This document shows positions 1-52,355 of a stretch of 52,355 nt of DNA, in pieces. The stretch lies in assembly GCA_024645005.1 (NCBI GenBank), contig JAHEGS010000001.1:1-52355 (forward strand). The letters run 5' to 3'. The translations under genes and the position numbers were made by a program. A model generated the notes under the pieces. The model did no database searches. It saw only the letters and a list, made by a program, of their open reading frames with translations, and had not been told where the DNA came from. Origin of the DNA: Bacteroidota bacterium. GTDB lineage: Bacteria; Bacteroidota; Bacteroidia; NS11-12g; UBA9320. Numbering within the stretch: the stretch's first letter is position 1; each line of letters begins with the position of its first letter.

Positions 1-1
1 A

Positions 2-220
2 AAGATTGACAAAATCACCGTAGATTTACATCCAGAAGGTGGATCTGGAGATGACATTGAGGCTGAGTATACTGATTATTCAGGTCTTTTAAATGCTGAT
101 TTCCATAAAGATTTAGAGATTCCATCTACTGCTGAACATGGTGATTATCATTTCCATCTGACAGTGACTGATCAAACAGGTAAATCAACTAGCGTTGAAG
201 CAGACGTTCACGTTCACTAA
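2..220 (+). CDS. C-terminal part of a DUF4625-like protein (5' truncated by window edge)
   Basis: Frame 2 is open from the window edge to TAA at 218-220 (KIDKITVDLHPEGGSGDD...GDYHFHLTVTDQTGKSTSVEADVHVH). It resembles the end of the next ORF (GDYHFQIRLTDKEGWST). Confidence 0.65.
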   Translation, partial: KIDKITVDLHPEGGSGDDIEAEYTDYSGLLNADFHKDLEIPSTAEHGDYHFHLTVTDQTGKSTSVEADVHVH

Positions 221-257
221 TTCGTTTAACCAGAAAACAACAATTAGTTGAAATTTT

Positions 258-304
258 AATAATAAGTTCACTGTGGCAATTGCCGTGGTGAACTTATTAT
301 TTTT
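258..304 (+). terminator. Rho-independent terminator
   Basis: Perfect 14-bp inverted repeat AATAATAAGTTCAC / GTGAACTTATTATT followed by a T-run. Confidence 0.8.
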
Positions 305-319
305 ATCATAATATAAACA

Positions 320-814
320 ATGAATACATCAAAAATTATAATATTATTAGTTGTTTTATCAATCTTATTAAATGCCTGTCAAGATGACGAGAAACCTACG
401 ATTGATACTGAAAAACCACTAATTGATTTGACTATTTTAGACGCTTTTCCTACAAGCTGTGATACACTTTATTTTGATGAGCCTTTTATCGTTAAGGCAT
501 TATTGACTGATAATGTTGAGTTGGGTGCATTTAATATTGATATCCATAACAACTTCGATCACCATACACATTCTACAGAGTTTGAGCAATGTACCTTAGG
601 TGCAGTTAAAACGGCTGAGAATCCTTATGTATATATCCAAGATTACACCCTTCCTGTCACCAATGAATTTACCACTGATGTATCGATGACTATTCCGTCA
701 AGTGATGGAACAGATTTATATGATGAGGGAGATTATCATTTTCAAATTAGGTTGACAGATAAAGAAGGTTGGTCTACAATGAAAGGATTGAATGTGAAGC
801 TGCTTCGGAGGTAG
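320..814 (+). CDS. DUF4625-like lipoprotein
   Basis: 164-aa ORF; lipobox-like LLNAC; same GDYHF.xxxTDKxG C-terminal pattern as the preceding partial ORF. Confidence 0.75.
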   Translation: MNTSKIIILLVVLSILLNACQDDEKPTIDTEKPLIDLTILDAFPTSCDTLYFDEPFIVKALLTDNVELGAFNIDIHNNFDHHTHSTEFEQCTLGAVKTAENPYVYIQDYTLPVTNEFTTDVSMTIPSSDGTDLYDEGDYHFQIRLTDKEGWSTMKGLNVKLLRR

Positions 815-865
815 GGACTTGTATTAGTCATATTTAACTCTATTTTTTACCCCCCCTATAAAAAC

Positions 866-900
866 AAAGCACATTCAACAGTTTGTCAAATGTGCTTTTT
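866..900 (+). terminator. Terminator downstream of DUF4625 lipoprotein gene
   Basis: AAAGCACATT / AATGTGCTTT inverted repeat followed by T's. Confidence 0.7.
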
Positions 901-906
901 AAAATG

Positions 907-921
907 GTGACCTCGTCAGGA
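907..921. repeat. 15-bp copy of the tRNA-Arg 3' end
   Basis: gtgacctcgtcagga at 907-921 is identical to 1081-1095, which is the 3' end of the minus-strand tRNA-Arg. Confidence 0.85.
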
Positions 922-1043
922 ATGCTTTGCGATCCTTGGTCGTTCCATTTTGAAAGAGCAAAGCTCAAATCAGGCACTGATTTGTGGCTTTCTTATTTTA
1001 AACTTCTCGATTAAATGAATTCAACTCGAGTATAAAACAAGAG

Positions 1044-1068
1044 AGCCCGACACCAAAAGTGTCGAGCT
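1044..1068 (-). terminator. Probable terminator of tRNA-Arg
   Basis: Stem-loop AGCCCGACAC-CAAAA-GTGTCGAGCT; on the minus strand it is followed by CTCTTGTTTT. Confidence 0.6.
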
Positions 1069-1081
1069 TTGCTATTATTTG

Positions 1082-1155
1082 TGACCTCGTCAGGATTCAA
1101 ACCTGAGACCTCTTGAGCCGTAATCAAGTGCTCTATTCAGCTGAGCTACGAGGCC
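1082..1155 (-). tRNA. tRNA-Arg (anticodon ACG)
   Basis: Minus-strand cloverleaf: acceptor GGCCTCG/CGAGGTC, anticodon stem CTTGA/TCAAG with loop TTACGGC, T-arm CAGGTTTGAATCCTG. Confidence 0.95.
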
Positions 1156-1172
1156 AGTTTATTTTATGGTTG

Positions 1173-1180
1173 CAAATATA
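1173..1180 (-). promoter_or_regulatory. -7 element (TATATTTG) for tRNA-Arg
   Basis: Reverse complement reads TATATTTGCAACC, matching Bacteroidota TAnnTTTG upstream of the tRNA. Confidence 0.6.
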
Positions 1181-1234
1181 ATTGGCTGAATCATTTACCA
1201 ACCATAATTTTTTTGTTCCTTAATGACTGCTGAC

Positions 1235-4200
1235 TTATTCTTCTTCAGGAGCATCAACATCCATTTCCAAATTTTCTAGTTGTTCAATGGTTGCTATCTT
1301 AGCCTTGCAAATGGCGAGTAACCCATCCTCTTCATTGAAGTAATTGTCAATGATGCTTTGTAATGTGGCTTTTGCTTGAAAAAGATCGTCTTCTAGCATG
1401 TAGATATTGCTTAGTATAATGAATCCCTTAACGACCCAGTATTCATAGGCAGAAAAATCGTCATTGAGTCGATATACATCTGCTCGTGATAATGCTATTT
1501 TTTTATCCATTAAATGAATGTAAGCCCGATTATATAAAGCTTCGGCAGTCATTTTATTTCTGCTTTCATCAATGACGTAATCAAAGTGAAACTTGGCACT
1601 ACGATAATTACTATCGAGCATTTGTACTCTACCTAATAGCATATTTGCTTCTACTAGATTCTCAATGGGGACATTTTCAATAGGTAATAGTTGTATGGCT
1701 TTGTCCTTTGCTTGTTCGAAATTGGATAAGTATTCATGGCTTCTCATTTGTCCAAGTATGGCATTTAAATAGGTGCTTTTGGAAGCAGCAATCGGTTCTA
1801 ATTTTTGGAAATAAGAAATGGCTTTTAAGTATTCTTTTCGATTGTAGTAGGTATTAGAAAGTTTGATTAGTGACTTTTCAGTAAATTCATTTCTACTTTG
1901 ATCAACTACATATTGGTAGTGAATTAATGCTTGGTCTTCATTGTCAGTGTAATAGTCACACTCTGCTTTGTAGTAATTAGCTTGTAAAATAAAGAAGCCC
2001 TTGTCATCGAATCGTTTGATGTAATTGTTTAATTCTCGAGATGCTCCAGTATAATCTTCAGCATTATATACTCGCATAGCATTTTGATAAATTGCACTAT
2101 CCTGAGCAGTAAGCCTAACTTCAGCACCTGGGATGTCTTTTACATAATCGAAATATGCTTGTGGCTTTCCTTGGTTATTGTAAATAATCTCGATAAAAGA
2201 CAATGCTTCACGACTTGGTGATGTTTTTGGAAATCGTTCAACTACCGTTTTATAATACCTCAATGCAATTTCATCCTTATTCTGATTGTAGTTGATTAAG
2301 CCTAGCTTCAAATAGCTAGTCGGTAGAAAAGGAGAGTAGTCGTGTTGGGAAATAATGAGATTAAAGATTCGATCGGCAGTTTTATAATCTTCAATAGTCA
2401 AATGCTCCATTGCCATTTGATAAAGTGCATCATCTACATATATACTCGATGAAAAATCTTTTTGAATTTTACGAAGTGTACTGATTTTGTCTAGATGTCT
2501 TTCTTTAAGACCATATAGCATACCTTGTTGAAATAGAGCATAATCACTATTGCGATAGTTATTCTTAATGATATAACTATATTCAGTGATGGCCTTGTCA
2601 TACTCACCATTAATAAAATAACAGTCGGCTAATCGTTGCGTATTATCGAGATATAGTTTCTTGTTCTCATTGTTATAGGATTCTTTGTCTTTGAATTTGG
2701 AGAAGAATATTTGAGCCTTTGGGTAATCCTTCATTTTAAAGTAGCTGTAGCCTATACTGTAATACCCGTGATTTTTATAAAGTGTGATTTCATCATAGCT
2801 CATAAAGCGATTCATCAGATTAATGCTGGTATTATAATCGCCTGATTTGGCAGCTATTTCAGCTCTCCAAAAGTAAGCATGACCTTCCTGTGTTTTGTTG
2901 ATGGGGTATTTGAGTGATTTTCTAAAGAATGTCTCAGCCTTATCGTATTCATGGTTGAGATATAGTTCCTCTGCACGATGAAAGGTAAGTTTTTGGTAGG
3001 CTTCTTTTGATCGTGTATTGAGGTTAGGGATATCTTCTAGTAACTCAATAGCTGCCTTGTAATTCTTTGTATTCAGAAAAACGTCTGCAAGTAAGGATTT
3101 CACCTCATCAGCATAAGAAGATTCTGGATACGATTTTATGAATAGGTTGATAGAGTTGATAGCGATGTTGTTTTTATTCAACTCAGCAGCTAGTTTGGCA
3201 TAATTAAAAGCCGAAACCTCACTAATAGTTGAGTTGAATTTTTTCCTACTCGCTTCTGAAAAAGCATTTAAGGCACGTTCTTTATGATTGGTATTTACAT
3301 CAATTAGTCCGATATGGTAATTGGATAATTGGCCAATTTCAGTTTCCTCATTTGCTAACAAAATATAGTAAGGTAGAGCTTCATCAAATCGATTGGCTAA
3401 ATAATAAGCGTCTGCAAATTGGTATAACTCATCTGATTTTAAAACAAGTACATCTCCTTTATATTTTTCAAAATGTCCTAAAGCTATATTCTTATTACCC
3501 AATTGGTATTGAATTTTACCCTTAAGTAATTCAATCTCATTTTGTTTTTTTGAGAGGTTAATGTTCTGGACAATGTCAAATGCTTTTTCATAAGATTGGT
3601 TTTCGTAGTGAATTTGAGCCATGTATAGCTGCATGGTTTTTGGTCCTTTGTCACCAATTTTGGTAAAAGTTGCCAAAGCACAAGTATAATCTTTAAGAAT
3701 ATAGCATTGGTAACCGTAGTAATAATTGGCTTCGATGGCGTAGATACCATCGGAGTTCATAATCTTTTTGAATTGGTTTTTAGCTAGTTCATATTCTTTG
3801 ATTTTGAATAAACTATATCCCTTTTTAAAGGTATATTCCTCTCGTTTTTCTTTTGGAAGATCTATTTCATCAATTTTATCAAAGTAGTCTATACTCCTTT
3901 TGAATCGTTCTTTTTTAAAGTAATATAAACCAAGCTCTAAGTGTACTTCGTCACTTAAATGGTGATCAAGATTTGACCGTATTAAGCTAGCTAAACGCGT
4001 ACTTGCTAGTTGTTTCTGTAATTTTAATCGAGATAATGCAATGTATAAGTCGCATTCGAAATTTAAATTTGGATGACTGTCACCATCCTTGAACGATTCA
4101 AATAATCTGATGCATGGATTAAACTGTTCTTTGATATAAAGCATTTTAGCTTTTTCAAAAGTTTGTAGGTTGTTAGTGTAAACTTCTGTTTTCTGGGCAA

Positions 4201-4264
4201 ATACAGCACTAGTGTACAAAGTAATTAACGAATAAAAAATAACGTGTTTAATCGATTTGTTCAT
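1235..4264 (-). CDS. Large tetratricopeptide-repeat protein, exported
   Basis: 1009-aa ORF; N-terminal signal peptide (YSLITLYTSAVFAQ); many TPR-like helices throughout. Confidence 0.85.
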   Translation of the reverse strand: MNKSIKHVIFYSLITLYTSAVFAQKTEVYTNNLQTFEKAKMLYIKEQFNPCIRLFESFKDGDSHPNLNFECDLYIALSRLKLQKQLASTRLASLIRSNLDHHLSDEVHLELGLYYFKKERFKRSIDYFDKIDEIDLPKEKREEYTFKKGYSLFKIKEYELAKNQFKKIMNSDGIYAIEANYYYGYQCYILKDYTCALATFTKIGDKGPKTMQLYMAQIHYENQSYEKAFDIVQNINLSKKQNEIELLKGKIQYQLGNKNIALGHFEKYKGDVLVLKSDELYQFADAYYLANRFDEALPYYILLANEETEIGQLSNYHIGLIDVNTNHKERALNAFSEASRKKFNSTISEVSAFNYAKLAAELNKNNIAINSINLFIKSYPESSYADEVKSLLADVFLNTKNYKAAIELLEDIPNLNTRSKEAYQKLTFHRAEELYLNHEYDKAETFFRKSLKYPINKTQEGHAYFWRAEIAAKSGDYNTSINLMNRFMSYDEITLYKNHGYYSIGYSYFKMKDYPKAQIFFSKFKDKESYNNENKKLYLDNTQRLADCYFINGEYDKAITEYSYIIKNNYRNSDYALFQQGMLYGLKERHLDKISTLRKIQKDFSSSIYVDDALYQMAMEHLTIEDYKTADRIFNLIISQHDYSPFLPTSYLKLGLINYNQNKDEIALRYYKTVVERFPKTSPSREALSFIEIIYNNQGKPQAYFDYVKDIPGAEVRLTAQDSAIYQNAMRVYNAEDYTGASRELNNYIKRFDDKGFFILQANYYKAECDYYTDNEDQALIHYQYVVDQSRNEFTEKSLIKLSNTYYNRKEYLKAISYFQKLEPIAASKSTYLNAILGQMRSHEYLSNFEQAKDKAIQLLPIENVPIENLVEANMLLGRVQMLDSNYRSAKFHFDYVIDESRNKMTAEALYNRAYIHLMDKKIALSRADVYRLNDDFSAYEYWVVKGFIILSNIYMLEDDLFQAKATLQSIIDNYFNEEDGLLAICKAKIATIEQLENLEMDVDAPEEE

Positions 4265-4396
4265 TGATCAATTTTTACACTTCAATATTACGATGTTGTG
4301 GTGCTACATTCCTAAATGATTTGCCCACATGATATACAACATCAAAGAATCAATTATTTTTATTTTCATTTCTATTTAAAATGATAATGGGAATAA

Positions 4397-4404
4397 TATA
4401 TTTG
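4397..4404 (+). promoter_or_regulatory. -7 element (TATATTTG) for tRNA-His
   Basis: TATATTTGCAGCC about 36 bp upstream of tRNA-His. Confidence 0.6.
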
Positions 4405-4439
4405 CAGCCGCATAATTGAATTTCAATTAACGCAAAAAT

Positions 4440-4514
4440 GGTGGTTGTAGCTCAGTTGGTTAGAGCATCGGTTTGTGGTACCGAGGGTCGCCGGTTCGAG
4501 CCCGGTCTTCCACC
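4440..4514 (+). tRNA. tRNA-His (anticodon GTG)
   Basis: GTGGTTGTAGCTCAGTTGGTTAGAGCATCGGTTTGTGGTACCGAGGGTCGCCGGTTCGAGCCCGGTCTTCCACC; anticodon stem TCGGT/ACCGA, loop TTGTGGT; extra G at -1. Acceptor has two U:U oppositions (see findings). Confidence 0.93.
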
Positions 4515-4520
4515 CAATCT

Positions 4521-4557
4521 AAAAGACTCACTAGACAACAGTGAGTCTTTTTGTTTT
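4521..4557 (+). terminator. Terminator of tRNA-His
   Basis: AAGACTCACT-agacaac-AGTGAGTCTTTTTGTTTT. Confidence 0.85.
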
Positions 4558-4604
4558 ATGTTAATTTGATCGTATTAATTCAAATCGTATTACATTAATA
4601 AACG

Positions 4605-4612
4605 TAACTTTG
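4605..4612 (+). promoter_or_regulatory. -7 element (TAACTTTG), 5 nt before ATG
   Basis: TAACTTTGtaaccATG. Confidence 0.55.
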
Positions 4613-4617
4613 TAACC

Positions 4618-5019
4618 ATGAATAAATTTTTCTACGTTATGTCTATTCTGTTCTTAATAAGCTGTGCAAATAGCAAGACAGAAAAGACCCAAGGAGTGTC
4701 ATTTTTAAACATTCAAGATGGCGATACAATTCAATCTCCATTTCTTCTTCAGATGGGAGTAGAGGGGATGGTTTTAGAGCCCAAAGGTGCACCAAATCCA
4801 GGTCATGGTCATCATCATCTGATTGTGAATGATGGACCTATCGATGCTGGTCTGGTCATTATTGCTGACGAACAACATATTCATTATGGAGGGGGGCAAA
4901 GTGAGGATTCCGTTTCCTTAAGTCCAGGTACTTATGATTTAACACTCCAATTTGCAGATGGTATGCATGTTTCTTACGGAGAAGAATGGGCTGAGACTAT
5001 TCAAGTAACCATTAAATGA
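4618..5019 (+). CDS. DUF4399-type lipoprotein
   Basis: 133 aa; lipobox LISC; DGDTIQSPFLLQMGVEGM...NPGHGHHHLIVND...HIHYGGGQ pattern typical of DUF4399. Confidence 0.85.
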   Translation: MNKFFYVMSILFLISCANSKTEKTQGVSFLNIQDGDTIQSPFLLQMGVEGMVLEPKGAPNPGHGHHHLIVNDGPIDAGLVIIADEQHIHYGGGQSEDSVSLSPGTYDLTLQFADGMHVSYGEEWAETIQVTIK

Positions 5020-5133
5020 TTTTCGTTTAACTCAATTTTTTGTCTATAATAACATCAATTCATCGATATAACTTGTTTTAATTTTTTTATACTCGTTGAT
5101 TTGAACCTCAATAAATATAATATTTAACAACTC

Positions 5134-7971
5134 ATGAAAAATATCCTAACATTAACTCTTTTGGCTTTTATGTATTCATTTTCAACTGCTCAATCTTCAT
5201 TTGAGTTAATTGAAAAAGTAACCCCAGAAGAGGGTAAAGTCCTCATACCTTATGAAAAATATAAGCTTCCTGCCAATGATTTAACGCTAATCATACACGA
5301 AGATCATTCAGACCCTATAGTTCATGTTCGAGTGGCTTATCATGTGGGAAGTGCAAGAGAAAGTATTCGAAATAGTGGATTTGCTCACTTTTTTGAGCAC
5401 ATGATGTTCCAAGGTTCTAAAAACGTAGCAGATGAGGAGCATTTCAAAATAATTAGTGAATCGGGAGGTACAAACAACGCTTACACCTCTTTTGATAAAA
5501 CAGTATATCATCAGACTGCTCCAAGTAATATGACAGAAACCTTATTGTGGCTAGAGGCAGATAGAATGGGTACGCATCTAGAAGGATTTACTCAGAAGAA
5601 GTTCGAAAATCAACGAAATGCAGTAAAAAACGAAAAAAGACAACGATACGACAATCAACCCTATGGTATGGTTAATGAACTTCTATTTAAGTCTTTATTT
5701 GCTAATCATCCATACGAATGGACACCAATCGGGTTTGTTGATGATTTAGATTTGGCTTCATTTGAAGATCTTAGAAACTTTTTCCTTCGTTGGTATGGAC
5801 CAAATAATGCATCTTTAATCGTTTCAGGTGACGTTAACCCAGAAGAAGTTAAAGTGTGGGCTGAAAAATACTTCAAAGGGATAGCTAAATGTCCTGAGGT
5901 AAGAGATATGTATCCCAAGAAGCCGTTCTTGTCTACGGATTATTATGTAAAGGATTACGATAACATTTTTGCTCCATTGACACTCATGGCCTTTCCAACA
6001 GTACCAGAATACCATGCAGATGAGGCTGCTCTTGATATTCTTAGTAGAATTATCGGTGGTGGAAATAACTCAATTTTATACAAGAATCTGGAGAAAAAAG
6101 AACTTGCCCTTCAAGTGGGTGCATTTCATCAAACGCTTGAACTTGCAGGCATGTTTGGTATCCAAGTTATCACTAAACCAACTATGGCAGGAGGAATGAG
6201 CGAGGCTGACGTGGAGAAGAATATCCGTGCCTCTATCGAAGAGTTTGAAACAAGAGGTGTTTCTGATGAGGATATTGAGATTACTAAAACTCAAGCTTTG
6301 ATTTCTACATACAGTGCATTAAATAGTATTGATGCAAAATCGGAGGTATTGGCAAGCTATGACATGATGAGAGGGAATGGATACAACTTACAAGACGATA
6401 TTGATAGATATAGTTCAGTGACAAAAGAAGATGTGATTCGAGTTTATCGAAAATATATTAAAAACAAGAAGGCAGTTATTCTTCGTATTGAACGAGATAG
6501 GTCTGAAAAGGACGAGGATGATGAATCATCCAAGAGTATAAATCCACATGCTAATGAACCTAAAAAAGTAGATCCACAATACAATGGATTAACCTATAAT
6601 CCCCCTAAAGATGATTATGATCGAAGTGTTCGACCAACAAAACCCAATGCCAAGGCGTTTACTGTTCCAGACTTTTACACTGAAAAACTAGATAATGGTC
6701 TTACAGTTATTGGTAGTCAGTCCACAGAGTCTCCATTAGTATATTTCTATATTGAAATGGAAGGCGGTCATTTGTTAGAGGGTGATAAGAAGATAAACAC
6801 CGGTACAGCTATGGTAACGGCTTCCATGATGGGAGAGGGAACTCAAAAATTAACTACAGAAGAGTTCTCACGAGAGTTGGAGAAGTTGGGAAGTCGGATT
6901 AGTTTTAATAGCGGTGTGACAAGTAGTTCTGTCTTTGTAAGTTGCTTAAAAGCAAATGTTGACCCAACTTTAGCCCTATTGAAAGAAACTCTATTTGAAC
7001 CACGATTTGATGAGGAAGATTTCAAACGAATTAAAAATCAATTGTTAGAGAATTTGAAGACTCAAAAAAGTAACCCTTCTGTGATGGCAAGAAAAGCATG
7101 GGGTTCTATCCTATTTGAAGGAACAATACTTGAGGATTATTATTACGGAAATTACAAGTCTCTATCTAAGATCGGATTAGATGATGTGAAAAATTTTTAC
7201 AGTCAGTTCTATTCACCTAATGTGAGCACACTTGTCATATCTGGTGACATCAGCCAATCTGAAGCGATGGGTAAACTTGGATTCCTAAAGGAATGGAAAA
7301 ATACCAACGTGAGTATTCCCAGTATCCCAGAATTGGCAATGCCTGAGTCAACTGCCATTTATTTAGTTGATAAGCCTTATGCAGCTCAATCCACTATTTA
7401 TATAGGTCATCCTGGACCTAAGTATGATTACAATGGAGAATATTTCAAGGCTGGTGTTATGAATTTCTCTCTTGGAGGGGCTTTCAATAGTCGTATCAAT
7501 CTCAACTTAAGAGAAGATAAAGGATATACCTATGGTGCTAGTTCTGGATTTTCTGGATCGGATCAATATGGTGTGTTTCGATTTTCATCCGAAATCAAGA
7601 AAGAAGCTACTGATAGTGCGATTCGAGAGGTCATGTATGAGTTTAATAACTTTTTAGACAAAGGAATCACACAGGAGGAGTTAGATTTTACCAAATCATC
7701 GATTACACTGAGTGAAGCCTTGGACTACGAAACGCCATTCCAAAAGTTGAATTTCCTAAGTAGAATAGCTGAATATAATTTACCAAAGGATTATACTACA
7801 CAGCAGTCCAATATGATTAACGCCATGACTGTATCTGATGTCAATGCGATTGCAAAACAGATGCTGAAACCAGATAACATGGTAATTATTGTTGTAGGTC
7901 ATGCTTATAAAATTCGAAAAGGATTGAATAATCTAGGCTATGGAAAAATCAAAGAAATAACAGTAGAATAG
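5134..7971 (+). CDS. M16 family zinc metallopeptidase (two-lobe, exported)
   Basis: 945 aa; signal peptide; HFFEHMMFQG (HxxEH inverted zinc motif) and second M16-like half. Confidence 0.93.
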   Translation: MKNILTLTLLAFMYSFSTAQSSFELIEKVTPEEGKVLIPYEKYKLPANDLTLIIHEDHSDPIVHVRVAYHVGSARESIRNSGFAHFFEHMMFQGSKNVADEEHFKIISESGGTNNAYTSFDKTVYHQTAPSNMTETLLWLEADRMGTHLEGFTQKKFENQRNAVKNEKRQRYDNQPYGMVNELLFKSLFANHPYEWTPIGFVDDLDLASFEDLRNFFLRWYGPNNASLIVSGDVNPEEVKVWAEKYFKGIAKCPEVRDMYPKKPFLSTDYYVKDYDNIFAPLTLMAFPTVPEYHADEAALDILSRIIGGGNNSILYKNLEKKELALQVGAFHQTLELAGMFGIQVITKPTMAGGMSEADVEKNIRASIEEFETRGVSDEDIEITKTQALISTYSALNSIDAKSEVLASYDMMRGNGYNLQDDIDRYSSVTKEDVIRVYRKYIKNKKAVILRIERDRSEKDEDDESSKSINPHANEPKKVDPQYNGLTYNPPKDDYDRSVRPTKPNAKAFTVPDFYTEKLDNGLTVIGSQSTESPLVYFYIEMEGGHLLEGDKKINTGTAMVTASMMGEGTQKLTTEEFSRELEKLGSRISFNSGVTSSSVFVSCLKANVDPTLALLKETLFEPRFDEEDFKRIKNQLLENLKTQKSNPSVMARKAWGSILFEGTILEDYYYGNYKSLSKIGLDDVKNFYSQFYSPNVSTLVISGDISQSEAMGKLGFLKEWKNTNVSIPSIPELAMPESTAIYLVDKPYAAQSTIYIGHPGPKYDYNGEYFKAGVMNFSLGGAFNSRINLNLREDKGYTYGASSGFSGSDQYGVFRFSSEIKKEATDSAIREVMYEFNNFLDKGITQEELDFTKSSITLSEALDYETPFQKLNFLSRIAEYNLPKDYTTQQSNMINAMTVSDVNAIAKQMLKPDNMVIIVVGHAYKIRKGLNNLGYGKIKEITVE

Positions 7972-7995
7972 CACAAGTCATATTCTCAGTATAAT

Positions 7996-8026
7996 AAAGG
8001 GTAGATCTGATGATTTACCCTTTTTT
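7996..8026. terminator. Terminator between convergent M16 and glycosyltransferase genes
   Basis: AAAGGGTA...TACCCTTTTTT inverted repeat. Confidence 0.65.
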
Positions 8027-9226
8027 ATGCATTAAACTTTTATAAAATATCAGTTGTTTTTTTGCGAGTGCTTTTGTTGAGTAATTATCTTCAATGAGTT
8101 TTCTTGCATTTTTTATGATGGAAGTAAACTCAATTTGGTTGTTATTTAATTTCTGAAAGAGAGTTGAAAATTCAGATGGGGTATCAGCTATGAGTAAATG
8201 TTCACGATCAACATAGTCAATGCCTTGAGCACCAATCGTCGTAGAGACAACCAGTTTCCCAGCTGCCATAGCTTCTAATATTTTTAATCGTATACCACTT
8301 CCACTTTTTAAAGGCACAACGCATACATCACATGATTTAACAAATTGATAGGCATCTTCAACATCTTTAATAACTTCAACCTGATCAATAGAGCTAAACT
8401 CTTTTGCATTGATCCCTTTCCCAGCAAGATTTAATGAATAGTTATTCCATTTTTTAGTAATCAATGGATGGATTTCATTTACATACCAATCAACTGCCTC
8501 TGCATTTGCATGCCATTCCATTGATCCAATGTGATACCAACGTTGAGTTGATGTTGAAGGAGCAAATTTCCATGTATCCAAGTTTATTCCTGCAGGTATC
8601 GTTTTATAAATTCCTTTGGAATGTAGCTGCTTAAATTTATCACTATCTTGATCGGTAACTGGAACTACAGCATCCGCTTGTTTGATGATTTGTGATTCAT
8701 ACCTTTTTAATTGTCTAGATAGAATATTGAGATATAATTTCTTAAATGGATTCTTCTCATTATGAGCGAGACGTTGCCAAATTTCATATTCAACATTATG
8801 CATCCTTAAAACAATCAGACCTTTGTATACTTTACGGATACTTGAAATATACGGGCCCACAAAAGTTCCTTCAAGCTGAACAACATCAAATGATTCACTG
8901 GATAGAAGTTCGATTAATTCTTGTTCGAAAGTTGAATTGTAAAAACGACTTACGTTATATGACTTATTTCTTAAAAGGTGTTTTGAAGCATCATCAAAAT
9001 TAACATCCGTATCAATAGGATGGATGTATAGTTTAGCGTATTTGGTTAATTCTGCTGTAGCTTCTTGGATAGGAGTGTTGTGTTTGTGTCCGTCCAAACA
9101 ATACAAGGTAACATCATGTCCTAATTCGCTAAATGATTTCGTATAATTATATATACCAATAGTCCCTCCCTCGTTTAGAGGCCATGGAACACGATTACTT
9201 ACTTGAAGTATTTTCATTTTCTCCAT
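8015..9226 (-). CDS. Glycosyltransferase (GT4-like)
   Basis: 403 aa; PWPLNEGGTIGIYNYTKSFSELGHDVTLYCLD; VPLKSGSGIRLKILEAMAAGKLVVSTTIGAQGI. Confidence 0.88.
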   Translation of the reverse strand: MEKMKILQVSNRVPWPLNEGGTIGIYNYTKSFSELGHDVTLYCLDGHKHNTPIQEATAELTKYAKLYIHPIDTDVNFDDASKHLLRNKSYNVSRFYNSTFEQELIELLSSESFDVVQLEGTFVGPYISSIRKVYKGLIVLRMHNVEYEIWQRLAHNEKNPFKKLYLNILSRQLKRYESQIIKQADAVVPVTDQDSDKFKQLHSKGIYKTIPAGINLDTWKFAPSTSTQRWYHIGSMEWHANAEAVDWYVNEIHPLITKKWNNYSLNLAGKGINAKEFSSIDQVEVIKDVEDAYQFVKSCDVCVVPLKSGSGIRLKILEAMAAGKLVVSTTIGAQGIDYVDREHLLIADTPSEFSTLFQKLNNNQIEFTSIIKNARKLIEDNYSTKALAKKQLIFYKSLMHKKG

Positions 9227-10731
9227 TTTTTAGGAATGACGAGCTTGTAAAAATCAATGTTAAAGAGTTGAGAATCACGGCTTGCCTTATAGGTTAAGAA
9301 AATAGCTAATGGGAAGAATAGTCCCAAGGCCATCCACATCCCTATAATTGGGGGTAAAACACCTTGTTTGATTAACTTCTCACCAAAAATACTCACGACA
9401 TAATATAAGATGAAGAGTAGGATAGAAACTACTAGAGGTAACCCAAATCCACCTTTTTTAATAATGGCACCTAGTGGGGCTCCAATAAAGAAGAGTAAAA
9501 TGCAAGAAACAGCTAATGTGAATTTTCTATGCCATTCAACGGCATATTTTGCTTTAAGCTCTTTTTGACCAGATAGATCATTGATATTGTTGGAGCTAAT
9601 ACGTTTAATGTTGTTTACATTTTGTGCCGCTCTTTCAATGATATCCTCCATTGACATTGCTTTGTATAGTGTTTTCCTTTTCTTGCTTGGAGTTTTATTA
9701 AGTGGATTTATTGCTATACTTGATAACGAATCAGTGGTAGGTAATGATTTAGTTATAGTTATCTTTTTTCTTGATAATAGATAGGCTAATCTTTTAGAAA
9801 CTGAGGTGTCTTGAATATTGATGGTATCTGAAGCCTCAAAGAAATAAGGTTCTATGTAGTCGAAAAGTGAATTATTTTTTTTTGCAATAAAGCGGTTGAG
9901 TGAATCAATTCGAATATCAAGTTGTTTAATATTCATCATTCGATGATCCTCAGAAAATCGCTCTTTATCTGTTCTATTAAAGGCCAATTCGCTCAAATCA
10001 ATGGTTAGGTGATATGATTCAAATGCCATAGTATTGTGTGGCATGGATTTTTTATAATTAGGGTCATTTACCAACTCTTGATATCGTTTGCCATTTTCGA
10101 GGTATAGGGTCATGAATCGGTTGTCATCACTGATTGTCATTTTCCCTCGCTCTGCAATCAGGATATTATTATTTCCATCTTTTCTATTGGTATTAACATA
10201 GATTAATATGTCTTCGATGGTTTGGTTGTCGTCGTGTTTTTTACCTACTCTGATTTGATAGCCTTCAATATCTTTAAAAAATACATTATCAACGATATTC
10301 ATTGCTGGTTTTTTCTGCATTACATCATAGAGTAGAGCTCCCCAACTTAAGTTGGCTTTTGGAATTAGATTATTAGATACAAAGAAAGCACTGATCGCCA
10401 GGATTATGCTAATGAAAAACATGGGTCTCATTGCCTTTAAAAGGGATACTCCAGCACTTTTTATTGCCACTAGTTCATACCGCTCAGCAAGGTTTCCAAA
10501 GACCATGATGGAAGAGAGGAGGATAGCTAAAGGTAAGGCCATAGGAATGAGATGTATGGCAAAATAAAATATGAATTCAAAGATGACAGATACTTCAAGT
10601 CCTTTCCCAACAAGATCCTCAAGATATTTCCAGATGGTTTGCATTAGAAATAAAAACAATGCAACAAAAAAAGTTCCTATGAAAGGCCCAGTGAAGGATT
10701 TAATAAAAAGCCAGTGTAGTTTCTTCAGCAT
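9214..10731 (-). CDS. LptF/LptG-family (YjgP/YjgQ) permease
   Basis: Likely start MLKKLHWLFIKSFTGPF at 10731; multiple TM segments; ERYELVAIKSAGVSLLKAMRP motif of LptF/G. Confidence 0.88.
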   Translation of the reverse strand: MLKKLHWLFIKSFTGPFIGTFFVALFLFLMQTIWKYLEDLVGKGLEVSVIFEFIFYFAIHLIPMALPLAILLSSIMVFGNLAERYELVAIKSAGVSLLKAMRPMFFISIILAISAFFVSNNLIPKANLSWGALLYDVMQKKPAMNIVDNVFFKDIEGYQIRVGKKHDDNQTIEDILIYVNTNRKDGNNNILIAERGKMTISDDNRFMTLYLENGKRYQELVNDPNYKKSMPHNTMAFESYHLTIDLSELAFNRTDKERFSEDHRMMNIKQLDIRIDSLNRFIAKKNNSLFDYIEPYFFEASDTINIQDTSVSKRLAYLLSRKKITITKSLPTTDSLSSIAINPLNKTPSKKRKTLYKAMSMEDIIERAAQNVNNIKRISSNNINDLSGQKELKAKYAVEWHRKFTLAVSCILLFFIGAPLGAIIKKGGFGLPLVVSILLFILYYVVSIFGEKLIKQGVLPPIIGMWMALGLFFPLAIFLTYKASRDSQLFNIDFYKLVIPKKWRK

Positions 10732-10810
10732 GCTAGAACTTGATTTCAAAAATAGGTAGTACACCGTTTTAAAAGTGTATTTTCGAGTTAAATTATTTTT
10801 CATTGTAGAA

Positions 10811-11977
10811 ATGAACTTAGTTCGATCACTGCTTATCATTGTCTTAACGCTAGTAACGTTATCATCTTCGGCTCAGAGATACAGAGCTAATTATAGAGCG
10901 ATTAAGAAGATACAGCGATTATCTAAAAAAGGAAAGTATGAAGATGCAGAAATTAGAATGCGATCCATTCTTAATCGATATCCTGTCAGTAAAATACTAT
11001 GGGATGATTATATCAAAATAACATTCGAAAATTACCTTCAGAAAGTAAATTCTGGTGGATCAGAAAAAGATGTTCAGAATGCACTTTATAGTCATTACAA
11101 CGCGGTATATTTCGCTAATATGTCAGTTCCATTTAATTCAAAAGCCAGTGGATTATTAAGAGGCCTATATGTCGATAAAATTTATTTTTCTAAAAAAACA
11201 GTGGATGATGAATCATTGAAGCTTTATGAGAAAGCTATCATTGAGATGGATGCTGAAAATTATCAATATGCAATTGAACTATTTGAAAAATCGTATTCAT
11301 TAGATTCAAGCAATTATTCAGCTATAATTGGTTTAGGAAAATCGCATTCAAAATTGGAGTATTATGGAAAGGCAATACAATATTACAAGCAAGCTAAACA
11401 GATTCAGCCCTTCATAAATGTATCAAATGTGCTTTTAGTTTCGGCTTTAATTGCGAAAGGAGAATCGTCGAAAGCTTTAGAAGTATGTAAAAAGAGTCTT
11501 TTAGTTTATCCAGAAGAATTTGTTTTTAGTATGATGAATTCAATACTAGAAAGTCAAAACAAACAATTGTACCGAAACTGGATTCTGCGTTTATCATCCA
11601 TTAATAATGTCAGTGATTACTATCAAAGGGGTCAGCTATTTGATGAACATATGCATTTTTCTCACTACATAGATGCACTAGAAAATGGAAAGAAATATTA
11701 TGATCTTAATGGTCTCCTAAAAGAAGATGTTACGCTTCCAATAAGTCAGTATTTAGAAGTGTATTGTTGGGAAAAAATGCTTGAAGCAACAGAAGGAGAG
11801 GACATCCCAGCATTGAGCTATGCACGATACATAAAAGAGAAGGGTTTACTTGAGCCATATGTGCTTATCAATTTATTTAATGTAGACCTTTATGCTCAAT
11901 TCCAACATTTTATAGAGAATAAGAAAGGTGTTGCTGAAAATTTCATCAATCAGCACTTAATTTCAGGTGGATTATAG
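10811..11977 (+). CDS. TPR-repeat exported protein
   Basis: Start MNLVRSLLIIVLTLVTLSSSAQ; TPR ENYQYAIELFEKSYSLDSSNYSAIIGLGKSHSKLEYYGKAIQYYKQA. Confidence 0.75.
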   Translation: MNLVRSLLIIVLTLVTLSSSAQRYRANYRAIKKIQRLSKKGKYEDAEIRMRSILNRYPVSKILWDDYIKITFENYLQKVNSGGSEKDVQNALYSHYNAVYFANMSVPFNSKASGLLRGLYVDKIYFSKKTVDDESLKLYEKAIIEMDAENYQYAIELFEKSYSLDSSNYSAIIGLGKSHSKLEYYGKAIQYYKQAKQIQPFINVSNVLLVSALIAKGESSKALEVCKKSLLVYPEEFVFSMMNSILESQNKQLYRNWILRLSSINNVSDYYQRGQLFDEHMHFSHYIDALENGKKYYDLNGLLKEDVTLPISQYLEVYCWEKMLEATEGEDIPALSYARYIKEKGLLEPYVLINLFNVDLYAQFQHFIENKKGVAENFINQHLISGGL

Positions 11978-11987
11978 ATGTATAGAA

Positions 11988-14585
11988 TCAAGACTGGCTT
12001 TGCAGTCGCTCAATTTTACGCAATGTATCTTCCTTTTTCTTCTGTTCATTTGCAATAACCTCGGGTTTAGCATTAGCCATGAACTTCTCATTATTCAGTT
12101 TTTTCTCTATGCCAATTAAAAATCCTTGTAATCGTTTAATTTCTTTTTGATTAGAAGCGGTATCAATTTCTTTGACAAAATCTTGGAAAGTAATAACAAC
12201 CTCATCAGTACCAATTAAAACCTTGAAAGGGGTGCTTTCGCTGGCTTTTACTGATATTGATGCATTTGCAAGCTTATGAATGATTCCCTCTGTTGATTCG
12301 TAAATGGTATTATTCTTTACATTTAATTGTATAAATGCGGGTATCTTTGGAGATATCCCATTTTCATTTCTTTTAGCTCTAATTTCAGAAACTAGATTAA
12401 ATATGTTTTGATGGATTGAGACTCCTAATGGTTCTTGGTTAGGCCAATTTTGTTGGTTGATGTATTGTCCGTTTCTTTCACCTAATCCATGCCATAATTC
12501 TTCCGTGATAAATGGCATGAATGGATGTAGAAGTTTTAATATTTGATCAAACATTTGAATAACTTTATCCGAATCTTTAGCATATACCGGGTGACCATAT
12601 GCAGGTTTAATCATTTCTAAATACCAACCACTGAAGTCATCTCGTGTCAATTTGTAGAGTTCCATCAACGCATCGGATATTCTGAAGTCATCAAAATAGG
12701 AGTTTATCCTTTCAATGGTTAGACTAAGTTTATGGCTCATCCATTGATGTGCTTGTAAACTGTGATTTTTTGAAAATTCATCTTGAACTTCAGTAACTTC
12801 TAATCCCTTAATTAAACGGAATGAATTCCACAATTTATTACAAAAGTTTCGACCTTGCTCACACAAAGCTTCATCAAATAAGATGTCGTTTCCTGCAGGA
12901 GCACTTAACATTAGTCCCATTCGAACTCCATCGGTTCCGAATTTTTCCATTAAACGAATAGGGTCTGGGCTATTGCCCAAAGACTTAGACATTTTTCGTC
13001 TATCCTTATCTCTAACTATTCCTGTAAAATATACGTTTTTGAATGGAATTTGCTTTTTAAAAGCATGGCCAGCCATGACCATTCTTGCTACCCAAAAGAA
13101 AATAATATCTGGGGCTGTTACCAGATCAGAAGTAGGGTAGTAGTAGTCTAATTCTTTTTGACCTTCATTTTTAAAACCATCAAAAACACTGATTGGCCAC
13201 AACCAACTACTGAACCAAGTGTCCAATACATCTTCGTCTTGTTTTAAATCAGATGCAGTCCATTTTGGATTAGTCGATTTTTTAATTGCTTCTTCAGCAG
13301 TCTTTGCGATGATTGGAGAACCGTCAGGGGTGTACCATGCTGGAATTCGATGCCCCCACCATAATTGTCTAGAAATACACCAGTCTTTGATGTTTTCAAG
13401 CCAGTGGCGATACGTATTTTTAAATTTAGCAGGATGAAATTGAATTTTATCATTCATCACATCCGAGAGTGACTCTGGATATTCCTCCATGAATTTCTTC
13501 ATGTCCACAAACCATTGTGCTGAAAGACGAGGTTCGACTATAGCTTTGGTACGTTCACTTTTTCCTACTTTGTTTACGATTTGCTCGGTTTTTATCAATT
13601 TTCCTTGTTTCTCAAGCTCATTAATCACTAGTTTTCTTGCTTTAAACCGATCTTCGCCAACAAAAATTTGAGCAGATTTACTTAGAGTTCCATCGTCATT
13701 AAAGCAGTCAATGGTGGCTAATTGATGTTTTTTGCCGAGTTCGTAATCATTAAAGTCATGGGCTGGAGTGACTTTCAATGCTCCTGTACCAAATTCAATG
13801 TCAATATATTCATCAGCAATGATTGGGATAGACCTCTTAATCAATGGAACTAAACACGACTTTCCGACTAAATGCTTGTATCTTTCATCATTTGGATGCA
13901 CACATATAGCGGTGTCACCCATAATTGTCTCAGGTCTGGTAGTAGCTATTTGTATTGATTCATCACTTTCAGAAAGCGAATAGTTAATGTAGTAAAGTTG
14001 AGCATTTTGTTCTTCATGATTAACTTCCTCATCGCTTAAAGCGGTTTTCCCAACAGGATCCCAATTAATCATTCGAGTTCCATGGTAGATAAAACCCTTA
14101 GCGTGCAAATCGATGAAAGAATCAATGACAGCCTCAGATAAATCAGGTTCCATGGTAAATCGTGTTCGTTCCCAATCGCAACTACATCCCAGTTTTTTTA
14201 ATTGATCAAGAATGATATTTCCGTATTTATTTTTCCAATCAAAAGCATGATCTAGAAATTCTTCTCTGGAGATATTATCTTTTGATATTCCTTGATCTTT
14301 TAGTTGTTGAACTACTTTATTTTCAGTCGCAATAGATGCATGATCGGTTCCAGGAACCCAGCAAGCATTAAAACCAAGCATGCGAGAACGTCTAACTAAG
14401 ATATCTTGAATAGTATTATTTAGCATGTGCCCCATGTGAAGGATTCCAGTCACATTGGGTGGTGGCATAACTACAGTATAGCTTGGTCTCTCATCTGGTA
14501 TAGATGAAAATATTTTTTTCTCAATCCACTCGTTATACCAACGTTGCTCAATACCTTCTGGGTTATATTTTGCTGAAATCTCCAT
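11988..14585 (-). CDS. valS: Valine--tRNA ligase
   Basis: MEISAKYNPEGIEQRWYNEW; HMGHMLNN (HIGH-type), KMSKSLGNSPDP, C-terminal coiled-coil. Confidence 0.97.
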   Translation of the reverse strand: MEISAKYNPEGIEQRWYNEWIEKKIFSSIPDERPSYTVVMPPPNVTGILHMGHMLNNTIQDILVRRSRMLGFNACWVPGTDHASIATENKVVQQLKDQGISKDNISREEFLDHAFDWKNKYGNIILDQLKKLGCSCDWERTRFTMEPDLSEAVIDSFIDLHAKGFIYHGTRMINWDPVGKTALSDEEVNHEEQNAQLYYINYSLSESDESIQIATTRPETIMGDTAICVHPNDERYKHLVGKSCLVPLIKRSIPIIADEYIDIEFGTGALKVTPAHDFNDYELGKKHQLATIDCFNDDGTLSKSAQIFVGEDRFKARKLVINELEKQGKLIKTEQIVNKVGKSERTKAIVEPRLSAQWFVDMKKFMEEYPESLSDVMNDKIQFHPAKFKNTYRHWLENIKDWCISRQLWWGHRIPAWYTPDGSPIIAKTAEEAIKKSTNPKWTASDLKQDEDVLDTWFSSWLWPISVFDGFKNEGQKELDYYYPTSDLVTAPDIIFFWVARMVMAGHAFKKQIPFKNVYFTGIVRDKDRRKMSKSLGNSPDPIRLMEKFGTDGVRMGLMLSAPAGNDILFDEALCEQGRNFCNKLWNSFRLIKGLEVTEVQDEFSKNHSLQAHQWMSHKLSLTIERINSYFDDFRISDALMELYKLTRDDFSGWYLEMIKPAYGHPVYAKDSDKVIQMFDQILKLLHPFMPFITEELWHGLGERNGQYINQQNWPNQEPLGVSIHQNIFNLVSEIRAKRNENGISPKIPAFIQLNVKNNTIYESTEGIIHKLANASISVKASESTPFKVLIGTDEVVITFQDFVKEIDTASNQKEIKRLQGFLIGIEKKLNNEKFMANAKPEVIANEQKKKEDTLRKIERLQSQS

Positions 14586-14636
14586 GATTTGTTCTTGGTT
14601 GTAATTTTTTTGTGTGATGTATATTATGCAAATAAA

Positions 14637-14670
14637 AAAGCCCATCGTGGCATTACCAAGACGGGCTTTG
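14637..14670 (-). terminator. Imperfect terminator between rplS and valS
   Basis: AAAGCCCATCGTGG-catta-CCAAGACGGGCTTT imperfect inverted repeat. Confidence 0.5.
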
Positions 14671-14699
14671 TATAATTTGAATAATCTATTTTGTATTGA

Positions 14700-15041
14700 T
14701 TATCTTTTTTCTTTGATTCGAGCACTTTTACCTGAACGACCACGTAGATAGAATATTCTAGCCCTTCTAACTTTACCTCTACGATTGACTTCAATTTTAT
14801 CGATGTTAGGTGAATTCAAAGGAAATATTCTTTCAACACCAACGCCACTACTGATTTTTCGTACCGTGAATGTTTCATCTAATCCAGAATTTCTGCACTG
14901 AAGAACAGTACCTTGGAATACCTGAATACGTTCTTTGTCACCCTCTTTAATTTTATAGTGAACTGAAACGTTGTCGCCTGCTGCAAATTCTGGGATGTCG
15001 GTTCTTATTTGTTCTGCTGCTATTTGCTTTACTAAATCCAT
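14700..15041 (-). CDS. rplS: 50S ribosomal protein L19
   Basis: [46 protein letters not shown]...[20 protein letters not shown] track start is over-extended. Confidence 0.97.
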
Positions 15042-15059
15042 TTTTTTAATAAGTGGGTG

Positions 15060-15067
15060 CAAAAGTA
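15060..15067 (-). promoter_or_regulatory. -7 element (TACTTTTG) for rplS
   Basis: Reverse complement TACTTTTGCACCC just upstream of rplS start. Confidence 0.6.
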
Positions 15068-15163
15068 ATAAAAAGAATGAGGGCTTATTAACATTATTTA
15101 AAAAAATGTCGATATTTAAGAAGAAAAAAGAATCGGTATTTAGGTAGATATACAAATAAATTT

Positions 15164-15171
15164 TACTTTTG
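15164..15171 (+). promoter_or_regulatory. -7 element (TACTTTTG) for rplU
   Basis: TACTTTTGCAGC 16 nt before the rplU ATG. Confidence 0.6.
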
Positions 15172-15187
15172 CAGCTCTAAAAATAAT

Positions 15188-15502
15188 ATGTACGCAATAG
15201 TTGATATAGCAGGCAAGCAATTTAAGGTTCAAAAAGATCAAAAATTGTATGTCCATAGATTAGGTGAAGACACCGGCAAATCATTTAGTTTTGACAACGT
15301 AATGCTTGTTGAAGATTCGGGTAAAGTAACTGTAGGAACTCCATCAATTAAAGGAGCCACTGTAAAAGCTAAAGTACTTGACCATCTTAAAGGAGACAAG
15401 GTTATTGTTTTTAAGAAAAAGAGAAGAAAAGGGTACAAGGTTAAAAATGGTCACAGACAGTATCTAACACAAATTCAAATAGAAAGCATTAAGGCAAAAT
15501 AA
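15188..15502 (+). CDS. rplU: 50S ribosomal protein L21
   Basis: MYAIVDIAGKQFKVQKDQKLYVHRL...KRRKGYKVKNGHRQYLTQIQI. Confidence 0.97.
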   Translation: MYAIVDIAGKQFKVQKDQKLYVHRLGEDTGKSFSFDNVMLVEDSGKVTVGTPSIKGATVKAKVLDHLKGDKVIVFKKKRRKGYKVKNGHRQYLTQIQIESIKAK

Positions 15503-15505
15503 ACC

Positions 15506-15754
15506 ATGGCACATAAAAAAGGAGCTGGAAGTAGTAAAAATGGAAGAGAGTCGCACAGTAAACGACTTGGTGTTAAAATATTCGGTGGGCAAGAGTGCAT
15601 CGCCGGCAACATATTGGTTAGACAACGTGGTACAGTTCACCACCCTGGTAAAAATGTGGGTATGGGTAAAGATCACACTCTATTTGCACTAACTGATGGT
15701 AAAGTAGAGTTTAAGAAAAAAGCAAATAATCGTTCGTTTGTGAACGTAGTTTAA
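15506..15754 (+). CDS. rpmA: 50S ribosomal protein L27
   Basis: [62 protein letters not shown]. Confidence 0.97.
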
Positions 15755-15781
15755 AAAAATATTTTTTTTTTATTCGGATTG

Positions 15782-15811
15782 TTGTTCATCTGAATATTAG
15801 TTATAAATTTG
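15782..15811 (+). promoter_or_regulatory. Promoter of orphan sRNA (TTG - 19 nt - TAAATTTG)
   Basis: TTG at 15782-15784 and TAAATTTG at 15804-15811; the best -33/-7 match I found in the window. Confidence 0.65.
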
Positions 15812-15817
15812 TACCAA

Positions 15818-15943
15818 CAAACAAGGCAATCATTAAGCGTCTCAATAAAATAGAGGCAATATAGATTAAAGACCTTGGGCGTTCTAGCCCAAGATTTAGA
15901 GTTTTCATAGTCAATTGAAAAGGTCCTCTCGGGGACCTTTTCT
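15818..15943 (+). ncRNA. Candidate orphan structured small RNA
   Basis: Non-coding interval with own promoter, hairpin CTTGGGC-gttcta-GCCCAAG (15874-15893), smaller stem GTCTC/GAGGC, and terminator AAAAGGTCC...GGACCTTTT. Confidence 0.6.
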
Positions 15944-15944
15944 T
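15918..15944 (+). terminator. Terminator of orphan sRNA
   Basis: AAAAGGTCC-tctcgg-GGACCTTTTcttattt. Confidence 0.8.
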
Positions 15945-15963
15945 ATTTATATCATTTTGTAAT

Positions 15964-16608
15964 TTATTGAAAGATTTTACTCCCTACTCGAATTAGAGAA
16001 CTACCACATTCGATCGCCTGAATGTAATCACCACTCATACCCATTGAAAGTGTAGTCCAGTTCAGCTGATCTTTCCATTTATTGAAAAAGGATTCAAGTT
16101 TTTTGAATTCAGATTTTATAATCGCTGTGTCAGGCGTATTGGTTGCCATACCCATTAAACCTAGGAGCTCAATATTTTTAAATTCTGAAATTTCATTAGA
16201 TTCGATAATTTGAGTAAGGTCATTCATTGAAAAACCATATTTATGTTCCTCCTCAGCAATATGAACTTGTAAAAGAATAGGAATAACTCGGTGATTCTTT
16301 CTTGCTTCTTTATTAATTTCTTTGAGTAACTTAATACGATCAACGGATTGTATAAGATGGATAAACGGAGCTATAAATTTAACCTTGTTGGTTTGTAAAT
16401 GACCAATCATATGCCAACGGATGTCATTTGGCATCAATTCTTTCTTTTTTGTGAGTTCTTGAACTCTATTCTCAGCAAAATCTCGCTGATTCGCCTCATA
16501 TACTTGATTTAATTCCTCAATGGTTCTATATTTTGAAACCACAACTAATTCGACATTTCCTATTTCTTGCCGTATTTGTGTGATATTTTCGCGTATAGAA
16601 TGAGACAT
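15964..16608 (-). CDS. YggS-family pyridoxal phosphate homeostasis protein
   Basis: ELVVVSKYRTIEELNQVYEANQRDFAENRVQELTKK...RWHMIGHLQTNKVKFI...LSMGMSGDYIQAIECGSSLIRVGSKIF. Confidence 0.95.
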   Translation of the reverse strand: MSHSIRENITQIRQEIGNVELVVVSKYRTIEELNQVYEANQRDFAENRVQELTKKKELMPNDIRWHMIGHLQTNKVKFIAPFIHLIQSVDRIKLLKEINKEARKNHRVIPILLQVHIAEEEHKYGFSMNDLTQIIESNEISEFKNIELLGLMGMATNTPDTAIIKSEFKKLESFFNKWKDQLNWTTLSMGMSGDYIQAIECGSSLIRVGSKIFQ

Positions 16609-16938
16609 ATTTTCGTCGCAAAGATATTTTTACTTTATTTAATAGTTATAATTTTTGGATGCAACTCAAATACAGAACAGAAACCTGATGGTGTAATTGA
16701 AGAAAAAGTAATGATTGAGATTATAAAAGATCTAAAAATATTAGATGCAGCCCAAAAATCGTTTGTAACGGGAAGTATTGAAGGGAAAATGATGAGAGAT
16801 ACTTCTTACACTATTGTATTTAACAAGTATAACACAAATGCAGAACAATTTGATAGTAGTCTACGATCATATGCCAGAAATCCTAAAATATTGGCTCAAT
16901 TAATGGATGAAGTCGGTAAGAAGATAAATCGTTACTAG
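16600..16938 (+). CDS. DUF4296-like lipoprotein
   Basis: Likely start MRHIFVAKIFLLYLIVIIFGCNS at 16600; lipobox IFGC; MIEIIKDLKILDAAQ...YNTNAEQFDSSLRSYARNPKILAQLMDEV. Confidence 0.75.
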   Translation: MRHIFVAKIFLLYLIVIIFGCNSNTEQKPDGVIEEKVMIEIIKDLKILDAAQKSFVTGSIEGKMMRDTSYTIVFNKYNTNAEQFDSSLRSYARNPKILAQLMDEVGKKINRY

Positions 16939-16940
16939 TT

Positions 16941-19286
16941 GTGCTTTTTCCAAAAAATATTAATAAAAAATTAGGCTTTGATCAATTTCTTGAATTTGCG
17001 AAAAATCATTGTGAGACGGAATTAGGAAAATCAATTTACCAAAAAATAAGATTCACCCACCAATCGGAGATTCTTTCTCTGTGGTTAGAACAAACTAAGG
17101 AAGCACAAGAAATACTTGAAGAAGCTCAACTAAATGTATCACTTCCACTTGACTTTGATTTACATGAAAAAACTGCCCATATTCAAGGATTTTTCTATGA
17201 AACTGAGTCAATACAAGAAATTAGTGATTTTCTTAAATCAAGTAAAAAGGTAGATGATTTTTTTAAAAATAATCTTGAGGAATATCCAAAACTATCACGA
17301 GTTTTTAAAGATATAGCAATAGACTACTCACTAATCGATCAGGTAGATCAAATTCTAGATCCAGATGGCAGTATCAAACCATCTGCCACGCCCATGCTTC
17401 GTAAAATATATGGTCAAATAAAAAAATTAGAAACCAGCATATTTAAGAGTTCAAATTCTATTTTTTTACATGCCAAAGAAAAAGGATTGCTTGCCGATAC
17501 AGAGTTAGGTATAAAAAATGGGAGAGTAGTGCTCCCTGTTTTATCGGAATATAAACGAAAGGTGCATGGCGTATTAATTGATCAATCTGGTACGGGTAAA
17601 ATTTCCTATATAGAACCAATTGAAATTGTAAGTTTAAATAATGACTTGTCAGAGTTACAAATAAAAAAGAGGCAGGAAATCATTACTATTTTGAAGAAAA
17701 TAACGACCCATATCGTCTCTAATTTAAGAGATATCAAAATAGCAAGACAAAATTTGGCATTTTATGACTTTGTAAGATCAAAAGCTAGGCTTGCATCTGA
17801 CTGGGAATGTCAGTTACCTAAGTTTGATTCGCATACTTATGTAATCAATAGTAAACACCCACTATTAAAAGAAAGGCTTAAAGATGAAAATAAGCAATTA
17901 GTGCCTCTTGATTACTCGTTAGATAAAAATAATCGCATTATTGTAATCTCAGGTCCAAATGCAGGAGGTAAGTCAGTTGCATTAAAAACGGTCGGTTTGC
18001 TCCAAATGATGTTACAACACGGTTTTTTGGTCCCATGTACTGCTGAAAGTACTTTCCAACTTTTTGAGCATATTTTTATAGATATTGGAGATGATCAGAG
18101 TATTGAATCAGATTTGAGTACGTATTCTTCTCATCTTAAGTCAGTTAAACACATCGTTAATTTTTGTAATAATAAAACATTGATTTTAATGGATGAGATA
18201 GGTACTGGAACAGATCCTATGTTTGGAGGGCCAATTGCAGAGGCTGTCTTGGAATCTATCCACGCAAAAAATGCGTATGGTATTATTACGACTCATTTCA
18301 GCAATATAAAGGCCAAAGCTGATCAGCTCAATGGAATTCAAAATGCTGCTATGCTGTTTGATGTTGAAAATTTAATTCCGTTATACAAATTGCAAGTTGG
18401 AAAGCCTGGAAGTTCTTTCTCATTTGAAGTAGCCAGTAATATTGGTCTTAATAAAAAAATAATAAAAAGAGCAAAAGCACTGACAGATACGAAACAATAT
18501 GATTTAGATGAATTACTCTCTGATGTTCAGTCACAACAAGAAAAACTCAAGGAAAAAGAACGAGTGTTGAATAAAAAACTAGCTAATGCAAAAGACTATG
18601 AACGTGAATATAGATTGCTTAAAGAGCAAATAGAGAATCATAAATCCCAGATTATCCAGCAAGCGAATACACAAGCTAGCTCTATTATAAAGTCGGCAAA
18701 CAAAGAGATTGAAAAAACAATTAGACTTATCAAAGAGAGTGCTGCTGATAAGAAAAAAACAAATAAGGTAAGAAATTCATTGAGCCAAAAAGTATCAAAA
18801 TTGGGTAAAAAACACCCTGAATATTCATCTGATATAGTCTATGAAATTGGAGATCAAGTGCAAGTGAAAGGTTCGGATACTGCTGGAGAAATAACGGAAA
18901 TCAAAAAAAATAGAATTACTATAAATTTTGGTGGTTTGACAACCAAAACGAGCATAGAAAATATTGAGAAGGTAGGAGAAAAAAATGCTAAAAAAGTAAA
19001 AAAGTATATAAGTGAATCTTCCTATCTTCAAAAGCAGAAGAATTTTAAATCAGAAATTGATGTTCGAGGAATGAGGACGCATGAAGCCCTTATTGAAGTA
19101 GATAATTTAATTGATACAGCATTGATTATGGGTGTTTCCAAACTGAGAATTTTACATGGTAAAGGAAATGGCATTTTAAGAACAGAAATTAGAAAGCATT
19201 TAAAACTAAATCCAATAATAGCTGACATGTCATATGAACGGGTTGATTTAGGTGGCGAGGGAATTAGTATCATAGAATTAAGTTAA
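16941..19286 (+). CDS. mutS2: MutS2-type endonuclease/ATPase with C-terminal Smr domain
   Basis: GTG start; Walker A GPNAGGKSVALKT, MDEIGTGTDP; Smr motif LRILHGKGNGILR. Confidence 0.95.
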   Translation: MLFPKNINKKLGFDQFLEFAKNHCETELGKSIYQKIRFTHQSEILSLWLEQTKEAQEILEEAQLNVSLPLDFDLHEKTAHIQGFFYETESIQEISDFLKSSKKVDDFFKNNLEEYPKLSRVFKDIAIDYSLIDQVDQILDPDGSIKPSATPMLRKIYGQIKKLETSIFKSSNSIFLHAKEKGLLADTELGIKNGRVVLPVLSEYKRKVHGVLIDQSGTGKISYIEPIEIVSLNNDLSELQIKKRQEIITILKKITTHIVSNLRDIKIARQNLAFYDFVRSKARLASDWECQLPKFDSHTYVINSKHPLLKERLKDENKQLVPLDYSLDKNNRIIVISGPNAGGKSVALKTVGLLQMMLQHGFLVPCTAESTFQLFEHIFIDIGDDQSIESDLSTYSSHLKSVKHIVNFCNNKTLILMDEIGTGTDPMFGGPIAEAVLESIHAKNAYGIITTHFSNIKAKADQLNGIQNAAMLFDVENLIPLYKLQVGKPGSSFSFEVASNIGLNKKIIKRAKALTDTKQYDLDELLSDVQSQQEKLKEKERVLNKKLANAKDYEREYRLLKEQIENHKSQIIQQANTQASSIIKSANKEIEKTIRLIKESAADKKKTNKVRNSLSQKVSKLGKKHPEYSSDIVYEIGDQVQVKGSDTAGEITEIKKNRITINFGGLTTKTSIENIEKVGEKNAKKVKKYISESSYLQKQKNFKSEIDVRGMRTHEALIEVDNLIDTALIMGVSKLRILHGKGNGILRTEIRKHLKLNPIIADMSYERVDLGGEGISIIELS

Positions 19287-19313
19287 CTTCGCTATTGAAG
19301 TATTCATATTTAC

Positions 19314-19712
19314 ATGAAGCAATTATTTAAATACGGAGATACGAAAGAATTTTATAAGATAGTATCCAAAAAAGATACGGCAAAGTTTAATGGAGTGGAA
19401 GTACACCCTTACTACAGCACTTTCGCACTTGCTCGTGATGCTGAGTGGTCTAGTAGATTATTTGTATTGGATATGAAAGAAGTGGATGAGGAGGGAATTG
19501 GTACCTTCGTCAATGTTAAACATGTTTCCCCAGCACTAATTGGAGATGAAGTTAGGTTCATTGCAACAATTAAAAGCGTGATACATAATGAGGTTATATG
19601 CACGATAACTGCTAAGGTTAGAGGGAAGCTAATTGCACAAATTGAGACGGGACAGAAGATATTGAATTCTGATGAGCTTGAAGCATTAAAAAGAAAGGTA
19701 AAAAGTGGCTAA
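19314..19712 (+). CDS. Hotdog-fold thioesterase-like protein
   Basis: 132 aa; HPYYSTFALARDAEWSSRLFVLDM...VNVKHVSPALIGDEVRFIATI. Confidence 0.7.
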   Translation: MKQLFKYGDTKEFYKIVSKKDTAKFNGVEVHPYYSTFALARDAEWSSRLFVLDMKEVDEEGIGTFVNVKHVSPALIGDEVRFIATIKSVIHNEVICTITAKVRGKLIAQIETGQKILNSDELEALKRKVKSG

Positions 19713-20166
19713 AAAGAAACAAAGAGAAAACAGTATTACTCGAAACCGAAAAGCCTATTTTGAATATTCTATTGGTGATACTTTTGAGGCAGGAATCGTT
19801 TTGACTGGAGCCGAAATTAAGTCTATTCGAGATAAAAAAGTTAGCATTTCTGAAGGGTATTGTTTTTTTGATGATAGTGGGGTCTTTAAAATTAAAGGCA
19901 TGCGAATTTCTGAATTTAAAAATGCCGGTTATGTCCAACAAGATCCAGATCGAGACAAATGCTTACTACTTACCAAAACAGAACTAAAAAATATTAAGAA
20001 TAAATTAAAAGATCAAGGGATTACAATTGTTCCAATTGAATTGTTTATATCTGTCAAAGGATTTGCAAAGATTGAGATTGGAATAGCAAAAGGTAAAAAA
20101 ATACATGATAAACGCGATAGTCTTAAGGATAAAGCGATTAATCGTGAGATAAATAAATACACCTAA
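19705..20166 (+). CDS. smpB: SsrA-binding protein
   Basis: GTG start, overlaps previous ORF by 8 bp; RKAYFEYSIGDTFEAGIVLTGAEIKSIRDKKVSISEGYC...KIEIGIAKGKKIHDKRDSLKDK. Confidence 0.96.
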   Translation: MAKKKQRENSITRNRKAYFEYSIGDTFEAGIVLTGAEIKSIRDKKVSISEGYCFFDDSGVFKIKGMRISEFKNAGYVQQDPDRDKCLLLTKTELKNIKNKLKDQGITIVPIELFISVKGFAKIEIGIAKGKKIHDKRDSLKDKAINREINKYT

Positions 20167-20238
20167 TTATCGATATTTATATTCGACTAAAAAATCTGAA
20201 CTTATTCTTAAATAATGCCATAAATTCGCAACTTCATT

Positions 20239-20324
20239 GCTCACGTGGTGAAATTGGTAGACACGCCAGCTTGAGGGGCTGGTGTCCGCTTTAGGACGTG
20301 CTGGTTCGAATCCAGTCGTGAGCA
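20239..20324 (+). tRNA. tRNA-Leu (anticodon GAG)
   Basis: Acceptor GCTCACG/CGTGAGC perfect; anticodon arm CCAGC-TTGAGGG-GCTGG; long variable arm; T-loop GGTTCGAATCC. Confidence 0.96.
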
Positions 20325-20356
20325 CATACTCGTCCATATTAATAACCCATTATAAA

Positions 20357-21496
20357 ATGAAATTCGGAACCAAAGCTATTCATGCAGGACTAGAACCTGA
20401 CAGTGCCACAGGAGCTATTATGACTCCAATATATCAAACAAGTACTTATGTTCAAGACGGAATAGGAAATCATAAGGGGTTTGAGTATAGTCGAACAGGA
20501 AACCCTACAAGACATGCTCTAGAGTCAAATCTGGCAGCCATTGAAAATGGTAAATACGGAGCTTGTTTTGGAAGTGGGTTGGCAGCTATTGATTGTGTAA
20601 TTAAAATGCTTAATCCTGGAGATGAAGTAATTTCAACCAATGATCTCTATGGTGGCTCATATCGAATTTTTAAAACCATTTTTGAAAAATACGGTATCAA
20701 ATTTCACTTTGTTGATATGCTTGACATAGAAAACATTTCCAATGTGATTAATGATAAAACTAAGTTGATTTGGGTGGAAACACCAACAAACCCCATGATG
20801 AATATCATTGATATTGAAGCGGTATCAAAAATTGCAAAATCCAATCATACTTTATTGGCAGTTGATAACACATTTGCAACACCTTATTTACAAACTCCGC
20901 TAGATTTAGGTGCAGATATCGTTATGCATTCAGTTACAAAGTATTTAGGTGGACATAGTGATGTTGTTATGGGTGCTTTAGTATGTAATGATGATAAGAT
21001 TGCAGAGGAGATGTATCGGATTCAAAATAGTAGTGGTGCAGTTACAGCTCCAATGGATTCATTCCTTGTTTTGAGAGGCATTAAAACACTCCATGTTCGA
21101 TTGCAACGTCATTGTGAGAATGGAGAAAAAATAGCTCAATGGTTGAATGATCATCCCAAAGTTGATAAGGTATATTGGCCAGGCTTTGAAACGCATACTA
21201 ATCATGATGTTGCAAAACGTCAGATGCGAGGTTTTGGAGGAATGATTTCATTCACACTAAAAGGCAATCAAATTGAAGAAGCAAAACAGATTGTCAAGCA
21301 AACACACTTATTCTCACTAGCAGAAAGCCTAGGTGGTGTTGAAAGTTTGATTGGCCACCCAGCTACCATGACTCATGCATCAATCCCCAAAGAAGAACGT
21401 GAAAAATCAGGTGTCGTTGATTCATTAATTCGTTTAAGTGTAGGTATCGAGGATGCTGATGATTTAATTGCAGACTTGGACAAAGCAATGTCATAG
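20357..21496 (+). CDS. Cystathionine gamma-synthase / trans-sulfuration PLP enzyme
   Basis: MKFGTKAIHAGLEPDSATGAIMTPIYQTSTY; MHSVTKYLGGHSDVVMG PLP lysine motif. ORF track start lies inside tRNA-Leu and is over-extended. Confidence 0.94.
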   Translation: MKFGTKAIHAGLEPDSATGAIMTPIYQTSTYVQDGIGNHKGFEYSRTGNPTRHALESNLAAIENGKYGACFGSGLAAIDCVIKMLNPGDEVISTNDLYGGSYRIFKTIFEKYGIKFHFVDMLDIENISNVINDKTKLIWVETPTNPMMNIIDIEAVSKIAKSNHTLLAVDNTFATPYLQTPLDLGADIVMHSVTKYLGGHSDVVMGALVCNDDKIAEEMYRIQNSSGAVTAPMDSFLVLRGIKTLHVRLQRHCENGEKIAQWLNDHPKVDKVYWPGFETHTNHDVAKRQMRGFGGMISFTLKGNQIEEAKQIVKQTHLFSLAESLGGVESLIGHPATMTHASIPKEEREKSGVVDSLIRLSVGIEDADDLIADLDKAMS

Positions 21497-22256
21497 TGAT
21501 ACGTTGAATTTGAAAATTCAAGACGTAAAAGATGAGTTAGATGGTGTTTTGAACACCATAAATCCAAGGGATTTCATAGAGAATGACCCCATTTCCATAC
21601 CTAAACGATTTGTAAAGAAACAAGATATAGAGGTATCAGCATTTTTTGCTGCAATTTTAGCTTGGGGACAACGAAAAACAATTATTAACAACACCAATAG
21701 ATTGATGAATTGGATGGGAGAGGAACCTTATCGATTTATCATGGAGCATTCAGGTACCGATTTAAAGGTGTTTGAGTCCTTCGTTCATCGTACATTTAAT
21801 AGCACTGATTGCCTTTATTTTATTGAGGTACTTAAGCAATTCTATATGAAAGAGGATTCATTAGAAAAATCCTTTAAAGGAGATACAATCAAAAACCGAT
21901 TAATTTATTTTCATCACCAATTTTTTGATTTTGATTTTGCCCCTCAAAGAACAAGGAAGCACATAGCAAATCCATCTAAGAATTCTTCTGCTAAACGTTT
22001 AAATATGTTTCTACGCTGGATGGTTAGAAAAGATTCTATTGATTTTGGAATTTGGGATTCGATTAAGCCAGCTGACTTACGATGTCCATTGGATGTTCAT
22101 GTACAAAGAGCTGCTTTTCATTTTGGTTTATTGTCACGAAAACAACAAGATTGGAAAGCCGTAGATGAGTTGTCAGATTGTTTACTAAGATTAGATGCTA
22201 ATGATCCAATAAAATACGACTTAGCATTATTTAGATGGAGCGAGTCAAAAGGATGA
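21468..22256 (+). CDS. TIGR02757 family protein (DUF2400)
   Basis: DPISIPKRFVKKQDIEVSAFFAAILAWGQRKTIINN; ...RCPLDVHVQRAAFHFGLLSRKQQDWKAVDEL. True start probably slightly downstream. Confidence 0.85.
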   Translation: MQTWTKQCHSDTLNLKIQDVKDELDGVLNTINPRDFIENDPISIPKRFVKKQDIEVSAFFAAILAWGQRKTIINNTNRLMNWMGEEPYRFIMEHSGTDLKVFESFVHRTFNSTDCLYFIEVLKQFYMKEDSLEKSFKGDTIKNRLIYFHHQFFDFDFAPQRTRKHIANPSKNSSAKRLNMFLRWMVRKDSIDFGIWDSIKPADLRCPLDVHVQRAAFHFGLLSRKQQDWKAVDELSDCLLRLDANDPIKYDLALFRWSESKG

Positions 22257-22268
22257 AAATTAAATAAC

Positions 22269-23345
22269 TTAATTTATAAGTTTACCATTATCCCACTTTT
22301 CAGTTTTCCACTTGTTTCCATCAAGGTTCCAATATTCCCAAGTGCCGTGCTTTAGATTTTTGATAAATTCACCTTTGCATTTCCCAAATAGGTTTGTTGC
22401 ACCAAGTTTCCATGCACCTGTTTTTTCTCCATTTACATAAGTGCCTTCGTCTGGACCGCCTTGTGAAAATTTGTGCTCTACCCAGTAGCCAGTCTTTAGA
22501 TTATCAGCATATTCTCCATGTGTGTCCAAACCTTGTTGTTTAAACAATTTATAAGGACCATTTAGTTTGTCATTTTTATAGGTTTTAATTTCAAGTGGTT
22601 TACCACTCATCGTATAGGTAATGCTTTGACCATTTATTTTTCCTTTACTGTAAAATGATTTTTCAATTAATTGGCCTTCAAGCGTATAGGTTGATTTTTC
22701 CCCATCTGTAAATCCATTGATATAGTTGGATGTTTCTGCAATTTGACCATTAATATGGTACAGAGTACATGATCCATTTCTCAATCCGCTCTTGTAATTT
22801 ATTTCTTTTCTTTTTCCTCCATCTCGATAATATGAGGTAACTAAACCTTCAGGTTTGCCATCATGGAATTTTCCTTTTTGTTCGATCTGACCATTGGAAT
22901 GATAAAGCACAAAATTTCCTTGTTCAAGACCGTCACTAAAAGTGACCCTTTTTTTTGGCTGACCATTTTTATAATGTGAGGTGTAAGGTCCGTTAAGTTT
23001 TCCGTTGTAATATATGCAATTTACTTCTGGTGATCCGTTCTGATAGAAGGTTTTAAAGGACCCGTGTCTAACTCCATTCAAGTATTGAATATCTTGATTT
23101 TGCTTACCATTCTCATACCAACTTTTAAAAGAACCGTGAATTTTTCCATTAGACCAAGTTATTCGTTGCATGGGTTTATTGTTGGATGGCCAAAGCAATA
23201 ACGATTCACCAGAATACAGAGTTTTATTATACATATAATCGCCAGACTCATTTTTAGTGAGTTTACTAAATGCTACTTTATTTTGGCTGAATGCTAGAGT
23301 AATAGTAAATAATAAGGTGGTGGTAATGGTTTTTCTCAATGACAT
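22269..23345 (-). CDS. MORN_2 (YwqK-like) repeat exported protein
   Basis: Signal peptide; about 10 tandem ~23-aa units of type YxNGxxxGxxxxYxxNGQxxxxxxY. Confidence 0.85.
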   Translation of the reverse strand: MSLRKTITTTLLFTITLAFSQNKVAFSKLTKNESGDYMYNKTLYSGESLLLWPSNNKPMQRITWSNGKIHGSFKSWYENGKQNQDIQYLNGVRHGSFKTFYQNGSPEVNCIYYNGKLNGPYTSHYKNGQPKKRVTFSDGLEQGNFVLYHSNGQIEQKGKFHDGKPEGLVTSYYRDGGKRKEINYKSGLRNGSCTLYHINGQIAETSNYINGFTDGEKSTYTLEGQLIEKSFYSKGKINGQSITYTMSGKPLEIKTYKNDKLNGPYKLFKQQGLDTHGEYADNLKTGYWVEHKFSQGGPDEGTYVNGEKTGAWKLGATNLFGKCKGEFIKNLKHGTWEYWNLDGNKWKTEKWDNGKLIN

Positions 23346-23350
23346 TATCG

Positions 23351-23358
23351 CAAATTTA
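23351..23358 (-). promoter_or_regulatory. -7 element (TAAATTTG), 5 nt before ATG
   Basis: Reverse complement TAAATTTGcgataATG. Confidence 0.55.
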
Positions 23359-23373
23359 CATTTAGGAATAAAT

Positions 23374-24351
23374 TTATTTTGGTATACTTATAACGATTTT
23401 TTTTGTGTCTTGCATGTTCATACAATTGAAATGACCTCTTGGGCATTTGTCACTCCCTAACTTACTGCATGGGTGACAGGCTAAATTCACTAAATGATTT
23501 TGAACTTTTTCCTTGGAGACATAGGCGTGCATTCCAAGTTTTGGATGCGTATTTCCCCATAATGTAATGATATCGACATCAAAGCACGATGCAATATGCA
23601 TCATGCCTGTATCACCTGTAATTATCGTTTTTGAATGCTTAATGATGTAAGCAGACTCATCAATGGTAAGCTTATTACATAGGTTGATTATATTTTTATG
23701 ATTTGAATTTTTCATAATAAAATCAGCCTTTTTTGTGTCTTTGTCACCAGCTCCAATCAATACCACATGAGAATCATTTAATCGTTTAAGTAACATTAAT
23801 AGCACATTATTTGGTATTTGTTTGGTGTAATAAGTAGCACCTAACGAAAGAACAATATATTGTTTTTTCTGAATATGATATTGCTTTAAATCGATTGCAA
23901 GTTTACGTGGTAGATGATATTCAACTCCTTGATTATCGTTCTTAATATTTAATGATTTTAAGCCATCAAAATAGCGATCTATAATATGTACATCGGGCAA
24001 TAGATCAATTTTAAAATGCACAAATAACCACTTCTTGAAATTTAATTTATTGAAGCTAAACCATTTTGTATTAATTGCTCTTTTGATTTTAAATGTCCTG
24101 ATATTTTTATGTAAATCGATGACTAAATCAAAATTCTCTTTTTTTAGATCTTCTACAAGGATGTTAAAATTATGATCATTCAACGCATGCAACTTTGTAA
24201 TATGTGTGTTATGAGTGATAAGGTTTGAATATGTTTCTTTAGTTAGATAGTGAATTTCAGCATTTGGAATTTGATTTTTTACACACCTTATGATAGGTGA
24301 GGTAAGCACAATATCTCCAATGCTACTAAATCGTATAATTAGAATCTTCAT
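23374..24351 (-). CDS. Glycosyltransferase family 9 (heptosyltransferase-like)
   Basis: MKILIIRFSSIGDIVLTSPIIRCVKNQIPNAEIHYLTK; TIITGDTGMMHIASCFDVDIITLWGNTHP; CHPCSKLGSDKCPRGHFNCM. Confidence 0.93.
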   Translation of the reverse strand: MKILIIRFSSIGDIVLTSPIIRCVKNQIPNAEIHYLTKETYSNLITHNTHITKLHALNDHNFNILVEDLKKENFDLVIDLHKNIRTFKIKRAINTKWFSFNKLNFKKWLFVHFKIDLLPDVHIIDRYFDGLKSLNIKNDNQGVEYHLPRKLAIDLKQYHIQKKQYIVLSLGATYYTKQIPNNVLLMLLKRLNDSHVVLIGAGDKDTKKADFIMKNSNHKNIINLCNKLTIDESAYIIKHSKTIITGDTGMMHIASCFDVDIITLWGNTHPKLGMHAYVSKEKVQNHLVNLACHPCSKLGSDKCPRGHFNCMNMQDTKKIVISIPK

Positions 24352-24770
24352 TTCTTGGGTGCATAAATTAGTTCATCATTCAGAAATGCTCCTTCAGTGA
24401 TATAAGCGGCTGAAACATTGTTTTCAATCATTGCAATAACGATTGTATGATTGTTATTTTTCTCGTCGGTGATTCTCATAATATGTTTTATAACTCCATA
24501 CTGACCTTTCATGGAGCATGGTAGTCTTGAAACATCAAAGTCTCCTGTGTTAAAAAAAGAATTATAGAAATCCCAATTATATAGTTGGGTTAAATCAATA
24601 GTATCGTTAGGATCAAATCGGGTTTTTTTGTAGTAATCAATGAATTGATAAGTATCAGTATTGCATTCGTTAAAAAACAAGGTATCCTGAATTTTAATTT
24701 CTACCTCGTTTTGCTGAGCTAATGCTGTCGCTCCTGTAAAAAGCGTAAGTATTAGAGTTGAATTTTTCAT
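24348..24770 (-). CDS. Conserved hypothetical exported protein
   Basis: Signal peptide MKNSTLILTLFTGATALAQ; ATGA overlap with downstream GT9 suggests co-translation. Confidence 0.6.
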   Translation of the reverse strand: MKNSTLILTLFTGATALAQQNEVEIKIQDTLFFNECNTDTYQFIDYYKKTRFDPNDTIDLTQLYNWDFYNSFFNTGDFDVSRLPCSMKGQYGVIKHIMRITDEKNNNHTIVIAMIENNVSAAYITEGAFLNDELIYAPKK

Positions 24771-24887
24771 CAATTTTAATAATGTGTTAATATGAATACG
24801 AATGTCAACGCTAATCATTGCGACCAAAATAATATAAATACACACAATAAAGTGAATAACTCTGTGTTTTAGCAGTGTAATTCTAAA

Positions 24888-24895
24888 TAAATTTG
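24888..24895 (+). promoter_or_regulatory. -7 element (TAAATTTG), 4 nt before ATG
   Basis: TAAATTTGtttaATG. Confidence 0.6.
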
Positions 24896-24899
24896 TTTA

Positions 24900-25832
24900 A
24901 TGAAAAATTTAATTCTATCTATCATTTTATTATCATCCATATATTCCTATGGGCACAAGACAGATTCCATTGGCATTCGCGTTAGAAATGGGAGGACCTA
25001 TATATTACACAAAGTTGAAAAAGGTGATGGTCTCTATAGTCTGAGTAGAAAATACAATATAAGTTTAAAAACAATTGTCGATGATAATCCGGGTTCGGAT
25101 AATGTTATTAAAATAGACCAGTTAATTTGGATACTAACAGACTTGGAGCCCGTAGTTCAAGAAAAAGTAGTGGATGACTATTTTAACAACTTACCCTCAA
25201 AAGAATATATTTCTAAACCAAATGTGGAGTCGAATAATCAGGTAACCACATTTGCTAAATATCACAAAGTGTTGGCGGGGGAAACATTATACTCTATAAG
25301 CAAAAAGTACAATACAAGTGTCGAAATGATAAAAAATCTCAATAATATGAGTTTAGATAACATTGCTGAAGGGCAACGTATTTTGGTTCAAGACGGTCAA
25401 GCTAAAACAGTATTTGTGTCAGATAATCAATCGGATTCATTTTCAAATTCTAAGTCTAGTTCTTATAGTGATCTGGGCTTTGATACTAAGATTGAAACAA
25501 AGACAATTGAAAATAATGATGGCTATTACATCAAAGTAGAAACTCTAAAGGAATATAATATTGAGAAAATCGAAGAGGGTGGAGATGTAATCGTAGGTGA
25601 TTCAAAATTATCGGAAAATAAGAATTTTGCATTGCACTATAGTGCACCTAATGGTCAAGTGATTATGGTTACAAATCCAAAAAATAGCAAGACCGTTTTT
25701 GTGAAGATTATAGGAAATTTTACAAAACCAGTAAATAGTTCAGAGATTATAAAATTATCATCAATGTCTGCTTCAGCAATTGGGGTATCTAGTAAAGACA
25801 AGGTGATGCTTAGTTATGCAATTGCTAGATAG
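24900..25832 (+). CDS. LysM-domain exported protein (two LysM)
   Basis: YILHKVEKGDGLYSLSRKYNISLKTIVDDN and KYHKVLAGETLYSISKKYNTSVEMIKNLNNMS. Confidence 0.88.
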   Translation: MKNLILSIILLSSIYSYGHKTDSIGIRVRNGRTYILHKVEKGDGLYSLSRKYNISLKTIVDDNPGSDNVIKIDQLIWILTDLEPVVQEKVVDDYFNNLPSKEYISKPNVESNNQVTTFAKYHKVLAGETLYSISKKYNTSVEMIKNLNNMSLDNIAEGQRILVQDGQAKTVFVSDNQSDSFSNSKSSSYSDLGFDTKIETKTIENNDGYYIKVETLKEYNIEKIEEGGDVIVGDSKLSENKNFALHYSAPNGQVIMVTNPKNSKTVFVKIIGNFTKPVNSSEIIKLSSMSASAIGVSSKDKVMLSYAIAR

Positions 25833-27048
25833 TGATTTCAGATTAGAGAAAACCTCTCAGTTCTTTTACTACGTCTTATTATTAGGCTTTATAAGCTTGT
25901 GGTTATCTCCTTTTTTGGTGAGTCTAACAACAGGGTTATCACTTATTTATGTGATAGCCAACTATAACTATTTTTTAATTCATAATAGCTTAAAAATAAC
26001 TTATATAGCTATAGCTGTTTTTTTGTTGAGTTTGGGGGATATTTTATTGAATGGCTATACCACAATAACCTTTTCTAAATCCTTATTACTTCTTGGTTTT
26101 GTGTTTATTTTAGCTTCTTCTTTTATGTTGTTTTCACATAAAAAAAACAGCCTCATTAATTTCACGCTAATTATATCATCAGTTGTATCATTGGTCAACA
26201 TTTTTGCAATTACTAATTATCTGCTAAAGAAAGACTTCTATGATGCACTATTATTACAAAGCAAAAGTATTCCTATACCAAATATGCATCACATCCATTT
26301 TGGAATTATAAATGCTTGCATTATAGCCTTATTATTAGGTCTGCTAATTACTAAAAGCTTAAAGGATAAGATTCAATTTAATTTAGCTATTTGCCTTCTT
26401 TTGATTAGTGTTGTTTCGTTTCATATATTAAGTTCAAGGACCGGATTGTTATCATTCTATGTTGGGATTTTAGTTTCAATGATATGGTATACGATTCAGA
26501 AAAAATCATTTAAAGCAATGTTCCTAGGCATTTTAATTATCATTTTATCATTATCTATGTCTTATTATTTTAGTGATTCTTTCCGAAACAAAATTCAAAA
26601 TAGCATAGAGGATTACAATAGTTGGGGAAAAGGGGACGAAATCAATTTTAAGTCAATGGCTATGCGAATGGAGGCTTCTAAAATGTGTATTCAGATTATT
26701 GGAGAATATCCACTTGGAGTAGGTGCAGAAGCTCAAGAACAGGTTCTTCAAGCTACCTATGTCAAAGAAAATACGCCATTAGATATGGAAAATAGGGTAG
26801 GACCTCATAATCAGTTTTTGGATTTTGGTGTAAAGTATGGATGGATTGGTATGATTCTTTTATTCCTATTTTTTATTTACTTGATTCCAATAATTCGCAA
26901 ATCATCATTTCCGATGATTGCCATCGTTGGTATTATTTTCACCTCATTGTTTTTTGAATCCTTATTAGAGAGACAAACCAGTATATTTATTTTCAGTTTG
27001 TTCATTCCTTTATCTATTTCTTTATTTAGGTTAGAAGAAAACGGATAA
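25816..27048 (+). CDS. O-antigen ligase-like (Wzy_C) membrane protein
   Basis: 410 aa multi-TM; SSRTGLLSFYVGILVS; LGVGAEAQEQ...ENRVGPHNQFLDFGVKYGWIGMI. Confidence 0.82.
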   Translation: MQLLDSDFRLEKTSQFFYYVLLLGFISLWLSPFLVSLTTGLSLIYVIANYNYFLIHNSLKITYIAIAVFLLSLGDILLNGYTTITFSKSLLLLGFVFILASSFMLFSHKKNSLINFTLIISSVVSLVNIFAITNYLLKKDFYDALLLQSKSIPIPNMHHIHFGIINACIIALLLGLLITKSLKDKIQFNLAICLLLISVVSFHILSSRTGLLSFYVGILVSMIWYTIQKKSFKAMFLGILIIILSLSMSYYFSDSFRNKIQNSIEDYNSWGKGDEINFKSMAMRMEASKMCIQIIGEYPLGVGAEAQEQVLQATYVKENTPLDMENRVGPHNQFLDFGVKYGWIGMILLFLFFIYLIPIIRKSSFPMIAIVGIIFTSLFFESLLERQTSIFIFSLFIPLSISLFRLEENG

Positions 27049-27088
27049 TTGTGAGGTAAATATGACTTCCATCTGAATCTATTCCTCG

Positions 27089-27096
27089 TAAATTTG
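27089..27096 (+). promoter_or_regulatory. -7 element (TAAATTTG), 8 nt before ATG
   Basis: TAAATTTGcagataatATG. Confidence 0.55.
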
Positions 27097-27104
27097 CAGA
27101 TAAT

Positions 27105-27872
27105 ATGGTAAGGTTTTATACTGTAATATTAGTGCTGATATCATTTTATGGATATGGTCAAGTATACGACAATGTGGATGAGATAGAAAACTCAACAAAT
27201 CTATCCCAAAAATCTTCATCGATTTTAGATTGGAAATCTCGATTACATACAGGATTATCAAGTTCATTTTTTGTCGATTTCATTACCTCCCCATTGAGTT
27301 ATATTGATATAGTTTATACCGATCCCGGAAATATTAAGCGTATCGAAAAGGGGGCTGTTCAAACAACTTATACCTCTTTTTATACTATAGGTTTTGTGCC
27401 GAGATACAATGTATATGAAATAAAAAATAACTTAGCTCTTGCAGTTTCTGCACCTATTGCAATAGGATTTGGGAATGCAATACCAGCATCTGAGTCAGTG
27501 AATGGTGGAAGTGGTTTTGGCAATTTTCAATTGCCCATCTTTTTGAATATTTTTTACGGAGCTGAGTCGACATACAATGCTCAAGATCAAATTGGTTTTA
27601 ATCTAGGTTATGGAATTGAATTTAATAAAATTGGACTATTAGGTTTCTCATCATCACCTCAAAATGAAAATATGAATAAATCATGGGTTATGCCTGCTTT
27701 TACAGCGGGGGCACAATTTTACAGAGGATTATCACCTATGGAAGTAAATGTGAAATTTGGATATGGAGGAATTGAAAATCAACGAGTGGACCAATATGGT
27801 AACCCATTATTGAATGGGAAACGAATTACTAGAGCTTCATCAATTAAGCTAAGTATTATTTACTATTTCTAG
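27105..27872 (+). CDS. Outer-membrane beta-barrel-like hypothetical protein
   Basis: Signal peptide; alternating aromatic/hydrophobic strands; ends SIKLSIIYYF. Confidence 0.6.
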   Translation: MVRFYTVILVLISFYGYGQVYDNVDEIENSTNLSQKSSSILDWKSRLHTGLSSSFFVDFITSPLSYIDIVYTDPGNIKRIEKGAVQTTYTSFYTIGFVPRYNVYEIKNNLALAVSAPIAIGFGNAIPASESVNGGSGFGNFQLPIFLNIFYGAESTYNAQDQIGFNLGYGIEFNKIGLLGFSSSPQNENMNKSWVMPAFTAGAQFYRGLSPMEVNVKFGYGGIENQRVDQYGNPLLNGKRITRASSIKLSIIYYF

Positions 27873-27874
27873 TT

Positions 27875-29527
27875 CTATTTTAGTATAAGGTTGAGCTTGT
27901 TTCCATCAAATATTCTATCGTATTCAATTCCGATATAATCGAGTAGGGTTGGAGCAATATCAACAGTATATGCTGTGTCTTTTACCTGTCTTGACTGTAT
28001 ATTAGTTCCAAGAAATAGAAGAGGAACATGGGTGTCATAGCAGAGAGGACTTCCATGAGTTGTACCGTTGTATTTGTAGCCTATTAGGTAGTTTTTCTTA
28101 CCGATTATTTTTATAAAATATCCATAATTTGGGTTGTAACTATTTCTCATTTTTTCAATAAATAATTTGTTACATGATGGATTATTTATATCTATAAATG
28201 AGACTGTTTCTTGGATGTAGTCAAGATTTTTTAGATGTTTTTGAATATGATTAACCAACTTAACACTATCAATATCGGGGTTTGATATTACTTTAAAATT
28301 GGGTTCAACACCCCTATATCCAGACGCAGCAATGATAGAGGGCTCATTTAGGTTGAGTTCTCGTTGAATGGTTGCATCTATAGAATCAATATCTTGCTGA
28401 AATTTTTGCTGAGATATTCTCTCGCCCTGCGATTCATGATGATGTGTTAATTCAGGAAATGGTGCTACGCCATGATCTGATGTTAAAGTAAGTATGTAGT
28501 TTTCTTGACCAATTTTCTTGTTTAAGTAATTTATAAATTCCAATAAATATTGATCAAGCTTGTAGTAGTAATCGGCAACTTCATAGCTATCAGGACCAAA
28601 ACCATGACCAATATAGTCGGCAGCAGAGAGACCTACAGTTAGTACATCTGTATGGTTACTTATTCCGAGATTTTCATTTTCAATAAGTTTCATAGCAAAT
28701 TTTAATACAAAGTGATCGCCAAAAGGAGTATTCCATAGAAAATTACCAACGTCTTTATCATTTTGATTTGTTGAATGAGTAAGGTTGTGTGGGAATTTTG
28801 GCTTGAAAAAACCATTTTCCTGATATATGCTATCTATATACAAGTCATAAGTGGTTCTAATTTTGGGATGCAAAAGCCAACCCATAGCTACATCATCTGC
28901 CATAACTTCCTTGCCTAGGTAATTTTTCACCCAATCTGGGAATGGCTCAGCATAATAATCTGTACTAACCATTTGTGTGCTTGTAGCATCAAACCAAAAG
29001 GCACGATTTGCATCATGACCTCCCATAAGAATGGAAGCACGATCTTTTAATGAAACACTATATGACTTAGATTTTGGATTATATGATTTTACGATGTCAC
29101 CAATACTTGGCTTCAATAAATTTTTAGCCGATGATTTTGGTAGAGTACAGTTAGTAATGCCAACAAAGTTTATACTGGTATCCAATATTGAATAATGACT
29201 TTTTTGAGTATTCCTGTAGTATATGGAGTTATTGGTAATTCCATTATTGGATGGGTGACAACCAGTAGCTATAGTGGCATGTCCTGGAGCCGTTGATGTA
29301 TTTGCATGGTTGTGATGAGTATTAAGAAATGATTGGCCATTTTCAGCTAAATATTTTAATCCACCATTAAAATCAGAACGATATCTACTCATATAATCTC
29401 CCCTCATCTGATCCACGCTAATTAGGACAACTAATTTGGGAATTTGATGTTCTTTTTTGATTGTACAACTCAAACAGGAAGCTAAAACTAGGGCATAAAA
29501 TTTGTTCACAATACGAATTAAATACAA
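27875..29527 (-). CDS. Alkaline phosphatase family protein, PafA-like
   Basis: LVVLISVDQMRGDYMSRY; TSTAPGHATIATGCHPSNNGI (Thr nucleophile region); VSLKDRASILMGGHDANRAFWFD (K-x-R phosphate-binding motif of PafA-type); SDHGVAPFPE. Confidence 0.88.
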   Translation of the reverse strand: MYLIRIVNKFYALVLASCLSCTIKKEHQIPKLVVLISVDQMRGDYMSRYRSDFNGGLKYLAENGQSFLNTHHNHANTSTAPGHATIATGCHPSNNGITNNSIYYRNTQKSHYSILDTSINFVGITNCTLPKSSAKNLLKPSIGDIVKSYNPKSKSYSVSLKDRASILMGGHDANRAFWFDATSTQMVSTDYYAEPFPDWVKNYLGKEVMADDVAMGWLLHPKIRTTYDLYIDSIYQENGFFKPKFPHNLTHSTNQNDKDVGNFLWNTPFGDHFVLKFAMKLIENENLGISNHTDVLTVGLSAADYIGHGFGPDSYEVADYYYKLDQYLLEFINYLNKKIGQENYILTLTSDHGVAPFPELTHHHESQGERISQQKFQQDIDSIDATIQRELNLNEPSIIAASGYRGVEPNFKVISNPDIDSVKLVNHIQKHLKNLDYIQETVSFIDINNPSCNKLFIEKMRNSYNPNYGYFIKIIGKKNYLIGYKYNGTTHGSPLCYDTHVPLLFLGTNIQSRQVKDTAYTVDIAPTLLDYIGIEYDRIFDGNKLNLILK

Positions 29528-29589
29528 GCTATTCTAATTTTATAAATTTTTGAATAATATTATAGATAACTTGTTTTAAGTTTAATGCA

Positions 29590-31896
29590 ATGCCATATTT
29601 GTATATGCGATTATATAATCTCTTTGTAATACTTTTTTTATTCACCTCCCACGTTTTTGGACAGAGTTTTGCTCAAGGAATAATTTATGATCAAAATGAT
29701 AATAGTATTACTAACGTCCTGGTTACTGTTTCTGGTACAGAAAATACTTCATTTTCAGATGATAACGGTAAGTTTATTTTAAAATACTACAATGAGGAAA
29801 CACCAGTTATATTTTCACATCCAGACTATGATACTTTAAAAATTACTCTCAAGCCATATGAGAATCGGATAATATACATGCAATCTATAGTTAGGACCAA
29901 TGATTATCATTTAGGTTTTATGGCGGGTTTTATTGATTTTGGTAATAAGAATAAGAATAAAAACCTTGAAAATATGCCCTATTTTCTTGGAGAGTCAGAT
30001 GTTAACAGACAATTGCAGATGTTGCCAGGCATTGAGCAAGGAACAGAGGGCTATAGTAATTTATTTGTAAGGGGAGGAGATGTTGACCAAAATTTAATAT
30101 TATACAATGGGACCCCTATTTATAATCCAAATCATCTATTTGGAATCTCATCTACATTTCATCATAAAAGTATAAAAAATACCAAAGTCCATAAAGGGTT
30201 ATCCTCCGCAAGATTTGGTGGTAGAGTATCATCATATATTGAACTTGAAAGTGAAAAAACAAGTAATTACAGTGGTTTGGATGGTGAGTTTGAAATGACA
30301 CCTCTAAATGCAGGTATTTATATCAGTAGTATTAATAAAGGTAAAGGTTTCTTCACATTAGCAGCAAGGCGATCTTGGTTGGATTTACTAACACCTCCTG
30401 AGAGTCGTCAAAATTCAATTAATGCAAATATTTATGATATTCAAATGAACTTTGGTAAAGTATTAGAAAATCAAGATGAAATTGAGTTCAATTTTATGAA
30501 TACACGAGATTTTTACTTTATCTCACTACAGGATGATTCAGTACAGAATCCAAGCAATACGAGGATTAGTGGATTTACCCTCAGATGGTCAAACTTTTTA
30601 TCATCGGTTAAGTATAAACAAAAATTAAGCTCAGTTTTGAGTGCAGAGCATCAACTCTATTATTCAGGTTATCAAGCAAAATCAAAGCTAAAAGAAGAAC
30701 TATTTGACATTAATATTAGGACAATTCCAACCACTGAACGGGAGCTTTTAAGAGGTATTAGAGATATCGGAATGAATAGTGATTGGACTTACCATAGGGA
30801 CAATAAGAACACTATCCACTTTGGACTTCAATCAAGTTCGCGTTTCTTTCAACCTGGGAAAATGACTTACACGTCTGTGGGTTATCCCGCAATTGATGAC
30901 ATCGAAACAGTCTATGGAAATGAAAAGTATGTAGGTTCATCTGAAATTGCCATATATGCAGAAGATCGTTTAAGAGTAAATGCTGATCTGATTTTTGATT
31001 TGGGTTTTAGACAAGTTCACTATGCCTTTGATGGTTTTTCTAAGTTTGCTTTTGAACCACGTATACATGGTACTTATTATCTCGATAACCAAGACGTATT
31101 TAAATTTGGTTATAACAGACACAATCAGTTTATAGGTCAATTAAACATTGGTACAACAGGAAGTCCTGATAATATATGGGTGCCTGCAACTGAATTGGCC
31201 AAACCCAGAAAAGTTGATATTCTGGAATTAAGTTATGAACGAAAAATTGGGAACCAGTATGCGGCCTCATTTAACTTATACTCAAAAACTTTACGAAATT
31301 TAGTGGAAGTCTCCAATTTGTCGGATGCAGGTGATCCAGAACTTGATTGGCAATCGAGTGTTGTATTTGGTTCAGGAAGGTCATATGGAGGAGAGTTCTT
31401 TATTCAGAAGAGTAGGGGTGATATCACTGGATGGTTGAGTTATGCTTACAGCCGAAGTTTTAGAGATTTTGAAGATCTAGATGATGATGAATATGAATAC
31501 AGCTTTGATAGGCCTCATATGTTTAAAGCATACCTTAATTTTACTAATCCAATTAGCGATTGGAATTTTGGTATTAATTATATTATTGGATCTGGACAAT
31601 TATTTACATTACCTATTGGTAAGTTTAGAGACATAAATGGAAATACACAGTTGGAGTATAATGCTTTAAATAACTACAGAAGCAATACTTATCAACGCCT
31701 TGATATTAGTGTTATCCGATTGAATAATTCATACGGATTAGAGCAAGAATGGCGTTTTTATTTGTACAACGCCTTGGGGAATAAGAATCCATTGAATGTT
31801 GCAGCTGTGTTTGATAATACAAATTTTTCTCAAGTACAGATAGACCGAGCTTATTTGGCATACGTGCCAGGTGTAGCATACATTGTTAAATTTTAA
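29590..31896 (+). CDS. TonB-dependent receptor with carboxypeptidase-like N-terminal domain
   Basis: GIIYDQNDNSITNVLVTVSGTENTSFSDDNGKFIL; plug QMLPGIEQGTEGYSNLFVRGGDVDQNLILYNGTPIYNPNHLFG; C-terminal barrel. Confidence 0.9.
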   Translation: MPYLYMRLYNLFVILFLFTSHVFGQSFAQGIIYDQNDNSITNVLVTVSGTENTSFSDDNGKFILKYYNEETPVIFSHPDYDTLKITLKPYENRIIYMQSIVRTNDYHLGFMAGFIDFGNKNKNKNLENMPYFLGESDVNRQLQMLPGIEQGTEGYSNLFVRGGDVDQNLILYNGTPIYNPNHLFGISSTFHHKSIKNTKVHKGLSSARFGGRVSSYIELESEKTSNYSGLDGEFEMTPLNAGIYISSINKGKGFFTLAARRSWLDLLTPPESRQNSINANIYDIQMNFGKVLENQDEIEFNFMNTRDFYFISLQDDSVQNPSNTRISGFTLRWSNFLSSVKYKQKLSSVLSAEHQLYYSGYQAKSKLKEELFDINIRTIPTTERELLRGIRDIGMNSDWTYHRDNKNTIHFGLQSSSRFFQPGKMTYTSVGYPAIDDIETVYGNEKYVGSSEIAIYAEDRLRVNADLIFDLGFRQVHYAFDGFSKFAFEPRIHGTYYLDNQDVFKFGYNRHNQFIGQLNIGTTGSPDNIWVPATELAKPRKVDILELSYERKIGNQYAASFNLYSKTLRNLVEVSNLSDAGDPELDWQSSVVFGSGRSYGGEFFIQKSRGDITGWLSYAYSRSFRDFEDLDDDEYEYSFDRPHMFKAYLNFTNPISDWNFGINYIIGSGQLFTLPIGKFRDINGNTQLEYNALNNYRSNTYQRLDISVIRLNNSYGLEQEWRFYLYNALGNKNPLNVAAVFDNTNFSQVQIDRAYLAYVPGVAYIVKF

Positions 31897-31900
31897 AATT

Positions 31901-32779
31901 ATGAAAAAGTATTTAATCATTATTCTCACCATATTGAATGTAGGATGCTATCAGGATACCATTAATCCAGACTTACTACAAGAATACCGCAATAAGATGG
32001 TTGTAAATGCAATCCTAACCTCTGGTAAACCAGCCAAACTTATTCTTACTAATAGTCTTTCTGCAATTGATACAAATGGCTTTAAAGGAGTGCAGAATGC
32101 CAACATAGAGATTGAAACATCGTCTGTATCTGAACGCACAATGACGAATATTCCAGGTGATACCAATTATATTTCTGATGTGATTGCTAATGCTGGTGAA
32201 AACCTCAGCATCAAAATAAAACACCCAGACTTTGACTTAAGTGCATCCTCCACAGTAGCTTTCCCCGTTTCGGTTGGAGCTTCGGCTAATTTAACAGTTG
32301 ATGGAGGATTGGATACATCAGGACTTCCAAGTGATTTGATACAAGTTTCGTTTAATGATCCAGGTAATCAATCCAATTATTATCGACTTAAAATCTATTA
32401 CTTAAGCCAAACTACTGGTCTATGGATCCCCTTAGCTTTTACAAAATCAGACCCATCTCTGAGTGGTTATAATTCATACATTTTAAACGATGCAAGTGTT
32501 ATTTTCTCAGATGAGTTATTTAATGGTAAAAACAAAGTAATTAGTTCTGTTGCACCGAATGGATTGGTTTCTTCAAATACGGGAGATAAGTACAAAGTTG
32601 AATTTTCTCATATTTCTAGTGATTTCTTTGAGTACTATCGATCGATTCAACGTGCTGAAGATTCCAAAGAAATCTCTTTTCAAGGAGGTTACAATAATGC
32701 GGTTGTAATCCACACTAACATTAAAAATGGTTTGGGAATTTTAGCTACTCAGACCAGCACTACTGCCATCTTAAAATAA
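31901..32779 (+). CDS. DUF4249-type lipoprotein
   Basis: Likely start MKKYLIIILTILNVGCYQDTINPD; lipobox NVGC; position next to TonB receptors is typical of DUF4249. Confidence 0.82.
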   Translation: MKKYLIIILTILNVGCYQDTINPDLLQEYRNKMVVNAILTSGKPAKLILTNSLSAIDTNGFKGVQNANIEIETSSVSERTMTNIPGDTNYISDVIANAGENLSIKIKHPDFDLSASSTVAFPVSVGASANLTVDGGLDTSGLPSDLIQVSFNDPGNQSNYYRLKIYYLSQTTGLWIPLAFTKSDPSLSGYNSYILNDASVIFSDELFNGKNKVISSVAPNGLVSSNTGDKYKVEFSHISSDFFEYYRSIQRAEDSKEISFQGGYNNAVVIHTNIKNGLGILATQTSTTAILK

Positions 32780-32847
32780 TAAACTTTTAACCATCGTTGT
32801 CTGTTATAGTTTATTGAAAATTAATTGTAGCTTGCGGCCAGTTTTAT

Positions 32848-35169
32848 ATGAAAATTAGATTATCAACCTTTTTATTAATCCTAGTTATTCATTTAACCTC
32901 ATTTTCTCAAAATTGCACATTTAGAGGATTTGTTTATGACAAAGAAACAGGAACTCCTCTAGTATCTGCTATTGTTACTTTTAAATCATCAAACCAAGGA
33001 GCCTATACAGACGGGGAGGGGTTATTTGCAATCGCTGAGTTAAAACCTGGTAAGTATATTGCTTATGCCACTAATGTGGGGTACGATACGGTATTCTTTG
33101 CTTTAGAAGCAAAATCGGGCAAGGTTATATCACATAACTTTTATATCACCTCTAAAAGTAAACAGTTGAATCAAGTCTATGTAAATGCAGATAAGATCAG
33201 AAAGACGAAAGAAATTAATATTTCCAAAACTACCATCAAGCCAGTTCAGCTAACACGTATACCCTCTGTAGGTGGAGAGCCTGATTTAGTTCAGTACTTA
33301 CAAGTTCTACCGGGTGTTGTTTTTTCTGGTGATCAAGGGGGGCAGTTATATATCAGAGGGGGATCTCCGGTTATGAACAAAGTTTTGCTGGATGGGCTCA
33401 CGGTTTATAACCCTTTTCATAGTATAGGGCTTTTTTCTGTTTTTGATAGCGACATACTTAAATCTGTTGATGTTTATTCAGCTGGCTTTAGTTCAGAATA
33501 TGGAGGGAGAATCTCAGCAATTGTTGATGTAAAGACACGAGATGGAAATAAAAATAAGTTTTCGGGTAAAGTAAACTCCAGTCCTTTTAACTCAAAGGTT
33601 TTATTGGAAGGTCCTTTAAATAAGTATGAAGCAGGAAAGAGCAGTAGTAGTTTTATTGTTTCTTATAAAAATTCATACCTCAATAAATCTGCTCCCGTTT
33701 TTTATCCCAATGTGAATGACGGTATTCTACCGTATTCATTTAGTGACTTGTATTCAAAACTATCTTTTAACTCAGCTAAAGGAAGTAGTATGAGTATTTT
33801 TGGTTTTGATTACTCAGATGCTGTAGACTTTCCCAATTCCACCTCTTACAATTGGAAGTCTAGAGGGCTCGGAACTAAATTCCTTTTGATTCCAGATGGA
33901 AGTAAAACTATCCTAGATGGTAGTGTGACCTTTAGTAATTATCTAATCCAACAAATAGAGCTCGATACTCGACCAAGAAAATCAGGGATAAATGGATATA
34001 ATGTAAATCTGAATTTTTCTCGTTTTGTGAATGAGTCAGATAAACTCAAATACGGACTTGAAATGAATGGGTTTAGGACTGATTTTGAATTTTACAACAC
34101 GCTCAATCGTAAAATTTCTCAAAATGAAAACACCAGTGAGATTAATGCCTATTTTAATTACTTGAAAAATTTCAATAAACGAGTGCTACTAGAAATAGGC
34201 ATGAGAATGCAAAGGTATGCTAGCTTGCAAGAAACAACTCTTGAACCTCGTTTAAGACTGAAATACAATATCTCCAAACGGTTACGATTCAAAGCCAGTA
34301 CAGGTATTTATTCACAAAACCTGATGAGTGCAGTAAGTGATCGTGATGTTGTGAACTTATTCTATGGTTTTTTGAGTGGACCAACAGACTTACCTGAAAC
34401 ATTTATGGGTGAGGAGGTAACCTCAAAATTACAGAAGTCGAGGCATGCAGTTGCGGGATTTGAGTTTGATATTAACTCAATTTCAGAGGTTAACCTGGAA
34501 GGTTATATCAAGGATTTTACTCAGATAACGAATATAAATCGAGATAAGATATTTGATAATACTAGAGAAAATCAAGCTACTAGACCATACTACCTCTATG
34601 AAAATTACATTGTTGAAAATGGTGAGGCCTATGGGTTTGATGTCACCTATAAGCTAGAGAACAAGCGTTGGTATTTGTGGAATGTCTATTCTTTCAATAT
34701 AGTCAATCGTAATGATGGTCGGAGAACATACCAACCTCATTTTGATCGAAGACACAACATCAACATTGTGGGGTCACATGATTTTGGTAAAGATTTGGTT
34801 TGGAATGCGAATGTTCGATGGAATTTCGGTTCAGGTTTTCCATTCACACTTACTCAAGGTTTCTATGAACAGCTTAATTTTAATGGCGGAGCCAGTACAG
34901 ACTACACTACAACGAATGGAGATTTAGGAATATTATACGATGATTTAAATAGGGGTAGATTACCCTATTACCACCGCTTGGACGCTTCTATTAAAAGAAA
35001 AATTAATTTTAAGCGAGAAGATAAAGATTCAAAGAGGAAGGCAGAAATCATAGCCTCCGTAACCAATGTCTACAACCGTCAAAATATATTCTACTTTGAT
35101 CGGATAAATTATAAACGTGAAAATCAACTTCCACTATTACCTAGCTTGTCACTAAGCTATTCTTTCTAA
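32848..35169 (+). CDS. TonB-dependent receptor with carboxypeptidase-like N-terminal domain
   Basis: FRGFVYDKETGTPLVSAIVTFKSSNQGAYTDGEGLFAI; plug YLQVLPGVVFSGDQGGQLYIRGGSPVMNKVLLDGLTVYNPFH. Confidence 0.92.
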   Translation: MKIRLSTFLLILVIHLTSFSQNCTFRGFVYDKETGTPLVSAIVTFKSSNQGAYTDGEGLFAIAELKPGKYIAYATNVGYDTVFFALEAKSGKVISHNFYITSKSKQLNQVYVNADKIRKTKEINISKTTIKPVQLTRIPSVGGEPDLVQYLQVLPGVVFSGDQGGQLYIRGGSPVMNKVLLDGLTVYNPFHSIGLFSVFDSDILKSVDVYSAGFSSEYGGRISAIVDVKTRDGNKNKFSGKVNSSPFNSKVLLEGPLNKYEAGKSSSSFIVSYKNSYLNKSAPVFYPNVNDGILPYSFSDLYSKLSFNSAKGSSMSIFGFDYSDAVDFPNSTSYNWKSRGLGTKFLLIPDGSKTILDGSVTFSNYLIQQIELDTRPRKSGINGYNVNLNFSRFVNESDKLKYGLEMNGFRTDFEFYNTLNRKISQNENTSEINAYFNYLKNFNKRVLLEIGMRMQRYASLQETTLEPRLRLKYNISKRLRFKASTGIYSQNLMSAVSDRDVVNLFYGFLSGPTDLPETFMGEEVTSKLQKSRHAVAGFEFDINSISEVNLEGYIKDFTQITNINRDKIFDNTRENQATRPYYLYENYIVENGEAYGFDVTYKLENKRWYLWNVYSFNIVNRNDGRRTYQPHFDRRHNINIVGSHDFGKDLVWNANVRWNFGSGFPFTLTQGFYEQLNFNGGASTDYTTTNGDLGILYDDLNRGRLPYYHRLDASIKRKINFKREDKDSKRKAEIIASVTNVYNRQNIFYFDRINYKRENQLPLLPSLSLSYSF

Positions 35170-35185
35170 AATAGTATTATAAAAG

Positions 35186-35422
35186 CTATATCTTCTCCAA
35201 AGGAGACGATGAGCATGATTCCTCGAGTATAATCTGAATGGATGTGTTATGAGGGGATTCTTGATAGCTATTTAGATGATGAATATCCTTTTTTATCCGC
35301 TGATACTGTTCATATAATTGCTCATCGTTTGATAACTTCTCTAATAAATGAATTGATTCTCCTGGAGGGAGTTCATTATAGATGAGTTGAATTAATTTGT
35401 CTTGAGTAGTGTTTTTAACCAT
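35186..35422 (-). CDS. Small acidic protein resembling Bacteroidota anti-sigma-like short proteins
   Basis: 78 aa: LIQLIYNELPPGESIHLLEKLSNDEQLYEQYQRIKKD...SPHNTSIQIILEES; family assignment is recollection only. Confidence 0.5.
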   Translation of the reverse strand: MVKNTTQDKLIQLIYNELPPGESIHLLEKLSNDEQLYEQYQRIKKDIHHLNSYQESPHNTSIQIILEESCSSSPLEKI

Positions 35423-35497
35423 ATAGTTTGGATGTTAATTTTTACACTCATAACGACTTAGATTAAAAGTTAGTGTTTAACAATAATATTTTTTTTA

Positions 35498-36280
35498 TTA
35501 ATACCGCAATACAAAGTTTTCTTTGGATAAGCTGGCATCTATCCATATAATGCCTATAAAAAATAAGTCAAGTGTAATGGTGACCTGAGGTTGACTTTGG
35601 AGATGTTTCCATGCTTTTTCCATGGATGGGGAATAATGGATGTCATCAAAAATGAAAATGGTTTTATCGTGACTATTTTTTTGAAGTTGCTCAAAATAGG
35701 ATATAGTCGGTTCATATTGATGATTACCGTCGATATATATCATGTCAAATGATTTTTTGGGTATCTGTTTAAGGGTATTCTTAAAGTCACCAGTTATGCA
35801 TTGGATTTGAGCTAGATTTAGGTTTTCCCATACTTGTTTTGCTTCTTGAGCTATTCGTTCAGACCCTTCTAAAGATGTGGTACGTACTGATGAATCATAA
35901 GTTAAATATGCTGTTGTAATTCCAAGTGAGGTACCAAGTTCTAGAATATGTTGAGCATTAAAATACTGGGCAGTTGTTCTTAGTAGTTGAGCATACTTTC
36001 TTGATTTTAGGGAGTTGTTGGCAATGGTTTCGATTTTTTTTTGAAAAGTCATTCCCTTTTTCCCAAAATCCACGAAATCAATGATAGCCGGATTTGAACG
36101 AAGTCTTTTACGCTCACGTTCAGCAGCAAGGTATTTACAGTTGTTATTTGCCTTTAGTACTTGTGTAATGAAACCATACACAAGAGGGGAGTGGACGCTG
36201 TGTTTTCCTTTGGCAGAAAAGTAATACAGGATGTATTTAAAAATAATTTTTAACTTACTATATGGCTTTGTATCCGTCAC
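35498..36280 (-). CDS. Class I SAM-dependent methyltransferase (O-methyltransferase-like)
   Basis: ILELGTSLGITTAYLTYDSSVRTTSLEGSERIAQEAKQVWENL...FDMIYIDGNHQYEPTISYFEQL. Confidence 0.88.
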   Translation of the reverse strand: MTDTKPYSKLKIIFKYILYYFSAKGKHSVHSPLVYGFITQVLKANNNCKYLAAERERKRLRSNPAIIDFVDFGKKGMTFQKKIETIANNSLKSRKYAQLLRTTAQYFNAQHILELGTSLGITTAYLTYDSSVRTTSLEGSERIAQEAKQVWENLNLAQIQCITGDFKNTLKQIPKKSFDMIYIDGNHQYEPTISYFEQLQKNSHDKTIFIFDDIHYSPSMEKAWKHLQSQPQVTITLDLFFIGIIWIDASLSKENFVLRY

Positions 36281-36288
36281 TTAAATGG

Positions 36289-38178
36289 TTAAGATTCCTC
36301 CACTTGAGGTGTTTTGGAGTTATTCCTTTTAACTTGTTTAATCGTGCTCAATTCTTTTTTGAGTCGATCAATGTGTTTTTTTGTTTTAGCGATTTTTTGC
36401 TCAAACTCTTTTAACATCTTGTCAGCCGTTTTAGAAGCAGCAAAGAATGACATATTGGTTTCTATGCTTGTTATTTCCTCATTGAGGTTTGCTATTTTAC
36501 GCTGGATGTTTTTTTCTTCCTTTTCTAGTGCTTGAATTCCTTTACTGGTGTTGATGATTTCAGCGTAATGCTCGGTTAAGTTTGCAGCCTTTTCGCTCTC
36601 TATCTGTTGACTATATTTTTTATACACAGCATTACTTGCTGAATCATAAGCCTTATTGATCCTATTAAGGTGTTTGTGAGGTACAAAACCGGTATTTCTC
36701 CATTCAATATTAATCTTTTTTAATGTTTGAAAGGCTGTTTTATTTTCTGTTTCACTCGCGGCAAGTTCCTGAAGCTGTGCAACTAATTCTTCTTTTTTCT
36801 TCAGATTGTCGTTTTCAAGTTCTCGTTTAACTGCGTTGGCTTTATTTTTAGCATCGAAGAAATAATCGCAGGCAGATCTGAATTTTTTCCATATTTTTTG
36901 GTTGTGTTTATCTGGAACAGGACCAATTTTCTTCCATTCTGCTTGAATTTGAATGATTTTTTTGGAAGTAGTTACCCAGTCTGTGCTTGATTTGAGTTCA
37001 TCCACTTGCTCGCATAGAATTTCTTTAAGCTTTAGATTTTTGTTTCGGATGTCATTTAATTCATTGAAGAATATTTTTTTCTGACTGAAGAAATCATTTC
37101 GATTACCATTAAAATTAATCCAAACAGCGTCTTTATTTGATTTTGGGACAGGACCAATTTTTTTCCATTCAGTGAAAAGATTTTCAAATAGTTTCGTTTT
37201 ATCGGACCATTCCTTAGGTGTGCGTGCCATTACAGCATTGATAAGTATGGCTTTTTCTAGGAGTATTTCTTTCTTTTTTAGGTTTTCAACCTTATGATTT
37301 TCAAGTTCTTCAATGGTCTTTTGCTTGGCTTCATGAACGGCATCAGAAGCTTTTTTAAACGCTTGCCAAATGGGTTCATTACTCTCTTTTGGAACGGGTC
37401 CTGTATTCTTGAACTCTTCATGGTACTTGTTTAGCATTATGAAGCATCTTTTTATGGATTTTTCTTCCATAAGACTTTCTACTTTTTTTGTTAGCTCAAT
37501 TTTATACGCTAGATTTTTTTGACGGTCTAATTCTTTTAGTTCTATGTTTATACTATGGTTGTCATAAAACTTATTTTGTAGGAGGTTGTATTTATCCCAA
37601 AGTTCATTCACCGATTCTTTTGGAAGAACTCGGATAGCTTTCCATTCTTTTTGGATTTCTTTTACTTCGTTGATAGTTTCTAGGGTTTCGTCTTTACTGA
37701 CAATCTCCTCAAGTTTTACAAGTAATTTTTTCTTTAACGTTAGATTATTCTTTTTTTCTAATTCTATTCGTTCTTTTTCTTCCTCTAATGCTTGTTTAAT
37801 TTGTTCCTCGATGCCTCGTATTTGTTCAATCAAGTGATGTTTTGAGAAACTAAATTCAGTATCAGATGTAGCCTCTTGGTTTCTAAACGTATCTAATTCA
37901 AGATCTTTTTCAGTATTGAATTTTTCATAAAATGCTTTTCTAATCAGACCAAAATGATCAGATGCCATTTTAGGAGTTTTGACAAGTAAAGATATAGCTA
38001 GTTCTATAAGATCTTCTAATGATTTGTTTTGAATCATTGACGAATCAAAATGATCATTATTGATGTCTTCATTGACAGGTGTTGTTTTTTGAACACGTTG
38101 AGTTTCATCAACAGTTATGTCATTAGAACTATTAATTTTCTTTGTTTTGTTCTTAGCTGTTAGGTTTTCTTCACTCAT
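36289..38178 (-). CDS. DUF349 repeat protein
   Basis: Five related units such as EWKKIGPVPKSNKDAVWINF and EWKKIGPVPDKHNQKIWKKFRSACDYFF; charged coiled-coil C-terminus. Confidence 0.9.
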   Translation of the reverse strand: MSEENLTAKNKTKKINSSNDITVDETQRVQKTTPVNEDINNDHFDSSMIQNKSLEDLIELAISLLVKTPKMASDHFGLIRKAFYEKFNTEKDLELDTFRNQEATSDTEFSFSKHHLIEQIRGIEEQIKQALEEEKERIELEKKNNLTLKKKLLVKLEEIVSKDETLETINEVKEIQKEWKAIRVLPKESVNELWDKYNLLQNKFYDNHSINIELKELDRQKNLAYKIELTKKVESLMEEKSIKRCFIMLNKYHEEFKNTGPVPKESNEPIWQAFKKASDAVHEAKQKTIEELENHKVENLKKKEILLEKAILINAVMARTPKEWSDKTKLFENLFTEWKKIGPVPKSNKDAVWINFNGNRNDFFSQKKIFFNELNDIRNKNLKLKEILCEQVDELKSSTDWVTTSKKIIQIQAEWKKIGPVPDKHNQKIWKKFRSACDYFFDAKNKANAVKRELENDNLKKKEELVAQLQELAASETENKTAFQTLKKINIEWRNTGFVPHKHLNRINKAYDSASNAVYKKYSQQIESEKAANLTEHYAEIINTSKGIQALEKEEKNIQRKIANLNEEITSIETNMSFFAASKTADKMLKEFEQKIAKTKKHIDRLKKELSTIKQVKRNNSKTPQVEES

Positions 38179-38207
38179 ATTTTACTAAAAAAAGAGTGCA
38201 AAAATGG

Positions 38208-38215
38208 TACATTTG
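38208..38215 (+). promoter_or_regulatory. -7 element (TACATTTG), 7 nt before ATG
   Basis: TACATTTGacgcaaaATG. Confidence 0.5.
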
Positions 38216-38222
38216 ACGCAAA

Positions 38223-39098
38223 ATGGCAACAATACCTGATAATAGTAAAGTCAAGATTGTAGAGTGTCCGAGAGATGCTATGCAAGGTATTCTCGATTTT
38301 ATTCCTACATCGGAAAAGGTAAGCTACATTAATGCATTATTGAAGGTGGGGTTCCACACGCTGGATTGTGGTAGTTTTGTGTCGCCAAAAATTATCCCCC
38401 AAATGAGGGATACAGAAGAAGTTTTGGAATCAATAGATTTATCCAATACCAATACTTTATTATCTGTAATCATTGCTAATGATAGAGGAGCAGATGAAGC
38501 TGTAAAATTCAAACAGGTTCATTGTTTGGGATATCCATTTAGCATATCGGAAACTTTTCAAAAGAGAAATACTAATAAAACCATTTTAGAATCGCTAGAT
38601 ACGGTTAAATATATATTAGATTTATGTTTAGATCATGACAAGCAAATGGTTGTCTATGTTTCAATGGGATTTGGTAACCCATATGGTGATGACTGGAATT
38701 CGGGTATTGTTACTGATTGGATTGGGAAATTAGCCGATCTTGGTGTCAAACAATTTTCATTATCGGATACAGTTGGTGTATCCACTGGAAAGAGTATTGA
38801 AGCTGTATTTAATGGATTAAAGCATTACACTCATACATTGGATATAGGTACTCATTTTCACACTACTCAAGATGCTTGGGAGAGAAAGATTAAAACAGCA
38901 TATAATAATGGTTGTAAAAAATTTGATGGAGCCATTAGAGGTTTTGGGGGATGTCCAATGGCTAAGGACGATTTAGTAGGGAATATGCCAACTGAATGCC
39001 TAGTTGATTTTTTTGGTAATGAAAAACTTCAACTTAATATCGAAGAATTTCAAAAATCAGTTCATTTAGCTGACCAACTATTCAAAAACTATTTATAA
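38223..39098 (+). CDS. Hydroxymethylglutaryl-CoA lyase
   Basis: VKIVECPRDAMQGI; FHTLDCGSFVSPKIIPQMRDTEEVL; LSDTVGVS; FDGAIRGFGGCPMAKDDLVGNMPTE. Confidence 0.92.
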   Translation: MATIPDNSKVKIVECPRDAMQGILDFIPTSEKVSYINALLKVGFHTLDCGSFVSPKIIPQMRDTEEVLESIDLSNTNTLLSVIIANDRGADEAVKFKQVHCLGYPFSISETFQKRNTNKTILESLDTVKYILDLCLDHDKQMVVYVSMGFGNPYGDDWNSGIVTDWIGKLADLGVKQFSLSDTVGVSTGKSIEAVFNGLKHYTHTLDIGTHFHTTQDAWERKIKTAYNNGCKKFDGAIRGFGGCPMAKDDLVGNMPTECLVDFFGNEKLQLNIEEFQKSVHLADQLFKNYL

Positions 39099-40756
39099 CC
39101 AATTACAATTTTTTTGGCTGTATGAATAGAATTACACTCAATTGTCATGAAATAGACACCTTGAGTTAGGTGAGATACATCGATGGAATGATGATCGTTT
39201 ATTTCTCGAATCATTTTACCATTGGAGTTAAATAATTTTATTTTAGGTTTACCTTGAGCTATAGAAGGGTCTATTTTGACAGATACACGATTTTTTGCAG
39301 GATTTGGGTAGATTGATATAAGATCTGAATAGTTATACTGTGTGATGCTACCTGTAGTAGAAACAGCTATGTAATCTTTTATTTTTTTAGCATTTGTTCC
39401 AAAGTCATTGGTTATTTCCAATGAAACCTCGTAAAATCCGGCATCTGTAAATCGAACACTCATTATTTCAGAACTAATGTCACCATTGGTTATTTCATAG
39501 GTGTTTGGGCTAAGTGTCCAGGTTCTACTCGTTGGTTCTTGTCCAGAAGATATGTCCTCTAAGGTTATAGTTTCATTGACTAGGGCATTGGTTCTACTTG
39601 CTTTAAAGTTTGCAAATGGGGCAAGGTCGTTAATGGTAATTTTTCGAATGACATGACTCGAGACAAGGATACTATTCTCAGTAGCATATAGGTTACCCTG
39701 ATTGTCTGTTGTTAAGTCACTTATTTCAGTAAATGCTGCTGCTTTACCCAAGCCATCAATAATCTCAAATTTGCTAACATCACCAGCAAATGTGGTTACT
39801 GAGTTATTTTTTTCGTCAATTGCTCTGATTGTATTTTGATCTGCAACATAGATAATACCGTTGACTACAGTAATTCCTTTAGGTGACTTAAAACGAGCCT
39901 CAGTTAATGTGCCGTCAACTTGTCTTGAGTCAGCTTTAGAGGTAGGACCAGCAAGGGTAGATGTCTCACCAGAATAAATGTTTATCTTTCGAATATTTGT
40001 GTTCCAAGGGTCTGAGACTACGATGGAGTTTTCATTGTAAATAGCAACGCCCCATGGATTACCGAATCGAGCAGATGAGCCTGTTGATGCATCATTAAAC
40101 CCTTCAGATAAAGCTTTACCAGCAAGGGTAGATACTCTTCCACCTGAAGTAATTTTACGAATAGTCATATTATCATAATCAGTTACATAAAAATTCCCTT
40201 CATTGTCAATAGCTATATCCATAGGTCTATTGAAACGAGCAGCAGATGAAATGCCATCATTACTACCAGAGGTACCATACCCAGGAAGTCCCGGAGTGGG
40301 CATTGCTCCTGCAAAAGTGGATACTACTTGACCGTTACCCAGGTTGACATACTTTTCAATTTTGCGTATGCAGTGGTTGTCTACATCTGCAACGAAAATA
40401 TTTCCTTTTGCATCTGAAACCATTCCACAAGGGTTTCTGAATGTGGTTTGAGTACCCGTGCCATTTTTATAACCTTCAGAAAAAGAAGGTTGTTGAAGAC
40501 TGCCAGCACGAATATGCAGCTTGTCCGTTATTAATCTAATCTTATTAATTTCTGAAATGTAAATGTTCCCAGATGGATCTGTGCAAATACCATTAGGTGA
40601 ACTAAAATAAGATTCTAAAAGATTCAAACTGGAGGATGATTCATAGTTGTTTTGATAATCGTCACTTGCTTTACCTGCATATGTAACTACATTTTGAGCA
40701 AATATTGAGGAGGTAGCCAGTCCTAATGTGATGATTAAAGTGATTATTTTTTTCAT
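39089..40756 (-). CDS. NHL-repeat secreted protein with T9SS C-terminal sorting domain
   Basis: Repeated ADVDNHCIRKI / VTDYDNMTIRKITSGGRVSTLAG units; PKD-like segment; C-terminal ISIYPNPAKNRVSVKID...LTQGVYFMTIECNSIHTAKKIVIGYK. Confidence 0.9.
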   Translation of the reverse strand: MKKIITLIITLGLATSSIFAQNVVTYAGKASDDYQNNYESSSSLNLLESYFSSPNGICTDPSGNIYISEINKIRLITDKLHIRAGSLQQPSFSEGYKNGTGTQTTFRNPCGMVSDAKGNIFVADVDNHCIRKIEKYVNLGNGQVVSTFAGAMPTPGLPGYGTSGSNDGISSAARFNRPMDIAIDNEGNFYVTDYDNMTIRKITSGGRVSTLAGKALSEGFNDASTGSSARFGNPWGVAIYNENSIVVSDPWNTNIRKINIYSGETSTLAGPTSKADSRQVDGTLTEARFKSPKGITVVNGIIYVADQNTIRAIDEKNNSVTTFAGDVSKFEIIDGLGKAAAFTEISDLTTDNQGNLYATENSILVSSHVIRKITINDLAPFANFKASRTNALVNETITLEDISSGQEPTSRTWTLSPNTYEITNGDISSEIMSVRFTDAGFYEVSLEITNDFGTNAKKIKDYIAVSTTGSITQYNYSDLISIYPNPAKNRVSVKIDPSIAQGKPKIKLFNSNGKMIREINDHHSIDVSHLTQGVYFMTIECNSIHTAKKIVIGYK

Positions 40757-40766
40757 TTGAATGAGA

Positions 40767-41735
40767 CTAATTTTTTAATGTGCTTATAAATTCGTTAACT
40801 CTATTTTCTATAGTCTGAGAAACCTGATTGTAATTTCTTTTTTGGAATTTATCTCCTGTTATGTTCTCATAAAGTTCAATGTATCGTTGGGATACTTCTT
40901 CAACAAAATCATCGGGCATTGAAGGTAGTATTTGTCCTTCCAAACCTTGGAAATTATGAGCTATTAACCATTGCCTTACGAATTCTTTAGATAGTTGTTT
41001 TTGTTGTTGGTCCTTTTTCTGAATTTCCTCATACCCATCCTTATAAAAATATCTTGATGAATCTGGAGTATGTATTTCATCTATGAGCATGATTTGGTCG
41101 TCTTTTTTACCAAATTCATATTTAGTATCAACTAGGATAAGACCCTGTTCTTCAGCATGATTTGATCCGTATTCAAATAATTTTAAGGCGTACTTCTCTA
41201 ATTTGTCAAGGTCTTTCTTTTTGATGAGACGTTGAGCAAGTATTTCTTCTTTTGTTATGTCTAAGTCATGCCCACTTTCTGCTTTTGTAGATGGTGTTAG
41301 GATGGGTGATGGGAGCTTATCGTTTTCTTTTAGACCATCTGGTAAGCTGACACCACAAAGTTCTCTTTTACCTGAATTATATTCTCTCCAAGCATGCCCG
41401 GCTAGATAACCTCTAACCACAAATTCTACATGGAAAGGTTCGCATTTATAACCAACTGTTACATTTGGATCAATTTCTTCTATTTTCCAATTAGCAACAA
41501 TATGTTGTGTGTCATCTAAAAATTTTGACGCAATTTGATTTAAAACTTGTCCCTTAAATGGTATAGGATTAGTTAATACATGATCGAATGCAGATATACG
41601 ATCACTTGCAATCATTACAAGGTGTTCATCACCGATAACATATATATCACGCACTTTTCCTCTATTAAAAGAAACTTGGTCTTTGAAGAAGAAGTTGGTT
41701 GATAGTAATGTATCTTGGTTTAGGTTGTTCATCAT
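40767..41735 (-). CDS. purC: Phosphoribosylaminoimidazole-succinocarboxamide synthase
   Basis: FNRGKVRDIYVIGDEHLVMIASDRISAFDHVLTNPIPFKGQVLNQIA; CEPFHVEFVVRGYLAGHAWREY. Confidence 0.95.
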   Translation of the reverse strand: MMNNLNQDTLLSTNFFFKDQVSFNRGKVRDIYVIGDEHLVMIASDRISAFDHVLTNPIPFKGQVLNQIASKFLDDTQHIVANWKIEEIDPNVTVGYKCEPFHVEFVVRGYLAGHAWREYNSGKRELCGVSLPDGLKENDKLPSPILTPSTKAESGHDLDITKEEILAQRLIKKKDLDKLEKYALKLFEYGSNHAEEQGLILVDTKYEFGKKDDQIMLIDEIHTPDSSRYFYKDGYEEIQKKDQQQKQLSKEFVRQWLIAHNFQGLEGQILPSMPDDFVEEVSQRYIELYENITGDKFQKRNYNQVSQTIENRVNEFISTLKN

Positions 41736-41782
41736 TTTAATTTATTCAAATTTATAAATAAGTATGTATTGAAAAAGGTTAC

Positions 41783-42796
41783 TCAGATAGTCTTTAATGT
41801 TGATAAAAATTGAAGTGTATTTTTATTGTCTGCAAAATCTTTTAAATCAGGATATTGAGCCTTTCCGAAGGGAACAACTTTTGTGGATGAATAATTTCCA
41901 ACTATGCATTGAATGTCCTCTTTATTTTGAAGAATGAACGCTTCAACTTCATCAATAGACTCGTAAAAGTCGTAGTGAATACATGCAAGAGGGGCAAGTA
42001 GATCTTGTCTTTTTTTGGGAAGCAAGAAACCGGTATCCAAATGTTGTTCATTATTCATCAACAATAGTGCTTTATGGTAGGTGTAGTTGTTAGCGTACTT
42101 ATTGTGATTGATTAAATCACTATAATCTATCATGGCATCCAAAACATCCTCGATGCGTATCCGATGTGGAATAAATAGTTGACTTACATTTCTACAACCA
42201 AGACCAAAATAAGTTAATATGTCATGGGCCAATAGTTTTAAATCTTTCTCAGTTTCTGATCCATCTAAAATGGCGATTGATTTTCTGTTCTTTCGAAGTA
42301 GTCTGGGTAAATGTTTAAAGTACGATTCGAAGTATCGAAATGAATTATTGCTGCCGGTGGCTATTACTGCTTCAATAGAATGAAGTTTTTCAGATATAGA
42401 AATTCGATTTTTGAGTTTTGGATTGAATGATATCAGGACACGTATGAAATAGTTGATGACAAAAGGGTCATCACTTGATAATTTTACCTGTGCTTTGTGA
42501 CCCATTAATAATACGCATAGTAAATCATGGAATCCTACCATTGGTATGTTGCCAGCCATAATGATTCCAACAGTTTGAGGATTCAATACCATCAGGTAAT
42601 CAGAAATAAATTTTTGAATACTATCAAGAGTTAATGAATCTTTCCAATGATTGATACTTTTCCAATAATTATCAGGAGTCAACCAGTTGTTATTAGTATA
42701 TGTTTGATTTACAGCATCGTTCAAATCCTGATTATTTTGATTAAGCTTTGAGGACAAATGACAAAATGCGGAAATGAGATCTTCTTGCGATACCAT
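41783..42796 (-). CDS. Acyl-CoA reductase (LuxC-like)
   Basis: IIMAGNIPMVGFHDLLCVLLMGHKAQVKLSSDD; FGLGCRNVSQLFIP candidate catalytic Cys region. Confidence 0.85.
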   Translation of the reverse strand: MVSQEDLISAFCHLSSKLNQNNQDLNDAVNQTYTNNNWLTPDNYWKSINHWKDSLTLDSIQKFISDYLMVLNPQTVGIIMAGNIPMVGFHDLLCVLLMGHKAQVKLSSDDPFVINYFIRVLISFNPKLKNRISISEKLHSIEAVIATGSNNSFRYFESYFKHLPRLLRKNRKSIAILDGSETEKDLKLLAHDILTYFGLGCRNVSQLFIPHRIRIEDVLDAMIDYSDLINHNKYANNYTYHKALLLMNNEQHLDTGFLLPKKRQDLLAPLACIHYDFYESIDEVEAFILQNKEDIQCIVGNYSSTKVVPFGKAQYPDLKDFADNKNTLQFLSTLKTI

Positions 42797-42909
42797 ATTT
42801 GTGCGAAATTGATACTTGTTCGGCTAGAAATTATCTAAACATTAAAATACTTACCCACGATATGTCCATTCTTGATAGAGTTACATTCATAACAAGAAGC
42901 TTAATTGAC

Positions 42910-42917
42910 TATTTTTG
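42910..42917 (+). promoter_or_regulatory. -7 element (TATTTTTG) upstream of ruvX
   Basis: TATTTTTG overlaps the TTG start proposed by the ORF track. Confidence 0.45.
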
Positions 42918-42935
42918 AAAAACATTAAATTAGCA

Positions 42936-43343
42936 TTGTCAAGGATATTAGCATTAGATTTTGGGGGTAAACGTACAGGAATTGCTGTTACAGACCCGTT
43001 ACAGATAATAGCATCACCCTTGATTACTGTTCAAACATCTAGTTTGATGGATTTTCTAACTAACTATTTCAACCAAGAAAATGTGAGTACACTTGTTGTG
43101 GGACAACCAACACGCCACGATGGTAGTTTTTCATCGATTGAAAAAGATATTTTGATATTTATTGAAAAGTTTAAAAAGAAGTATCCTAACATAGCTATTC
43201 ATCGGATTAATGAGATGTACAGTTCAAACGATGCAATGAAGGCATTGATTGATAGTGGTGTTAAAAAGAAAAAAAGGAAGGACAAGAAATTGTTGGATAG
43301 CACAGCAGCTACTATACTTTTGCAAGAGTTTTTATATAAATAA
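42936..43343 (+). CDS. ruvX: Putative Holliday junction resolvase / YqgF family
   Basis: SRILALDFGGKRTGIAVTDPLQIIASPL; downstream TTG at 42936 preferred over track start 42915. Confidence 0.92.
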   Translation: MSRILALDFGGKRTGIAVTDPLQIIASPLITVQTSSLMDFLTNYFNQENVSTLVVGQPTRHDGSFSSIEKDILIFIEKFKKKYPNIAIHRINEMYSSNDAMKALIDSGVKKKKRKDKKLLDSTAATILLQEFLYK

Positions 43344-43897
43344 TGATATACCCCATACGTGCATATGGAGACCCTGTACTAAGGGCGAAATGTGAAGAAA
43401 TCGTAAATTTTGATGAAGACTTAGATAACTTGATTCAAAGTATGTATAAAACCATGGATGCGAGTGATGGTGTCGGTCTTGCTGCCCCTCAAATAGGGAA
43501 ACCATTACGTTTGTTTATGATTGATTCTACTCATTTTAAAGATTATGAAGAAGTTGGGATTCGTCAGGTTTTTATCAATCCGCAAATTATTGAAGAAGTG
43601 GGTGAGGACTGGGCTTTCGAAGAAGGGTGCTTGAGTATCCCTGATGTAAGGGAAGACGTAATAAGAAAGTCATCCCTCAAAATTCGATATCAAAATCAAA
43701 AAGGTGAGGTTTTAGAGGAAGCCTTTGATGGTATGAATGCTCGAGTAATTCAACATGAATATGATCACATTGAAGGAGTTCTATTTATCGATCATATTTC
43801 AGCATTCAAACGTCAGCTATTGAAAGGGAAATTAAGTAATATTAGTCGTGGAAAGATCAATGTTCGTTATCGCATGAAATTTCCTAAGAGAAGTTAA
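43343..43897 (+). CDS. def: Peptide deformylase
   Basis: GVGLAAPQIGKPLRLFMID; EEGCLSIPDVR; QHEYDHIEGVLFIDH. Confidence 0.96.
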   Translation: MIYPIRAYGDPVLRAKCEEIVNFDEDLDNLIQSMYKTMDASDGVGLAAPQIGKPLRLFMIDSTHFKDYEEVGIRQVFINPQIIEEVGEDWAFEEGCLSIPDVREDVIRKSSLKIRYQNQKGEVLEEAFDGMNARVIQHEYDHIEGVLFIDHISAFKRQLLKGKLSNISRGKINVRYRMKFPKRS

Positions 43898-44754
43898 TGG
43901 TCGCTTACCTTAAAATTTATAGACCATTAAATCTATTTTTTATGGGTTTGGCTCAATTTTTTTGTGCTTACTATTTAGATCAGTATGCATCGATTAATTC
44001 AGTTTTTAATGGGGGGCTAATATGGTTGATCATTGGAACAGTCTCATGTGCATCTTTTGGCTACTGGATTAATGATTATTATGATCAGGAAAGAGATCTT
44101 AGAAATAAGAATAGACCATCTCATATTGCAAAGCTTTCCATAATTAATGTTTATTTTCACCTAATTCTATTTATTTTTATAGCTTTCATATCGGGTTTTC
44201 TTCTAGGAACTTGGTTTTTAGTTCTATTTTTATTTTCAATTTTATTGCTATTCCTTTATAGTTGGAAGTTGAAGGACCTTCCTATTATCGGAAATTTGAT
44301 TATATCTCTATTGAGTTTTTATAGTATCTATAGTATTATCATGTTGTCATCAGCAGTTGATGGCTTTTTAATACTTCATTTCAGCGTTTTTTCTGGGCTA
44401 GTTACACTATGTAGAGAAATTATTAAAGATATAGAAGATATCAGCGGTGATAGGGAATGTGGAAGCAGGACATTGCCTATTGTATTCGGAATCAAGACAG
44501 CAAATAATACAATTTATTTGATTTTACTGTTTTTAATTTCCTTACTTATTTTCTCATACTACTATCAGTCACAATATTTTCAAGGGTCGCATAAATATGT
44601 TTTTTACACATATTGTCTCGTTTTTGTTGTATTACCTTTATATAAGGCTGCGATTGATATCCGGTCTGCAAGCAAAAAATCAGATTATACTCGTTTGAGT
44701 TTATTAATGAAGTACGTCATTTTTACAGGAATTTTTTCAATATTATTTTTTTAA
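43897..44754 (+). CDS. UbiA-family prenyltransferase
   Basis: WINDYYDQERDLRNKNRPSHIAK (DxxxD) and REIIKDIEDISGDRECGSRTLPIVFG second Asp motif; multi-TM; TAATG coupling with def. Confidence 0.88.
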   Translation: MVAYLKIYRPLNLFFMGLAQFFCAYYLDQYASINSVFNGGLIWLIIGTVSCASFGYWINDYYDQERDLRNKNRPSHIAKLSIINVYFHLILFIFIAFISGFLLGTWFLVLFLFSILLLFLYSWKLKDLPIIGNLIISLLSFYSIYSIIMLSSAVDGFLILHFSVFSGLVTLCREIIKDIEDISGDRECGSRTLPIVFGIKTANNTIYLILLFLISLLIFSYYYQSQYFQGSHKYVFYTYCLVFVVLPLYKAAIDIRSASKKSDYTRLSLLMKYVIFTGIFSILFF

Positions 44755-44767
44755 ATTCGTTTATAAA

Positions 44768-45337
44768 ATGAGAGTGCTATTGGGATCTAAGTCACCAAGA
44801 AGAAAGGAATTACTAAACAAGTTAGCTATCAACTTCGAATTAGTATCCATTGAATGTGATGAAGATTTTCCAGCAGAGATACCACATACTTATGTTGCTC
44901 AATATTTATCTGAGAAAAAGTCTTCTGTATATAAGCAATTAGAAGATTCAGATTTATTAATTACAGCTGATACTGTTGTATTAATTAATGATTCATTATT
45001 AAATAAACCTAAAAATAGGAAAGAAGCCATATATATGCTGGACTTGATCAGTGGCAAAACACATCAGGTCATTACGGGTGTTACACTACGAACAAATTCG
45101 AAAACGATTTCATTTTCAAGTCAGACAGATGTTACGCTTAATACGATTGATTCAAATGACCAAAAATTTTATGTAGATAATTACCCTGTTATGGATAAGG
45201 CTGGTGGTTACGGAATACAAGATTGGATAGGTTTATCCCATGTAAAATGGATTAAAGGTTGCTACTTCAACGTAATGGGTTTGCCAACAAGTATGTTATA
45301 TAAGCGTTTAAAATACGATTTTAATTATGAGAGTTAG
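44768..45337 (+). CDS. maf: Maf-family nucleotide pyrophosphatase
   Basis: VLLGSKSPRRKELLNKLAI; TADTVVLINDSLLNKPKNRKEAIYMLDLISGKTHQVITGV; DKAGGYGIQ. Confidence 0.93.
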   Translation: MRVLLGSKSPRRKELLNKLAINFELVSIECDEDFPAEIPHTYVAQYLSEKKSSVYKQLEDSDLLITADTVVLINDSLLNKPKNRKEAIYMLDLISGKTHQVITGVTLRTNSKTISFSSQTDVTLNTIDSNDQKFYVDNYPVMDKAGGYGIQDWIGLSHVKWIKGCYFNVMGLPTSMLYKRLKYDFNYES

Positions 45338-45821
45338 ATTTTTATTTGTCTATATATTCTGTTTAATTAGTTGGTTTGTAAGTGCTCAAAATAAAGATCT
45401 AGTATCACAATTATTGACTGGATATGAGATAAATTATTTTGGTAAAAATGGATTTGTTCATGGTCGATTTGTTAAAAAAAATCATGTTATGGAAGCAGGC
45501 ATTAATTATAATTTTTCGGATGGTTTTTCAGATAATCCAGTACTAGGTGTTGGTGTATATTATGGATATCAGATTTCTACTTCAAAAAAATGGAGCACAT
45601 CATTAGGGATAGATTATAGAAGACAAAAGCCCCTAAAAATCGTTAACATTCAAACTTGGTGTTATTCTACGTCAGTTGAGTATAGCCATAATAAAAATTG
45701 GTCATTACTCTCAAGAATCGGTTATGGTGTTGCAATAGAACGATCAGCTTCTGCTGGTAGTTTTGATCAGTTTAATAATTTAACAGGTAGTTTATCTATT
45801 TCATGCGTATATCATTTGTAG
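45327..45821 (+). CDS. Small outer-membrane beta-barrel-like hypothetical protein
   Basis: Signal peptide FCLISWFVSAQ; beta-rich; overlaps maf and following ORF. Confidence 0.6.
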   Translation: MRVRFLFVYIFCLISWFVSAQNKDLVSQLLTGYEINYFGKNGFVHGRFVKKNHVMEAGINYNFSDGFSDNPVLGVGVYYGYQISTSKKWSTSLGIDYRRQKPLKIVNIQTWCYSTSVEYSHNKNWSLLSRIGYGVAIERSASAGSFDQFNNLTGSLSISCVYHL

Positions 45822-46621
45822 TATTTATAAGTATTACACTTCTCTGTTGCAAAAGGCATGAGATAAAGAAAAACACCGTATTGATTTTTGGTCATGGCGG
45901 TATGGGATTTGATAATCTTAATGGACAATTTGCACCCAATTCTGTGGCTAGCATATCAAAAGCACTGGATTTTTATGATTTAGATGGGGTAGAAGTTGAC
46001 ATCCAGTTCACCAAAGATGGTAATTTGATTGTTTTTCATGATAACTATCTAGAAAATTCTACGCAATGCAAAGGTTTAGTAAATAGTTTAAATTTTAACG
46101 AAATAGGTGATTGCTACTACAGAAAACAGTATTCAAATCAATATACGGAGACAATTATTTCTTTTGATAGCTTAATAACATTGATAAATACCCATTGGAA
46201 TCGAAAATTATTTAGTTTGAATATCAAGAATAACTTCAATATACCATTTAAAGTAGACTCGTTAGGAGGCATTCTTAATCAAAAATTACAGAAACTTTAT
46301 TCTACCAACAACATTTTCATAGAATGCAATGATGCTAACATTTTGTATGCTTTAAACAGAAGAAATAAATATCAATGTATGCTAGTTTCAGATCTGGATT
46401 CTGCAGGAGTGCAGGATGTATTTAGATTTGGGCTAGATGGGATTGTATCCAATTTTAAAAAAATGGATAGCGGATTGACACAACATTTAATAGATAGTGC
46501 CAAAAAAGTAGTGGTGTATGGACAAATCTCACCAAGAGATTATAGGAGTGTAGATTATAAAAATATTTACGGAGTGCAAATAGATAATCCTATAGCAGCA
46601 GTAAAATATTTTAGATATTAA
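45803..46621 (+). CDS. Glycerophosphodiester phosphodiesterase-like lipoprotein
   Basis: LIFGHGGMGFDNL...APNSVASISKALDFYDLDGVEVDIQFTKDGNLIVFHDNYLENST. Confidence 0.82.
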   Translation: MRISFVVFISITLLCCKRHEIKKNTVLIFGHGGMGFDNLNGQFAPNSVASISKALDFYDLDGVEVDIQFTKDGNLIVFHDNYLENSTQCKGLVNSLNFNEIGDCYYRKQYSNQYTETIISFDSLITLINTHWNRKLFSLNIKNNFNIPFKVDSLGGILNQKLQKLYSTNNIFIECNDANILYALNRRNKYQCMLVSDLDSAGVQDVFRFGLDGIVSNFKKMDSGLTQHLIDSAKKVVVYGQISPRDYRSVDYKNIYGVQIDNPIAAVKYFRY

Positions 46622-47151
46622 CTGGCAGAAAGGTTGTAAAGTTGCTCGTACTCAGACAATTGAGATCTTAATCGTCTTCTAGCAACAAATATTCGTGTTT
46701 TGATTGTACCGATGGGTATTCCAATTTTTTCAGCGATCTCGTGATATTTATAACCTAAGGTGTTCATTTCAAATGTTATGCGTAAATCATCAGGCAGACT
46801 GTCAATGGCATCAGATAAATCTTGTTTGATGAATTTTGACTCTCCATTGTTATAAGCGTTAAACGTCTTAGCATTATCTATAATGAACTGTTCATCTTGT
46901 GTGTCCATGAAGGTATTTCTTTTTGTAATCCTCCTGTAGTTATTGATGAAGTTGTTTCTCATTATAGTGAAAAGCCAACCTTTTAAATTTGTACCCTCTT
47001 TAAATTTAGAAGAGTAGATAATTGCTTTCATTAAAGTTTCTTGTACTAAATCATTAGCATCATCTATATTTTGCGAAAGTTGTAGAGCGTAGTTTTTGAG
47101 TATAGGTTGAAGAACTTCTAGCTTCTTTTCGAAATCGGTTTGATTTTTCAT
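46618..47151 (-). CDS. ECF-type RNA polymerase sigma factor
   Basis: DANDLVQETLMKAIIYSSKFKEGTNLKGWLFTIMRNNFINNYRR; LGYKYHEIAEKIGIPIGTIKTRIFVARRRLRSQL. Confidence 0.92.
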   Translation of the reverse strand: MKNQTDFEKKLEVLQPILKNYALQLSQNIDDANDLVQETLMKAIIYSSKFKEGTNLKGWLFTIMRNNFINNYRRITKRNTFMDTQDEQFIIDNAKTFNAYNNGESKFIKQDLSDAIDSLPDDLRITFEMNTLGYKYHEIAEKIGIPIGTIKTRIFVARRRLRSQLSEYEQLYNLSAS

Positions 47152-47170
47152 TTTGTTTAACTTTATGGCA

Positions 47171-47178
47171 CAAAAGTA
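47171..47178 (-). promoter_or_regulatory. -7 element (TACTTTTG) for ECF sigma gene
   Basis: Reverse complement TACTTTTGTGCC 19 nt upstream of ATG. Confidence 0.5.
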
Positions 47179-47285
47179 AAACAGAATTAGATAAAAACTA
47201 ATTTTTGTTTAATTTTTTTTAAAAATAGTTGAGCAAATTCATAAGCAACTGATTTTCAGCAAAGTATAAAAAAATATTAACAGAA

Positions 47286-47303
47286 TTATGACATTTTTAT
47301 GAC
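47286..47303. repeat. Tandem TTATGAC half-sites, 11-bp period
   Basis: TTATGAC at 47286-47292 and 47297-47303 upstream of the PTPS-folE operon. Confidence 0.4.
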
Positions 47304-47376
47304 GATTTGTTTATAATTTGCATAAACTGAATACCAATTATGTTAAACAAAATGAATTATACGATGTTTGTACAAT

Positions 47377-47787
47377 ATGATTGCATCTGCAAGTAGAGTT
47401 GAACGATTTAATGCCGCACACAGACTTCACAACCCAGATTGGAGTGATGAAAAAAATGAATCATTTTATGGTTTGTGTAACAATCCTAATTATCATGGAC
47501 ACAATTACAAGTTAGTCGTCAAAATAACAGGTGAAGTAGATCCAGAGAGTGGTTATTTAATTGATTTAAAAGTTTTAAGAGATATAATTAAAGAGCAAGT
47601 AACTTCCCGATTTGATCACAGAAATTTAAACCTAGATGTACCAGATTTTAAAAATAGAATACCTACTGCAGAAAATATAGCCTACGTAATTTGGCATAGA
47701 ATAAATAAACAACTAGAAGATCATTTAAAACTTCACATAACTTTATACGAAACAGAACGAAATTTCATAGAATATGATGGACAATAA
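47377..47787 (+). CDS. 6-pyruvoyl-tetrahydropterin synthase (PTPS)-family
   Basis: FNAAHRLHNPDWSDEKNESFYGLCNNPNYHGHNYKLVVKITGEVDPESGYLIDL...FDHRNLNLDVP...PTAENIAYVIW...YETERNFIEY. Confidence 0.93.
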   Translation: MIASASRVERFNAAHRLHNPDWSDEKNESFYGLCNNPNYHGHNYKLVVKITGEVDPESGYLIDLKVLRDIIKEQVTSRFDHRNLNLDVPDFKNRIPTAENIAYVIWHRINKQLEDHLKLHITLYETERNFIEYDGQ

Positions 47788-48424
47788 GAGTAAAAACAAC
47801 GTTATAGAACTCAACTCAACTATTCAATCACCCACAGTTCCAAATGCATTTGACATGACAGATGAGGATAAGATTGCTAAAATAGCAAAACACTTTAGAG
47901 CTATTATGGAAACTTTAGGTCTAGATTTATCTGATGATAGCTTGAAGGAGACTCCTAAAAGAGTAGCAAAAATGTATGTTTCTGAAATTTTTAGTGGTCT
48001 AAACCCCAAAAACAAACCAGAAGTAACCTTATTTAAAAATAACTATGGTTACAATCAAATGCTTGTAGAAAAGAACATATCTGTTTATTCGATGTGTGAA
48101 CATCATTTTGTTCCAATTATAGGTAGAGCACACGTAGCATACATGGCAAATGGTAAAGTGATTGGTCTCAGTAAAATACATCGTATTGTTAAATACTTTT
48201 CCCAGCGACCACAAGTTCAAGAAAGATTGACGAGACAGATTATGGAAAATCTCAAACAAACCCTTAATATTGACGATGTGGCAGTGGTAATCGATGCAAG
48301 ACACATGTGTGTAGAATGTAGAGGGGTTGAGGATGTTACATCCAATACGATTACATCAGCAATATCTGGTCAATTTCAGAAAGACTCAACAAGATCTGAG
48401 TTCATGAGATTTATCGGTATGTAA
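47774..48424 (+). CDS. folE: GTP cyclohydrolase I
   Basis: SMCEHHFVPIIGRAHVAYMANGKVIGLSKIHRIVKYFSQRPQVQERLTRQI; CVECRGVEDVTSNTITSAISG. Confidence 0.96.
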   Translation: MMDNKSKNNVIELNSTIQSPTVPNAFDMTDEDKIAKIAKHFRAIMETLGLDLSDDSLKETPKRVAKMYVSEIFSGLNPKNKPEVTLFKNNYGYNQMLVEKNISVYSMCEHHFVPIIGRAHVAYMANGKVIGLSKIHRIVKYFSQRPQVQERLTRQIMENLKQTLNIDDVAVVIDARHMCVECRGVEDVTSNTITSAISGQFQKDSTRSEFMRFIGM

Positions 48425-48429
48425 ACGAT

Positions 48430-49092
48430 ATGATTGAAGGAATAGATTTAAGTAAAAATTATGGAAATTTGGCTGTTTTAAAGTCAGTTGATGTTTCAAT
48501 TAAAAAAGGAGAGATATTAAGCATCACTGGACCAAGTGGTGCAGGGAAATCAACTCTACTTCAGATATTAGGAACATTGGACAAAACAGACTCAGGGGCA
48601 CTTAAATTTAATGACACCAACATATCAAGTTATAATCCCAAAAAAATAGCAAAATTTAGGAATGAAAATATAGGTTTTATATTTCAGTTTCATCATTTGC
48701 TTCCTGAGTTTTCAGCTTTAGAAAATGTTTCTATGCCTGCACTAATCAAAGGGATAGAAAAAAAAGATGCTGAGAAAAAAGCGATTAAACTTTTAAAAAT
48801 TTTAGGGTTAGAAAATCGTCTAGACCATAAACCCAATGAATTATCGGGTGGAGAACAACAACGTGTCTCTGTGGCTCGGGCTCTTGTTAATAATCCTGCT
48901 GTAATATTTGCAGATGAACCGAGCGGTAACCTAGATACTGAAAATGCAAGAGATCTTCATGAGTTATTTCTAAAATTAAGAGATGATTTTGGCCAAACTT
49001 TTGTTATAGTCACGCACAACATTGAATTAGCTAAAATGGCTGATCGTGTGATTGAAATGAAAGATGGTCATATTGTAAACTCAATTTCATAA
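48430..49092 (+). CDS. ABC transporter ATP-binding protein, LolD-type
   Basis: Walker [55 protein letters not shown]. Confidence 0.92.
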
Positions 49093-49119
49093 AATTCCTT
49101 TCTTATTTGGCATATTTAA

Positions 49120-49127
49120 TAAATTTG
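49120..49127 (+). promoter_or_regulatory. -7 element (TAAATTTG), 5 nt before ATG
   Basis: TAAATTTGtagtaATG. Confidence 0.55.
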
Positions 49128-49132
49128 TAGTA

Positions 49133-49393
49133 ATGAATTTAATTATCAAAAACATACCTAAATCCTATAATGCTCATTACTTAGAGATGTTATTTGAGAA
49201 GTATGGTGAAATAAGCTACGCTAAAGTGGTTTATGATAGGGTAACTAAAGAACCCAAAGGTACTGGGTTTGTTGAATTTGAAAAGGAGGAAGACGGTTTA
49301 AAAGCGATCGAAGAGATGAACGGTAAAGAAGTGAGTGGCCAAAAGCTTCACGTTGAGAAAGCTAGACCTCGTAGGGTTAACATTTGGAGCTAA
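49133..49393 (+). CDS. Single-RRM RNA-binding protein
   Basis: LIIKNIP (RNP2-like), KGTGFVEFE (RNP1), 86 aa. Confidence 0.92.
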   Translation: MNLIIKNIPKSYNAHYLEMLFEKYGEISYAKVVYDRVTKEPKGTGFVEFEKEEDGLKAIEEMNGKEVSGQKLHVEKARPRRVNIWS

Positions 49394-49409
49394 ATCTAAT
49401 ATTCAACAA

Positions 49410-49441
49410 AAAAAGGAGATTGATAATTCAATCTCCTTTTT
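49410..49441 (+). terminator. Terminator downstream of RRM gene
   Basis: AAAAAGGAGATTG-ataatt-CAATCTCCTTTTTTT. Confidence 0.85.
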
Positions 49442-49461
49442 TTGTGAATTAAAAACATAGA

Positions 49462-50364
49462 TTAATAGAAACCTGAACCTCCAGTGGCTCTAGATCCTGT
49501 AGGTTTGGGATTAATACACATAACTGGTGTTTTTTGTGAACTATTTACAACCTGTTCAGCGTATGATCCAACGAATAGATCAGATAACTTACCTGTTTCT
49601 GATTTTGTCATGATGATAATTAAGTCTGCATCAATTTCTTCGGCATATTTAATAGTATCCTTTCCTAAATTGTCTGGATATTCTCTATCGTCAAGAAGGT
49701 GTGATTCATATTTGACACCATACTTACTAAATATTCCTTCAGCTTGATTAAGGTTGGCCTTTATTTTCTTTTCAATCAACTCATCTTTATCTAATTCCAT
49801 AATGATATGAATGGTTGAGTTATATTTTAAACCAACTTTTACAGCCCAGTCGATCTTCTGTTTACTAGTTTTTGTTAAATCTATGGGGAGTACAATCCTA
49901 TCAAACTTAGGTTCAGTTCTTTTTTCCTTTACGGCAATAACAGGTATTGCAGAACTTTTAATTACTCGACTAGTTGTACTGCCTGTAAATTGCTCAATTC
50001 CATTGGCTCCATTAGTTCCCATTACAATTGTATCACATTTATTGTCCTTGGCTGCTTCGTTGATTACCTTGAAAGGTTTACCTTCAGAAACAAGGGTGTT
50101 TACTTCAATAGTTGGCCATTTTTTAAGGATTTCAGCCTTCAAATCTTCTAGCTTTTTTCTAACCTTGTCTCTTAGTAATGCAATTTCACTAGCATTAATG
50201 AATAAACCAGATAATGTACTTTTGCTTAGTACATGGAGTAGAGTAACTTCACTATCAAATAAGTTTGCCATTTCAACTGCATAATAAACTGCATTGATAG
50301 ATGAATCTGAAAAATCCATCGGCACCAAAATGATGTGATCTTGTGGTGTTTTAATATCTATCAT
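49462..50364 (-). CDS. Universal stress protein, tandem UspA domains
   Basis: Start MIDIKTPQDHIILVPMDFSDSSINAVYYAVEMAN; CDTIVMGTNGANGIEQFTGSTTSRVIKSSAIPVIAVKE; second domain FDRIVLPIDLTKTSKQKIDWAVKVG. Confidence 0.92.
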   Translation of the reverse strand: MIDIKTPQDHIILVPMDFSDSSINAVYYAVEMANLFDSEVTLLHVLSKSTLSGLFINASEIALLRDKVRKKLEDLKAEILKKWPTIEVNTLVSEGKPFKVINEAAKDNKCDTIVMGTNGANGIEQFTGSTTSRVIKSSAIPVIAVKEKRTEPKFDRIVLPIDLTKTSKQKIDWAVKVGLKYNSTIHIIMELDKDELIEKKIKANLNQAEGIFSKYGVKYESHLLDDREYPDNLGKDTIKYAEEIDADLIIIMTKSETGKLSDLFVGSYAEQVVNSSQKTPVMCINPKPTGSRATGGSGFY

Positions 50365-50384
50365 AAAATTTCTTAAACTTGCTG

Positions 50385-50392
50385 CAAAGATA
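50385..50392 (-). promoter_or_regulatory. -7 element (TATCTTTG) for usp gene
   Basis: Reverse complement TATCTTTGCAGC upstream of the usp ATG. Confidence 0.5.
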
Positions 50393-50406
50393 AACACCTT
50401 TTTAGC

Positions 50407-51228
50407 GTGAAACAATTAACTAAAAGTGATCTGATTCTAAATAATGATGGAAGTATTTATCATTTAGGGCTTCATTCAGATCAGATATACCCAACTGTTA
50501 TTACAGTTGGAGACCCAAGTCGGGTTGACGCGGTTTCAAAACATTTTGATTCCATAGATTACTCTAATATCAATCGAGAATTTAAAGCTGTTGGTGGTAG
50601 ATTAGGAAACACTCCCATTATGGTCTTATCTACGGGTATAGGAACAGATAATATTGATATTGTTTTAAATGAACTTTCATTATTAATTAATTTTGATATG
50701 ACCACTCGTGAGCCTCTAGAGCATCAAAAATCAATTCGTTTGATTCGATTAGGTACATCAGGAAGTATTCACCCATCAATACCTATTGATTCTATAGTTT
50801 ATTCAGAAAATGCAATTGCATTCGATAATCTTTTGAGTTATTACAATCATTCATTTGATATTATCAAGTTTAAAGACATGCAAATTCCAGTAGTATCTTG
50901 CAGTAGTTCACTGGAGCATTTGTTTCAATCCTATAAATCAAGTCTAACCCTTACAGCATGTGGTTTTTATGGCCCACAGTTTAGACCATCGCAACTTTCC
51001 CAAAAATATAGGCTTTCGGATTGTGAATCTATTCGTTATAATGGGAGAACTCCTGGAAATATTGAGATGGAAACGGCTGGGATTTATGGATTGTCTAAAT
51101 TACTTGGTTTTGAAGCGATTTCAGTGAATGCTATTCTAGCAGATCGTAGGACTGGAGTTTTTAGTAAAAAACCACAAAAAATGATTGAAAAAATGATTGA
51201 AGAAGCCCTTGATATACTATGCGAGTAA
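50407..51228 (+). CDS. Nucleoside (uridine-type) phosphorylase
   Basis: GTG start; PTVITVGDPSRVDAVSKHFD; VLSTGIGTDNIDIVLNEL; IRLGTSGSIHPSIPIDS; NIEMETAGIYGLSKLLG. Confidence 0.9.
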   Translation: MKQLTKSDLILNNDGSIYHLGLHSDQIYPTVITVGDPSRVDAVSKHFDSIDYSNINREFKAVGGRLGNTPIMVLSTGIGTDNIDIVLNELSLLINFDMTTREPLEHQKSIRLIRLGTSGSIHPSIPIDSIVYSENAIAFDNLLSYYNHSFDIIKFKDMQIPVVSCSSSLEHLFQSYKSSLTLTACGFYGPQFRPSQLSQKYRLSDCESIRYNGRTPGNIEMETAGIYGLSKLLGFEAISVNAILADRRTGVFSKKPQKMIEKMIEEALDILCE

Positions 51229-52325
51229 AAATTAAAGAAGTAAATAGTTCGAGAGAAATTAAATCATGGCATCAATTTAGTCGCGATCTATATGCCGATG
51301 ATGATGATTACATTTCGCACATAGATCAAGATATTGATTCTATTTTTAATCCGAATGAAAATTCTGAATTTGAGACTGGTGATGCTAAACGTTGGGTAGC
51401 AGTAGAAAATGATAGAATCGTTGGTAGAATAGCTGCATTTTATACCAATAAACATCAACAATCTGGGCTAGGTTTTTTTGATTGCATAGATGATCAAGAA
51501 ATAGCAAATTGTCTGTTTGATGTTGGCAATCAATGGGTTAAAGAGATGGGTTTTGATAGGGTAGAGGCTCCTGTAAATTTTGGAGAAAGAGATAAGTATT
51601 GGGGATTGTTAGTCTCAGGGTTTAAATCACCTTCTTATCAAGAGAATTATAACTTTCCGTATTATCAAAAGCTATTTGAAAATTATGGTTTCAAGGTTTG
51701 TATCGAACAAACAACAAGCGAGGGAAGACCAGGCCAAATTGATTTATTTAAATATCAACGTTTTAGTGAGCGAATTAGTAGAAGTGGTAGTTATCGCATT
51801 GAGCATTACAGTCATCGTGAATCAGAACGCTTTGTAAAAGATTTTGTGACCATATATAATGATGCCTGGAAACATCACTCACATTTTGTTCCGTTTACAG
51901 TGGATCGTGTTCGTAGTCTTTTTGCCGAGATGAAGCCCATTATTCGTGAGGAGTTGTTGGTATTTATGTATGACAAGGATAAGCCAATAGGTTTTTATTT
52001 AAGCATTATTGAGTTGAATCAAATTTTTAAGCATATTAATGGAAATATGAACTGGTGGGGTAAATTGAAATTCTATTATTACTTGAAAACAAAAAAAATA
52101 ACAAAAATTAGAGGAATAATCTTTGGAGTAACCTCTGAATATCAGAACAAGGGATTGTATGCTCTTATGATTATGGATGTATACAAAACTATCGTAGAAA
52201 ACCCATACATTGAGTCAACCGAATTGGCATGGATTGGGGATTTTAATCCTAAAATGCATGCTTTATTTAAGAGTCTTAATGCTCAACCGAGTAAAGTTCA
52301 TTTTACCTACGAAAAACTTTTATAA
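51219..52325 (+). CDS. GNAT-like acyltransferase domain protein
   Basis: RWVAVENDRIVGRIAAFY; GVTSEYQNKGLYALMIMDVYKTIVENPYIESTELAWIGDFNPKMHALFKSLNAQPSKVHFTYEKLL. Confidence 0.75.
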   Translation: MRVKIKEVNSSREIKSWHQFSRDLYADDDDYISHIDQDIDSIFNPNENSEFETGDAKRWVAVENDRIVGRIAAFYTNKHQQSGLGFFDCIDDQEIANCLFDVGNQWVKEMGFDRVEAPVNFGERDKYWGLLVSGFKSPSYQENYNFPYYQKLFENYGFKVCIEQTTSEGRPGQIDLFKYQRFSERISRSGSYRIEHYSHRESERFVKDFVTIYNDAWKHHSHFVPFTVDRVRSLFAEMKPIIREELLVFMYDKDKPIGFYLSIIELNQIFKHINGNMNWWGKLKFYYYLKTKKITKIRGIIFGVTSEYQNKGLYALMIMDVYKTIVENPYIESTELAWIGDFNPKMHALFKSLNAQPSKVHFTYEKLL

Positions 52326-52355
52326 TATTGTTTGTGTTAGATATTTAAAATTCTA

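Follow-up and report, generated by a model that had tools for sequence, protein, structure and literature searches.

The trans-acting RNAs characterised so far in Bacteroidota are few, and the closest described systems include several from Bacteroides and Flavobacterium. The Bacteroides small RNAs (sRNAs) GibS, MasB, BatR and FopS pair near start codons (PMC7366714, PMC11697453). GibS and the FopS family of Bacteroides thetaiotaomicron occur in organisms without Hfq, carry conserved unpaired sequence at the 5' end, and have the RRM protein RbpB as their partner (PMC11697453, PMC7366714). FopS comprises several paralogous copies, which are mostly free-standing except for one 3'UTR-derived member (FopS-14), and combines an R1 seed with a 41-nt RbpB motif (PMC11697453). 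Rfp18 and other independent transcripts of Flavobacterium psychrophilum are structured, are conserved within the genus, have a TAnnTTTG-type promoter, and belong to no Rfam family (PMC9723704). Another kind of sRNA, represented by MalH (PMC8081044) and EsrE (PMC5581919), lies at the 3' end of an mRNA and uses the terminator of that mRNA. Finally, 6S-Flavo (RF01685) and Flavo-1 (RF01705) are non-coding RNAs of Bacteroidota that are similar in length to the RNA described here.

The gene for this RNA spans positions 15782-15945 of the window (the whole stretch of DNA analysed, 52,355 nt), in the intergenic region between rpmA and yggS. Like FopS and GibS, it belongs to a Bacteroidota lineage without detectable Hfq and has a conserved unpaired sequence, and its copy pattern resembles that of FopS, with which it is compared by description. 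However, its invariant unpaired part lies before the terminator and not at the 5' end, its copies stay at one locus, and both its pairing and its protein partner are putative. The Flavobacterium transcripts, likewise compared by description, share its structured nature, promoter type, genus-level conservation and lack of an Rfam family. Relatives also carry it, like MalH and EsrE, at the 3' end of an mRNA whose terminator it uses, but some of these relatives hold fused and promoter-bearing copies side by side and others only one of the two. Judged by sequence comparison, the RNA represents a new family of an already known kind, one that comprises free-standing and 3'UTR-derived sRNAs, and no family of this sequence exists in Rfam 15.

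The first-pass annotation of this DNA had considered that the RNA might be a divergent 6S-Flavo or Flavo-1. A covariance search of positions 15000-17000 against Rfam with permissive filters returned no match for the element at E<=10, only four chance matches, and the element gave none at gathering score. The Flavo-1 model gave no match at E<=10, the 6S-Flavo model gave none at E<=10 on 15000-17000 or at gathering score in the window, and the architecture differs, being one of three hairpins and not a 6S-type rod. The suggested kinship was thus not borne out, and the novelty of the RNA stands.

The rpmA-yggS locus and its predicted transcript

The upstream neighbour, and proposed parent gene, is rpmA (ribosomal protein L27; 15506-15754, + strand), and the downstream neighbour is yggS (PLP homeostasis protein, named from its protein sequence; 15964-16608, - strand), so that the interval lies between convergent genes, as first described. 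The promoter that had been proposed there is present on the + strand and can be read directly from the sequence: a -33 element TTG (15782-15784), 19 nt, and then a -7 element TAAATTTG (15804-15811) that corresponds to the Bacteroidota consensus TAnnTTTG (PMC9723704). Among the 13 free-standing copies with readable upstream DNA, a TTG stands 18-19 nt 5' of the -7 box in 11, and a perfect TAnnTTTG is kept 14-18 nt 5' of a downstream AATC motif in 12, against a background rate of 3.3% of random 35-nt windows from the same loci. In a 15th free-type copy (G015), the 5' part is degenerate and has no clear promoter box.

In Flavobacterium, the TAnnTTTG box is placed at -12 to -5 (PMC9723704), and the transcript is therefore predicted to start near 15816 and to be about 130 nt long, ending at the intrinsic terminator (15816-15945, + strand). 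We infer from these sequences and their conservation that the sRNA gene is transcribed from its own promoter, which would be of the sigma-A type, and yields a regulatory RNA that stands free of its neighbours and would measure about 130 nt. No terminator-like site was found on the + strand between rpmA and the sRNA in the window, and part of the sRNA may therefore come from rpmA read-through. Two features expected of a free-standing bacterial sRNA, a conserved promoter of its own and a conserved intrinsic terminator (from sequence and covariation), were both found here. Promoter spacing, three hairpins and an invariant core are conserved across 14 genomes, which supports the original proposal of an independently transcribed structured sRNA; conservation of the hairpins and promoter in relatives had been set beforehand as its test, and both the covariation and the box spacing were found. 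It is nearly certain that a functional RNA exists in the rpmA-yggS interval, and it probably acts as a regulator.

Structure and conservation of the RNA

All of the structural elements first noted at this locus, that is, the GTCTC/GAGGC stem, the CTTGGGC/GCCCAAG stem and the strong terminator, were found on the + strand. Near the 5' end, an AATC motif (15828-15831) that is invariant in the 14 free-standing copies can pair with GATT (15864-15867), closing hairpin 1, and this pairing appears in some single-sequence folds only. Hairpin 1 itself (15839-15857; arms GTCTC at 15839-15843 and GAGGC at 15853-15857) is fixed in position and variable in sequence. It is followed by a conserved linker 1, TAGATTAAAG (15862-15871), which contains the rpmA stop codon in the fused copies of relatives, and by hairpin 2 (CTTGGGC-GTTCTA-GCCCAAG; 15874-15893), whose sequence is invariant among the free-standing copies. 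Linker 2, ATTTAGAGTTTTCATAGTCAATTGA (15894-15918), comprises 25 unpaired nucleotides that are identical in 14 of 14 free-standing copies, and it is a candidate seed or protein-binding site. The intrinsic terminator, GAAAAGGTCC-TCTC-GGGACCTTTTC followed by TTATTT (15917-15945; hairpin 15917-15942), is recognised from both sequence and covariation.

A 133-nt segment containing these elements folds at -37.3 kcal/mol compared with -22.7 +/- 3.5 for its shuffles (z -4.2; 0 of 200 as good), and folds of the 14 genomes predict three separate hairpins. The hairpin 1 segment is more stable than its own shuffles in each genome (z -2.1 to -4.5), and its place is unchanged although its sequence differs considerably between the halves of the genus. 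Double-sided changes occur in all five of its pairs with no non-canonical pair in the 14 genomes, a count that leans towards structure since the arms were selected manually on the folds. Taken together, hairpin 2 and the terminator have 97.4% of cells paired and six pairs with double-sided changes, which 0 of 500 shuffles equalled, in an alignment whose rows include close relatives and hence are not independent, and in which the hairpin 2 changes come from the fused copies and G015. The changes in the fused copies are compensatory, from C-G to A-U and from G-C to A-U. Folding and covariation thus show, at the level of predicted structure, a 5' hairpin, a central hairpin and a terminator hairpin, with an open 25-nt linker before the terminator. 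The terminator also appears to have enough symmetry to work for yggS on the opposite strand. Hairpin 2 also scores as terminator-like on the minus strand (15872-15895, -), and both hairpins may terminate transcription of the convergent yggS.

Nucleotide searching across 58 related genomes recovered the core from 15 more species of the genus, which brings the count to 16 of 19 with the genome of the window, and in all 16 the homologue sits between rpmA and convergent yggS. In the three genus genomes that lack it (67-86% complete), the searches found rpmA or yggS to be absent or partial. The 45 nt from CTTGGGC to CAATTGA, covering hairpin 2 and linker 2, are identical in the 14 free-standing copies, and the rpmA third codon positions of the same genomes differ by 42% on average and by up to 55%; the median protein identity between two of the genomes, G008 and G011, is 63% (357 ortholog pairs). 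Such very strong conservation of 45 letters suggests that the RNA is important to these bacteria, which are probably marine. When 84,980 species genomes were scanned for the linker pattern, it proved limited to these uncultured Bacteroidota, plus a reduced form in one more genome, which corresponds to a sister genus (G023); the remaining matches were without rpmA or terminator context, and records named Bacteroides gave zero exact matches. By this pattern the family is confined to a single uncultured Bacteroidota genus, apart from a trace in the sister genus.

Several stray matches were set aside. Weak covariance-model matches that could have been paralogues elsewhere, such as those in G012:C37 (8.4e-5), G007:C38 and G019, were judged to be terminator-driven chance or unbacked. 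The first of these (L051; G012:C37:2117-2197) has TTTAGTTCATATCAATT just 5' of a strong terminator after another gene and is either a distant relative or chance, and in G007:C38 (L137 and L064) a linker-like TTTCATAGTTCTATTTAGGTTTTTCATAGTTAAT precedes a terminator-like hairpin and lies upstream of a peptidase-like frame. The other occurrences of the short motif TTTCATAGTYAAT lack context, and a phage or viral origin was rejected on the basis of a single viral-contig match with no terminator after it. The RNA was also not taken for an antisense to yggS, for which an invariant core would be unneeded.

rpmA-fused copies and the origin of the family

In six genomes (G002, G004, G010, G012, G013 and G015), a copy of the core is fused to the rpmA stop codon, overlapping or abutting it (loci L010, L011, L016, L009, L014 and L015), and five of these loci have it in tandem with a free-type copy. 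The fused copy is the sole one found in G002 and has decayed in G012. These six relatives share the 3' end and terminator of the RNA with a coding transcript, as is typical of 3'UTR-derived sRNAs, unlike the window, whose own copy is promoter-bearing. The first-pass term "orphan" should be amended, as relatives also have the RNA as the 3' end of the rpmA transcript, where the family seems to have originated.

The rpmA 3'UTR of G006 reads as containing an apparent remnant terminator, and in the sister genus G023 the rpmA 3'UTR contains a reduced linker, TTTAGTTTCATAGTCAAT, with TTTAGTTTCATAGTCAATC and a terminator after rpmA and no hairpin 2. In other genera of the family no such linker follows rpmA, where an ordinary terminator or nothing is found. 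A tree built from RplU, RpmA and YggS places the fused copies at scattered positions within one of its two clades. From this copy distribution and the tree, the most likely and simplest account would be that the rplU-rpmA transcript first carried the RNA as its 3' end, that duplication then produced a copy that gained a promoter, and that the fused copy was lost several times afterwards. The reverse direction, with the free-standing form first, is possible, since the direction depends on a single linker-bearing outgroup and on a tree whose deepest nodes are weakly supported (54). With fused, duplicated and free-standing forms at one locus, the family offers a test case for how a 3'UTR-derived RNA becomes an independent gene.

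Candidate modes of action

Linker 2 is the candidate seed because it is the oldest and most constant unpaired part of the RNA, and the sRNA would use it to base pair in trans, without Hfq, with one or a few mRNAs. This pairing model is the best explanation that the sequence comparisons offer, and we hold it with moderate confidence in view of the negative results of the target search. The linker is antisense to GACU-AUG-AAA-AC, which is the basis of a start-codon antisense idea. Apart from the sRNA loci themselves, its reverse complement matched the 19 genomes at the level of reversed controls, and among the matches inspected, few lay at gene starts, and these in unrelated genes. At gene starts (978 and 700 genes) and across 357 ortholog pairs, the duplex energies of the linker were no better than those of shuffled linkers, so that a conserved seed complementary to start regions, of the GibS and FopS type, was not seen; an apparent depletion of strong duplexes at gene starts was non-significant with 80 shuffles. 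These tests drew on 1.2 Mb of G008, 0.79 Mb of G011 and the window, in which genes were called crudely, and a start-region test of this kind would miss a single target or one elsewhere in the mRNA. A comparison for complementarity to rRNA gave no long match, but the stretches compared were not hit by the 16S and 23S probes, so that this result says little.

The invariance of both strands of the hairpin 2 stem in the free-standing copies also weighs against the pairing model, because a plain structural stem beside a seed needs no such invariance. This feature, which extends beyond the unpaired letters, together with the missing start-codon signal and the RRM_1 proteins described below, would be expected if hairpin 2 and the linker were recognised by an RNA-binding protein, for example of the RRM type, or by the translation machinery, which the RNA would then titrate or modulate as a scaffold. 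We regard such a protein-binding RNA as possible, though somewhat unlikely, because the fused copies keep the linker constant and let the hairpin 2 stem change with compensation and its loop vary in length, and because G023 keeps the linker without hairpin 2. A more specific version, in which the two elements form a lineage-specific housekeeping RNA that couples rplU-rpmA synthesis to, for example, translation initiation by contacting either the ribosome or some global RNA-binding protein in place of classical pairing with mRNA, is doubtful; if true, the near-absolute constraint on both stem strands would reflect that contact. Equally improbable is a role in cis, with the rpmA 3'UTR and terminator governing how the rplU-rpmA mRNA ends or how stable it is and the free-standing copy a by-product. 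The six genomes with the core immediately at the rpmA stop codon, among them G002 with no other copy found, and the uninterrupted path from rpmA to the sRNA in the window would suit such a role, but in the clade of the window, G006, G008 and G001 only the promoter-bearing copy retains the core, the promoter and 5' hairpin are under selection, and 45 invariant letters are superfluous for a terminator.

Two further explanations are much weaker. Zero 6S-Flavo matches in the genus might point to a lineage-specific replacement of 6S RNA; however, the 6S-Flavo model found nothing over cut-off in the genome of the window and 78 relatives and was also silent in all 14 control genomes, so that its silence says little, and the three separate hairpins predicted in 14 genomes do not form the long, centrally bulged rod that mimics an open promoter, which makes this replacement very improbable. 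The least credible reading is a small protein or dual-function RNA, for which an 11-codon frame in the core (TTG GGC GTT CTA GCC CAA GAT TTA GAG TTT TCA TAG) is open in the free-standing copies, yet it has zero synonymous changes in 14 of them against the third-position divergence of rpmA given above, and loop indels in the fused copies of G015, G002 and G013 break it.

Linkage to a ribosomal protein operon would let the level of the sRNA under the pairing model track ribosome synthesis, which is speculative. Hfq was found in none of the 19 genus genomes by a search whose control was positive, and an RbpB-like RRM protein is a possible partner: RRM_1 proteins, one to four each, are encoded in 18 of the 19 genomes. 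In the window, 49133-49393 (+ strand) encodes a single-domain RRM_1 protein of 86 aa that is similar in kind to Bacteroides RbpB and is a candidate partner of the sRNA.
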